Assembly: GCF_020921035.1 (NCBI RefSeq)
Contig: NC_063157.1
Span: 23,205,015-23,269,014, forward strand
Origin: Rhodamnia argentea
Lineage: Eukaryota; Streptophyta; Magnoliopsida; Myrtales; Myrtaceae
Direction of reading: 5' to 3'
DNA: 64,000 bases
Shown here in pieces: positions 1 through 64,000 of this stretch (positions within the stretch are counted from its first letter, which is position 1; every line of letters starts with the position of its first letter). Below the pieces are notes generated by a model. That model was given only the letters and a program-made list of their open reading frames with translations. It was not told where the DNA came from and made no database searches. Position numbers and translations under genes: made by a program.

Positions 1-90
1 GTTCGGTGACCATATTGATCAAATTAAAAGTTTAGGGATCACGTTGCACATTGGATCAAAGTTGATGGGCTATTTGTGTCACTATCCCAT
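1..90. repeat. Right end of a MITE-like repeat
   Basis: The phrases 'gggatcacgttgcacattgg' and 'gggctatttgtgtcacta' match the right half of the hairpin element at 24559-24914 ('atcacattgcacattgggcc', 'accatttttgtcattt'). The left part lies outside the window. It is non-coding. Confidence 0.5.
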
Positions 91-1195
91 AATTTTTCTC
101 AAAAAATGGGTACTGGATGAAGTTGATTAGACTTACAAGCTTGTCGAGACGAGCACTTAGGTTGTGTTTGTCGTTCGGATTTCTAGTCAGAATATGATTT
201 AATAGGATAGGATACGAAATCCAAGAAATTTGTTATATCCTATCTACTGTTTGGTGAACTACGGATTTGAAGTCAAATAAGTAGAGGCAAGGCGCGGCTA
301 AGATCGACTTTATTTTGCTAAAACATTAAGATTCTTTAGAAATTATTCAATGATCCTAGTAGAGGTTTGTGCCATTGAATTCGGGCATAACATTGACAAA
401 GCAAACCCCGTAGAATTGAGAGTCTTGATTTGGAGTGGAATCCTTTGAGAATGACCCGCTAGCCTTGCTCGTTGTTTTGTCAAGTAAGTAAAAAAGTGCC
501 GAATAATCTAACTATTCGGTCACTTTTTGCAAGTTGAAGATACGCTCATGTAGGTTGTCCAAGAGAGCTCTTTGAAAGCTGATAATCAAACTTGACTTCA
601 TAACATGTTTAGACCCCTTTCAAATGTTGAAAAGGTTCAAAAGGTTAAAGAACGAGAAACGTGATCTCTTATCACACCAAACAATTGATTAAAGAATAAG
701 ATCGTGGAGATACTCAATTTTGCGGTCGGAGACCCCAGCCTGGCATCCTTGGAGATGCGGTCACACTTGACAGTCATTGCCGTCGGAGAGGCGGCCCCCT
801 CTCTAGCCCGAAGGGGAGGCGGTGGTTGTGGGAAAAATATGATTCTCCTTAAGTGTACTTTCTTTCCATTTTTGGTTCATTATGTTATGTTACATTTGAT
901 TTTTAGACTGAACGTGAAGAACCCCTATATTAGTCTCTTACATCCTAGCCATAAAAGATGTCCAGGCAACAAAATGTTCTAGTTTGGATCGAATTTTCTG
1001 AGTCAAGCTGATCCGAATATTTGATGGGATTTGATAAAAAAGTGAAGTCAGATTGTTGGTGAAACGTATTAAGAATATTATCAATTTGATAAAGGAAAGG
1101 AGTAATTACACTCGAACTAAGCGGAAAAAAAAAATCGACGTACGGTATGTGGCATAACCGACATTATTTCATGAATGGTCATATAAGATAAAAGG
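91..1195. other. Intergenic, no gene recognised
   Basis: No reading frame here has features of a real gene. A short hairpin occurs near 481-530 (accgaataattc-like arms around 'gccgaataatctaactattcgg'). Positions 700-835 are more GC-rich, with 'cggtcggagaccccagcctgg' type phrases that look like repeat debris. A 92-codon open frame at 704-982 starts without context and shows no domain. Confidence 0.5.
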
Positions 1196-1725
1196 GGCTC
1201 GTCCCTTGCATTCAGAGAGGTACGGTGTTGCTTGCCTAGCCGCTAAGGCCCTCCGCAAGTTGAGGAGCGTGGTGATAACTGGGGTTAGCTTCTTACTTAG
1301 CTTCACTAAGCTGTTGAAGTTAAGATGTCCCAAACAAATATGTAGTACAATTATTAGACTCCGTACCTATTTGATTTGCCTTAGCCTCCATAGACTTTCC
1401 CTCGAATGGTCTTTCGACCTTCATTTGATTTCAACGGTCGGCATAGATCTCATGACACCCTTCCCCCTACTACTACGAAGAAAGCCCTGCCCTTTTCCTT
1501 CGCTACTAGAAGAGTAAGCAATTTCTATTGGCGGTAGACCTCAAGACGAAATGATCGTGTCATATGCATCGTCCATCAACGATAGTTCACTAATGTCTAT
1601 TGATTTAGACTCCTTCCCTCATTCCAAAAGATCGAGAGGAGCCCGTAAGCCCCCAAAACCGAGGATGAAAACGGAAGCCTTTTCTGATCATACAAAGTGC
1701 ATCTCTTACAATAAGTTGAGGGATA
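1196..1725. other. Possible organelle-derived (mitochondrial-like) insertion
   Basis: Base composition and texture change from AT-rich plant intergenic DNA to balanced, non-repetitive sequence full of short phrases such as 'gctcgtcccttgcattcag' and 'ccctactactacgaagaaag', which resemble plant mitochondrial intergenic DNA. No complete mitochondrial gene is recognisable. This call rests on style only. The alternative is ancient low-copy nuclear sequence. Confidence 0.25.
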
Positions 1726-2217
1726 TATAAACTAACCCCCATCTCTGTCCTGACATTTCAACTATATCACAAGCAAAACTTGTTATTCTTTCGACCAAGG
1801 ATAAACTTCTTTCATTCAATCACCCGTGGTCTTCGAGCGAGATTACGCCCTACATAACTACATTCATCTAATTACGGGTGGACAATCAAAAGTCAAAACT
1901 AATATTGAATAAAACTTTGAATTAAATGGGACTTAAGCTTAAAAAGCGAACACGCAAGTTTCAAGAGAAGCCATTTACACCGCATAAACATAAACAAGAC
2001 CGAAAAATTTTGACGAAAAAGAAAAGACCTAACTCTCTATTACACAGACTAAAAAATGAGTTAAGGGGCCCACCCACGAAAAATAAAAGCGCAGAAATCA
2101 TGAACATAAAATACAAAATCACCATCACCAAAAAGTAATTAAAAAAGAAAGAAAGAAAGAAAGAAAGACTTAGTCAAATGACCGCAGACCAGTACTAAAT
2201 GAAAACATCCTTAGGAG
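1726..2217. other. 3' flank of the H2B-like gene with a GAAA microsatellite
   Basis: This is AT-rich non-coding DNA. A (GAAA)n tract lies at about 2148-2167. On the minus strand the region would carry the 3' UTR and polyadenylation site of the H2B variant gene. A 70-codon basic open frame at 1926-2138 is composition-driven and not believed. Confidence 0.5.
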
Positions 2218-3150
2218 TTAGGGCTTGGACTTGGCACCACCACCGCCACCGTCGTGCTCCATGTAATTCATCACCGCCTTAGCCCCCTCCGCGATGGCGT
2301 GCCGCCCGAGCTCGCCAGGCAGGACCAGCCGGACCGCACCCTGGATGTCCCGCGACGTCAAAGTCTTGATCCCCGCGTAGTTCGACAGCCTCGCTGCCTC
2401 GGCGGCCAGCCTCTCGAACATGTCGTTCATGTACGCATTGAGCACTTCCATCGCCGCCGACGATATCCCAAGACCCGGATGCACCTGCTTAAGCACCCGG
2501 AACACGTACCTCTTGTACTGCTCCGCCCCGACTCCGTCCCCAACCCTCCGCCTCCGCCTCCGCCGCCCTACTCTTGCCTTCTCGTCCTCTTCTCTGGCTC
2601 TCTTTGGCTTCTTCTCTGCCTCGGCGTCTTTCTCCGGGGATCTCTCTTCCTCTGTTCTCTCCGCGGGTCTCTCTCTCTCTGTCGTCCCCTGCGCTTTCTT
2701 TCTCTCTCCATCGAGAGCCGGCTCTTCCTTAAGAGTCTCCGCTTCTCTCTCTGCCGCGGCTCGCGGGGTGCCCTCGGGGCTCTGAGTCTCTTCGTCCTCT
2801 TCTCGCTCTTCGCGGTCCTCCTCCTTGGCGTCTCGCGTTGTTTTCTGATCGTGGGTCTTGTCTTTTGCCTCCGTCTCCGGTTGTCTCGGCATTCGTGGTG
2901 CTTCAGTGACGGTTTCTTGCCGTGGAGGCTGCTCGATGGGGATCTCGACCGTCGCCTGTTCGGCTCCTCCCGGTAATTCGCCTTCCACTGTTACGGTGGT
3001 CTTCACGACCTCGCTTTCTGATTCTTCTTGCAGCATCTCGTCGGATTCGGCGCCTAGTTTCTGGTCTTTTGCGACGAGAGCGACTTCGACCGTTTCTTGA
3101 ACCACCTTCCTCGTCGTCTTGATGACCTTGGCCTTACGCTTCGGAGCCAT
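2218..3150 (-). CDS. Histone H2B variant with long charged N-terminal tail (H2B.8-like)
   Basis: This is an intronless gene for a 310-residue histone H2B. Residues 212-299 form a complete H2B fold: '[20 protein letters not shown]' opens helix 1, then the central helix, then '[20 protein letters not shown]'. Typical plant H2B is about 140-150 residues. Here residues 1-210 form a disordered tail rich in Glu, Lys and Arg, ending in a run of seven Arg (196-202) that may be a nuclear signal. The C-terminal 'AVTK' of canonical H2B reads 'AVMN', so the mono-ubiquitylated Lys is Asn295, and the tail ends in Gly5-AKSKP. Known biology: flowering plants have a male-germline variant, H2B.8 (Arabidopsis At1g08170), with an extended disordered tail that condenses sperm chromatin. 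By architecture this is a candidate orthologue. That assignment is inferred, but the H2B fold is certain. The start is the first Met of the frame, followed by MAPK as in many plant H2Bs. Confidence 0.9.
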
Positions 3151-3720
3151 CAGACCCTATTTGTTCGCGTGCTTTTCTTTCTTCTTACAGTGATCGGAGC
3201 GTCTCCCTTTTTCCCTCGCTTCGGAAGCAATTTGAAAATGGTGGAGAAGTGAAGATGGGTGACGGGTTTTTGCAAACGGTTGTCTGAACGGAGGACACGT
3301 GGAGGGCACTTGTCGAAGAGCGGGAGCGGCAGAATGACAACGTGGGGTTAAAAGTAAACAGTAAGAGACAGAGGTTGTTTCTGGATAAGTTTGGGCCAGG
3401 TGACACCTGTGTGCTTCTTATCTTACGATTTTCATCTGCTCTTTTCGCGATTCGTGAAGATAATCGCAGAGAGTGGAAGAGGTCGCCGCTCGAGTAATCG
3501 GAAGAATTTTCCAGCATCATCATTAGGATTAGCGGGATTAGGCCAGCTATAGGAAAATGTCCTTGAAAAAATGCAAATATTTTCAAGTTAATGGAGATTT
3601 TCGAAATGTAAATAATATTTAGTAAAGTATATTTTAAAAATAAATTAAAAAAAACTTTGACGAAAAACAATTTGATAAAAAAAACCATTCATAAATAAAT
3701 TGATTTTTTAATTACTTTCT
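3151..3720 (-). promoter_or_regulatory. Upstream region of the H2B-like gene
   Basis: About 350 bp of GC-balanced sequence lies immediately upstream of the minus-strand start, then turns AT-rich (3560-3720). No confident TATA box or histone-type octamer was found by eye. An open frame of 167 codons on the minus strand (3185-3688) runs through it but looks compositional. It has no domain, and its start lies in A/T runs. Confidence 0.35.
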
Positions 3721-4260
3721 TTAAAAGAAGTTCTCTCTTTTTTTTTCCCTTCTTTCTTTTGTAATTTCTTCTCAATCGATAGCCGACCATAGCGGTGGCC
3801 GGCGATTAGCCACGAGCCCGCCTTGACATCGCCTCACCCTCGCCGGATTTGGCTAGCTTGAGCCGGATCCACTGAGGCTCACGTCGCGGAGGTTTGCAGT
3901 AGTAACAAAGACTCGTCCCAACAATTCCAGACCTCGAGCCCGGTCTTGGTCCTCAAGACCAGCGGCTCCTGCTCGGTCGAGAACAAGCTCGGGCCGCGCA
4001 GTCGACATCTAGCGTCGCCGAGATCTTGACGAGATCTAGCAGCTCCTCCTTACATCGCTAAGCTTGTCGACCCACGTGTCATGGCCGATTGTCGGGTGGC
4101 CACCTTCGCCGAGGTCTGCGATTGATGGAGGAAGGTGCAGCAGGCGGAGGAAGTATGCAGAGGAAGGAGGAAGAAGGAGGAAGAAGGAGAAAAGAAAAAA
4201 AGAAAAGAAAAGGAAAAAAGAAAATAAAGAAGAAAATAAAGAAGAAAATAAAAAGATTAA
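3721..4260. repeat. Dispersed repeat with GC-rich core and A-rich end
   Basis: A T/C-rich start is followed by a GC-rich core with phrases such as 'ggtggccggcgattagcc' and 'ctcaccctcgccggatttgg', then an A/G-rich tail ('gaagaaaataaagaagaaaa'). The same core type recurs at 4870-4980, 10740-10870, 12790-13040 and 38100-38190, so this is a member of a dispersed family. Short open frames in both directions here are artefacts of the purine run. Confidence 0.5.
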
Positions 4261-5170
4261 AGAAATAAAAAATTATAATTACATTCCGGAAATGCAACTT
4301 TGCAAAGTACCTCTAGAGTTACTTTGAGTTAAAGGCTTTTAGGGGCCTTTGGAAATGCAATTGCATTTCTTCAAAGTTGAGCAAAAAACGAATCAAATAC
4401 TATATTAATTTAGCTAAGGAACTTTAAAGTCCCAAAACCCCTTCCAAATGCTGAACCAAACATGTCCTATGAGATAAAATCTCTAAACTTTAGATGATTG
4501 GAGTAGGCCCAATTACTTCAATAGTAAAAGTTAACATATGGCAATGATGTACTACTTCCTCTGCCCAGATACAATCAACTCCAAATCAAATCTAATACCT
4601 ATTTTAAAGTTTCTTTATGCCTTTTGGCACTTTTAAAACCACAAAAATTGTCCAATGATATATAAGCATATTCTACTTTTGCTAATTCAAACCCAAACAT
4701 TTAATTGAGTTCACCTGGTTAATTCTGACTAGAAATAGGCGACGTGAAAACCGGTCATTCTACATGGGCGTTGATGTGGAAAATTATATAATGGTAACTT
4801 CTTTTTCGAACTTTAATTAATTTTTAATTTTTTCTTTTTTTATTTGATTTTTCTTTTCCTTAACGTGGCCGTCGAAGCCCATCCCGACAGCGTTTGAGGC
4901 TCGCCTAGCCTAGATCTAGGCAAGACTACCTTGCCCGTGATGGCTTTGCCTAGTGGACGGCGAGGGCGTAAGGGCCCTCACCGACCATAATGTACGATAT
5001 TAACAAAAGAAAAGAAAAAATAAATAAACAATAAAAATGTACTAAGAATTCAAAAAAAATATTAAAATATTATTACAGATTATCCATGTCGGTGTCGGCG
5101 GTGTTACGTGGGACGGCTAACATCCATGTCAACGATATAACCTTTTATATATACCTTCTCTTGAAAAGTA
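4261..5170. repeat. Further dispersed repeats, no gene
   Basis: The block at 4330-4470 looks like a small element ('cctttggaaatgcaattgc' left, 'ccttccaaatgctgaacc' right, partly inverted). The block at 4740-5145 has the 'atccatgtcggtgtcggcgg ... acgtgggacggctaacatcc' signature of the dispersed family also seen at 23.65-24.0 kb and 30.08-30.13 kb, with a GC-rich centre at 4865-4985. Confidence 0.45.
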
Positions 5171-6170
5171 AAGCAATTGGTTAGTCCCCAAAGATCTCCG
5201 AACATTAAGAAGTTCGTTCAAGCCTCTAAGTTTGACCAGTATCTTGTTCCAACCATCGACTATGAATACTTGGTTCCACTTTCTCTTCCAACCGCGGGCA
5301 GCAAGCTGAAAAAGCCCTTTCCCCTTTGTCTAATAGTTTTTGTTGGTAAGCTTCATATTTCCAACCTATACAAGGGGCAAGCCAAAACCAAATAAAGGAA
5401 GGACGGCCCCACCCTGAAACAAAGGTGTACGTACATAAAATAAATGAGGCCTTACGAATGAACTGCCTTACAACTCCGTGGGGAGGCTTCGGTTTCAAGA
5501 AGCTTTTGTCAAGTACCTCCCTAGAATGCATTTCGATCACCATAGGTTTGGTACAAGAGGAATCCTTACCTCTTCTAAGCCGGAACAAGAGAACTCATAA
5601 CCACTGCTTATGAACATCTCTCCTCAACTGAAGGCGCACCCACTTTGACTATTAGTCTAGTCTCTCTCGGGTGGATAAGAGATGAATGAGGTCTTACGAG
5701 TGAAGCGCCTTACGGCTCCATGGGGAGGCTTCGGTTTCAAGAAGTTTTTGTCAAGCACCTCTCTAGAATGCATTCCAATCACCATCCAATTTTTATTTAA
5801 TGTAAGGATTGTCGGTTCCCTAGTGCACACTCGGACCTTGAAGAATGGAAGCGGCGTGGTTGACTTAGTGAGGAGTCCCGCTATCGAATCCAAGAGGTCG
5901 AAGCAAAAAGAGTGCTCGCCGGTCCCACCCCATAGAAAGGGGAAAGGTAGAACCGGATCTCTTCGTTAGCCTATGAATAAGAGAATCTGAGGTGTGTGAA
6001 AGCGCTCTTTTAGATGCTCTGACTTTGGATATTGTGAGCTCCAACTTAAGAGCTTCCATGCCTCTTTTTTCTTTTGTGAGCGGTTGACCACCCGTTGTAG
6101 ATTTCAATCTTCCTTACCATGGGGTGAGGACCTATACCTCACTCTAAGAAGGAGAGCCCCTCGAGCAGAT
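5171..6170. other. Possible organelle-derived segment with a 101-bp direct repeat
   Basis: This is balanced-composition sequence unlike its flanks, with phrases such as 'caccccatagaaaggggaaa' and 'gagcggttgaccacccgttg' that resemble plant mitochondrial DNA. No mitochondrial gene is recognised. It contains a direct repeat: 5443-5543 and 5685-5785 share the 'ggggaggcttcggtttcaag' core, offset by 242 bp. Several short open frames here are not convincing. Confidence 0.3.
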
Positions 6171-6294
6171 ATTATAATCCATAAATTCACTACGAAACAA
6201 GGCTGGAAACAAACCCTAAATTGGAGACTTTGGAAAACTACATAAACTTAAACTATCAATCATATTAATATTACATCCATCTCCACATAGAAGT

Positions 6295-7051
6295 TGTTGC
6301 ACGGAACAAGCGATTGAACGATAAAATAGACAGAATAAGAAAATAAATCGGACACCGGATGTATGTAGTTCGATCGTAGAGACCTACGTCCACGGGGAGA
6401 GCAGCAACGAATTTCACTATAGAACAAGCGATACACGGAGATTACAGACTACACTCAAGTTACTCAAACACTCTCGGTATTTTTCAAGCCTCAATTACAT
6501 CCAAGAACGCACATAGTGTTTAGTCCCCAATTCCTAATGAAATAATTTCTCAATCTCGTAAATGAATCAAATACAAATTCTTACTACAAGAATTTCTCAG
6601 CTAGAATACAAATTCTTCTTGAATGTAATTCACAAAGTAAACTTCACTCGTCGGATGAACGGCGCGAGGACTCACGTACAAGCACTCACCTTGGCGATGC
6701 TTCAAGAGCCACCCACAGTTTTTTCAACATTCCGCTCACGAAGCTCCTTCAATCAATATATATTTGCATGCCCAAAGAAGTCCGACTCCAACACGTAAAT
6801 AGGAAAGTGGTTATCCCCAAGATCCAGTCAAAGTTTGACTTCCTTTTCTTGAGTGCAACTCCAATGCGCACTAGGATATTAAATTTTTATATATTTCCTT
6901 TTTCCGATTTGTTTCAAGTCCTTATCCAACAGAATCCCTTTGATTTAAAATCTCAGACTTGGATTTCTTTGGAGGACGCCCGCAAAACATTCCAACTTTT
7001 CTTGAGTCGGGTTTTATCTAATGGGCTCAAATTCGAGACGTATTTTCAACA
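6295..7051 (-). repeat. 3' LTR of the minus-strand copia element
   Basis: On the plus strand it runs from TGTTGCACGG to TATTTTCAACA, so on the minus strand it starts TGTTGAAAATA and ends with CA. It is the same length as the partner at 9319-10075, and the two are clearly homologous throughout with scattered substitutions. Confidence 0.9.
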
Positions 7052-7062
7052 ATTTCCACCTT
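7052..7062 (-). other. Polypurine tract of the copia element
   Basis: On the minus strand this reads AAGGTGGAAAT directly before the 3' LTR. It matches the usual plant copia tract of the form AAGGTGGAGAT. Confidence 0.7.
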
Positions 7063-7387
7063 GGCTCGATGTTTGAGCTAAGTCACAATCGCTTCTGTAG
7101 AATCCGAACCCCACCGCTACTACTCTCCCAATAGTCCCAATGGGCTCAATCGCCACATATGTTTTTCAAGTCCAAGCTGTACTTGAACTTCGTCGTAACC
7201 ATGGACCTCATCAAAATACCAGCCGCACATGCACTTTTAATCGCTCCACTAAAACTTTCTGCACAAGCTCCTTAACCATAGATAAAGCAAAACCACCATT
7301 ACATCCATATCTGTCGGGAGATCGAACACGTACCTTGTCAATATTAGCGATTCAGACAATCGTTGGCTCTACGAGCTCCATCTCGCT

Positions 7388-7819
7388 TCAACCACCATAT
7401 GTGTCGATTGCTACGCTAGTATTCGCTACCTCGGGAGTTTCCGGTTGTAACTCCACCTCAAGCTGAACACCGTCCATATCAGTATGAACATTGCTACAAT
7501 CACTCCTACCCCGAAGTGCTGGAGACTCATCAAAGGTAACTTCTCTACTGCAAATGGGTGAATTTATATTCGAACACCATAACTGATAACCCCACTCACC
7601 TCGTGCATAGCCATGGAATATGCACCTTGCCCTCATACCGAGCTTATAATCACTTACTCGATAATAACACGGGCAACCAAACATTCTAAAAATAGAATAA
7701 TCAGCAACGTTACTTGACCACACTTCTTCGAGAGTCCGATACCCGATCGCGATCGATGAAAATCTGTTCACCAGGTAGCTCACCATATTAAGCGCATCCG
7801 CTAGAATTCTCTTAGACAT
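7388..7819 (-). pseudogene. Copia integrase C-terminal remnant
   Basis: The translated frame carries the copia integrase signature region: 'YRTLEEVWSSN', 'FGCPCYYRVSDYKLGMRA' and 'CIFHGYARGEWGYQLWC', corresponding to the segment after the catalytic core ('FGC..Y', 'F.GY..G.KGYRLW'). The catalytic DDE part upstream (about 7838-8200) is degraded beyond easy recognition. The frame then ends near 7388, and only about 340 bp separate it from the LTR, so the reverse transcriptase and RNase H have been lost. Confidence 0.75.
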
Positions 7820-8209
7820 ACTAGCACTAGAGAGATTTTATGGGCTGTCTCTAGTAATGTTATGCTCATCAATTCTGCAAACTTGTAGTTTATCGGCACT
7901 AGTGCGGTGTTTCACTATGCCATTTGTCATGCAAAATTTATTTACCAGCTTCGAGCAAGGCTCCATGCTACTGTCAGGTTGCACATACTTGATTAACGTA
8001 CCAGTCTCCATTTCGATCAAAGCTCTCGATCGCATATTCTTGACAGCAACATTAAACTTGTGCCTCGACACGGACATCCGGGTCTTCCTTGAGCAGTCAT
8101 TAGACTCTTGAACAGATGTCGACGTCTCCAGAGCGAAACCTCTTAATGTCTCGCCTTAAAGTTCATACAGGCCACAATACTTGATTCCTTTCATTATCAC
8201 AAGAGCACC

Positions 8210-8709
8210 TCAAACAACCTTCAGAACTCCACCTTGTGAAGAATACCTGCATCCAATCGAATCAAGAGCACCCAAGGAAATTAAGTTCTTTTTCAATTCT
8301 AGGACGTGTCTTAATCCAGTTAATGTCATCACAATACCATCGTGCATCCTAATTTTAACATCACCAACACCCACAACATCGCATTCGGTGTTATTCCCCA
8401 ACTGCACTTTACTACTATCCGTGCACCGATAAGTAGCAAACCAGTTCCTATTTGGTGTAGCATGAAAAGAACACAACCAGAATCCATAATCCATCCGTCA
8501 AATGACGAATTTTCAGTGAGAGACAAGACCCTATCGATACCATCAGAATTATCAGCTACAGCTGCAACATCATCTGCAGATTCAACTCTAATTCCCTTGC
8601 CCATTTCATTTTTCAGCTTAAAACAATTCCTTCTAAGATGCCATCTCTTGTCACAATTCCAACAGACAACACCACCAGTCCTAAACCGATCGCATCTATT
8701 TGAGTTCAT
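8210..8709 (-). pseudogene. Copia zinc knuckle and protease remnant
   Basis: A CCHC zinc knuckle, 'CWNCDKRWHLRRNC' (C-x2-C-x4-H-x4-C), lies at about 8623-8664. It is followed by the aspartic protease active site 'WIMDSGC' at about 8476-8490. A frameshift right after the active site moves the rest of the protease ('GLRHVLELKKNLISLG') into another frame ending at 8210. The segment starts one frame away from gag, overlapping its stop. It is a broken copy with no expected activity. Confidence 0.8.
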
Positions 8710-9278
8710 ACTAAAGCAGTAGATACATATTTGCCGGATTCTCTTCTACGGATGTTCTCACTTAAAATTAAATCTCGAATACCATCGAACGTCAAACTTA
8801 TTGACCTAGAGGAATTACTAACAACGAATAAAGTAGTACTCCGGCTATCGGGTAATGAGGATAATAAAATCAAAGCACATACCTCATCTTCAAAGTCAAT
8901 ATCAACTGAACTCAATTGACTACCGATCACATTGAATTCATTGATATGATTAGCAACGGACGCACCTTCGCTCATTTTCAAATTAAACAAAAGTCGCATC
9001 AAATAAACCTTGTTGATCGCAGATGGCTTCTCATACATATCTGATAGGGCTTTCATCAAACCCGTTGTGGTATTCTCTTTAACGATATTAAGCGCGACGT
9101 TATGAACCAATGTTAGTTTGATAACACCCGGCGCTCGTTTATCCAGCAATTCCCAATCAGCTTGCTTCATCATCTCTGGTTTCTCTCCGGACGGGGGCAA
9201 GTGCGGCTTCATCTTCCAGAAACCAAAGTCATGTCCCTCAAATCTGTCGATTTTCATTTTTACTTCTTCTATTGCCAT
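8706..9278 (-). CDS. Copia gag protein (UBN2 type)
   Basis: A 190-residue open frame begins just downstream of the primer site on the minus strand. It shows the standard copia gag pattern: an N-terminal 'FEGHDFGFWKMKPH', then 'ALSDMYEKPSAINKVYLMRL' and 'INEFNVIGSQLSSVDIDFED', which are typical of UBN2 gag. It lacks its zinc knuckle in frame because of a shift at the end (the knuckle follows in another frame). Gag would package element RNA. The rest of the element is defective, so any role would be in trans at most. Confidence 0.85.
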   Translation of the reverse strand: MAIEEVKMKIDRFEGHDFGFWKMKPHLPPSGEKPEMMKQADWELLDKRAPGVIKLTLVHNVALNIVKENTTTGLMKALSDMYEKPSAINKVYLMRLLFNLKMSEGASVANHINEFNVIGSQLSSVDIDFEDEVCALILLSSLPDSRSTTLFVVSNSSRSISLTFDGIRDLILSENIRRRESGKYVSTALV

Positions 9279-9304
9279 CGATTCGCTTCAACTTGATAAG
9301 CCTA

Positions 9305-9316
9305 GCTATGATACCA
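9305..9316 (-). other. Primer binding site, initiator Met tRNA
   Basis: On the minus strand this reads TGGTATCATAGC, one mismatch from the plant copia consensus TGGTATCAGAGC, two bases after the end of the 5' LTR. Confidence 0.85.
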
Positions 9317-9318
9317 AT

Positions 9319-10075
9319 TATTGCACGGAACAAGTGATCGAACGATAAAATAGATAGAACAAGAAAATAAATCGGACACCGGATGTACGTGGTTCGGTTG
9401 TAAAGACCTACGTCCACGGGGAGAGCATCAACGAATTTCACCATAGAACAAGCGATACACGGAGATTACAAACCACACTCAAGTTACTCAAACACTTTCA
9501 GTATTTCCCAAGCCCCAATTACATTCAAGAACGCACACAGTGTTTATCCCCCAATTCCTAACAAAATAATCTCTCAATCTCATAAAGAAATTAAATACAA
9601 ATTCTTACCACAAGAATTTCTCAGCTAGAACACAAATTCTTCTTGAATGTAATTCGCAAAGTAAACTTCACTCGTCGGATGAACGGCGCGAGGACTCACG
9701 TACAAGCACTCCCCTTGGCGATGCTTCAAGAGCCGCCCACAGTTTTTTCAACACTCCACTCACGAAGCTCCCTCAATCACTATATATTTGCATGCCCAAA
9801 GAAGACTGACTCCAGCACGTAAATAAGAAAGTGGTTATACCCAAGATCCAGTCAAAGTTTGACTTCCTTTTCTTGAGTGCAACTCCAACACGCACTAGGA
9901 TATTAAATTTTCATATATTTCCTTTTTCCGATTTGTTTCAAGTCATTATCCAACAGAATCCCTTCGATTTAAAATCTCAGACTTGGATTTCTTCGAAGGA
10001 CGCCCGCAAAACATTTCGACTTATCTTGAGTCGGGTTTTATTTAATGGGCTCAAATTTGAGACATATTTTCAATA
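9319..10075 (-). repeat. 5' LTR of the minus-strand copia element
   Basis: It is 757 bp, homologous end to end to 6295-7051. Both terminal dinucleotides are mutated on this copy (TATTGCACGG and TTTTCAATA on the plus strand, instead of TG...CA), while the partner keeps canonical ends. A related but truncated LTR occurs at 43342-43705. Confidence 0.9.
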
Positions 10076-10471
10076 GAAGTGTTGGAAAAGAAAGCTATCC
10101 GAGAGGCAGAGGTTGACTATAAACTTCATCTCTCTCTGTACCTCGGGGAGTTTTTTGGGCCAAAATTGGCTGCACGAACTCAATTGGCAAAACAGTAAAA
10201 TGTTGAGAACTCAACCAAAATTAAAATGTGTAGGACTTGGAAAAAGTGTAATCGATTTAGAAGGCAATTTTTTCTTTAAAACCCAAATGCGCTAATAAAT
10301 TAAAGACACTTAACATTTAATTTGCACACGAGAGTGTCTCAAAGAACGACAATATATCTTATGATAAACATGTTTGGCCACATTAAAAATATAAAGTTTT
10401 GTCACGCATGCTTTCGGGCACTTATAAAATCCATAAAAGCCTAAGATCCCACGGCATGCATGGCTTATTAC

Positions 10472-10642
10472 CTCATCCATTCTCAAGCCGACTAACTTCT
10501 CCTCCGAAACCCCAATCCCCTTCACGTTGAGCTTGTTGATCAAAGCAATACTCGAAATAGACGACATCGGTTTCACCGTCAGGTCAATAATCACCGTGTA
10601 AGTCACTACGCCTTTCACAATACCTCCGGTAAAATTGCCCAA
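10472..10642 (-). pseudogene. DUF674 family exon fragment
   Basis: The minus-strand translation contains 'GGIVKGVVTYTVIIDLTVKP' followed by 'MSSISSIALINKLNVKGIGV' and 'LVGLRMDE'. This is the repeat core of the plant DUF674 family (pattern VTYTV.DDL.V.PMS.ISS..LLNK), whose function is unknown. The exon ends at a good splice donor: GATGAG followed by gtaataag at 10471-10464. The usual second acidic residue of 'DDL' is Ile here. No upstream half, no second exon and no start with context were found, so this is most likely a relic. Family assignment is from memory of the motif. Confidence 0.65.
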
Positions 10643-11152
10643 AAATAAAAAATAAAAAATCCTAGACTTATTACACTGTCTAATTCAATCTTAAAAACCT
10701 TCAATTATGCCAATTGAGTAATAAACTGATCGCTCAAAGCTAGAAGATGGCTCGCGGCTCTCACCAGCCGTGTGCGAGGTCGGCGAGAGGCCGCGAGCCT
10801 CACCAGCTGCTGGTGGGGGCTTTGTGGCCCTAGCCCAGTAACTGGCGTGGGTCGACAGGTCTCCACCAATGGCTGGAGGCCCCAGTTGGTAATGTAAAGT
10901 GTATGTATAACAAGAATGTGCTTTCTTTACTATGCACGTGGAGTTATTATTTCTCAGATTCGAATGACTCGTTAAAGTTGGTACATGTTTCCAACAATAC
11001 AAAACTGTATTTGGGACGAGACGATTCCACTTCCCTGGATAAGCAATAAGCTCGCATTTAAACCTCTAGATGACGTCCGTTTCGCTGCAAAACTTTGTCT
11101 TATGCTCCAGTGTCTCGCGTGTTAGAAATGAGAGATGCACAATTAGCGCACT

Positions 11153-11183
<31 letters not shown>

Positions 11184-12484
11184 TTTTACCGCAGTAAAAT
11201 TTACCCTTTCGGATCCCGAGTCGATGTAAAAAATCGGCGACTTTCAAAGAGAGGCATGCTTAGGAGGAGTAAGCAAGTAGTGGCCTAAGTGCTAGTCCAA
11301 CTATTCGCCCGCAAGAAGGTATAGACTACAGTCCAGTCGTCTCGTTAAAAGGAAGACTTTCTTCCTTCTCCGGTCAATACGTGCGGCTGAGCAACGTGAA
11401 AAACAAGACTCTTTATTCTTGCGGTTCAAGCACTATGCTTTTTAGTAAAATCCAAAGCTCCCGAACTTTTCGCAACACTCAAATATTGACATGTAAATTC
11501 ACATATAATCTATTCACAGATCGTATCGTTTAGTTTATACTATGACAGAAAATATAATCAACTACTTGATTATGTGAAAATCGATGGATATGAATTAGAT
11601 GGCTTAATTTGGTCACAACTTAGATAGGTGATCCAGCATGACTGGTAGCAATGCATGCACACACACAGGCAGTGCTCGGGTGGTCGTGGTGATCGCAGAT
11701 AGACGATGTCATTGGCGGGGCCACGGTGCATATGTAGGAGCGATTCGGAAGTAGTAAAATAGGGAAAAAGGGGAAGAGAAAGAAAGCGCCGATGAAGCGA
11801 ACCGGTTAGGTCTGAATGAAGAGGATTTCAATCCGTAAAAATTTCATGGGTTTCACTAATATTATATTCCCATTTTTAGCTAAGTGTTGGGATATGATTC
11901 ATACTCCCCCGCAATAGAAAAGTACGTGAGTCCCGTTCCACGCCGAGCAGGTGGGGTCCGAGGGAGCTGCCTGCACGGGAGTCTTAAGAGGGCAACACTT
12001 TTTGGACATTAGAGAGTTTTTACGATTGAAATCCGTAATTTTTTATTAGTAGTTTGGGTTTGGGCTCATGAATAGCCGCTGCTATATATACTTTTTTTCG
12101 CTTGTAATTGAGTGATCTAACGAAAGGTGCGGGTTGCTAATTATAGTGGAACCCTATGCTGAACATAACCCAAGTTTAAGGATGGACCAGGATAAAATTC
12201 TCGCTCGTTTTACTTCATTGTGATTGTGCGCCGATCCTAATCTTCCTCTCACACATTGAGCCTTGGGTCGAAGGAGCGACAATCAGCATCTCTCTCGTGT
12301 GATCGTTGGATCTAGATTTGTTGGTAACCTGGACTCTAATACCGGTGTTGGATGGTTTTGGGTCTCGCTCACCCCAAAGGCTAGCTCAAATGATGAGGTT
12401 TTTCCTCACATTTATAAACCGACCAGTAACTCCTTCCACAACCGATGTGGGACAACCTCAACACTAAGTGCCCTTGAATCTAAG
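10643..12484. other. Gene-free interval with repeat and LTR debris
   Basis: A GC-rich dispersed-repeat core lies at 10740-10870 ('gagcctcaccagctgctgg'). A poly-T tract lies at 11159-11188. The stretch 11950-12230, with 'gtacgtgagtcccgttccac', TATA-like 'gctatatatac' (12079) and 'gctcgttttacttcattgtg', looks like a decayed copia-type LTR, but I could not set its ends. No coding region is supported. Confidence 0.4.
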
Positions 12485-13388
12485 AAAAATCGTCCAAAAA
12501 GTCCTAAACCTATTGTACGACGACCAATTCAGTCCTAAAACTTTTAATTTGCCAATTTTGATATAAACATTTTGACAACTTGTCAATATAGTCCTATAGT
12601 CCTAAAACTTTTCATAATTTACGAAATAGTCCTAAATATTTTAATAATTCCTAAATGTAGTCCTTTCGACAATTCTACCTTGAAACCACTAATGTGGCAG
12701 TCTAGTCATTGCCGGTTGTCCTAAATTGCCTTTAATCTTTCTTAATATTTATAAATTTTTTGATTTTGTTCTCTCTCTCTCTCTTCTTTCCTTCTCCCTT
12801 TGGCCGGCCACTAGTGAGGCTTGCCCTCATCAAATTTGGCAAGGACGACTTCCTAGTGGCCTCGCTAGCCTCGGGTGCTTTCCCTCGCCAAATCCGGTGA
12901 GGTTCACCCTCGCCAGTGGCCTCGCCAACCTCGGGTAAGGCTCGCCCTTGCTCGATCTAGCTAGAGCAAGCCTAGCTCAAGGTCGGCGAGGTCGACCTTG
13001 CCGGCCCTTGCCTTTGATCGGTCATGGGCCATTGTCGAAACGCAATGACTAGCCGGAGAAAGAAGGGGGAAAAAAAAAGCATAAGGAAAAAAGAGAAACA
13101 AAAAAGAAAAAAAGTCAAAAGACTTATAAAAAATTCAAAAAATTAACAAAAATATCAAAAAATGAATTTCACATTGGCGCTAGCCGTGCCACATAGAACG
13201 GTTGTCTTTCACTAGACCGCCATATCAACAATTTTCAATCAAAATTTGATAAATCGGTGACAGAACCGAAAGGTTTATGATTGAATTAGCAAATTATTAA
13301 AAGGTTTAGAATTAAATTGATACAATTAAAAGGTTTAATATTCAATTGGCCGCCATATGATAAATTTCAGACTTTTTGGACAATTTTT
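12485..13388. mobile_element. Non-autonomous element with 19-bp terminal inverted repeats
   Basis: Left end aaaaatcgtccaaaaagtc (12485-12503) and right end gactttttggacaattttt (13370-13388) are inverted copies with one mismatch. Inside each end are diverged inverted copies of 'tcctaaacctattg'-type phrases ('aaaggtttagaattaaattg' at right). The centre is GC-rich ('cctcgccaacctcgggtaag'). There is no transposase. Shorter or more decayed relatives occur at 23511-24115, 25838-26172, 28595-28925 and 29715-30275. The family identity is unknown to me, and the structure fits a MITE or fold-back element. Confidence 0.65.
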
Positions 13389-14480
13389 CCCCGAATCCAC
13401 TATCGATATATTCTTTAGTTGTCCATGTTCCCAATAACTTTTCTGCTGAGGATCAGCACCTCGGATTCTTCCCCCCCTTGAAGTTCCTAAGACTTAGCTT
13501 TTCTCCATGTATGGAACCAAAAGGAACAAATGTATTGACTTTTGTTGAGCGTGTGACCTCGATCGGTGTAAACCAGAACAATTCATTTAAAAAATATTAA
13601 AAGGTCAAGCCGCTCTCTTAATCATTGAGAGGGCTTCTACTTTAGTAAGCAAGGCCAGTTTTCTCCAGGTCGACTACTTACAATTCTTCCAAGTGGTTGA
13701 ACGTAGTGGTTGGCATTTGAAATTCACACTCGGACATGTCAAGATCGCTGGGATAACTGCAATTTCTCCCCCAACAAGCACTCATTATCCTTTTGGGGAA
13801 AAAGCAACAAAAACTCCGGACTATACCCACTTTAACATATTTATTTCAATTTTTTTTTCCTTTTTCATGACATAAAAAAATCCTAATATTCATCCACTAT
13901 GACACATTTGTCCTTAATTTTTTTTTCATGATATAAAAAGATACCAACTTGTATTTTTGTGGCACATTTAGCCTATGTCAAGGTTCCGTTTGATGTTTTT
14001 TTTTTTTTTTTTCCAAAACAATGTCTTTTTCATTCCATATTGTTTGCTTCCCGGCATCCATGTAGGTAGATTTTAACGGTCCCCATTGATGGAATTTTGA
14101 AAGGTAAATATGTCACACAGGTATAAGTTTGAGATTTTTGACATCACATAAAAAGTATAGGGTAATTATGTCACAGTAAATATAATTTGAGATTTTTGGT
14201 GGCTTTTGCCCATATATATTCGAGCCCGTCATTCTAGCTAATCAATTTGACTGTACTAGAAAGGACCATGAGGGTCATACTATCCGAACATGCGATCTCA
14301 TACTCTTCGCGGATGGAAAGTGATTTTGTCCGTCAAACCATTCGTACAAAAAGTCGCTGCAATATTCTAACAACTTGAAATTGGTTCTATTGTTAATCTA
14401 AGAAAAGAACATGCGCGCCATTAGGATGCACTAATCACGCAGTCCGAAAGATAAATCACACGAGCCTATTGCGTATCAAA
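13389..14480. other. Intergenic, AT-rich, MITE-like remnants
   Basis: The stretch 13800-14215 has partly inverted phrases ('aaaactccggactataccca' left; 'tttgagatttttggtggctt' right) and tolerates poly-T runs (13851-13860, 13998-14013). It resembles the 'fold-back' family at 36822-37328. No gene is seen. Confidence 0.35.
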
Positions 14481-14559
14481 TCTCAGTATGAGGGTCAGCC
14501 AATGTTGCGTAAACTAGCACGTCTTTGAAATTCAGGTCGATGGGAAGACTAGGAAAGAA

Positions 14560-14860
14560 GGGGAACGGAAAACGGGGGAGCCCGTGCGCAAGCCCACTTT
14601 GTTCACAACAAGTCAAAATTCGATAAGAGGTTTAGGGTTTCCATTTGTCCCCTATCGCGTGCACGTGATGCCTGGGAAACTTCGCTCACGGAACCCGATG
14701 AAGAGACGCGCAGAGGAGTATCTTCCCCCAGTCGATGAAAAGAGGCTCCTCCCGGTAAGAAAATCTGTGTGGAGGTGAGGGAGATTTCCGAATTCAATCA
14801 CGCATGCTGATGCACAGGTGAAGGGGAGAAGAAGAGGAGGAACGTGAGGGGTCAACAGCC
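14560..14860 (+). other. Possible decayed exon pair, unknown protein
   Basis: An open frame at 14584-14778 reads smoothly through 'MPGKLRSRNPMKRRAEEYLP' and 'PVDEKRLLP' and meets a plausible splice donor (ccg|gtaagaaa, about 14755). An acceptor-like tgcacag follows at about 14812-14818, then a short basic stretch and a stop. This looks more like coding DNA than its flanks, but I recognise no family. It may be a gene fragment. Confidence 0.2.
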
Positions 14861-14880
14861 AGTGGTCTGGTTGACTTCGA

Positions 14881-16656
14881 TGCCATGTTAAGTACTTTTG
14901 CTATTACTAGGCCCGTCAAATGAGTAGCTCGAGTCAAGTCATATATGGTCCGATATAAATAGAGACATTTAACTTGTTTTTGACTCCTTTATTGCAATAC
15001 GAATCTATTGATTTATCCCCGACTTGACTCATACCTAACCCATATTTGGCCCGATCTATTTTCTCAAAACACTTCCACATTTAATTCGATTTAGGAAAAG
15101 TCATAACCAAACTAAGGTGAGAGTACAGAGTGAACGAGCGTGAGGCCAAAAAGTCAAGTGAGGGTAAGAGAAAATGAAGACAAAGTCGTAGAGGTGGGCT
15201 GATGATAAGTATATTGTAAACCTATTTTTGACACATTTATTGAATATAACTAATCCATAGAATAACTCGTCCTATCATATACGAGTTTAGAAATGTGTTT
15301 GTGCCCTATTTCAATAGATCTAACGATTACCTTGAAATGTTTAAACTATCAAAGAGCAATGGTCTTAGAGACATTAGGAAACAAGACAGGCAGGATGACA
15401 TGCTCGCCCCAACAATCAGCAAAAAATCTTTTGATTTTCTGAAAGGCACAAGAAAGCCTACGATTTTAACTTTGTGAAATCGTCATAGTTTTCAACCTCA
15501 ACCTTTGTCTTCTTCCCATCAAGTTCTCTGTATCAATCGGTTTGTGCAAGGATGGCCCTCTTCGTCCCGGGTCATTACGTCCTCTCCAAAAGGCTCCCAT
15601 AACATTGCTGACGAGGCAAGTTCTTTTGCATGTGGCGCTGACGTGGCCGCCCGCCGAGGCTATACCTATACCAGCAAACGCTAAAGGGAAGGGAGAAAGT
15701 GTGCAGTTTAATCCCCCAACTCTTTTGACGCTAGAGTCCTCCATCTCATTCGAGTTGAGCAAACATGGTTAGTCTGCCATTTGCCCTAGCGTTTCTTTCC
15801 CTTCCAAATCTTACCACCGTCAGAAGACGACCATTGCTATTGATAGTCCTCGCTGTCTCTTCGTCCAATGTTCATCCATGACAACATTGGATCGGGGTGA
15901 GGGACTGAGGAGTGATGATGAAGATTACCTCAATTGGATTGCCTCTTCAGTTGTTTTAATCATGTTGACTGGAGAGTAAAAGTTGGGACTCCCAGCTGAA
16001 TCCTTCTTGTTCATTTACCCAACAAGCTTGGATATGTGAATGCCAAAGAAGCAACACCAGGCGATAAACGAGAACGAACTACCAAATCAACTGCTTATAT
16101 ATATATATAGATATAGAGGGTTTTGATCCAGAATTTTCATCTTATTATGGGGCTCATACCTTTAACTCCGAGCGGGAGAGACTGAAGGTCCAATTCGAAA
16201 GGATTTACAGTCCCCCGCGTCATTGCTCGGCCATGGCGCCAAAATGTAAAGTCACGAGATGAAAACGGATCAATTAACCTTTCAAGAGTAGAGAACCGAA
16301 AGAAAATTGAAACCCCAGGACCTTCAGCCCAGTAGATTACACCTAGAAAAAGGACAACAGAGACAAATGTAGGAGCTACAAGCACATCAAGTTGAGAGCA
16401 AAAATGGGTGATGGAGAGCAATAAGCCCTTAACTTGCATCTTTCGTTTGTTTCTTATGTACAATACATGAACTTTCACTAGCTACACTTCTTGTGGAACA
16501 ATCACAGCACAGATTATCTCCAAAACAAGAACATATGACGCATGCACACTAGACATCGGGCATGGCTACTTATGACTGAGTAGTAGAGACTAGAGTCATC
16601 ATATGGGACAATTTACGTGGAATTCAAGGCATAAGATCCTGGAAATTGATCGAATC
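14881..16656. other. Gene-free interval and 3' flank of the SMR gene
   Basis: The stretch 14900-15290 is a dispersed AT-rich repeat related to 17640-18170 ('cttgactcatacctaaccca'). A TA-rich microsatellite lies at about 16096-16112. At 16232-16250 the minus strand reads 'ttttggcgccatggccg', which resembles the tRNA-Asp primer site used by Athila-type Ty3/gypsy elements, so 16137-16330 may be an LTR-junction relic. The 3' UTR of the SMR gene should occupy the part next to 16656. Confidence 0.35.
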
Positions 16657-17022
16657 TCACACGCTCATGCACCGTTTCTTCACGCCTGGAGATGGCTCGA
16701 AGCTCGACTGGAAGAACAAGTCGAGCTCCTCCCGCCCCTTGCTCGTCGATTCGAAGAAGTGCAGTTTCCTCTTGTTCTGAAAGCTCGAGGCCTGCACATG
16801 TGCTGGCTTGCGAGGCGTTGGCGGGCAGCTCCGGACCGCGGGGACCTTGTGGTGTTCCGAGGTTGGGGTTCGACATGAGTCCTCGCCGTGAGCGTCGTCA
16901 TTCGACGGCTGATTGAGGTTAGCCGGTTCACTCTCGCCTTCTTCTTCGTTGGCTCCGAGACTTGGAGGCAATTCTTGGGGCTTCAATGGCGTTTGATGCG
17001 AAGAATTGGGGTCTCTAGGCAT
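16657..17022 (-). CDS. SMR: SIAMESE-related CDK inhibitor (SMR)
   Basis: This is a single-exon gene for 121 residues, the usual size for the plant SIAMESE/SMR family. The diagnostic motif is complete: residues 50-73 contain 'CRTPTSEHHKVPAVRSCPP' then TPRKP, matching the family pattern C.TPTS..HKIP....CPP.PRKP. After it come KRKL (84-87) and the acidic/aromatic block with FF (89-90) and LFF (102-104), corresponding to the FFE...EE...FF cyclin/CDK-binding region. These proteins bind CDK-cyclin complexes in the nucleus, block mitosis and promote endoreduplication, often under stress or hormone control. The N-terminal 49 residues are low-complexity and acidic. The Met at 17022 opens the frame, with a CT-rich leader in front ((GA)n on the plus strand at 17049-17075). 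Family assignment is firm, but which SMR paralogue it is cannot be told. Confidence 0.88.
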   Translation of the reverse strand: MPRDPNSSHQTPLKPQELPPSLGANEEEGESEPANLNQPSNDDAHGEDSCRTPTSEHHKVPAVRSCPPTPRKPAHVQASSFQNKRKLHFFESTSKGREELDLFFQSSFEPSPGVKKRCMSV

Positions 17023-17048
17023 GGTGGAGGAGATTGAAGGGCTAGTTC

Positions 17049-17075
17049 AGAGAGAGAGAGAGAGAGAGAGAGAGA
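17049..17075. repeat. (AG)n microsatellite in the SMR leader
   Basis: About 13 AG units lie 27-53 bases upstream of the SMR start codon. On the transcribed strand it is a CT-rich leader, common in plant 5' UTRs. Confidence 0.85.
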
Positions 17076-18170
17076 TAGGTGTCTCCTTTCTTATCTTGAA
17101 AGCTATGTCTACAATTTAGTGTTGCACCTTCTTCTTCCTCGTTATCTCTCCGTGTCCTTATATTACTTGTTTTATTTTGGAATATTCTGTTCCCTGGGAC
17201 TATGCTTTGAGGGGAGAGAGAGGTTGAAAATCACGCGCAAGTGGGTGGGTCGCTTTGGAAAAACGGGTACCCGATCAAATTGGAACGTACTCTAGAAGCA
17301 ACGTCTACGTACAAATCAATTGACCTTAATCAAGACTTGCATTTATACATTTCGTTTAAGAGTTGATCCTTTGGAAACTGATGAGGCTCACCCAATTTTT
17401 TTTTTTTCGGTTAGTCTTGGGTTTGACTTTTGGCTTTTGGTTATAGTATGAAATGTGTGTAATTTTTCAACCCTCGAAACTTTTAGTGACTTGTAGATAT
17501 ACCTAGACACTACGTTTTCCGTAGGTCACTCCTTTTACAAATATATTATGACTTTTGTTTTGACGTGGGATTTAAAGCTAACATAAAAGCTATTTTTGGG
17601 TTAAGCCGCCCAAATACTTACATTAGCTTTTCGCATCCTATTTCTCCCATCCCTAAGCTTCACCATCATATCTATCAAATGGGTGGATCTGATCGGATAA
17701 AAAATGATTCCATTCAAATCGACCTACTCCTTTAAATACGAATCTAGTGACTCATACTCAATAAATACCAGATACGACACTTATTGTTGAAACACTTTCC
17801 TATTCAATAAAAAATACAAAAAATTATACCCAAACTGAAGTGAAAGCACGGAATCAATTGAGCTGAAAGAGAATGAATAGAGAGCCACGGATGTGGGTTG
17901 GGTTTAAGTAAGCTATGAACCTATTTAGTACTCATATTATTGTGGATTTTACTATTCTAAACTCATTTATGATTGAAAGTCATATATGTAGGTTGGATCT
18001 AAGTAAGTTGTGAACCTATTTAGTACCCATATTATTGTGAATTTTACTATTCTAAACTCATTTATGGCTCATTTATTAAATGTACTTAACTCATATAACA
18101 ACATAGCTCATTAAATATGAATTAAGAAATGAGTTTACGATCCATTTTAATAGATTTGTTTGTAGTGTAA
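17076..18170. other. SMR upstream region and AT-rich dispersed repeat
   Basis: Promoter sequence of the SMR gene should lie in the first few hundred bases. The minus strand has 'aatataagg' near 17158-17166 as a weak TATA candidate. The stretch 17640-18170 is a dispersed repeat containing a tandem duplication of about 96 bp (17893-18070, sharing 'gaacctatttagtactcata' and 'ttttactattctaaactcat'). Confidence 0.4.
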
Positions 18171-20080
18171 GATTGCACATAGGAAAACTTCTGAGGGTTT
18201 GACTTGACATCCATGACTTTTTCTATGGTATATGTCCGCTCTCTTAAACTCATGGATTGAAGCATCCTTAGATTAAGAATGCTTTTGTGTGGGTGTGTGT
18301 ATACGTGTTTGTGCGCGCGCGGGGGCGCATTTTTTGCCTTATTTTGATAGGATCAACGATTTCAACTCATAACAAATTGACTCTGGAGGAGTGATTAATT
18401 CTCGGTACAAGTCAATCATATATACTTATCCCTTTCCCATATGCATGATTTCAGAGAACACAAAAATGTTAGAGAGAGAGAGAGAGAGAAGATGAACATG
18501 AGCAAAAGAAAGATAGTCATGACCTACTTGGGGAATCCCATGCAGAATACACACAGGGGGCAGAGAGAGATTGATTTTATCAGCATCCCATCACCTGTCA
18601 CTTCACGATCTCTATCTCTCACTCTCTACTCCTTGTCTCTACACGCCAAGGATGCCGCATCGGATACCCCCCTGCTTGTCCGTGAAAGAAATAAATTATT
18701 CTCTCTCTCTCTCTCTACTCCTTCACCCACGTCGTTGGCATTTTCCTGATGCAATTTACCAAACACTGTGCGGCTGAAAGGGAGGAAACGGATTCCCTAA
18801 TATTGTCAATTCTATATGAGGGATGGCATTAATTAAATCGGGCTATCCATTCGTCCAAATTAAAATGACCAACCTGATTTGATCCATAACACCTCTTTAA
18901 AATTTTTAAGAATTCCCGCCCAAAATTTTTCCTCCTTTTTAAGAGGTGACATGAATCAAATCAGGTCGCTCATTTTGATTTGGAAGGTCCGATTTGATCA
19001 ATGTCACATTTGCCAATGTTAGGAGATCCGAATCCTTGAAAGGCAGCACTAGTTTAGATTTTTTGGTAGGGTGAATATGGTTCTTGGGTATAGTTGGGAA
19101 CTCTACCGATTCATACCGGATAGATTTTAGATTCTAAAAATTAGAAAATCGATTCTGAAGAGTAGGGTATAGATTCTTCAATTTTTAGAACCTGAAACAA
19201 GTATGTGTTGTTCTTATTTTCTATCTTTGCGCGATATTGCGATATTTAAAGGCGTCTAATGATTAGTATGTAATTTGAAATCTAGTCCGAGCTTCCATTT
19301 CTGACGATGTTCATGAATGAAACTTTTATTTTTGTTAATGTTTCTTATTAGCCATATGTGTAAATATGAGTTGTGATAAGTAGATTATCACAATAAATGA
19401 CATTATGTTCAATTAAAAATTACAGGTAAAATCTAAGTAGACCCTTCAAACTATCTTGAAAGGATTCAAGAATGCTAGATAGATTTCGAATTTCAAAAAA
19501 TTAGAAAAAATATTTCGATGGATGGATTTTAGATTTTATGTAAAATCTGTATCGACATTAAAATCACTCCTAGTAATTTTTAGGGTTTTCGTTATCTCTC
19601 AAGTAGGTGGCAGATGGCGGGTGTCCTGACGGTGTGGCAGTGGAGAAAGTTGTCACCGCATGCATTTCCACGTGCGAAATCATAAGACAAACATATGTTT
19701 TTTTTTTTGGGTAGGCCAAAATTAACACGTGTCTCGCTGTCATATGGTTTGAGAGGTTACATCGTTTTATCTTATGTGCGTTGTGTGTTGTACTATTAAT
19801 TCGGATATTCACATGATTGTATCAATAAAGTGCGGTCGGATTCATAAAACTCAAGTAGCACTACACAACACTGACTTCTCTCTTTTGTAAAAAATCAAAC
19901 GCCCTCGATTTCCCGAGGGTCAAGATGACCGGATAATTTATAAAAAAAAAAGGCTATAAATTTATTGTGTAGATATTAATTCAGTCCAATTTTTTTTTTG
20001 ATAATTTGCCAATATAGTTCTTCCTCTAAAATTTCGTTGGTGAACAAGCTTAGTTTCAAAGGAGATCGGAGAAGTTTCGT
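18171..20080. other. Gene-free interval with microsatellites
   Basis: It holds alternating GT/GC tracts (18287-18330), (GA)n near 18472-18490 and (CT)n near 18698-18716. The open frames through the CT tracts (18441-18749, 18571-18777) are low-complexity artefacts. The stretch 18820-19000 has short inverted phrases around 'atttgatccataac / gattcatgtcacctc' that suggest a small decayed element. No gene is supported. Confidence 0.4.
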
Positions 20081-20082
20081 AA

Positions 20083-20482
20083 ATGTTTTGCTCGTGTCAA
20101 ATTTGTACTCGATCAACCTTTTTACTATATTTTTTGACCAAAATAAAAAAATATCTTTTTACTCTAGTCGGTGATGGTGTTGAATACGCCAAATTTGGGC
20201 ACACACCGCGGAAAGGCAAAGTCATAGTAACGGATGGAGTTCTCGATGTGTGCTCATTAATAAAGACAGATTCGGTGATCGACCGCCGATTATGGTATGA
20301 AGAAGTCATAGATGTGCTCTTGGAGCATGTAACCCATAATTTTGTTTTGATGATTTCTCTTGTTATCTGAAGCTTGTGTTGTTTTGAAGTTGTCTGGGAT
20401 GTATTTTGATTTAGGTGCAATGTTTCTCTCTTGTATCTCGATGAAGTGAATGAAATGAAATGTTACTTTTGACAACAAAAAA
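20083..20482 (+). other. Retroposed fragment ending in poly-A
   Basis: An open frame (20083-20370) is followed by UTR-like sequence with repeated 'gatgaagtgaatgaaatgaa' phrases and then a run of about 13 A at 20474-20487. A 3' end with a genomic poly-A tail suggests a 5'-truncated LINE or a retroposed mRNA. The protein segment ('GHTPRKGKVIVTDGVLDVCS') is not one I recognise. Not believed to be a functional gene. Confidence 0.35.
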
Positions 20483-21425
20483 AAAAAATCTTAGTGTGGT
20501 TGTAAGTGAACTGCTCCCGGTTGTTCAATTATTCGATAATTAGAGAATCAAACCTCCCCAAGTAGGATTCAAACTTATGAACCTTCTCTTAAAAGTATTT
20601 TAACAATATTTTTCGTGACGTTAGTCTCCTCCACCGTATAATTTTTTTCATTGACTACCTACTTTCGGCAAACCAAACACGTGAAACTATGGAAAATAAT
20701 CTTGTGAAGATCCTTTTTCATATAACAAACAAGAGATATAAATAGTTGAATGTTGGAGTTATGTGAAGTTATGTACTAAAGTTATTAGGAAGGAATTGTA
20801 CCCGGTTTTGCATGGGCGCGAAAGCCCCACATTTTTGGCTGCTTCCTTGTGCTTCTTCCCCAAGCTTCTTCCTCTTCCGACAAGCACATATACGGCGAAC
20901 ATAGTTACAGAAAATGTTACTGTATGTTACTTTAATTAACTTGTGGGTAACTTACCAACACTTTTACGAAATAACAGCTTTTCTTGGCAGCTTGTAAATT
21001 ATCAATTTTTTTTTCTTTTATGAACCTTTATTTGTTTTGCTTATCAACGTCTTAAATTTATCAAAACATTATATGAATTTATCAATTTACATTTGAGTGA
21101 CTTGCCAACTACTTTTCCGATTAAATTACTCACTTGTATTGGGTTATGAACTCTTATTCTAACTACTATTAGGTTACAAACTCTTATTTGAATAACTTAC
21201 CAGCATTTATTCGTATCTTTTGAATTTCTCATTCTATTTTTGCTTGTCTTTTGTATAAACGCCGTAATTTTATTACATTTACGCGAATTTACTTCTAGTT
21301 TACCGACTTTCGTTTGACTTGTTTACCGATATTTATAAACTTTTATTTGTCGTGTTTACCGAATCTTTAAATTCACTAACCCTAATTAGAGTGCTTTACT
21401 AATACTTTTTTGATTAAGTTACCAT
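20483..21425. other. AT-rich interval with degenerate short repeats
   Basis: The stretch 20930-21420 repeats variants of 'taacttaccaacacttttac' and 'gaactcttattctaactact' at irregular spacing, like an eroded minisatellite. No coding signal. Confidence 0.35.
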
Positions 21426-21830
21426 CTAGTTTTTTTTTTCCGAAATGAAATTCTTCATTTCATATAAAAAAAGGGGTACATAACTTTCAAATAAAGATGC
21501 AAATACCATAAAGCAACTAAAATAAGTAAATATGAAAAGTGAATCAACATGGTACATCCCGCATTGATTCACTCATTCCACAAAGATGGATTTATTGTAG
21601 CATCGAAGCACAAATGACGACCGATCACGGAATCTCGAATCAACATCGGTGACGAGCACACACCGAGAAATCTCTCTTTAGCAACTACAGTTTTGGCAAA
21701 AAACGGTGCACGCCTAGGTTTAGCGTCTCTAGTATACTACCGTGTAGAGAACACAACAACCCCAAGAGGTTAAAGAACACAAAATCCAACAAAAAAAAAA
21801 AAAAACACAAAAAATACATTATAAATCCCA
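21426..21830 (-). mobile_element. Candidate LINE-like 3' end on the minus strand
   Basis: On the minus strand, sequence ends with 'gaagaatttcatttcgg' followed by about 10 A (plus-strand T run at 21430-21439), a layout common for plant LINE 3' ends. No reverse transcriptase frame was seen, so this is at most a truncated tail. Confidence 0.3.
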
Positions 21831-23510
21831 AATCTATATTTAGACCGGAGTAGAAGAGTATCCAAATTTAGATCTAGTTCTAGTTTGTGTTATCAAATCT
21901 TATATAAGTCAGTAACTGGTTGATCGTTTAATCACCAACGTCCATTATCTTTTACAACCTTTTATCTGCACATTAACAGCAAATCAAATTATTCCTCTCA
22001 GATACCCGTCTGGATGATCTATACTCACTTTCCGGTATCAACCAGCTGAATGAGCACAAGATACAAAATCACACCAGCGTGAAATTGCAGAAAAAGAGAG
22101 AGAAGCTTCGATGCAAAATGGGGAATCCTAGGAGATTTCGTGGACCAGCTGTCATAACCATCCAAAGGCGTTGCAGTGTCCGAAATTTGTGTCAGAAACT
22201 ACTCACAAACGATCCAAATCCCTCAAATGTCGTAATTTCCTCCTCGAGCTCTGGACCCGGACGAAACCGTGGCCTACTTTTAAAGCAAACGTGAAAAATA
22301 CCAAAAAAAAAATAAATTCAGCCCCGGAGGTCAGAGAGACGGCGGGCATGGTCCGCCATTGCTTTGCCATTATAGGTCTCTATCGTAACATCACCAGGAA
22401 CGAACTTGAATAATGATTTCAGGTCGATCATCAATCATTACTATCTGAACCTAATCGATCACACTTGTATCTAGATAGATAGGCTCAGACAAATTGAATT
22501 TGCCCCTGCACATAAAAAGAAGTCCCTTGAATTTGAAGCTTCAAGCTCGAATCACGACCAATTTGCTCAATGCAATTTTCCATGCCTCTTTTCTCAATGG
22601 GGGCTGATATCAACTTAGTCCCGACCAACCATCTTTCGATGCGAGTTATGTCATTGTGCTTGTGGTGGTAGATACATTTATGATGAATGCGGATATTGGT
22701 GAGTTTTGGGATGATAATTTGCCTAGGACACTGGGTAAAAGAGCGATGTACGGTAACTTTGGCACATTAAGAACATTAATCTTTAAAATCATAGATCCCA
22801 AACATCTTTTGTATGATTGAGATGGTTAATAGCGTAATTAAACGGTGTCATTAGAATGCGTAGAGTGAATGGTAGGAGAAATCCAGGCAACTTGTAATTA
22901 ACTAGCCAAAGTGTCTCTTTTACCAAGGCGGTTTGACAATGGCTATCACAATAATGCCAACGACCAGCATTGGCCACGATCGAACATTAGGTCGGATCCA
23001 GTTACAAAAATGAGTGTTGCGACAACTTTTTTTTCAAAAGAATATTTCTTAATCCTCGCAAATGTCTTACGTAATTATTTACTCCATACAAGGCGCGTAA
23101 AACATTGATTTTCCTAGCTAGGTTATGTCAAAATCACATTATAAATCCTCTAAAATTGAAAGGCTTATTTCTTCTTCGTTTAGGATAATGTTCAATAGGG
23201 TAATAACCTGTATCTAGTATATCTATCAACACTAATAATTCCATGCGCCGTTCGAATTAGTACCACGGAACTGACATTCAGTAACATAGTTGCAAATAGG
23301 CTCGGAATTCTCTAATGAGTCATTTGCACAATACAACTCAATTAAATACGTGAATTTGGCATAGGTTCATGTCATAAATAGGTATTTCACACAATGACCT
23401 ATTGAACCCGTTTAGATGCGAATTGATAATGTATGGAAGTTTTTCTCAAATTTTTTTTTCTCGCATTGGATTTTTAAAAGAGCCTACAAACCTAAAAATT
23501 GCTTACATAG
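21831..23510. other. Intergenic, no gene recognised
   Basis: The stretch 22030-22400 is more balanced in composition and, read on the minus strand, resembles a 5' UTR (CT-rich 'cttctctctctttttctgca'), but no start codon with a convincing frame follows. The rest is AT-rich. Confidence 0.35.
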
Positions 23511-24115
23511 TTCAGGAAAATTATTAAAAATGTCATAAACCCTTTGCACTTTTGACGATGCAGTCCTAAACCTTTTAAATTTGCTGATTCAATTCTACAG
23601 CTTTTTCACCTTTTGCCGATTCGGTTCTATTGCCCACTCTAAGTGACACCGCCAGCATTGACGTGGATAATTTTTTTAATAATATTTTAGTATTTTTTTA
23701 AAAAAAATTACTGATATATTTATTTCATTTTATTTTTAATCCACTATGTTTTGCCTTTTTCACTTTTCTTTTTCTCCCTTTGCTAACCTTTGACGAGGGT
23801 GCAACAGCCGCACTTGGCAGGGGCCTGGGGAGGTTGGGGGTAGGCGGAGGGAAAAAAAGAAAAGGATAAAAAGGAAAAAGGGAAAAAGGAAAAACAGAAA
23901 GAGGGAAAAAAAGGAATTAATTCATAAAATTTTAAAAAATATTAAAACATCATTAAAATTTGTCCACGTTAGTGTCGATGGTGTCACATAGGACGGCTGG
24001 CATCCATGTCAACTATTTTTGGCTAATAGGAATGAATCGGTAAAATGTAAAAAGGTTTGGGGCTGATATGATAAAAGTGTAAAAAGTTTAAGACTTTGTT
24101 GACGATTTTCTCTAT
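23511..24115. repeat. Dispersed TIR-type repeat
   Basis: The left part has 'gaaaattattaaaaatgtca' and 'cagtcctaaaccttttaaat'. The right part has inverted counterparts 'aaaaaggtttggggctgata' and 'gacgattttctct'. The middle has paired 'ccagcattgacgtgg' and 'gtgtcgatggtgtcacatag' phrases and a GC-rich core (23790-23850). It is related to 12485-13388. Confidence 0.5.
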
Positions 24116-24558
24116 AAAGTTCTAACTCGTTTAATAAACCAATTTTGTAACCCAATCTTTGTACCTCTGCCATTGGTTTTCATGAATTGCCCCACCTCTT
24201 TCGCCTAAAGCGATGCAATGCAGCTATGAAAACGATTATGAAAGGCACAGTAAATCTAGGAATAGCTGAAGCTAGTTTCTCATCTTCTTTCTTTGTCTAG
24301 TGCGTATAGCTAATGCTACGGGTCAAAATTGAGACAAGAATTTGTCGTCAATCGTCGGTGTATGAAGATGAACTGAGTGAACGAGTAAAACCTCTGTCAT
24401 CATACGACATGGCCGTGAAGCTTCCGGGCTTGGCTTTAGTCTTCTTCACGTATTTGTCACGTTACATAGAGTTGTGCTTGCCCTTGCGACAAATCGATGG
24501 ACTGAATAGAACAAGTCATTAGAGAGGCGATTTAAATATCCTTGTTCTTAACAGAGAT

Positions 24559-24914
24559 AATGACAAAAATGATCCCTAAATTTTGGCCGAATGAGCGATG
24601 TGGTTCCCGAAGTTTGAATTTGTTCAATATTGTCCCCGAACTTTAGCCTAATGTACAATGTTATCCCTAAATTTTTAATATGTTCAATATGATCTCTAGA
24701 CTTGTGATATACGTTCAATTTAGTCCACATGCTATCTGAAAATGTTCAATATTGTCTTTTCATTAATTCAAGCTCGGGGACAGCATTAAACATTTTCATA
24801 CAGTTCATAGATTGAGTTGAATATGTACCAAAAGTTTAAGGATCATATTGAATAAATCTAAAGTCTAGTTATCACATTGCACATTGGGCCAAAGTTATGA
24901 ACCATTTTTGTCAT
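24559..24914. mobile_element. MITE-like hairpin element
   Basis: Terminal inverted repeats aatgacaaaaatg (left) and catttttgtcatt (right) bound 356 bp whose two halves are roughly inverted copies: 'gttcaatattgtccccgaac' on the left against 'ttgaatatgtaccaaaagtt' style phrases on the right. There is no coding capacity. The window starts with the right end of another copy. Confidence 0.6.
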
Positions 24915-25456
24915 TTACCTTTCTTGATAATGTTGTTAAACATTGTTTCTCGCCGCAAGACCTGCGTTTGCGTTAACGTTCTATCATCTTCTATCCGTTG
25001 AGACCGATGGTTGGAACTAGACCTGTCAAAATGCGTCCGTGAAACCCATATATGAACCCATGTTCGTTGAAAATAAAATAAAATAAAATAAACATGTTTG
25101 TTTAACTACCTCTGTCACTTCTTATTTCCCCAACCAGCCCTGATGCCCTTGGAACTAAGAGTTGGGCCGGATGTGGTTTAAGAATAGAAATGGGCCTGAT
25201 TCGATCGACATCCTGCTTAAAGGCCCACACTTCTCAAGCTACGTAAATCCAACTGTCTAACTAATTAGCGAACCATTTATATTTACCGGCTAATGCAATG
25301 TAATTTATCAGGTAATATTCTCTTATATATAGCTAAATCCGATGGACACCGAATCATTTGCATAACAATTTCTTCAGTCCAGGACGAAGATCGATATACA
25401 TCCATGCATGACTCGGGGAGGGATTGTTGAGCAGGGCAAAGAGGTTCTAGTACCAA
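24915..25456. other. Intergenic; possible internal part of a decayed minus-strand copia
   Basis: An (AAAAT)n microsatellite lies at 25075-25094. A degenerate initiator Met tRNA primer site may lie just before 25457 (plus strand 'ttctagtaccaaa'). No protein motif is convincing. Confidence 0.3.
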
Positions 25457-25800
25457 ATGTTGAGAGGGATCGGAAACTCGAGTGAATAGAAACACACTCT
25501 TTTATTAGGTGCATTCACTTTACAATATTTGTTAGGAGAACTTCTTGTATACTAACACAAATGAGAACACTTGGCTATTTATAGCCTTCATAACATAGTG
25601 GTCCACCGTCTCTATCCATAGACCACTCTAGGACTTAGTGGTTCACCCTTTGTATCATTCTGGAGATTATTGGTTCACTTCCCCTGTATTATTTTAGAGA
25701 TCACTGGTTCACCAACCTTAGCAAAATCTAGAATTCTCTTGGCAAGAGAGGCGGTGAATCTCTCCTTCGATGGTGACCTTAGGGGAAGTTTACATTATAA
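25457..25800 (-). repeat. Probable LTR fragment (copia type)
   Basis: The sequence from 'tgttgagagggatcggaaac' onward follows a degenerate primer-site-like string in the geometry of a minus-strand 5' LTR. The internal 'ttggctatttatagcc' supplies a TATA-like signal. The far end is not determined. Confidence 0.35.
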
Positions 25801-25837
25801 TAAACAAATTGTGCAAAGCTCTGCCATTTTGATATTT

Positions 25838-26172
25838 AGGGAAAATTATTCAATCAATCCTAAATTTATTGTACGGATACCGTTTAATCATAAATTTTTC
25901 AATTTTACAAATTTAGTCATAAATCTTAGCCTGAAGTTTCAATATAGTCCTTTCGATCAATTTTTGCCAAAAATCACCGATGTGACGCTGTAACACGTAA
26001 GGCGATCAGCAATGATTGGGTTACTACATTATAAATTTCTGGCGGAAATTGACTAGAAAGATTACATTGAAATTTCTCACAATATTTTAACATGAAGTTA
26101 GCAAAATTGAAAATTTCAGGATCGAGTTGATATCATTACAATAGATGATGGACTATTGAGTAATTTTCCAAA
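25838..26172. repeat. Short TIR-type dispersed repeat
   Basis: The left end 'gggaaaattattcaatcaat' and right end 'ctattgagtaattttccaaa' are inverted. In between are the family phrases for 'rain' repeats ('caatatagtcctttcgatca', 'atgtgacgctgtaacacg'). It is about 335 bp, non-coding and related to 28595-28925. Confidence 0.5.
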
Positions 26173-27705
26173 GTATCCTTGTCTTGGCTCTAAATCTGTG
26201 TTGTATCGGCCTGATCTGCCCGTCCACTTGGGCAAATCTAGTTGGGCCATCTGTGTTGTTACTCATTGTCCTACATAAGTGTGAGACGAATTTTTCATGG
26301 CCACACCATGCAAAATTTTGGTCGGAGTTTCTAGATGGAGTGGCTTAAAATCATCCCCCCAAAAATCCCTTTAATATTCCTTTAACCACATATTTATTTA
26401 TTTTCTCATTTAAAGCACTTTTCTAGTACTTGTGGTTTGCTCGTGTTGGATAAAAGCTAGAATAGTTTAAAAACACAGAGATGGCAATATGCACTAGTCT
26501 TTTAAGAAATAATATCACTAAACTTTTATGGTTTGCAGCTTTAAAATATGTATTACCAATATACAAATCAAAACACTTAACAACACAAATTCAACACAAT
26601 AGAGTTACGGTTCCATCACAGCTATATACCAAATCGACTTTTAAATCAATTTCAGACAGGCATCATGCGATTTTAAAATGAGCTTTGTGAGATATTCCTT
26701 TGGATAGATTTGATTTATTTGTCCTGTTCATGAACATAGTGCTGATCCTAAATTGCCACGATTGGACGTTAGTGGACCATTCAACTCCATATGTTTCTTG
26801 CCCTCTTCTAGAGTGTAATGACCTTTTTTTCTAAGTAAAGGAAACGTGCAATATAGGTTCACCCATTTACCCATCACTTTCTCTTTCGAGTCAAAAAGCC
26901 AGACTTCAAATAAAAAAGAGGGCTACTTCTAGAGAGTTACTATTATACAAGATCATCTAGAGAGTTACTATAATACAAGAACACAACTAAATTCCACGAG
27001 ACTTTCTCACGTACGAAGAATTCAACCTTTTGGTCCAGACTAACATTTCTGCTAATCAATTTGGTGATTTTTCCAAAAAATGTAAGTGGAGATGTGTCAC
27101 CACGAGTAGGCCTAGTCTTATCAAAATATTGAAACGAGACCACGCACATGCGATATTGTAAAAACCGGCTCAATCCATGCGAATGTCCTCATAACAAATA
27201 CTTTGAGTAAGTATACAAGTGGTGATTATTTGAAGTGAGTGTTTAACGTTTGAGTTACTTGAAAAGGCCAAGACCCGTACTTTAGCTCTTGCAGCCGAGA
27301 TAACTCCCACCCTAGTCAGATCGTGTACGGGTTTATTCCATTTTTCCTTTTGTTTGGTCTAAGGTTTATTCCATTCACTAACCATACATTTGCTGGAGGA
27401 ATCTTGTCCGGTACCATTTAACCTACGAGTTACACGACAAGTCTTGTCCCAATCGATGCCGGCCTTGGAACGCATGTACTTCACATCAATTCGAGTGAAG
27501 TTAAAATTTTTCCATCGAAGATTCCTCGCAGGCCGATTCTCTTCAAGGAAGTGCGCGTTTTTTATATTTGGACAAAAATGGTCGTGGCCGGTTTTGAAAG
27601 GATTCATCTAGAAGACGTTAACCCTGCGATATGATTTGAATTAAAAATGGAACTAGAGACTCTTTTTATTTGGAAGAAAATTAATCATTTAATTTTTTTT
27701 AAAAA
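26173..27705. other. Intergenic, no gene recognised
   Basis: A tandem duplication of about 28 bp occurs at 26930-26984 (two copies of 'ctagagagttactat(t/a)atacaaga'). Open frames on both strands at 27359-27611 overlap each other and have no recognisable domain. Confidence 0.35.
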
Positions 27706-28080
27706 GGTTAGCACAGCAAAAAACCTCAAACTGGGTATATTGTGATAAATTTACCCCAAATTAATTTTTTGACCACCAAAATCCTAAATTGGTATACCTG
27801 TAAAAAAAGTATCCAAAACTAATATTTTACCATAAAAATCTATGAGCTAGTGCATTTGTGACAAATTTACCCTCCATTAATTACCGTTAAATTGAGTTGA
27901 TAACACGAAAAATCCCAAACTGGTACACTTGTAATAAATTTACTATAATCTAATTTTTGAACCACAAAAAACTTTAAATTGGTACATCTAAAATAAATTT
28001 ACCACATGTTAGTTTCTATTTAATTTTATCTTTAAATTATTGAGTTGGGTGACATGTGACAGTTGATTTAGGATTTTTCC
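27706..28080. repeat. Fold-back repeat related to 36822-37328
   Basis: It has repeating units of 'caaattggtacacctgtaataaattta' style (for example 'aaactggtacacttgtaata') separated by 'attttttgaccacc'. The left arm is better preserved than the right. Confidence 0.45.
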
Positions 28081-29714
28081 CTTCGTTTGTCATATGTATA
28101 TCAATTTTGAATTTGTTGTTTTATTAATCCTTAAGAAATGATTGATTGTATCGCTTCAAAACAATTAATGAATAAAAAATATTTTCTCTTATCACATTTT
28201 CATGGATGATGAAGATATTTTTCATTTATTTATTTTTGTAAGCGATATAAGCTATTATTTTTAGATTATTTTTAAATTATTTATTATGGGGCTTAAATAC
28301 ATGAATCAACATTGACACTAAATGCTGGTCTCAGCAGAAAGGGAAGTGGTTGGTAAAGGTAAGGACTCTCTCATTGGATTGGGAAGTAACCTTCCACGGT
28401 GACAAGATCCCTTGGGTTAGCATCAAAAGACCAATTGTTTCCAAACGGATTAGCATCAGAAGAGTAATTGTTTTCTGAGTATCGGATGGACTGAATTGGC
28501 ATAATTACAATTTATTTATGACTGAATCGAAAAAAATATTTAGGACTGAATTGGCATAATTACAACATGTTTACGAATTTTTTGGTAATTTTTCCAAAAT
28601 TATCTGATTATTGCTAAATCTTTATATGGATACAAACTCAATCCTGGATTATTCAATTTTACCAAATTGATCCTAAATTTTTGCGCAAAATTTCAAGATA
28701 GTTTTTCCACCTAATTTGCGCTGAGCGGGGCGGTCTAATAATTGCCGGCCATCTTGTGAGGCACACAACCTTGTCGGCGTTTTTCAGCAAAAATTGGCTG
28801 GAAGAATTATATTACATATTCGTGCAAAGGTTCAGTACTAAATTGGCGAAATTGGAAATTTAGAACTGAGTTGAAATTCATAAAATATGTTTAAGATTGA
28901 TTGGACAATTTCCACTTGAGATCAAGGATCCCCATGTACATGAAGATTTGGAAACATTTCAATTTGAATTCAGTGCATTTCACTGCATTTGAATCATTGG
29001 ATTCGGTGGATCTCATATGAGATCCACTCATGAGGAATCAAATGTGTTATGTGCGTACATGTACCGGATGAATCTATAATGATGTCAAATATAACAAGTC
29101 TCTTGATTTTAAAATTTTATGAGTGACGAGAAGTAATTTTTTGTACTTCTGAAAGTAGGCCGAAAATATAGCTTTTGAAGTAAAAGCTGCTTCAGAAATA
29201 AAAAAATAAAGTTGTGTTATCAAATAGATTTTCGTTTTAGAAGTTATGTTACCAAAAAAATTTCTACTCTAGAAGCGTCTACTTAAGAAGTGTTATTATG
29301 CGCGCCCTAATAGTCTTGGATTGTAGTGACCACTTCAAACAGGTCCATTACTTCAGTGCTTCGGATCACATCAATGGACCCAATTATGAGTTCTGCCATT
29401 GCGAGGCCCCTTTCTGCTTTTTGCCGTGCCCTCGCAATCACGCGGGGCTAGCGCACGAACGTGCACTAGTCTAAAGGCCCTTTGAAAACCTCGAGTTTGA
29501 TGGAGAAATTTGGACCATTTTATGGTCAGCTAATTGAATGGTCAACTAATTGTAGACTATTGCCTTTTGTACCACAAAGGATCTGATCCAGAGGAGTCGA
29601 AAAAAAAAAAAAAGAATTAAAAAATTCTTAACCAAAAAAAATTCTAAAAAACAAGAAAGTCGTTGATGAATTTTAAAGAGAACAAGAGTTTATGTGGATT
29701 CCGTTTTTGGATGG
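28081..29714. other. Gene-free interval with small repeats
   Basis: The stretch 28595-28925 is a short TIR-type repeat ('ggtaatttttccaaaattat' left, 'gattggacaatttccactt' right). The stretch 29150-29310 has inverted 'gaagtaaaagctgcttcaga / tctactctagaagcgtctac' phrases typical of a small MITE. No coding region. Confidence 0.4.
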
Positions 29715-30275
29715 GAAAATTACTAAAAAAGTATAAATCTATTGCAATTGTATTAATCTAGTCTTAAATCTTTTTTCTTGGTCAATTTTGTACCAAATTT
29801 TTTGCATTTGGGTCATTTAATCAATCCGGCCAATTTTAGCTGGTAATCGTTGATGTGGATATCGACCATCCTATGTTGTCTTGTTGGCGTGATGTGGACA
29901 TTTTTTAAATATTTTCTTTGATATTTCTATTATTTTTTCCTAGTTTTAAGTTTTTTCATTATGGCGGCGAGATCGATGATTCTCGTAGGCTAGAATGAAA
30001 AAACACCGAAAAAAGGAAAAAAAGAGAGAGACAATAATAAAAGTTAATAAAAAATTAAAAAAAAATTAAAGAATTATTAAAAAACGTCTATGTTAGTGTC
30101 CGCCGTGTCACGTAAGACGATCGGCGCCTACCTAGACAATTTTAGGCCAAAATTGATCGGATGAAATGAATTGGCACAAATGTAAAAGGTTTAGGACTAA
30201 ATTGACAAAAAAAAAAAAAATTTAAGACTGAATTGACGCAATTGCAGTAGGTTTAAGACATCTTTTTGGTATTAT
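29715..30275. repeat. Dispersed TIR-type repeat upstream of the peptidase array
   Basis: The left part is 'gaaaattactaaaaaagtat' and 'ctattgcaattgtattaatc'. The right part is the inverted 'gactgaattgacgcaattgc' and 'agacatctttttggtatt'. The middle has the family pair 'cgttgatgtggatatcgacc' / 'tgtccgccgtgtcacgtaag'. Confidence 0.5.
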
Positions 30276-30479
30276 TGGATCGATTATGTCAAAAATCTTA
30301 TTCAAGGTGCGGAAGAGAAATGGTCAAATGCCCTAAGAAGGAATATTACAAGTCCCATGTTAGATTACTAAGTGCATTTAAATGGAACGAGTGAAAAGCA
30401 AAAGAGACGTACTAAACAGCATTTAATTGTCGTCGTCATCCCTCAGCGTTTTTCCTAGGCGACGTAAGAAATATTACAA

Positions 30480-30640
30480 GTCGCATGTAAGACCCGTATG
30501 ATGTAATAATTGAGATCATGTGGCTTCATATCATGACCCGGGACGCTAGATGCCTCTATATATGCTGGTGATTAGCCAGTTCATTGTCCCGCCGAGTTTG
30601 GAATTCTTCACAAACACACTTCTTGTGCACGCAACAAACC
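30480..30640 (+). promoter_or_regulatory. Core promoter and leader of S28 gene A
   Basis: A TATA-like 'ctatatatg' lies at 30556-30564, about 80 bp before the start codon. From 30480 onward the sequence is nearly identical to 51925-52088 in front of gene D, which has the better TATA (tatataag). This marks the left edge of the duplicated unit. Confidence 0.6.
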
Positions 30641-33587
30641 ATGACTCTTTCTCGGCTCTATTTCATCATCTCCTTCATTCTATCCGCAGCTTCGATTTCT
30701 GGACACAAACTTTACACTCCGACGCTGAGTCTACAACGCAAAAATTTCCTCCGAGATCCGGAACGTGCAGTTTCGGCATCCGTATCTAATGACTTCGAAA
30801 CCTTCTTCTTCAACCAAACGCTCGATCATTTCAACTATAGACCCGAGAGCTACACCACCTTCAGGCAGAGATACTTGATCAACTCCAAATATTGGGGCGG
30901 TGCAAATTCTAGTGCGCCGATCTTTGTTTACCTCGGTGCCGAAGAGCCGATAGACGAAGACTTAATAGGGATCGGGTTTCTGACCGACAACGCAGCTCAA
31001 TTCAAGGCTCTATTAGTCTATATCGAGGTTATACATTTGAATTCTACCCTTTTCTTTTGGGTCCATGCATGGATGTTCTTTCTGTCTAATTTCTGCTTCT
31101 AACCAAGTAATTAAACTCTTCTTTTCTTGTGGAATCTTTCTGGTCAGCACCGGTATTATGGTGAGTCAATTCCACTTGGGATGAGCTTCGAAGAAGCTCT
31201 CAAAGATGCAAATGTTCGTGGGTATTTTAGCTCGGCCCAAGCTTTGGCCGATTATGCAGCCATCATCTTGCACATGAAGCAGAATCTGAAAGCCAGGGAT
31301 TCTCCAGTTATTGTCGTGGGAGGATCATATGGAGGAAGTAAGTGGAATTGGTGTTTGTCCTATCCATAATGGCGTATGGTAGAGAGAAATAATAGGAAAG
31401 GGTCCATGAGAAGTTTGACGGGTTCTGATTAGTTGACTACGTAAAAAACCAGTGATATGTGAAAATGATGACTTGTTATTGTCAGTTATTTTCCACAGAA
31501 ATACTAATTCCTCGTTCATGCGAAATAGATATATCGTATTGTTAAATTTTTTTTTTGGTCTAAAGTATCGTTAAATTAAGTTGTTGAATTCTAATAGCTA
31601 ATGCGAATTTCAGTGCTTGCCTCGTGGTTCCGGCTAAAATATCCACACGTGACCCTCGGAGCTTTGGCCTCATCAGCTCCAATACTGTATTTTGACGACA
31701 TTACCCCGCAGGATGCATACTATTGGGTGGTCACCAAAGATTTTAAGGTAATTACACCCGTATTATATCTTCTTCTTTTTTGATGTAATAATGGGGCGTG
31801 TGGCACTTCTCAAGCATCCTAAGAATATCGATTAATTGAGGCAAAATCGCTGTCAATCCCCTTGTACGCACACAAGTTAAGTATACGAGTACACATATTC
31901 TCCTAGAAGATGCCGTCGATAGAATTCAAAGGTGTAGTTATTTGTAACCACACCTCAAGTGAGAAAGATATATAAAATTACCGCCTGAATAATGTTTAGG
32001 ATACTCTTTGCTTTTCATAATTTGTGTTGAACCATGATCGTTTTGCGCAGGAAGCTAGCGAGACTTGCTACCAAGCTATAGGAGACTCATGGTCGGAGAT
32101 CGATAGAGTTGCTCAAGAGCCTAATGGCACTGCAAACTTAAGCAAGATGTTCAAGACATGCAAGTATGTGATCTGATGTGTAATACTCAAGTTGCTATAA
32201 AAGTATTCCCATCCCATTTCTCAATTTTAGAAGAGTTGAACCCTTCTCACTTTTCCTTACCAAAAAAAAAAAAAAAAAACCCTTCTCACTTGAGAAGGGG
32301 GAGGTGGGGGTTTCGATTCCCCACTTCTCGAGGAGGGGGGATTGTGTTTAACTACTATACTTGAGATTAACTACGACTTCATTTTCTTTTGTGCGTGTGG
32401 GTGTAGGCCTTTAAAGAGTGGGGATGAGCTGAAGGATTACTTGACATCTTTATACGCGGGAGCAGCTCAATATGATGATCCGGTTAGGAATCCGGTGACA
32501 GTAATATGCAACGGCATTGATGGAGCAAATACTACTGAAAATGGCGTTCTTGGCAAAATATTTGCAGGCGTCGTCGCCTATCACGTGAACTCCCCATGCT
32601 ACGTCAATCCTCCAACTAATGTTTCCGAAACTGATTTGGGTTGGGGGTGGCAGGTAAAATAATTTGGGTTGGGGGTGGCAGGTAAAATAATTATTGAATT
32701 CTACATCATGTTTAGGCATCGGGCCTATTTTAATTGCACCATCCTTCTCTTGAAGTCTTCCTCGTCACAAATTGTGTTAGTGTCTGAGAAAACTTGAAAT
32801 GCTAAAAGGGAGATTTGCTTGCAGAGATGCAGCGAAATGGTAATGCCCATAGGCATCACAAACAATTCTATGTTCCCGTCCTACCCTTTCGTCTTGAGTA
32901 GCTTCATTGACGAATGCAACTCCTCGTACGGCGTTGTGCCTCGCCCGCATTGGGTCACTACATACTACGGTGGTCATGTATGATTTTCAGCGACTTTTGG
33001 AGAATATAAGTTACGGCTCTTATTTCGATCAGTAGATTAAACTGTTTTCCATGCCCTACCCTTTCATTGTTATTGCAGGATATAGAGCTAATTCTTCTTA
33101 GGTTCGGCAGCAACATCATTTTCTCAAATGGACTCCGAGATCCTTACAGCAGCGCAGGGTATGTAACATTATATGCTTGTCTCCACACATTTGAAGAATC
33201 AAAATTTTACGTTACTTAATCACTCTTAACGATTTGATCTCTTTTCCAATCTTAGGGTCCTAAAGAACATTTCTGACAGTATCATCGCCGTCTACACAGA
33301 GAAAGGTATGTAACCAGGCGATGCATGTACTGTTTGTGACTTGTCCTACGCACCCGTGAACCGCACAAGAGAAGAACAAGATTGATGCGCATTAAATTTT
33401 ATTTTTCAATGGATCTTGAATTCTTTCATCTGTGAATTTATGTTTTGCAGGTTCCCACTGTTTGGATATACTTGCACAGAAGCAAACCGATCCGGACTGG
33501 TTGGTCATGCAGCGAAAAACTGAAATCGAGACTATCAAAGGGTGGTTGGCCACATATTATGCCGATCTTCTTGCTTTCAAACAGTGA
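30641..33587 (+). CDS. S28 serine carboxypeptidase, Pro-X type, gene A (type 1)
   Basis: Nine exons: 30641-31027, 31148-31337, 31614-31747, 32051-32163, 32407-32653, 32825-32977, 33079-33158, 33256-33305 and 33451-33587. All introns are GT..AG, and the parts join to 496 codons with no break. The product is a lysosomal Pro-X carboxypeptidase-like enzyme of family S28, which removes residues C-terminal to proline. The signal peptide is about residues 1-21 ([20 protein letters not shown]). Catalytic Ser189 lies in GGSYGG, Asp429 in NGLRDPYS and His454 in GSHCLD, almost the spacing of human PRCP. Several N-glycosylation sites (NQT, NSS, NVS, NIS) fit a secreted or vacuolar enzyme. Compared with gene D it carries charge changes in an otherwise conserved stretch (GAEEPIDED against GAEAPIDGD). 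The Met at 30641 was chosen over an upstream in-frame ATG (30584) because it starts the signal peptide. Confidence 0.88.
32240..32291 (+). mobile_element. Poly-A micro-insertion with 13-bp target duplication in intron 4 of gene A
   Basis: Two copies of acccttctcactt (32240-32252 and 32279-32291) flank ttccttacc plus about 17 A. Gene D has a single copy at the equivalent place (about 53688-53699), the empty site. The pattern is that of LINE-mediated insertion of an extremely truncated tail. Confidence 0.65.
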
Positions 33588-34076
33588 TATGATGAGTTGT
33601 ATTGCCATAAATATGGATGGTGAATTGATTCGGGGAAGGCCATTTAGATATCTGATGAGAACAAAAGAATAAGGCCTATGTATCTCACCATGAAGTTATC
33701 CCTGTATTTCTTTGCTCCATAAGAACGAGCTCGTAATCAAGGAAATCAAAATGACTTCACCTAATTTTATATTTAAGGCATCTATGTAGTTCATAATAAG
33801 CTTCCAGTTAATTGACCTGCATTTACGACTGCTGGTCTTTTTTATTGATTAAGCATAGGTTTTCAATTTAATTTCTATATTTTGTGGCATGGGTTTATGG
33901 AGCCACATTCAACACAAGAACTTAGGCTCTAGTTCTATTTCCCCTCTCCGTCTTGGCAAATCCATTTACGTTACAGCTCAAGCAAACGGAAAAACTATTG
34001 AATTTCTCGAACGCCCATCTCTCGCATCTAATTGTGAGATCGGATCGCATATTTCAGTTTCATCTATTATAGTAGC
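33588..34076. other. 3' flank of gene A, duplicated behind gene D
   Basis: It matches 54962-55450 closely. A 66-codon open frame (33889-34089) has a counterpart in D, but a one-base indel shifts the frame in the middle, so it is not a gene. It presumably carries the 3' UTR. Confidence 0.6.
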
Positions 34077-36549
34077 TGTCGACATCTAAATTTTCACTAA
34101 ACATTTTAGGAAAAATTTGCATAAAAAAATTAGAGATTAATCTTACTCTCTTTCAAAAATATTTAATTCATTTTCATTTTAATTTTTGCATATCGTTCAT
34201 TGCATTTTATTGGACCGACGGTAGGTGATTCTAAGCTTAAATTTTCTGGACGAAACCTGTGGACACTTGAAATTCGAAGGAACCCATAATAATCGAATTA
34301 GCATATATGATTCACATGTTTGCTCAATAATTTGGTAATTATAAAAAAAGAAGAAGAAGAAGAGAGAGAATAGTGGGCACGCATGTAAGGCAAAGAAGAA
34401 GGAAAGATATCAACCTTATCATGTCGTGGGGGCAAGATTCATTAAAAAAAAAGGAAAAAAGCAAAATATAGATGGGTAACATATTTTAAATATCTCACAA
34501 GAAAATACAGCTTCTTACTTTGAAACCCTAAGCAATCCCTATCTATATAAAGCATGATAACACGTTCAACAAGAAGGGGGCAAAACATTTTTCGTGAGAA
34601 TACACCAGGAAGAAAAGGAGATTCGGCGGAAGTACTTTGGCGATTGTTTTTTTGGGTCTTCAATCCTCCAGTAGCCGCATTCACGTGGGTTGATTTTCCT
34701 TCTTATTGGCGTGTAAATTGTTTGCATAGGTGGACCAATCAACATTCAGAGTCTCTTGGTGGATCATCAAGCACTATGGATACTTCTTGGCCATTGCAAC
34801 AAAAATATAGAGGGTCCTCTGACGTGTTTCGCTCAGCCCGACGCCACCACTGTTCGGCATTAGTCGAAAATCAAAACAGCCCTTGTTTGTATCGATTTTT
34901 CATCACAGTTTGGACCTCTTTCTCGCTGTTGTTCGCTGCCCAAATAACTGCTATTTGGGGCTCAAAACAGCCCCGCTCAGGGTTATTTTTATCACTAATC
35001 AGTGCATAATTTTTGCTCGTCGTTTGGGATCAATTGTCACAACTTTTGGCGGTAATTGCTTGCATGTTCGGTGCTGTCAAAGGTGCGATTCAGCTGCTGC
35101 AAATTGATTTTTTCGGATCCTCTTAGGCGTGCACGAGTGGCCTCTCCCCATTGTTTGGTCCATGTAGCTTGCTTGGAGTCCAAAATTTGGTTCGATCTCA
35201 GATTAGGTAATTTTCCAATTCATGATATTCTGAAAATGCTTAAAATTTTGCCGAATTGATGGTTATGATTGCTTAATGATTTTCTGATTTCAAGCATATC
35301 TCGAAAATACTGCGCATGCTTTGGATCACTTTGGACATAGCTAGAAAGATTCTTGTTAAAGCTTGCTCCAATGAGCTATTGATAATTTTGTGATATTCTT
35401 CTATATCTCCAAGAATCATGTTGGAAAATTAAGATACCCAAAAGTTGCCTTGTTTGGAAGTTCAAGATATCTTTTGTTTAAATTGAAAATATTGTGATTC
35501 ATGTGATAATTTTGAAATCTTTCCGATAATTGAAAAATATTTCTGAATATACCCAAGATACCAAAATCTTTCAAAATATGATCAATTAGAAAAATCTCCT
35601 AGTCCGCAACCGCACACATGAGAATAAGTCTACCTATCAGGCTTTAGATGAAATTATTTTCATAGCGGGTATTTCGAATTTTAGGATCGATTTGTCGGGC
35701 TTCGGATCGAAACTTAACTCGAAAAATTCAGCGGTAATAATATTTTTCATTAAAAGGTTCAATTTAAATTCATCCATAAAAACCAAAAATCACAAAAAAA
35801 AAATCAGAAAATTTACAAATGAAAAAAATCATTCATGTCTCATCTTTTAATTTCATGTCAGAAAATCTCAGAAAATAAAAAGAATGTAGCAAGATATGGT
35901 TTCTTAAAAATCACGTCTTATCAGTTTTTTTAGAAAGATAGGATTTTCTAGAAATCCTATATCTTGGATTGCATTCAATGAAACAAAATCTTTTGAATCC
36001 ATTAGGATAGATTTTAAAAGATGTAGACATATGGTAACAAGATTTTCTTAAAAATTTGGGTTTTAATGCAAATTAAATTCTAAAACTTTAAGTTAATCTT
36101 GAAACAATTCACTCCCATTTCCATTAAGTTTTAATTTCGAAAATACATTAGAAATAAAAAAAATCATAAAAAGAAAATCCAAAAAAATTGCGCCTTTGAA
36201 CTTCAAGTCGGAATTCGTCAAAATTGCTAAATTGAATATCTTTCACGAAAATTGGTACCGAAAGAGCATTAATTGAAAAATTAATGTAATCAAGTCCCCA
36301 ACTTAAAATCTCTGGTTCATAGAAATAAAATAGTGCTTCCACTATTTTATTTAGGTTTCTAATCAACCTACCAAAAATGATTAGTGGCAGCTCCGAAAAA
36401 AATAAAAAACTTTTGCAAGATAATCATTCGAATCATAAGTCATGATTTGATAGAACTTGGAAGAGTTCGAGCTAAGTTAATTAATCTGATTAATTAATTT
36501 GACAATCCATTAACCTAAAATTGGAAAATCGTATTTTTAGGTTGCGATA
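34077..36549 (+). mobile_element. Solo LTR of a large Ty3/gypsy (Ogre/Tat-like) element
   Basis: The LTR begins TGTCGACATCTAAATTTTC and ends AGGTTGCGATA (canonical CA mutated to TA), 2,473 bp. It is flanked by the near-duplicate GTAGC (34072-34076) and GTGGC (36550-36554). Unit D has 'attatagtggccaaac' at 55441-55455: flank joined to flank with one GTGGC, i.e. the empty site. The last 300 bp match the LTR end at 63510-63820 ('tttaggtttctaatc(a/t)acctacc'), where a primer site follows. Open frames inside (34554-35009 etc.) have no domain. Confidence 0.75.
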
Positions 36550-39165
36550 GTGGCTAAATAAATTGGCCTGAAATTCACCTATTTGGATGGGCTTTTTGGT
36601 CATTAAAAGAAGAAGAAAATGCACTTAATTCCAATATCAAACTAAATTCCCGACGTGATGCCAATTTTCATTTTAAAAGTTTAAACCGTTTGATGTTGGA
36701 TTGAACCTAAGACTAAGCGTGCAAATACATAGAAAGATTTGAATTGGAACCGGCTTAAGACTAAGTGTAGAATTAAATTTAAATTCGGTGCCTCCCGCTC
36801 CGATACCAAGTAAAATTTTTAGGGTTAATATCATGAAAAATCATAAATTAGTACACTTATGACAAATTTACTTCAAATTATTTTTTTGAGAATCAAAAAC
36901 CTCAAACTAGTATACCCGTAACAAATTTATCTAGAATTATTTTTTTTCACCACCAAAAACTCCAAATTGGTGTACCTGTGATAAATTTACTCCAAATTAT
37001 TTTTTTGACCTGCAAAAATCCAAATTGGTACACCCGTCAACCGACACTTATCATCCAACTAAGCAATTTGATAGTAAAATTTAACGAAATCTAAATGAAG
37101 ATAAATTTATCACATGTGTACTAGTTTAAGGGTTTTGATGATAAAAAAATTTAGTTTGGGGTGAATTTATTACATGTTCACCAATTTAGGATTCTTGATG
37201 GTCAAAAGAATAATTTGAGATAAATTTGCCATATGTGTATCAGTTTGAGATTTTTAATGGTCAAAAGAATAATTTGGGTTAAATTTGTCACATGTGTATT
37301 AACTTGGGGTTTTTCGTGGTATTAACCCAAATTTTTTGGGCCACTGTCAACTATTCAAACAGTTAAATTGTTAGGATTAGGCACGAAAACACAACGAGAT
37401 AGAGGGTAAAAGAGAGAAAGAGAAATCGAGATACAATATTTTATCCTGGTTCACTTTTAAAATAGGGTTATATTTAATAGCAGATTTCACTTTAATTAGT
37501 ACATTCATTTCTCTATTACAACTTTTAGTTATATATAATATTATTTATTTATGGGTCCAAACCAAACTACTAAGCCCTCTAGTGTCCAAGGACCCTCGTG
37601 CCTCCATGTCGATAGGGAATATGAACCACACCCAGACAACATTAATAGCAGGAGGTCAATCGGCGGATGTAGTGTTTCCTTCTTCGGCGGAGTTGAAAAG
37701 CTCCGACTCTTCTAGGATAGAGTGAAAACTTGGGGTATGAACTCTTCAAGGTTTTAAAAAATGTTCTAGATAATTTTCATTAATCAAATTTGTCTACCTT
37801 TCTACATAAATTTGATGATCTTTTATTGCAAAAAAAAGAAAGGGAAAAAGAGTAAAGTCTAATCTAGAAACTAGAATGCATTAAAGTATGTAGAAACTAT
37901 AAGCGCTTAGGAACTAGAAGCTATTAAAAGGCACAATATTTCCAATGTATGAGGTTGTTCAAAAGAGTCTTGTTGTATGGGAAATGACAAAGTCGTTATG
38001 ACAAAGTCCAAGATGAGACTCTTACCGGTGAGGGACTTACCGATGAGAGGCTTGTCGATCTTGAATACGGGATTGGGTTGCATCACTTTTGTAGCCTCAT
38101 CAACAACAGGCAGGCAAAGGCACGAAGTCCTCGCCCAAGGCCTTCGAAGCCCCACTAACTCTAGGCGAGGGCCGCAACCCTCACCAACCAAAATGAAAGA
38201 AAAAAACTTTAAAAAAGTAAGCATTATTAAAAAAAATTGTGTCCGTGCCGGCCGTGCAACGTAAGATGCCGGTGTCTACGCTAGTGATTTCCAATAAAAA
38301 TTGATCGAAGAGACCGAATTGGCACAAATGCGAAATGTTGAGGACTATATTAGTCCAATTAAGATGTTTGGGATTGAATTGGTACCAATGCAGTATGTTT
38401 AGAACTTTTTTTTTTATACTCTTTCCCAATTAGTCTAACAATAAATTTATTCCAAGCATTCCATTAGGTTAGTTCTAGTGCAATATGATCTGCCATTTAT
38501 GAATTGACATGGTAAAAAGCCAACCAATATAATACCAAAATGATACTAGGTTTCTATGACCATACCATACCGCACATGGGGAAACCCAAAAATTCAATTG
38601 CAGTGCCCAAGCATAAGGTCGCATAAGTTTTATAAATTTGGATAAGCACTTATTGGCCAAAATGTAAAACTTAGTAGCCTATTAGCCTATTATCCCATTT
38701 CCTTAAGGTTTTTCCCAATTTGTTTCTACTTCTTTGTTTGCCAAACTGTGCACGGGTCATACACTTCCGAGATTATGTTATTTATGCCGGTGGCAAATTA
38801 TAATATTCCATTTCATTTGTCACGATTTTTAACCGGACAGTTTCTAACTTATTAATTAAATAGTGCTTTCTTGGCACCTTGCGGAATAAAAGCTGAATAT
38901 TTGACAGCGTCTATCGAAGACTTTGTCACGAACAATGAATTATTCTCGTATTCCCACCTCATCATTCGATAATTTCCGATTATGTCTTGCGTACTTATGT
39001 TATTGTATTCCATTTGGGCCCTTGAAAGGACTTAGTCTAACAGTAACAACGCAAATCAGCTAAAGACATGACCAGTTATGAAAGGACTTAGTCCATCAGT
39101 AGCAACACAAATCAGCTAACGACATATTATTTTGTGGATCGTGGTCTGCTATATAAAGGTGAACT
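36550..39165. repeat. Spacer between S28 genes A and B (duplicated at 55446-57870)
   Basis: It is colinear with the spacer behind gene D, apart from about 80 bp near 36565-36660 missing in D. It contains the fold-back element 36822-37328, a possible LTR relic from about 37369 ('tgttaggattaggcacgaaa'), a GC-rich dispersed-repeat core at 38090-38180 and then unique sequence up to the type-2 promoter. The minus-strand frame 37907-38224 has a twin at 56721-57038 but is just repeat core. No gene is supported. Confidence 0.7.
36822..37328. mobile_element. Fold-back (long inverted repeat) element
   Basis: It begins gggttaatatcatgaaaaa and ends ttttcgtggtattaaccc. The two halves are inverted relatives built from units of about 70 bp carrying 'aaattggtgtacctgtgata' (left) or 'gtcacatgtgtattaacttg' (right). 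A complete twin sits at 55621-56126 in the other duplicated unit. Confidence 0.65.
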
Positions 39166-39849
39166 ATACGCCAAGGACCATCACAAAAACCCTTCCCTTC
39201 GCATGCATGCTTTAGTCTAAGCAATGACCAGAAACCATAACATGTCTTCATCACATTATAGCCTTCTGATATTTCTGATACTTAGCTAAGCTTGCGCTGC
39301 TACAGGTGAGAACTTAGACGATGACAATATTCCGAGGCTGAGCGTACACTGCCCAACGTTGGTTTAAGATCCTGCACGGGCGGTTCGAGCTTCTGTGGCG
39401 ACAAAGGATTTCTAAACTTTCTTTTACAACCAAACGTTCGATCATTTCAACTATAGGCCCGAGAGTTACACCACCTTCAAATAGAGATTCATAATCAATT
39501 TCAAGTACTGGATGGCGTGGATTCACATGCCCCGATCTTCGTTTATCTTGGTGCAGAAGCACCCATCAATGGCGACATAGCTAACATCGGGTTCCTCATG
39601 GATAATGCGGCTCAATTTAGAGCGTTTATAGTCTATATGGACGCAATATTAATGCTCCATATTATCTGCTGGGTTGCACGTACTTTTTCCCTCATGTTTG
39701 GAGCGCATATGTATATATCTACACATTTAAAATCGTAAAGTTGTAATGTTGCAGCATCGATTTTATGGTGAATCAATCCCGTACGGGTTGACATTTGAAG
39801 AAGCTTTGAGTGACAACAACACTCTTGGATATTTTAGCTCGGAGCAAGC

Positions 39850-41091
39850 TCTTGACACCTCAATTTTGATTTTTTCCTTAATCATGCATTTTACATAAAA
39901 ATGAGAATTATTATTATTATTATTATGATGATGATGATGATGATGATTATTATTATTATTATTATTTTTATGATCCAGGATCCGCTAGTCGTAATCGAGC
40001 TTCACCCTTTCCGACGGCGACTATACCTGGAGGGAGGCTGGCCCCACAGCCCACCAGGAAGGGCCCTCCCACGTAAGTCCGAGAAACGCGTTGGGAGAGT
40101 TTTGAACCCTTGATCGTGGCTTACACCGGCGCCAAAGGGTTTGATTCTCATCAAACACGCCATGCCCGTGGTGGGTTTATGAGAATTAGTTTTAGTTCTC
40201 ACTAAAAATAATTAATTAGTTTTCACGCATAACATATTTAATTTAGTTTTTCATGCATTGCGTTTGCATCATTTTGTACCGACGACAAAGATTTGAGCTT
40301 AAATTGACGAGTGATCGGGATTGGCATGCATGAGGAAATTCAGCTAAGGCATGGGGGCTTGTGCTGAAATTCTAAGGGAGCTTGGACTTATTTTCAGATT
40401 TAATTCAGCTCACTAAATTTTAATTACAAAAGGCCTTTCTACTAAAGTTTATTAATCGAAATAAGGTCAAAGCTTAAGCCCGCATTATGAGAGTTTAACG
40501 TAGGTTTTCACTACGTAAACACCTCTAGGTCAGGCATGAGAGGGAGGCCACACATTATATATATACACGGCCACAAAAAGAAGAGGGAGGGACCCAACTA
40601 CAGAGGGAGCGTCAGCCATTAGAGAGCACGAAGAAGTTTGAGATATGCAACTTTGACCAGAGGAGAAAAAGACAAAAAAAGGGGGGCGGGGGCGGGGGGC
40701 GGGGGGTGGGGGGCGAGGGGAGGGGAGGGGAGGGGAAGTGATCCTTCATTATCATTCCGTTTCTGCTCTTCCTATTCTTCTTTTCTACGTTTTCCTTTTC
40801 CAGGTTTCATTGGTGGTTTTCACTTGTAGAGACGCGCCAAAGAAGAGAAAAGTCCAGCGACTTTCCTTCCTTTCGCAGCCCTCACCCACGCACGACCACA
40901 TCATACGAAAGAGGGTTCTCAAGGCCGTTGTTGATCACCATTGAATCAATTCCATAACCATCAAGTTCCGTAGATCGAGCCATCAAGCAACCCCTTTCCC
41001 GCAAGCCTGGACACACAGAAATCAGTCCACGAAGAGAGAAAAGCTTCAGCGTATACTGGACCAAAGCATGGCTGAATATGAGATTTTGATT
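39850..41091. other. Foreign segment replacing exons 3-5 of pseudogene B
   Basis: Absent from copy C. It holds an (ATT)n-(GAT)n-(ATT)n microsatellite (39905-39967), a repeat-like block ('ggaaaggccctcccacg' type, 39980-40190), LTR-promoter-like sequence with 'attatatatatacacgg' (40554-40570) and a G-run tract (40680-40737). A stretch at 40790-41060 resembles a leader or exon but has no recognisable protein. Probably a partial LTR element plus a deletion. Confidence 0.5.
40680..40737 (+). repeat. G-rich tract with quadruplex potential
   Basis: There are about ten runs of 4-6 G separated by single C, T or A bases (ggggcgggggcggggggc ... ggggaggggagggg). It far exceeds the minimal four-run G-quadruplex pattern. 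Confidence 0.8.
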
Positions 41092-41949
41092 GAGATAAAA
41101 TCTGATCTTCCTGTTCTTTTTGTTGAACTAAAGAGAGCTCATGTGGGTTTTTGCAGACATGCAGTGAGCTGGTGATCCCTTTGGGCATTACCAGAAACAC
41201 TATGTTTCCACCAGCACCTTTCAATGTAAATATCTTCAGCAATGCCCACAAAGTTGTGTCCGCTGTCCCGCCGCGGCTGCATTGGGTCACTACCTATTTC
41301 GGTGGTCATGTATGTTACTCTACAAATCTAATAAATTTCACTGCTTTTTTCCAACCTTTCGTTGATTAAATTCTGTGCAAAACCAGAAGGAATGGCTTCA
41401 GTCATCAACATTCCCAAAGGTTATTATATTTTCGTAGTGTCTGCATTGAGATGAAGATTTGCAGGACATAAAACTTGTTCTGCATAGGTTCGCTAGCAAC
41501 ATTATTTTCTCCAATGGACTTCAAGATCCTTATAGCAGCGGCGGGTATGTGGAGCATCAAGATCAATAATTTTTCTATGAAAATAACACTTACTTCGTCA
41601 AGCTTAACTTTGACCCAAAAAAAGAAGAAGCTTAATTCATATACATCAATTCTATTACAGGGTCCTGAAGAATATTTCTAGCACTGTTGTAGCGATCTAC
41701 ACGACCAAAGGTATATGCTGACTTGATTTGTCTCGATAAGAGTTACATATACTCTCTTTGGACTTATAGAAATTAATTTCTTAATTTGATATGCAAAACA
41801 TTTTGTACATAGGTTCTCGTGCTTTGGACATACTCCTAGCTAAGAAGAGCGATCCTGATTGGTTGGTTGAGCAACGCAAGACTGAGATTGAGATTATGAG
41901 AAGGTGGCTCACCACGTACTATGCGGATCTTCGCGCTTTTGGAAATTGA

Positions 41950-42960
41950 TCTCATGTGGGAAAGTAGTGAAAATAAGATGGTAATAAGGTGAGAGAATAA
42001 AGGCCAAGAAGTTTATCTTTCTTGTGCAAACTGTTCTTTTTACATAGTGTTGAGCTTTATGTGACTTTGTAATCCTCCATCATATATGTGCACGCGCTTT
42101 TGTCTGTGAGCAATGTGAACTTTAAGTTACGAAGGACTGGCATTACATGTATTAATGTCGCACAAAGAAAAAGCTACTTGAGCTTGCTCGATTATAGTTA
42201 TTTTGTCACGAAACTCGAGCTCGAGCTTGATCTAAAAATGCTCGAATAATGTCCAATACATTATATAATTTGGAGGCTATCTACAAATCTTTTAACTTGA
42301 TTTTTTTTATTTTATAAAAATAATAGCAACTCGACTAGGCTCGATTAGATTTTCAAGCCTATTGAGCTAAGAATTGGCAAGCTCAAGAACAACTTCACAA
42401 GATACTGGAAGAGCTTGAGGTCGAAATTGATTCGAAATCAGCCGAATTAATCTCAACCGAGCCCGAGCTATTTGTAAGTAGCTTGAGTTAGTGTCATCCT
42501 AGTTGAATTTGGCATGAGCATGTTCAATCAAATGCTCAAATTGATACACGACCTTTTACTCGATCAACTCGACTCGAGACAAAGTTTAACGTACCCAATG
42601 CATTATGAAACATGAGAATAGCTATCTAGAGGAATTTTATCTCACCACGCTCACTTTTGACGAACATATATGGAACTTTGAACTAGACGACTGGAGAAAA
42701 GCTTAAAATAACATACTATGTAGGCATCACTTGTCTAAACACGAAACCAATCCTTCTGGTGCAAGTTTTTTTATGAAAAGAAAGCTTCGAGATTTTGATT
42801 TGCTTGACGAACTCTCGCACTAGCTTATCACACTTCATATTCGTCCCTTGTGACTGAGTCTTACATAAGACTATTTTATTATTGCTAACTTTGTTATGTT
42901 AAGATATAAGTGATTAAGTATTGTTATACTAAAATTTTCCAGCAAATTGCCACTCTCAAA
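41950..42960. repeat. Tail of the duplicated unit behind pseudogene B
   Basis: It matches 50909-51920 behind copy C nearly base for base ('cacgaaactcgagctcgagc', 'cgatcaactcgactcgagac'). In the second copy this tail leads directly into the promoter of gene D, which fixes the order of the ancestral unit. It is non-coding and includes a stretch of Leu-codon-like 'gagctcgagcttg' palindromes. Confidence 0.75.
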
Positions 42961-43019
42961 CATTAGACAAATTAGGTGATAATTGGGCTAACAAAATAGA
43001 CATCGTTTGGCTATTTCAG

Positions 43020-43135
43020 ATGTGTCCGAGATGGTGATTCCCGTGATCATCACCAAGAATACTATGTTTCCACCATAACTCTTTCACCTAAAGAGCTTCA
43101 CCAATGAGTGCAAGAAAAGCTGCGGCTACGGTCAT
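43020..43135 (+). pseudogene. Relic of a fifth S28 gene (exon 6 only)
   Basis: After an acceptor-like 'ctatttcag', the sequence translates (with one extra base after the first Cys) as SEMVIPVIITKNTMFPP, a stop, then a run ending ECKKSCGYGH. These match exon 6 of A/D ([17 protein letters not shown]...DECNSSYG) and B/C ([20 protein letters not shown]), but it is equally distant from both types. The '[10 protein letters not shown]' end is deleted. It is the only trace of a further, older lineage in the array. Confidence 0.75.
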
Positions 43136-43341
43136 AGAAAAATTCATACATATAGGATACTCACTCTAATTTTTCGTATGTAACAAATGGAACTCTGTTG
43201 AATGGAATTTTGGTTATTATCGAAATATGACAGACTCGGTCGATGAGAGTAAAATTTGATCGTTTATCAATAAAAATTATCGTTAATTAAAAAAAATTGA
43301 GAGCTTGCCGGTGACATCATTGAAACACACAACGTGAAGTT

Positions 43342-43705
43342 TGTTGCGTGGAACAAGCGATCGAACAATAAAAAACAGAACAAGAAAATAAATCGGACAC
43401 CGGATGTACGTGGTCGTTTATAGAGACCTACGTCCACGGGAAGAGCAGCAACAAATTCCACTATAGAGCGAGCGATACAACGGAGATTACAAGCCACACT
43501 CGAGTCATTCAAATACTCTCGGTGTTTCCCAGTCCCAATTACATCCAATAACGCACACCGTGTTGAGCTCTCGATTCCTAGCGAAATAATCTCTCAATCT
43601 CACAATGGAATCACACGAATCTAATAACAAGATCTAATTGACTAAAAACACACGTACTCTAGTCTTCGATTTCACGCCCAAAGAAGAGTGTTTTGAGGGG
43701 CGCAT
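43342..43705 (-). repeat. Truncated LTR of the 6.3-10.1 kb copia family
   Basis: It starts TGTTGCGTGGAAC and shares 'aataaatcggacaccggatg', 'agacctacgtccacggg' and 'ttacatcca' with the 757-bp LTRs, but only for about 365 bp, with many differences. The remaining half is missing. Confidence 0.7.
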
Positions 43706-43709
43706 GCTA

Positions 43710-44190
43710 TTTTGAGGACAAAGTTAGTTCCATTAAAAGGTTTAGGATTGAATTGACACCAATATAATCTGTTTAGATCTTTTTTAATGCTTTGTCCCAA
43801 TTAGTCTACTAATAAATTTATTGCAATTTTTTCATTAGGTTAGTTCTACTGACAATATGATCGGCCATTTATGAATTGACATGGTGAAAAGCCAGCCAAT
43901 ATAGAACCAAAATGATAATAGGTTTCTATGACCATACCATACCGCACATGGGGAAACCCAAAGGTTTAATTTGCGGTGCCCAAGCACAAGGTCGCATAAA
44001 TTTTATAAATTTTGATAAGCACTTATTGGCCAAAATATAAAACTTAGCAGCTTATAATCCCATTTTCTTACGGTTTTTCCCAATTTGTTTCTACTTCTTT
44101 GTTTTGCCAAACTGTGCACTGGTCTTGCACTTCCAGGATTATGTTATTTATGCCGGTGGCACCTTACGGAATAAAAATTTAAATCTAATT
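43710..44190. repeat. Partial copy of the inter-gene spacer
   Basis: It matches 38338-38890 ('ccataccgcacatggggaaa', 'tgttatttatgccggtggca'). A deletion joins 'ggtggc' to 'ggcacctt' through shared bases. Its presence here shows that a type-1 gene once lay to the left, between pseudogene B's tail and this spacer. Confidence 0.7.
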
Positions 44191-45782
44191 TTTTTTGTCA
44201 TATTTTAATCGAAATTGACGAGGTGTAGGAAATTAACAAAAGAAGAGTTTGAAGATTCAAATCAATCAGAGAACTTCACCAAAAAAAGAAAAATAAATCA
44301 ATTAGAGTTTAAAAAAAAAGACGAAAAAGAAAGTCATACGATGCGAGTATGCTCCGTTGGCAAAAAAGTCCTTTTCAGGTGGGGGAGCGGAGACCACAAT
44401 TCAATTCTGACGGGCATGTGGTGATTCCTGAATGCACAACGTGTGTAGAGACAGATAGGACAGTACGGTGGACTTGGGTCCCACGGAGGTTCGGCGTGGC
44501 CAGATGTTGGGGTCCACCTGTACTTGTATGGTAGTCGCACTGAACCGTCTGCAGCCTGAGGTAGACAGAAGACGAAGCATGAGTCGATAATTTACTCCGA
44601 TGTAAAAATTATATCCCACGAATTTGACATTGGATTTACTTTCTCATTTTATTCTATTTTCTTTTTTTCTTCAATTATTTTTTACGATTTTCTTTTGGGG
44701 TCAGGAATACTACCCAAGTCCCTTTCATAAGATCCAAGGGGAACATACATATCTCTGAAGTCCCTTATCATCATTGAGCCAGACCATAAAAATGCCCTTA
44801 GGTGTCTCACTGTCGGCAAATTTTCAAAATTCTTGAGCCAGACCATAAGATCCAAGTGGATGAATCCAGGAATGTCAAAGGCCCATGGCCACTTGGGACA
44901 TTTTTTACTCTTTGTTTCTTGCTTGTCGTCCCTTGACAATGAAAGGAAATTGTCATGCTGTGTGTAATTAGGGCGAATTAGCTGGGGGTCAAGTCTTTGC
45001 TTTCGGTTGAAGAACGTGTCAAGAAAATCCATTTGAGTTTTCTTGTGTGAAGCTAAAGGTTCTATAAATGGGGCCCAAAATGCTCAAGCCCCCACTCTCT
45101 ATGCCTTCGGGCACAAGAAATGAAAACCCTATTGAACCATGATTCTAGAATTCTCTTCTCTTTTTTCTTTTTCTTTTTCTTTTTTCTTGTTTGATGGTTC
45201 ATTTTCGAGGAAATTGTTTCTCGAGATTTGGATGACGGAAAGATACCCGATCGACGGTGTGTATTCTCTGTGAATTTAAAACAAGAAGCTCAAATTGAAA
45301 AAAGAAAAAAAGCACACGATTTTTTTTTCTTTTGGTAAAAAGGAAATCACTTTCCTAGAGTTCTTGTTTCTTATATTCTCCACTCTCTTTTTTGAAGTTG
45401 TTGTTGTTCCACATCGCCTTACTATAAACTTTATATACTCTTTATATTCATGTGATCTCCCTCCGCTTAATAGCCCGAGTTGGTGGGTTGGACTTTCTAA
45501 CATCTCTATCCCTCCTTAACTTTTTCTTTCTTTTCTTTTATCATCTAACATCGTTATCCCTCGTCAACTTTTTCTTTTCTTTTCTTTTGTCGCGTAAGTC
45601 TCGCCCATGTTCCCGATAAATCTTGTCTACCGTCTCCTGAATATTCTTCATTAATGCTCCTATTCTTCTGCATCCCCAAAGCGCGACCATATATATATAT
45701 ATATATATATATATCGCATTTTATAGAAATAATTTCGTAGTTTCTTTCTTAATTCTTTTTTAATTCTTTTCATTTCGATGCA
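44191..45782. other. Unique insertion in the spacer before copy C
   Basis: It is not present in the other spacers. It includes a duplicated phrase ('gagccagaccataa' at about 44777 and 44832), a TATA-like 'ttctataaatgg' at 45059-45070 with a short downstream frame starting ATG at about 45119 that runs into a TTC/TTT homopolymer, and an (AT)n tract (45689-45714). I recognise no gene. It may be a captured promoter/leader or a decayed element. Confidence 0.4.
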
Positions 45783-46087
45783 TTTTATAGGAAGACTTTG
45801 TCACGAACAATGAATTATTCTCGCATTCCCCCTTCGTCATCCGGTAATTTCCGGTTACGTCTTGCTTACTTTTTGTTATTGTATTCCATTTGGGCCCTTG
45901 AAAGGACTACCACGCAAATCACCTAAAGACATGACCAGTTATGAAAGGACTTAGTCCATCAGTAGCAACACAAATCAGCTAGCGACATATTATTATATCG
46001 GATCGTGGGTTGCTATATAAAGGTGAAGTACACGCCATGGAACATCACAAAAACCGTTCCCTTCGCATGCACGCTTTAGCCTAAGCA
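45783..46087 (+). promoter_or_regulatory. Promoter and leader of S28 copy C
   Basis: It matches the promoter of B (38920-39223). TATA box 'ctatataaagg' lies at 46013-46023. The sequence 'gaaggacttagtccatcag' occurs in the B promoter twice and here once. Confidence 0.6.
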
Positions 46088-46348
46088 ATGACCAGAAACC
46101 ATAACATGTCTTCTTCACATTATAGCCTTCTGATATTTCTGATACTTAGCTTAGCTTGCGCTGCTACCGGCGAGAACTTAGAAGATTACAATATTCCAAA
46201 GCTGAGCATCCACCGCCCAACGTTGGTTCGAGATCCTGCATGGGTGGTTCATGCTTCTGTGGCGACAAGGATTTCCAAACGTTCTTTTACAATCAAAAGC
46301 TTGATCATTTCAACTATAGGCCCGAGAGCTACAACACCTTCAAACAGA

Positions 46349-46635
46349 TGTTGGAATATATAAATATTAAACCACGTCTTCTTCTATCGCCTTAAGCTTT
46401 TAGAGCAGTTGATCGTGGTCCCATAAAATCTTTGACGGTATCAGAGCATGAGATTCTAAGTTTAAATCTTTCTAGGCCCTTATTTGCCTCCCCAAATGAA
46501 TTTGTCTACGCTTAATACTAGGCAAAAGACCGGATTAAGTGTGAGGGGGAGTGTTGGAATATATAAATATTAAACCACGCATTCTTCTATCATCTTAAGC
46601 TTTTAGAGCGGTTGGTCGTAGTACTGGGTTGACGC
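46349..46635 (+). mobile_element. TRIM-like mini-retroelement in exon 1 of copy C
   Basis: Two direct terminal repeats, 46349-46435 and 46552 to about 46630, both start TGTTGGAATATATAAATATT. After the first lies a primer site cGGTATCAGAGC (46436-46447, initiator Met tRNA type). Before the second lies the purine tract gtgagggggag. The internal part is only about 116 bp with no coding. The right repeat is cut short where host exon sequence resumes, and about 20 bp of exon are missing, so a deletion followed insertion. Confidence 0.75.
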
Positions 46636-46995
46636 GGATTCACATGCCCCGATCTTCGTTTATCTTGGTGCAGAAGCGCCCATTGATGGCGACATAGCTA
46701 CCATCGGGTTTCTCACGGGTTTCTCTCGGATAATGCGGCTCAATTTAGAGCGCTTATAGTCTATATAGAGGTAATATTAATGCTCCGTATTATCTGCTTG
46801 GTTGCACGTACCTTTTCCCCTTATGTTTGGAGCGCATATGCATATATCTACGCATTTAAAATTGCAAAGTTGGAATTTTGCAGCATCAATTTTACGGTGA
46901 ATCAATCCTGTACGGGTTAACATTTGAAGAAGCTCCGAGTGACAACAACACTCGCGGATATTTCAGCTCGGAGCAAGCTCTTGCCGATTATGCGG

Positions 46996-47522
46996 TGTTG
47001 GAAGCGCGCAAGAGAAATCCGATACCTTTACCCGGGGAGATCACCAAGAGGGAGCCTAAGTTCGAGCCCGTTAACATATCTAGTTGGATCCACCTTCACT
47101 CAAAAGCTTAAGCTAATGAGTTATAGGCCAACTTAGATATATTAATCGCTCCACACCACATTAATTCTCCAATGTGGGACTTCTCTAACACAACTTACAC
47201 GTGCATTCTAATAATTTCCCCCTCACGTGTGAGCTGGAAACCGCGTTTAGTCACCAGATTCCAGATTGAAAGCCCACCAATCAACCATCGGCTCTGATAC
47301 CATTTGTTGGGAGCGCGCAGCAGAAGTCCGATACCTTTACCCGGGGAGATCGCCAAGAGGGAGCCTAAGTCCGAGCCTATTAACATATCTAGTTGGACCC
47401 ATCTTCACTCAAAAGCTTAAGCTAATGAGTTATAGGCCAACTTGGATATATTAACTGCTCCACACCACATTAATTCTCTAATGTGAGACTTCTCTAACAC
47501 AACTTACATGTGCATTCTAACA
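46996..47522 (-). mobile_element. Complete TRIM element in exon 2 of copy C
   Basis: Two 218-bp LTRs (46996-47213 and 47305-47522; TGTTGG...TTCTAACA) flank a 91-bp interior. On the minus strand the interior has a perfect primer site TGGTATCAGAGC (47302-47291) next to one LTR and a purine tract (cgtgagggggaaat) next to the other. The target duplication is TGCGG/TGCAG (46991-46995, 47523-47527). With no coding capacity at 527 bp, it is a textbook terminal-repeat retrotransposon in miniature. It interrupts the exon a few codons before the catalytic serine. Confidence 0.88.
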
Positions 47523-48952
47523 TGCAGAAATCCTCATACACCCGAAGCATAAGTTGAATGCCAAACGATCTCCAATAATCGTCATTGGAGGATCATATGG
47601 GGGAAGTAAGTGAATATATTTTCACATAGGAGCAACATTACTACCGCTATAAATTGAAATTAAAGAATATCGCCCACTATTTACTTTAGACAAGACATTG
47701 CTGGTTTCCGTTGACCCAGTTATTATAGTAGAATGTAGTAATCATATATATAATCTGCCGTAGGTTCTTGTTCTTGAACTTATCCTGGATGGAGCTTTTC
47801 CCAATGAGCGCCAGATATAAATATTGATAGCTTGCACTGAAGGCATTGAAGAAAGTTCCTACCCTCTGATTAAGAGGAAAAACTCAACGCCATATATTCT
47901 ACATATAACTTAGAAATATGTGTTCCAATATTCACAAATTTAATTTTCAGTGCTAGCAACATGGTTCCGATTGAAGTACCCTCACGTGGCTCTCGGAGCT
48001 TTGGCATCATCTGCTCCAGTTCTCTACTTTGACAACATCACACCCCAGGACGCATACTTTTCGGTTGTAGCAAAAGACTTTTTGGTAATCTTAATTTGCT
48101 CAATTTATACCTTTTCCTCTTGAGTGCATTTTCTACAATCAAATCGATCGCTTGAACAGTTGTGTGAGTGATTTTTCAGGATACTAGTCCTTCTTGTCAC
48201 CAAACAATGAGACTATCCTGGGAAGAAATCGATAGAGTTGCTTCTGAGCCTCTTGGTTTCACGAAGTTGAGCAACACCTTCAAAACTTGCAGGTGCAAAT
48301 ATATATTTTCTTTTCATTTTTTAACTGATTCTGAGAATAGTTGTGAAAGTTCTAACTCTATTATTTTCCTTCTGTTTAGTCCACTGCAAAGTTCATCAGA
48401 TCTCACGAGTTACCTGAGAACACTGTACGCACAAGTTGCTCAGTACAATGATCCATCCACACAACCCTTGAAACTTATGTGCGATGCCATTAATGGAGCT
48501 TCTCCAAGAATTGGCATTCTTTGGAAAATCTTTGCAGGCCTTGTTGCCGTCAATGGCAACTTAACATGCTACGTCAATCCCACTTCTGGTGGCACAGATG
48601 AAACTCAGTTAGGTTGGACTTGGCAGGTGTGTAATGTGTATTTATCACGAACATATGCGACTTCTATTTTTCTCACTCACTTTTTATCTATTCGTTATGA
48701 CAATTAATTAGAGGATTATGCTGTCGAGTCAAGTCGAATCGCTTGATTATTTACTACTACAGCTTGGCTCTTCTCAATTATATGCTAACACGTGATAGTG
48801 GCGAGCTTGATTTTTGAGGCTCAAGTTTTATGGAATGAAGTGTTATTAGGCTTGAGGTAAATCCGATGCCATCTGCTTATCGAAAAGCAAGTTTTAGTAC
48901 GAGTTTGCCTTATTAAAACCTAGTTACGAGGCTTGAAAGAAAGTATTAGATG

Positions 48953-49408
48953 CGTTAAATATGTCTTGAATTTTATGTACCCGGTCCGGTTTATCACCCA
49001 ATTGGACATATTTTTGTGCGGCCCGAAAAGTGGAGGAAAAATTGAGATTTAGTTCGTGACGTGGAGAGTTGGGCCGATAGGCCCAACTCGGAGCAAGCAA
49101 ACAAATCTCCTTTGCGGTGCGAACAGATTTGCGTGGGGGTTCGGGGGCAACGCCCTTGAGAAAATTTTTTTGGGCTCTATTTTATACTGCGGCTAGGGTT
49201 TCTTTTCGATTTGGTATTGAGGATTTTCTTTATGTGAGAGACTTGTGAGCCGTGTGCTTTTGTTCAGTCGATAAGACCGATTTCTGTAATCTGTACTCTC
49301 TTTGATCATAGTGGAATTTCGTTTTGCCTCGCCCATGGACGTAGATCACCTTGATCTAATCACGTAAATCCTTGTGTTCCGTGTTCGCTTTCGCATTTTG
49401 TTACAACA
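48953..49408 (+). mobile_element. Solo LTR (copia type) in intron 5 of copy C
   Basis: A 456-bp sequence is flanked by a perfect 5-bp duplication AGATG (48948-48952 and 49409-49413). It starts CGTTAAATATG (expected TG) and ends TTACAACA. The interior carries 'gcccatggacgtagatcacc' and 'cacgtaaatccttgtgttcc', phrases usual in plant copia LTRs. Strand inferred from these. Confidence 0.7.
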
Positions 49409-49527
49409 AGATGTGTGCTCGTAAGGTTTGTCTCCCCTCTATTGCTATAATGTGATTTTCTAATGTCACAAACTAGACTTGGACTCAAAAAGAATCAAGC
49501 TGAGCTTCAGTACATAGTATATGTTAA

Positions 49528-49930
49528 AATGCATGTGTGAGTTGTGTTAAAAAGTAAGGGGGAGTTAATAATACAAGCTGGCTCATAAATCATTGGTTTA
49601 AGATTTTGAGTGAAGGTGGATCGAATTTGATATGTTGACTGGTTCAGAGTGGGTTCTCTCTCAGTTATCTATCCATATTCAAGTATTAAGTTGAGATGCA
49701 TGTGTGAGTTGTGTTAGAAAAGTTCTCACGTCGAAAAATTTGTATGGTATTGAGTAATTAATAATCCTATTTTTAGCAATAACTCATTGGTTTAACCTCT
49801 TGAGTGAAGGTATGTATACCTTGATATGTCGGCGGTACCCGACTTGGGCTCCCTCTTGGTTGCCTCAAATATCAGTTTATTGCTGTGCACTCCAACGATG
49901 CACAACATGTTGGAGCTCGAATACGACCCG
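49528..49930 (+). mobile_element. Decayed TRIM relative in intron 5 of copy C
   Basis: Two diverged repeats (from about 49528 and about 49683) carry 'gcatgtgtgagttgtgtta', then 'tttgagtgaaggtgg' or 'cttgagtgaaggtatg', then 'ctccctcttggttgcctc'. This is the complement of the TRIM LTR at 46996-47213, so it is the same family in the opposite orientation. The ends are unclear. Confidence 0.55.
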
Positions 49931-50908
49931 AGCAGCAGCTTGACCCTTTTACATGATACTTCAATGTACACTAAGAGTGATCTGCGCCATTCTCCGTCAT
50001 TCAAGTTATACTTCTTTTTAGAGGAATAATCAGATAAAACAGTACAGTATATATGCCAATCTGATCTTCCTGTTCTTTTTGTTGAACTAAAGAGAGCTCA
50101 TGTGGGTTTTTGCAGACATGCAGTGAACTGGTGATCCCTATGGGCATTACCAGAAACACTATGTTTCCACCAGCACCTTTCAATCTAAATATCTTCAGCA
50201 ATGACTGCAAAAGTGTGTTCGGTGTCCCGCCGCGGCCGCATTGGGTTCGGTGGTCATGTATGTTACTTTACAAATCTAATAAATTTCACTGCTTTTTTCC
50301 TACCTATTGTTGAATAAATTCTGTGCAAATACAAAAGGAATGGCTTCGGACATCAACATTCCCAAAGGTTATTATATTTTCTTAGTTTCTGCATTGATGA
50401 TGAAGATTTGCAGGACATAAAACTTGTTCTGCATAGGTTCGCTAGCAACATTATTTTCTCCAATGGACTTCAAGATCCTTATAGCAGAGGCGGGTATGTG
50501 GAGTATCATGACCAATAAATTTTCTATGAAAATAACACTTACTTAATCAAGCTTAACTTTGACCCCAAAAAGAAAAAATCAAGCTTAACAACAATTCATA
50601 TACATCAATTCTATTACAGGGTCCTAAAGAATATTTCTAGCACCGTTGTCGCGATCTACACGACCAAAGGTATATGCTGACTTGATTTGTCGCGACCAGA
50701 GTTATATATACTCTCTTTGGACTTATAGAAATTAATTTCTTAATTTGATATGCAAAATATTTCGTACATAGGTTCTCATACCTTGGGCATACTTCTAGCT
50801 AAGAAGAGTGATCCAGATTGGTTGGTTGAGCAACGCAAGACTGAGATTGAGATTATGGGAAAGTGGCTCACCACGCACTATGCGGATCTTCGCGTTTTTG
50901 GAAATTGA

Positions 50909-51920
50909 TCTCATGTGGGAAAGTAGTGAAAACATGATGGTAATAAGGTGAGAGAATAATGTGAAGTTTCATCTTACTTGTAAAAACTGTTCTTTTTACA
51001 TAGTGGTGAGCTTTATGTGACTTTGTAATCCTCCATCATATATGTGCGCGCCCGCTTTTGTCTGTGAGCAATGTAAACTTTAAGTTACGGAGGACTGGTA
51101 TTGCATGTATTAATTTCGCACAAGGAAAAAGCTGCTTGAGCTTGCTCGATTATAGTTATTTTGTCACGAAACTCGAGCTCGAGCTTGATCTAAAAATGCT
51201 CGAATAATGTCCAGTACATTATATAATTTGGAGGATATCAACAATCTTTTAACTTGATAATTTTTTTATTTTATAAAAATAATAGCAACTTGACTAGGCT
51301 CGATTAGATTTGCAAGCCTATCAAGCTAAGAATTGGCAAGCTCAACATCAACTTCACAAGATACTGGAAGAGCTTGAGGTTGAAATTGATTCGAAATCAG
51401 CCGAATTAATCTCAACCGAGCCTGAGCTATTTGTAAGTAGCTTGAGTCAGTGTCATCCTAGTTGAAATTGGCTTGAGCATGTTCAGTCAAATGCTCAAAT
51501 TGATACACGACCTTTTACTCGATCAACTCTGACTCAGACAAAGTTTCACATACTCATTGCATTATGAAGCATCAGAATAGCTATCTGGCGGAATTTTATC
51601 TCACCATGCTCACTTTTGACTAACATATATGGAACTTTGAACTAGACGACTGGAGAAATGATTAAAATAACATACTATGTAGACATCACTAGTCTAAACA
51701 CGAAACTAATCTTTCTGGTGCAAGTTTTTTTTATGAAAAGAAAGCTTCGAGATTTTGATTTGCTTGACGAACTCTCGCACTAGCTTATCACACTTCATAT
51801 CCGTCCCTTATGACTGAGTCTTACATGACTATTTTATTATTGCTAACTTTGTTATGTTAAGATATAATTGACTAAGTATTGTTATACTTAAAATTTTCCA
51901 ACAAATTGCCACTCTCAATC
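50909..51920. repeat. Tail of the duplicated unit behind pseudogene C
   Basis: It is the counterpart of 41950-42960. It passes without interruption into the promoter of gene D at about 51925 ('attacaagtcacatgtaaga'). Confidence 0.75.
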
Positions 51921-51924
51921 ATTA

Positions 51925-52088
51925 CAAGTCACATGTAAGACCCATATGATGTAATAATTGAGATCAAGTGGCTTCATATCATGGCCCGGGACAATAGATC
52001 CCTCTATATAAGCTGGTGATTAGCTAGTTCATTGTCCCGCCGAGTTTGGAATTCTTCATAAACACACTTCTTGTGCACGCAACAAGCC
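51925..52088 (+). promoter_or_regulatory. Core promoter and leader of S28 gene D
   Basis: TATA box tatataag at 52005-52012 is 77 bases before the start codon. It is nearly identical to the region in front of gene A, where the box is weaker (tatatatg). Confidence 0.65.
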
Positions 52089-54961
52089 ATGACTCTTTCT
52101 CGGCTCTATTTCATCATCTCCTTCATTCTATTCGCAGCTTCGATTTCTGGACACAAACTTTACACTCCGACGCTGAGTCTACAACGCAAAAACTTCCTTC
52201 AAGATCCGGAACGTGCAGTTTCGGCATCCGTATCTAACGACTTCGAAACCTTCTTCTTCAACCAAACGCTCGATCATTTCAACTACAGACCCGAGAGCTA
52301 CACCACCTTCAGACAGAGATACTTGATCAACTCCAAATATTGGGGCAGTGCAAATTCTAGTGCGCCGATCTTTGTTTACCTCGGCGCCGAAGCGCCAATA
52401 GACGGAGACTTGATAGGGATTGGGTTTCTGACCGATAACGCAGCTCAATTCGAGGCTCTGTTAGTCTATATCGAGGTTATACATTTGAATTCTACCCTTT
52501 TCTTTTGGGTCCATGCATGGATGTTCTTTCTGTCTAATTTCTGCTTCTAACCAAGTAATTAAACTCTTCTTTTCTTGTGGAATCTTTCTGGTCAGCACCG
52601 GTATTATGGTGAGTCAATTCCACTTGGGATGAGCTTCGAAGAAGCTCTCAAAGATGCAAATGTTCGTGGGTATTTTAGCTCGGCCCAAACTTTGGCCGAT
52701 TATGCAGCCATCATCTTGCACGTGAAGCAGAATTTGAAAGCCAGGGACTCTCCAGTTATTGTCGTGGGAGGATCATATGGAGGAAGTAAGTGGAATTGGT
52801 GTATGTCCTATCCATAATGGCGTATGGTAGAGAGAAATAATAGGAAAAGGTCCATGAGAAGTTCGACGGGTTTTGATTAGTTGACTATGCAAAAAACCAG
52901 TGATATGTGAAAATGATGACTTGTTATTGTCAGTTATTTTCCACAGAAATACTAATTCCTCGTTTATACGAAATAGATATATCGTATCGTTAAAATTTTT
53001 TTTGGTCTAAAGTTTCGTTAAATTAAGTTGTTGAATTCTAATAGCTAATGCAAATTTCAGTGCTTGCCTCGTGGTTCCGGCTAAAATATCCACACGTGAC
53101 CCTTGGAGCTTTGGCCTCATCAGCTCCAATACTGTATTTTGACGACATTACCCCGCAGGATGCATACTATTGGGTGGTCACCAAAGATTTTAAGGTAATT
53201 ACACCCGTATTATATCTTCTTCTTTTTTGATGTAATAGTGGAGCGTGTGGCACTTCTCAAGCATCCTAAGAATATCGATTAATTGAGGCAAAATCGCCAT
53301 CAATCCCCTTGTACACACACAAGTTAAGTATACAAGTACACATATTCTCCTAGAAGATGCCGTCGATAGAATTCAAAGGTGTAGTTATTCGTAACCACAC
53401 CTCAAGTGAGAAAGATATGTAAAATTACCACCTGAATAATGTTTAGAATACTCTTTGCTTTTCATAATTTGGGTTGAACCATGGTCGTTTTGCGCAGGAA
53501 GCCAGCGAGACTTGCTACCAAGCTATAGTAGACTCTTGGTCGGAGATCGATAGAGTTGCCCAAGAGCCTAAGGGCACTGCAAACTTAAGCAAGATGTTCA
53601 AGACTTGCAAGTATGTGATCTGATGTGTAATACCCAAGTTGCTATAAAAGTATTCCCATCCGATTTCTCAATTTTAGAGGAGTTGAAGCCTTCTCACTTG
53701 AGAAGGGGGAGGTGGGGGGTTCAATTCCCCACTTCTCAAGGAAGGGGGGTTGTACTATACTTGAGATTAACTACTACTTCCTTTTCTTGTGTGTGCGTGT
53801 GGGCGTAGGCCTTTAAAGAGTGGGGATGAGCTGAAGGATTACTTGATGTCTTTATACGCGGGAGCAGCTCAATATGATGATCCGGCCAGGAATCCGGTGA
53901 CAGTAATATGCAACGGCATTGATGGGGCAAATGCTACTGAAAATGGCGTTCTCGGCAAAATATTCGCAGGCGTCGTCGCCTATCACGTGAACTCCCCATG
54001 CTACGTCAATCCTCCCACTAATGTTTCTGAAACTGATTTGGGTTGGGGGTGGCAGGTAAAATAATTATTGAATTCTACATCATGTTTGGGCATCGGGCCT
54101 ATTTTAATCGCACCATCCCTCTCTCGAAGTCTTCCTCGTCACAAATTGTGTTAGTGTCTGAGAAAACTTGAAATACTAAAAGGGAGATTTGCTTGCAGAG
54201 CTGCAGCGAAATGGTAATGCCCATAGGCATCACAAACAATTCTATGTTCCCGTCATACCCTTTCGTCTTGAGCAGCTTCATTGACGAATGCAACTCCTCG
54301 TACGGCGTTGTGCCTCGCCCGCACTGGGTCACTACATACTACGGTGGTCATGTATGATTTTCAGCGACTTTTAGAGAATATAAGTTACGGCTCTTATTTC
54401 GATCAGTAGATTAAACTGTTTTCCATGCCCTACCCTTTCATTGTTGTTGCAGGATATAGAGCTAATTCTTCTTAGGTTCGGCAGCAACATCATTTTCTCA
54501 AATGGACTCCGAGATCCTTACAGTAGCGGAGGGTATGTAACATCATATGCTCATCTCCACACATTTGAAGAATCAAAATTTTACATCACTTAATCACTCT
54601 TAACGGTTCGATCTCTTTTTCAATCTTAGGGTCCTGAAGAACATTTCTGACAGTATCATTGCCGTCTACACAGAGAAAGGTACGTAACCAGGCGATGCAT
54701 GTACTGTTTGCGACTTGTCCTATGCACCCGTGAACTGCACAAGAGAATAACAAGATCGATGCATATTAAATTTTATTTTGCAATGGATCTTGAATTCTTT
54801 CATCTGTGAATATATGTTTTGCAGGTTCCCACTGTTTGGATATACATGCACAGAAGCAAACCGATCCGGACTGGTTGGTCATGCAGCGAAAAACCGAAAT
54901 CGAGATTATCAAAGGGTGGTTGACCACATATTATGCCGATCTTCTTGCTTTCAAACAATGA
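52089..54961 (+). CDS. S28 serine carboxypeptidase, Pro-X type, gene D (type 1)
   Basis: Nine exons: 52089-52475, 52596-52785, 53061-53194, 53498-53610, 53809-54055, 54199-54351, 54453-54532, 54630-54679 and 54825-54961. Their lengths equal those of gene A exon by exon, giving 496 codons. The catalytic triad is complete: Ser189 (GGSYGG), Asp429 (NGLRDPYS) and His454 (GSHCLD). The predicted signal peptide [20 protein letters not shown] directs it to the secretory route. Family S28 enzymes cleave a C-terminal residue next to proline at acid pH. Differences from A are few and mostly conservative. In exon 1 D keeps the GAEAPIDGD form and Glu where A has Lys before 'ALLVYIE'. Introns are also nearly identical to A, so the two are recent duplicates. 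Upstream lies pseudogene C's tail. Which of A and D is the main expressed copy is unknown, but D has the better TATA box. Confidence 0.9.
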
Positions 54962-57870
54962 TATGATGAGTTGTACTGCCATAAATATGGATGGTGAATT
55001 GATTCGGGGAAGGCCATTTAGATATCTGATGAGAATAAAAGAATAAGGCCTATGTGTCTCACCATGAAGTTATCCCTGTATTTCTTTGCTCCATAAGAAC
55101 GAGCTGGTAATCAAGGAAATCAAAATGACTTCACTCAATTTTATATTTAAGCCATGTATGTCGTTCATAATAAGCTTCCAGTTAATTGACCTACATTTAC
55201 GACTGCTGGTCTTTTTTATTGATTAAGCATAGGTTTTCAATTTAATTTCTACATTTTGTGGCGTGGGTTTATGGAGCCACTTTCAACACAAGAACTTAGG
55301 CTCTAGTTCTATTTCCCCTCTCCGTCTTGGCAAATCCATTTTACGTTACAGCTCATGCAAAACGAAAGATATTGAATTTCTCGAACGCCCATCTCCCGCA
55401 TCAAACTTTGAGATCGGATCGCATGTTTCGGTGTCATCTATTATAGTGGCCAAACAAATTGGCACTTCATTTTAAAATTTTAAACCGTTAGATGCTGGAT
55501 TTGACCTAAGACTAAGCGTGCAAATACATAGAAAGATTTGAATTGGAACTGGCTTAAGACCAAGTGTAGAAGTAAATTTAAATTCAGTATCTCCCGCTCC
55601 GATACCAAGTAAAATTTTTAAGGTTAATATCATGAAAAATCATAAATTGGTACACTTATGACAAATCTACTTCAATCTATTTTTTTGACAATCAAAAACT
55701 CCAAACTAGTATACCTGTAATAAATTTACCTAAAATTATTTTTTTTACCACCAAAAACTCCAAACCGATGTACTTGTGATAATTTTACTCCAAATTATTT
55801 TTTTGACAATAAAAAATCCAAATTGGTACACCGGTCAACCGCCACTTGTCATCCAACTTAGCAATTTGATAGTAAAATTTAACGAAAATTAAAGGAAGGT
55901 AAATTTATCACAGGTGTACTAGTTTGGGGGTTTTGATGGTAAAAAAATTTAGTTTGGGGTGAATTTATTACATGTTCATCAATTTAGGATTCTTGGTGGT
56001 CAAAAGAATAATTTGGGGTAAATTGATCACATGTACATCAATTTGATATTTTTTATGGTCAAAAGAATAATTTATGTTAAATTTGTTACATGTGTATTAG
56101 TTTGGGGTTTTTCGTGATGTTAACCCAAATTTTATGGGCCACTGTTAACTATTCAAACACTTAAATTGTTAGGATTAGACACGAAAACACAACGAGATAG
56201 AGGGTAAAAGAGAGAAAGCGAAATTGAGATACAATATTTTATCTTAGTTCACTCTTAAACTAGGATTATATTTAATAGCATATTTCACTTTAATTGGTAC
56301 AGTCATTTCTCTATTACAACATTCAGTTATATATAATAGTAGCTATTTATGGATCCAAACCCAAACTACTAAGCCTTCTAGTGTCCAAGGACCCTCGTGC
56401 CTCCCCGTCGATTGGGAATATGAGCCACACCCAAACAACGTTAATAGCAGGAGGTCAACCAACGAATGTAGTGTTTCCTTCTTTGGCGGAGTTGAAAAGC
56501 TCCGACTCTTCTAGGATAGAGTGAAAACTCTCATAAGTTTTCAAGGGGTATGAACTCTTCAAGGTTTAAAAAAATGCACTAGGAAATTTTCATTAATCAA
56601 ATTTGTCTACCTTTCTACATAAATTTGATGGTCTTTTATTGCAAAACAAAAGAAAGGACAAAAGAGTAAAGTCTAATCTAGAAACTAGAAAGCATTAAAG
56701 TACATAGAAACTAGAAGCACTTAGGAACTAAAAGCTATTAGAAGGCACAATATTTCCAATGTTTGAGGTTGTTGAAAAGAGTCTTGTTGTATGGGAAATG
56801 ACAAAGCCGTTATGACAAAGTCAAAGATAAGACTCTTACTGGTGAGGAACTTGCCGATGAGAGGCTTGTTGATCTTGAATACGGGATTGGGTTGCATCAC
56901 TTTTGCAACCTCGTCGGCCACAGGCAGGCAAAGGCATGAAGTCCTTGCCCAAGGCCTTTGAAGCCCCACTAACTCTAGGTGAGGGCCACAACCCTCACCG
57001 ACCAAAATGAAAGAAAAAAAATTAAAAAAAGTAAGCATTATTAAAAAAATTTGTGTCCATGCCGGCCGTGCAACGTAAGATGCCAGCGTCTACACTAGTT
57101 ATTTCCAGTCAAAATTGATCGGAAAGACTGAATTGACACAAATACGAAATGTTGAGGACTAAATTAGTCCAATTAAAATGTTTGGAATTGATTTGGTACC
57201 AGTGCAGTCTGTTTTGAACTTTTTTGATACTTTTTCCCAATTAGTCTAACAATAAATTTATTCCAAGCATTCCAATAGGTTAGTTCTAGTGCAATATGAT
57301 CTGCCATTTATGAATTGACATGGTGAAAAGCCAGCCAATATAGTACCAAAATGATAATAGGTTTCTATGACCATACCATACCGCACATGGGGAAACCCAA
57401 AAGTTCAATTGCAGTGCCCAAGCATAAGGTCGCATAAGTTTTATAAATTTGGATAAGCACTTATTCGCCAAAATATAAAACTTAGTAGCCTATTATCCCA
57501 TTTCCTTAAGTTTTTTCCCAATTTGTTTCTACTTCTTTGTTTTGCCAAACCGTGCACGAGTCTTACACTACCAAGATTATGTTATTTATGCCGGTGGCAA
57601 ATTATAATCTTCCATTTCATTTGCCACGATTTCTAACGGGATAGTTTCTAACTTATTAATTAAATGGTGCTTTCTTGGCACCTTGCGGAATAAAAGCTGA
57701 ATATTTGACAACGTCTATCGAAGACTGTGTCACGAACAATGAATTATTCTCGTATTCCCACCTCATCATTCGATAATTTCCGATTATGTCTAGCGTACTT
57801 ATGTTACTGTATTCCATTTGGGCCTTTCAAAGGACGTAGTCTAACAATAACAACGCAAATCAGCTAAAGA
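54962..57870. repeat. 3' flank and spacer behind gene D
   Basis: It is colinear with 33588-34076 plus 36550-39065 of unit A. It lacks the solo LTR (empty site GTGGC at 55446-55450) and contains the fold-back element 55621-56126 and the GC-rich core 56900-57000. It ends at 57870 inside 'caaatcagctaaaga', the point where in unit A the type-2 promoter follows. No gene is present. Confidence 0.75.
55621..56126. mobile_element. Fold-back element, second copy
   Basis: It is the twin of 36822-37328, carried along by the segmental duplication, with small differences in both arms. The ends are aggttaatatcatgaaaaa and ttttcgtgatgttaaccc. Confidence 0.65.
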
Positions 57871-58119
57871 TATTGAAGATACGGTTGCCTTTGGAATGAG
57901 AGATCTTGATAGCGATAGTGATCTCATTTGATACTAATTGATTTGATTGTTTTTGTATGATAGGAATTGATTTTATATTATTCTGTATATCTCTTTTTTC
58001 TGTTTTTATTTTGACCTCTATGTATTATAAATAGGTCTGTTATTCTACAGTTTCATATAGAGAAAAAGCAATACAGAATACAATTCCTCCATAGCTTTCC
58101 TTCATTGCTTTTTCTTACA
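57871..58119 (+). repeat. 5' LTR of the plus-strand copia element
   Basis: It is 249 bp from TATTGAAGATACGG (expected TG, mutated) to TTTCTTACA, directly before the primer site. It contains 'tgtattataaataggtc' as a TATA region, about 90 bases before its end. Confidence 0.75.
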
Positions 58120-58131
58120 TGGTATCAGAGC
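58120..58131 (+). other. Primer binding site, initiator Met tRNA
   Basis: TGGTATCAGAGC, a perfect match to the plant copia consensus, abuts the LTR. Confidence 0.92.
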
Positions 58132-58245
58132 AAGATTTCAACCTAGCTTCCGCATATTTTTCTGCCTAGCCATCCACTTTGCCTTCTTCGCATATAACCT
58201 GTGAAGAAATTTTTTTGAGTCACATCATATATAAAGCCAAAAACC

Positions 58246-59889
58246 ATGCCTAAAAACCAAGGGTCAAAGTCCGGAACCTCCGAGGATTCGGACAATTTTT
58301 CCAATAATCAAGGGTTGGGCAATCCACCCTTGGACCCTCAATCAACTCTGATAAATGATACCCAGACCACTCGAGAAGGCCATGAAGAGCTTTTGAAGCC
58401 AACGCAGCACAACAGTGGGCCCATTCAGCCCCACACGTAACAATTTTTTGGAGGGCCATATGTTCAATGGATCCCTGTTCCTGTCTGACCTCCCCAGAGC
58501 AGTATGGGCCCTACGGAGAGGACCCACCCCGGGAGTAGTGGACCAGGAGGAGGCCCTACAATTTTTCCGGAAGGCAATCCATGGCCCGGCTCTGGATGGA
58601 CCTACCCAAGTCAGTATCAAGCGCCTGGACCTAGTTGGGCATACTCGGGTCCGAACATTTCGAGTCCGACGGGTCCGACGGTTTTTCCTTACCCCGGTTT
58701 CGGACCCGGATTTTTTTCCTTTGCGGGAACCTCCGACGGTCGACCGGAGCCAGGGGATCCCCTATACACGACTGCCGCCGACGGACCCGAGCTTCGCCTA
58801 ATCTCTACACAACTCTTATGGCCGGAAAACTACTCCGTCTGGTCCCGAGAGCTCCGACGGGCACTCACGACAAAGGACAAAGAAGGGTTTCTTGATGGTT
58901 CTATCCCTATTCCGGTCGATAAGCGGCTTGCACGTCACCGGAGGAAGTGCAACCAGCTCGTCCGAACATGGATTGGCAAATGCCTCACCCCAAAAGTTGC
59001 TGCCGAACTTCCTCCGACCGAAGACGCTAAAAAATTTTGGGAAAACATCCGGGAAATGTACGGGAAGCTCGATAGGGCTAAGATTTTCTCAATAACCCAA
59101 GCCCTATCGGAGCTCGGGCAAGGCAATTCCTCAATTTCAACAATTTTCAATCGGCTCTCCGCGCTATGGAACAGATTTGAGGAAGATTCGGAAAAGCTTT
59201 GAGGATCGGAGGAAACCCTAACTCGGTATCACGCGATTAGGGAAAGGGAGAAGGCAACAAGGTTTCTATTGATACCGAACGAGAGTTATCTACCTTTTCG
59301 TAGCCAAATCCTTGCTATGGAACCAATTCCATCGCTCGGCCGGATTTACCAGCTTGCGGTGTGAGAGGAGTCGCAGCGTCCGGCCTCATCGGAGTATGTC
59401 AAGGTAGTAGATTGGGTCTTCCTCGTGGCTAAGGTGACATCGGACCAACGCCCGCTTGTGGCAAAGTCCGGCTATGGCACCTATGGAGGCTCGGGAGGAG
59501 AGAGCTCACGGCGCCTAGGGCTACTGGAGGAGGAAGAAGACGTTGCTCTCTTGTCAAGGGATGGTCGAGATTTGTTCGGCCCATCCGAAGGCTCTAGACG
59601 TGTAAGACCATTACTCAATGCAAACGGTTCTGATTTGCTCATGGGATCAAATGGCGCATATTACCCTGTGACATCCGACGGTCGGGGATTTGTCCTCGCG
59701 GCGGGCGGATCAAACGGAGGACAACGCTCCACGGCTTGGAAAGGATCAAATGGCCAGAATTTTTCCAACAAATCACATGCTAATAAAGGGAAAGGTAAAT
59801 TTTGTGATTATTGCAAACGTCCTTACCATACCCGTGAAAATTGTTGGAAATTACATGGCAAACCAGTAGACAAGGAAAAAAAGGAGTGA
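58246..59889 (+). pseudogene. Copia gag with zinc knuckle, broken
   Basis: The first ATG after the primer site is at 58246, and that frame stops at 58440. The gag core continues in another frame from about 58504: 'LLWPENYSVWSRELRRALTT', 'RTWIGKCLTPKVAAELPPTE' and 'FNRLSALWNRFEEDSE' are typical of the Retrotran_gag/UBN2_3 type. TGA codons cut it at 59200 and about 59362. A CCHC knuckle, 'CDYCKRPYHTRENC', lies at about 59806-59847. The N-terminal Pro/Gly-rich part is unusually long. Not functional. Confidence 0.82.
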
Positions 59890-60537
59890 GACATTTCTAT
59901 TGATGCACATGCTAAGGCTGATCAGCCGATCAATAAGGATCACATTCAGCAGATTATGAGAGCCCTAAGTCGGATGGGAACACAAGATAAAGCTACTAGC
60001 TATGCAGGTACTTCTCACTACTTAAGCTCGGTTTCAAGCAAAGCATGGATCATTGATTTCGATGCTAGTGATCACATAGTCTACAATAAACATTTCCTCT
60101 CCGATATTCACAAATCCACTCATCATACATCCGTAAGTCTTCCTAATGGAGATAAAACTATTGTTACCAAAGTTGGGACCATTCAACTTAATCCCTCCAT
60201 CACTCTAAAAAATGTGTTACTCATTCCCGATTTTCAGTTTAACTTCATATCGGTTTCCAAACTCTATGAAGACAACTCTTGTCGAGTTATTTTCAACCAC
60301 GACATCTGCTTCTTGCAAGCCCTTTCGACCGTGAAACCGATGGGCTTGGGTAACAATCACGAGGGACTCTATTTTTGGGCTGCTTTTCCCACTGGTTTCG
60401 ATGTTTCACATTTTCCCTTCAATAAGGACATCTTATGTAATGCCGGTATTAATGAAAAAACCATTTTATCTCATCAACGTTTGGGTCACAGTGCTTCTTT
60501 TCCTTCACCCAAAGTGTTCTATTTGTCCTCTCGCTAA
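59890..60537 (+). pseudogene. Copia protease region, active site altered
   Basis: It continues the gag frame after a TGA. The protease motif normally reading IDSGAS is 'IIDFDASDH' (about 60050-60076), so the catalytic Ser-Gly neighbours are changed to Phe-Asp. The following 'LKNVLLIPDFQFNFISVSKL' is the standard end of the protease. It runs into the integrase zinc-binding start ('SHQRLGH') before the frameshift. Confidence 0.8.
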
Positions 60538-61633
60538 ACAATCGCGTTTATCCTTTCCACATAGTGCATCACGAGCGACTGCAGTTTTTTCTCTATTGCA
60601 TATGAACATTTGGGGACCATATCACACCCCACACCGTGATGGATCTCATTTTTTTCTCACAATCGTGGATGACCATACACGAGCAACTTGGGTTTTTCTG
60701 ATGCAATCCAAGGCCCAAGTCCTTTCCATTCTCCAAAATTTTCTCACCCTTATCAAAAATCAATTCCACAAATCCATACAGCGGGTACGTATCGATAATG
60801 CACGGGAATTTTTTAATCATGAATGTTCTTCTTTTTTCATCGCCAATGGCATCCTTCATGAAAGTTCCTGCACATACACTCCTCAACAGAACGGTGTTGT
60901 CGAAAGAAAACATCGGCACCTCCTTGAAGTTGCTCATGCACTTAAATATCAAGCCTCTATTCCGGAAATGTTCCGGGGAGACTGTGTGGTCACAGCGGCA
61001 TACTTGATCAATTGGATGCCATCTCGTGTTCTCAACGGACAAACCCCTTTCGAATTGCTTTTTGGAAAGAAACCAGATATTGGTCACCTTCGTGTATTTG
61101 GATGTCTCTGTTATGTATCTACTGTGGGGCCTCGGACTAAACTGGATCCTCGTGCCATTAAATGCGTCTTCATGGGATACCCTACTCTTCGGAAGGGATA
61201 TTTGGTATATGATACATCCACCACGAGGTTCTTTGTCAATCGAAATGTTATTTTCCATGAAGATGTTTTCCCTTTCCACGAAGAATTATCTTCTCATCAA
61301 CGGGTTGGTGCGACTACTGATCAACGACCATTTTTGGTTGAAGAAATGTTTTCATCACAACCACAAGTGATGATCCCTTACTCGACATCTCCTGTGGCAT
61401 CTCCGGCCATTGATTATGATGCAGCACCATCACCAGCCTCGGAAAATATGACTCCTCATGTTTTACACGATATTCCATCGCCATCTCCATCACCAACTTC
61501 TTTGGGTGATATAGCCTCGGAAACACTTGGGATTATTCCATTACCTCCACCACGACGTTCTCGTCGTACTACACGACCTCCCACGTGGATAGCAGATTAT
61601 ATTTGCCCTACCTTGGAGTCATCTGGTACATGA
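60505..61633 (+). pseudogene. Copia integrase, catalytic Asp lost
   Basis: From the frameshift, the frame reads 'CSICPLAKQSRLSFP' (zinc finger) and then the rve core. The first catalytic position is 'HMNIWGPY', where copia has HxDxWGP (Asp to Asn, about 60606). The second Asp is kept in 'VRIDNAREF' and the Glu in 'VVERKHRH'. After it come 'FGCLCYVSTV' and 'CVFMGYPTLRKGYLVYD', the usual C-terminal box, then a Ser/Pro-rich linker ending at a TGA. Confidence 0.85.
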
Positions 61634-61765
61634 TATCCTGTCTCTTCGTATGTAAGCTTTGCTCGTCTTTCATATGAACACATGTGCTGTATTAGTAGAA
61701 TATCTGAAGGATAGGAGCCACCCTCTTATCATGAAGCTGCTAATGACCCTCATTGGCAACAAGCA

Positions 61766-62056
61766 ATGGCCGATGAATTACAAGCCCTAATGGACAACAA
61801 AACTTGGGATGTTGTTCCTCTACCCCCTCATCGAAAATCCATTGGCTGTAAGTGGGTTTACAAAATCAAATATAGGGTGGATGGCTCCATTGAACGCTAT
61901 AAAGCACAACTAGTGGCCAAAGGATTTACACAACGAGAAGGTTTTGATTACACTGAAATGTTCTCTCCAGTAGCAAAGGAAGTCACCGTTCGTTCTTTCC
62001 TCTCTGTTGCAGCACTTCGAGATTGGCCCCTTCATCGGATGGATGTTCACAATGCT
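61766..62056 (+). pseudogene. Copia reverse transcriptase, N-terminal fragment
   Basis: 'MDNKTWDVVPLPPHRKSIGC', 'KWVYKIKYRVDGSIERYKAQ', 'LVAKGFTQREGFDYTEMFSP' and 'MDVHNA' form the start of the RVT_2 domain. The reading breaks right after DVHNA (normally followed by FLHGDL), well before the YVDD active site. Confidence 0.9.
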
Positions 62057-63820
62057 CGCTGCAAATCCCCATCAAAAGCGCTACACGACAAAATAAAAGG
62101 AGTTTGAAGTGGGCTGATCTACCATTGTTTGTGCGAAACTCCTTCGCTGTTTGTGAGCATCCCGAGCCGGCCGCGACGAGGTGAGTCCTAGTCCAAAGCC
62201 TTGCACGAGTGTGAGCTTCCAAGTTGTGCGTATCCCTCGAGCCCTTATCCGCGGATTGGCGACTTGGAGTTCAAATTGGCAACACAAGGGGCTGTTTCGC
62301 TGCTCTTTATGTCAAAAACAACATTGTTTGGAGGTGATTTTCGGGCAAATTCACAGCTTTGAAGTGCACATTTTTAGGCTCAATTCAAGTGCAGTATTTT
62401 CTGGGATCACTAGCGAGTGTTTGGCTCAAGTTTGCTTGGCGACCAAGTTTTTCTTCAAAATTCAAATTAGGTTATTCCTTATCTCTAGATATATTTTGAA
62501 TATTGCTTGATTGAATTGAATGTTCCAAAGATTATATGAATTTTGGATATACATGGTTGCCTAATTTGGAGGATTTTGAACTTGGAGTATATTTCATGAA
62601 TTTTGTGCAGACCCTTGATATGCTTTGGTGGATGATTTTTTTAGCATGTTTATTTTCGCATATTGTTTACCATTTACTTTATATTAGCCTTGTTATAAAG
62701 TTTGAACTTTAGTAAACAATATTGCTCATAACACATGCTCCCTAATTGTGCCTTGTCCCTCGAAAAACGTACATTAACGGCAACATATGACTTCGATCTT
62801 GAAGTACGATTGTGCCCGTACGTTTGAATTAGATATCAAATCCTCGATCTCGAGGAGCGGATTGCTAATTCCTAAAGAGAATTTCAAGGTTTGCCATTGC
62901 TAATTCCTAAAGAGAATTTCAAGGTTTGCCCTATGTATATAGGGACTACGGTAATTCCATAATATATTCACTTGCTAACCCTAATCTCGGGGGCTGTTGT
63001 GAATAAAAATCGAAATTTCGAATTTAAAGGTGTTTTATGGGCAATATTGTTTATTTTTGTTCAAATTTCATTGTTTCCATGGTTTAAATAATTTCCTAAA
63101 AAATCCCAAAAAAGATGTTACGTTTTCTTAAGCTAAATCATATTTCTCTTCACTTTTCGCATGAAAATAACGTCTAATAAAATTAGGACTTTGAAAAATC
63201 AATTTCTTAAATTAAATTAGATGTTACTTCACGTTAGGGTAGTTTTTACCTTTATTTTTTTTTATAAATCCGAAAATACACAAAAATATACCATGCACGT
63301 TGCATAGCATTATAGTTTAGTTTGCATTATTATATTTTCCTTGTCATGCATATTTGCCACGTCATTATGCCATATCTCGCATTTTTGCCATGTCATTACA
63401 TCTCACATGTCATATAAGTAGATTGCATTAGCATTGCATTTTTTTTTTTTTTGTAAGGATTGCATTAGCATTGCATTTAATAAAAGAAAACCCCAAAAAA
63501 TTAATTCAAATCATCAAACTAAGGATTTTTCATGAAAATCGGGTATCAAAAGGGCATTAATTGAAAAGTTAATGTAACGAAGTCCCCGAATCCATTTAAT
63601 CTCTGGTTCGTATGAAATAAAGTATTTTCTCTCGAATACTTTATTTAGGTTTCTAATCTACCTACCATAAAAGATTAGTGGCGGCTCCAATTTAAAAACT
63701 TGGCATGTAATTGAACCTAAGTTGCGATTCGGTAGGACTTGGGAGAGTCCGATTAGGTTAGTTAATCTAATTAATCTAATAATCTGTTAACCTGAAAAAA
63801 TCAATTTTTAGGTCGCGATA
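62057..63820 (+). mobile_element. LTR (5'-truncated) of a Ty3/gypsy Ogre/Tat-like element
   Basis: The last 300 bp match the end of the solo LTR at 34077-36549, including 'agtggcggctccaat' and 'aggtcgcgata'. A primer site follows 3 bases later, which sets the LTR end at 63820. The expected start TGTCGACATC is absent at the junction with copia, and 1.76 kb is shorter than the 2.47-kb solo LTR, so the left end was probably lost. Inside are a 36-bp tandem duplication (62862-62933) and a poly-A micro-insertion (63421-63478). Confidence 0.7.
63421..63478 (-). mobile_element. Poly-A micro-insertion with 21-bp target duplication
   Basis: Two copies of gattgcattagcattgcatt (63421-63440, 63458-63477; one further T shared) flank a T run plus gtaag. 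On the minus strand the insert is CTTAC followed by A, the same tail as at 32253-32278 (CTTACC plus A). Confidence 0.6.
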
Positions 63821-63823
63821 GCT

Positions 63824-63842
63824 TGGCGACTCTACTGGGGAC
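63824..63842 (+). other. Primer binding site, tRNA-Arg type
   Basis: TGGCGACTCTACTGGGGAC complements, with one mismatch, the 3' end of plant tRNA-Arg(ACG) as I recall it (TGGCGACTCCACTGGGGA). This primer is characteristic of Ogre/Tat-type elements. The element's internal region continues to the right edge. Confidence 0.75.
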
Positions 63843-64000
63843 GTAATTTTTTCGAAAAAATTCTGGTAGACTTATGCCTAAGTGATTTTCATGTTGATTC
63901 TCCTTGATTGATGATTTGGATTTGTAATTTTTTCGTTTTTTTTTTGTGTTAATTGTTATATTGATTTTCTGACTATCTGACCTTTGTTTTGGATGATTGA
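63843..64000 (+). mobile_element. Start of the internal region of the gypsy element
   Basis: AT-rich leader after the primer site, without coding. The element runs off the window. Confidence 0.6.

Follow-up and report, generated by a model that had tools for sequence, protein, structure and literature searches.

Flowering plants possess a class of histone H2B variants, known as H2B.S or class III HTB, that is described as having a KVVXETV motif, an expanded tail, a slightly extended C terminus, and substitutions within the histone fold (PMC7410336, PMC7694166). The chief fold substitutions of the class are Arg152 and Met179 in Arabidopsis H2B.8, a protein in which Asn replaces the Lys that is ubiquitylated in canonical H2B (PMC7410336, PMC7694166). 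Orthologues of HTB8 are reported to range from approximately 19 to 32 kDa, and the citation of residues 122 to 243 of Arabidopsis H2B.8 gives that protein a total of 243 residues (PMC7694166). Purifying selection on the class is reported to be relaxed (PMC7410336).

H2B.8 of Arabidopsis is incorporated into AT-rich chromatin that is inactive, where the H2B.8 tail, which includes a 93-residue disordered stretch, draws nucleosomes into condensates (PMC9668745). A disordered tail insertion is common to all H2B.8 homologues identified, the sequences of which are diverse, and scrambled or unrelated disordered tails still condense nuclei (PMC9668745). Moreover, Arabidopsis H2B.8 with the N234K substitution, in which the Asn is returned to Lys, gave full complementation of the phenotype in sperm nuclear size (PMC9668745), and thus the missing Lys is a mark of the class and not the working part. 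Arabidopsis H2B.8 is expressed in sperm and seed, and the rice and maize members are reported as seed expressed with no evident expression in anther, pollen, or sperm (PMC7410336); the label of the class as seed specific is disputed (PMC7694166). In the available text of a rice paper (PMC10985897), H2B.8 is named only within the reference list, and a search of the literature from 2023 on found no paper that joined H2B.8 with nucleosome, orthologue, and seed. Here, we describe a putative member of the class from Rhodamnia argentea, encoded within a stretch of 64,000 nucleotides that is referred to throughout as the window.

Results

A complete, single-exon coding sequence, which we assign to the H2B.8/H2B.S type, runs from ATG to stop on the minus strand of the window (2218..3150). 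Its 310 codons are unbroken and encode a protein with a predicted mass of 34.6 kDa, in which an N-terminal tail of 209 residues precedes an H2B fold of 88 residues and the last 13 residues form a C-terminal tail. The Pfam Histone profile matched the protein with a score of 61.6 bits (cutoff, 26.4; E = 1.1e-16), NCBIfam returned one archaeal histone match that fell below the cutoff, and no relatives of the gene were found in a prokaryote genome collection, as expected there. A chance open reading frame is ruled out by the Pfam Histone match and by an alignment of the tail, described below, that outscored 1,000 of 1,000 shuffles. GC3 was 0.85 in the fold and 0.63 in the tail. The coding strand of the tail contains 7% T, a single donor-like GTAAG at codon 5, and no acceptor-like YYYYNYAG. 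We conclude that a hidden intron within the tail is unlikely, as T is scarce and an acceptor-like site is absent.

The histone fold occupies residues 210 to 297 (2260..2523, minus strand), and H2Bs from the Protein Data Bank matched over those residues, without gaps in the five alignments shown. Together with the Pfam score, the alignments bear out the preliminary description, which had read the C-terminal third of the protein as a clean H2B fold. The C-terminal Lys that is ubiquitylated in canonical H2B, and that marks the canonical protein, is absent; the site is occupied by Asn295, which aligns with N234 of Arabidopsis, and its loss had been called correctly. Also within the fold, R214 and M241 are separated by 27 residues, the same spacing as the published Arg152 and Met179, and canonical H2Bs carry Ile or Val at those positions; the equivalence assumes that the numbering in the paper omits the first Met. 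Asn295 is followed by 15 residues, whereas the canonical H2Bs of this genome end 4 residues beyond the Lys, and residues 298 to 310 (2221..2259, minus strand) form an extended C-terminal tail of the kind published as a class feature.

Comparisons with Arabidopsis H2B.8 relied on a provisional sequence that does not come from a database entry and that we take to be the Arabidopsis protein. The provisional sequence agrees with print in having 243 residues, Asn234, and Arg153 and Met180 (which become 152 and 179 if the initial Met is not counted), and the composition of its residues 27 to 119 is exactly that of the printed scrambled tail; the checks cover these features only. The preliminary description had likewise given a total of about 243 residues, which agrees with the cited residues 122 to 243. 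The window fold was identical to that of the provisional H2B.8 sequence at 57 of 88 positions, versus 51 to 52 of 88 for six canonical plant and animal H2Bs, and, when 89 positions were considered, at 57 versus 52 to 54 for three canonical H2Bs of the same genome. Eleven fold residues, including both of the published class residues, were common to the window protein and Arabidopsis H2B.8 and absent from all six canonical H2Bs. Among 66 columns that were invariant in the six canonical H2Bs, the window protein departed at 21, H2B.8 at 20, and both at 15 (hypergeometric P = 1.7e-6), with the same residue at 7 of the jointly departing columns and different residues at 8.

A phylogeny of the fold, which the preliminary description had proposed as a check, was built from 11 rows, with the provisional Arabidopsis sequence as the sole H2B.8 row. 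The window gene and Arabidopsis H2B.8 formed a branch with support of 98/97, and grouping of the window gene with the plant canonicals was rejected (p-AU = 0.011). The window branch was flagged as long, and divergent rows may attract each other. The outcome of BLASTP depended on settings, and a search with the whole protein gave only a weak tail match to Arabidopsis H2B.8 (E = 0.004). With low-complexity masking, the H2B.8 fold gave 136 bits (63% over 92 residues) and a same-genome canonical gave 123 bits (62% over 87 residues); without masking or composition adjustment, H2B.8 scored 154 bits versus 132 for the canonical; and when masking was off but adjustment was on, a match was returned to the canonical fold (124 bits) and none to that of H2B.8. 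We conclude that the class motif and class residues outweigh the tree, because long branches of this kind could be drawn together.

The tail that precedes the fold has 209 residues, and those of the four canonical H2Bs recovered intact from this genome have 52, 53, 54, and 58; the window tail is thus 3.6 to 4.0 times longer, in keeping with the earlier estimate of three to four times the canonical length. Residues 15 to 21 read KVVQETV (3088..3108, minus strand) and match the published KVVXETV motif; in the longer form of the motif, KVVxETVxVxV, the final Val is replaced by Leu. When aligned to the provisional Arabidopsis H2B.8 tail, residues 1 to 195 scored 94 and the first 29 residues alone scored 55, and neither score was reached by any of 1,000 shuffles. 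When the N-terminal motif was removed from the tails, 26 of 1,000 shuffles scored as high. TVEIPI, at residues 67 to 72 (2935..2952, minus strand), is a possible second tail motif that resembles TVEIPV and TVKIPV of the provisional Arabidopsis sequence, a likeness noticed although H2B.8 tails are described as diverse in sequence.

Residues 27 to 195 (2566..3072, minus strand) form a low-complexity region, predicted to be disordered from hydropathy and charge, that is 49% charged and 8% Pro with a net charge of −21. The region includes the stretch, at approximately residues 93 to 195, that accounts for the excess size of the protein (the excess stretch) and of which 59% of residues are charged. 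The dominance of Glu, Lys, and Arg that had been ascribed to the tail applies mostly to the excess stretch, and residues 1 to 92 are instead richer in Val, Gln, and Pro. The purine content of the tail from codon 91 on is 66 to 80% per 30-codon block, and a repeat search detected 1.9 tandem copies of a 27-bp unit with 84% matches (2631..2682, minus strand), a nine-codon duplication inside the excess stretch. A run of seven Arg residues is present at residues 196 to 202 (2545..2565, minus strand), as had been described, but canonical H2Bs of the same genome carry KKRAKRS or KKRVKKS at the same place before the fold. We conclude that the Arg7 run is not peculiar to the window protein and is no novelty in itself.

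By the hydropathy-charge (Uversky) rule, residues 1 to 209 and 27 to 195 are disordered, residues 1 to 92 are narrowly so, and residues 1 to 40, which contain the class motif, lie on the ordered side of the boundary (0.458 versus 0.440). The disorder claimed for the tail is thus predicted for the tail as a whole and for residues 27 to 195 but does not extend to residues 1 to 40. A single-sequence structure model of low confidence (mean pLDDT, 51.2; pTM, 0.25) placed helices at residues 182 to 203, 207 to 223, 231 to 259, 266 to 276, and 280 to 299 and none before residue 182. Net charge per 20 residues was +6 at the start of the protein, 0 to −7 over approximately residues 21 to 190, and +7 before the fold, with near-neutral breaks interrupting the acidic middle. 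When charge blockiness was compared to shuffles, 35 of 500 were as blocky as residues 27 to 209, 362 of 500 as residues 93 to 195, and 30 of 500 as Arabidopsis residues 27 to 147. We conclude that the charge patterning of the tails is not clearly nonrandom.

The genome of R. argentea (346.7 Mb, 74 contigs) was searched with the Pfam Histone profile, and all 34 places found were compared to the window protein and to canonical H2B; the search scores the best candidates only, and counts for large families are lower bounds. Besides the window gene, the search indicated four canonical H2Bs with intact frames and, in L009, L016, L023, and L024, four H2B pieces that look decayed; for all eight, the canonical H2B query gave a better score than the window fold did. 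Eight of the remaining loci contained H3- or H2A-like strings, and no match to either H2B query was obtained at the others with E values up to 10. Of the 34 places, the window gene alone was of the H2B.8 type, and a more distant copy could fall below the reach of the profile. One locus, L009, holds both an intact canonical H2B (5761-6189, minus strand) and a decayed-looking H2B piece (2645-3151, minus strand) and shares its contig and strand with the window gene, at a distance of approximately 45 to 49 kb, an arrangement that could reflect an old tandem origin.

In the 600 bp upstream of the canonical H2Bs, CCAAT was found at −138 to −151 in all four, TATAWA in three of four, and the CGCGGATC octamer in two of four; CCAAT, TATAWA, and the CGCGGATC octamer were all absent from the 600 bp upstream of the window gene. 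Motif matching indicated two candidate elements upstream of the window gene (3275..3302, minus strand): CCACGTGTC, of the ABRE/G-box type, starts at −152, and AACCGTT, which fits the DUO1 motif RRCSGTT, starts at −131. A second ACGTGG lies within 200 bp upstream of the ATG. Counting of CACGTGKC and RRCSGTT within 250 bp of each other gave 22 of 6,375 overlapping windows, from which their co-occurrence appears confined to one place in the 64 kb, with CACGTGKC at 3294. The ABRE/G-box-type and DUO1-type elements are 12 bp apart, a hint of seed and sperm-lineage control. A literature search found no paper that joined DUO1 with the string AACCG. Upstream of the canonicals, ACGTGG was present in three of four, a G-box in one of four, and RRCSGTT in two of four, and the motifs were picked post hoc, after the sequence had been seen. 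We therefore regard the upstream motifs as leads only.

Of 10 other open reading frames in the window to which Pfam was applied, 6 were matched (4 as copia-element pieces and 2 as S28 peptidase pieces) and 4 were without a match. Pieces of copia-type long terminal repeat (LTR) retrotransposons comprise a gag frame (8709-9287, minus strand) and separate gag, integrase, and reverse transcriptase frames (58489-62104, plus strand). The two frames that matched Peptidase_S28 (30572-31099 and 52062-52547, plus strand) are alike by eye, and frames near the pair (32294-32659 and 48168-48704) are S28-like by eye without a Pfam match. The S28 frames probably arose when a Pro-X carboxypeptidase-like gene was duplicated locally.

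Discussion

We conclude that the window gene is very probably the R. argentea H2B.8 (H2B.S, HTB8-like). The fit to H2B.8 put forward in the preliminary description is sustained by the class motif, R214 and M241, Asn295, the long tail, the extended C terminus, and the tree, and two of these, the KVVxETV motif and the class Arg/Met pair, support the assignment at the sequence level beyond the features that were used at the outset. By analogy to Arabidopsis, the protein would condense chromatin by means of its tail. The fold would pair with H2A and replace canonical H2B in nucleosomes, as expected for the family. The long disordered tail, with its acidic middle and basic ends, may then cause nucleosomes to cohere into condensates, as for Arabidopsis H2B.8, and nuclei could be compacted without the need for a fixed tail sequence. 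Tail-driven condensation seems the best explanation because the charge order resembles that of Arabidopsis H2B.8. The condensing strength of the tail could nonetheless differ from that in Arabidopsis, as the charge is higher, Pro is less abundant, and near-neutral breaks interrupt the acidic part.

The site of action is most likely sperm, maturing seed embryos, or both. The label of sperm-chromatin condenser given initially holds for Arabidopsis H2B.8 but not for the rice and maize members, which are seed expressed without evident sperm expression. It is possible, if doubtful, that the gene belongs to the H2B.8 class by descent but acts mainly in the dry seed embryo and contributes little or nothing in sperm, an account that overlaps with tail-driven condensation. 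The seed specificity of the rice and maize members, for which expression in anther, pollen, or sperm is not evident (PMC7410336), would be consistent with such a role, as would CCACGTGTC and the second ACGTGG, which are of the ABA-response type and lie within 200 bp of the ATG. However, the same region has AACCGTT, a fit to the sperm-lineage motif of DUO1, not all authors accept the label of seed specific (PMC7694166), and the motifs were chosen post hoc and recur upstream of the canonicals (ACGTGG in 3/4, G-box in 1/4, and RRCSGTT in 2/4).

Another way in which a long-tailed H2B could arise is if a canonical duplicate evolved rapidly, its tail grew by purine-rich slippage, and its likeness to H2B.8 was convergent. 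The small difference in fold identity (51 to 52 of 88 to canonicals versus 57 of 88 to H2B.8), the purine content and 27-bp tandem duplication of the tail, and the presence of a canonical H2B and a decayed piece some 45 to 49 kb away on the same strand are consistent with such an origin, but the N-terminal 29 residues, which are not part of the excess stretch, gave an alignment score to H2B.8 that 0 of 1,000 shuffles attained, 11 fold residues including both class residues are shared, and canonical grouping was rejected (p-AU = 0.011). We consider a canonical origin largely refuted and scarcely credible. It is also very unlikely that the gene, although its frame is genuine, is in decay or lacks expression, with the long tail reflecting lost constraint. 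Relaxed purifying selection in the class (PMC7410336), the low-complexity expansion of the tail, and the decayed H2B pieces elsewhere in the genome would fit with decay; against decay, all 310 codons are intact, GC3 differs between fold and tail (0.85 versus 0.63), the start, motif, fold, and C terminus are all in place, and no other H2B.8-type gene was found among the 34 places to take over.

The window gene brings a naturally long-tailed member into a class whose tail reportedly works by physical property and not by sequence (PMC9668745). The tail is 41% longer than that of Arabidopsis and has a different charge makeup with a similar charge order, and thus is a natural variant with which that claim could be tested. 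One speculation, which we think improbable, is that residues 93 to 195 or so are a lineage-specific addition that shifts the condensate from the acidic Pro-rich type of Arabidopsis to a polyampholyte type of high charge and thereby tunes chromatin packing in sperm or seed.

The window protein is a member of a described family, and its size, above the published span of 19 to 32 kDa, is a real difference. Sorghum H2B.4, at approximately 32 kDa the upper end of HTB8-orthologue sizes (PMC7694166), has a long N-terminal extension like that of the window protein, as compared by description, and is smaller than the 34.6-kDa window protein. Lily mgH2B.in, a male germline protein also compared by description (PMC7694166), has an extended N terminus and a related motif but is far shorter (193 residues), and its class motif is modified. 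The canonical H2Bs of R. argentea (L009, L010, L011, and L012) share the fold and the basic stretch before it but differ in having tails of 52 to 58 residues, the ubiquitylation Lys, and CCAAT upstream.

The closest likeness is to Arabidopsis H2B.8, in which net charge runs from +5 through −3 to −5 and then to +8 in the provisional sequence, an order similar to that of the window protein. Both proteins have a basic run before the fold, Arg in the window protein and Lys in the provisional Arabidopsis sequence, both have a basic-acidic-basic order, and each is encoded by the one gene of its class, for R. argentea among the 34 histone places. The window protein is 310 residues long compared to 243, with a tail of 209 residues compared to 148, and the tail is thus longer than that of Arabidopsis H2B.8, as first noted. 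The published 93-residue Arabidopsis stretch is 30% charged and 16% Pro with a net charge of −18, whereas residues 27 to 195 of the window protein are 49% charged and 8% Pro with a net charge of −21. Arabidopsis H2B.8 (HTB8, At1g08170) and the window protein are alike in the N-terminal KVVxET, the Arg/Met pair, and Asn at the ubiquitylation site (PMC9668745, PMC7410336, PMC7694166).
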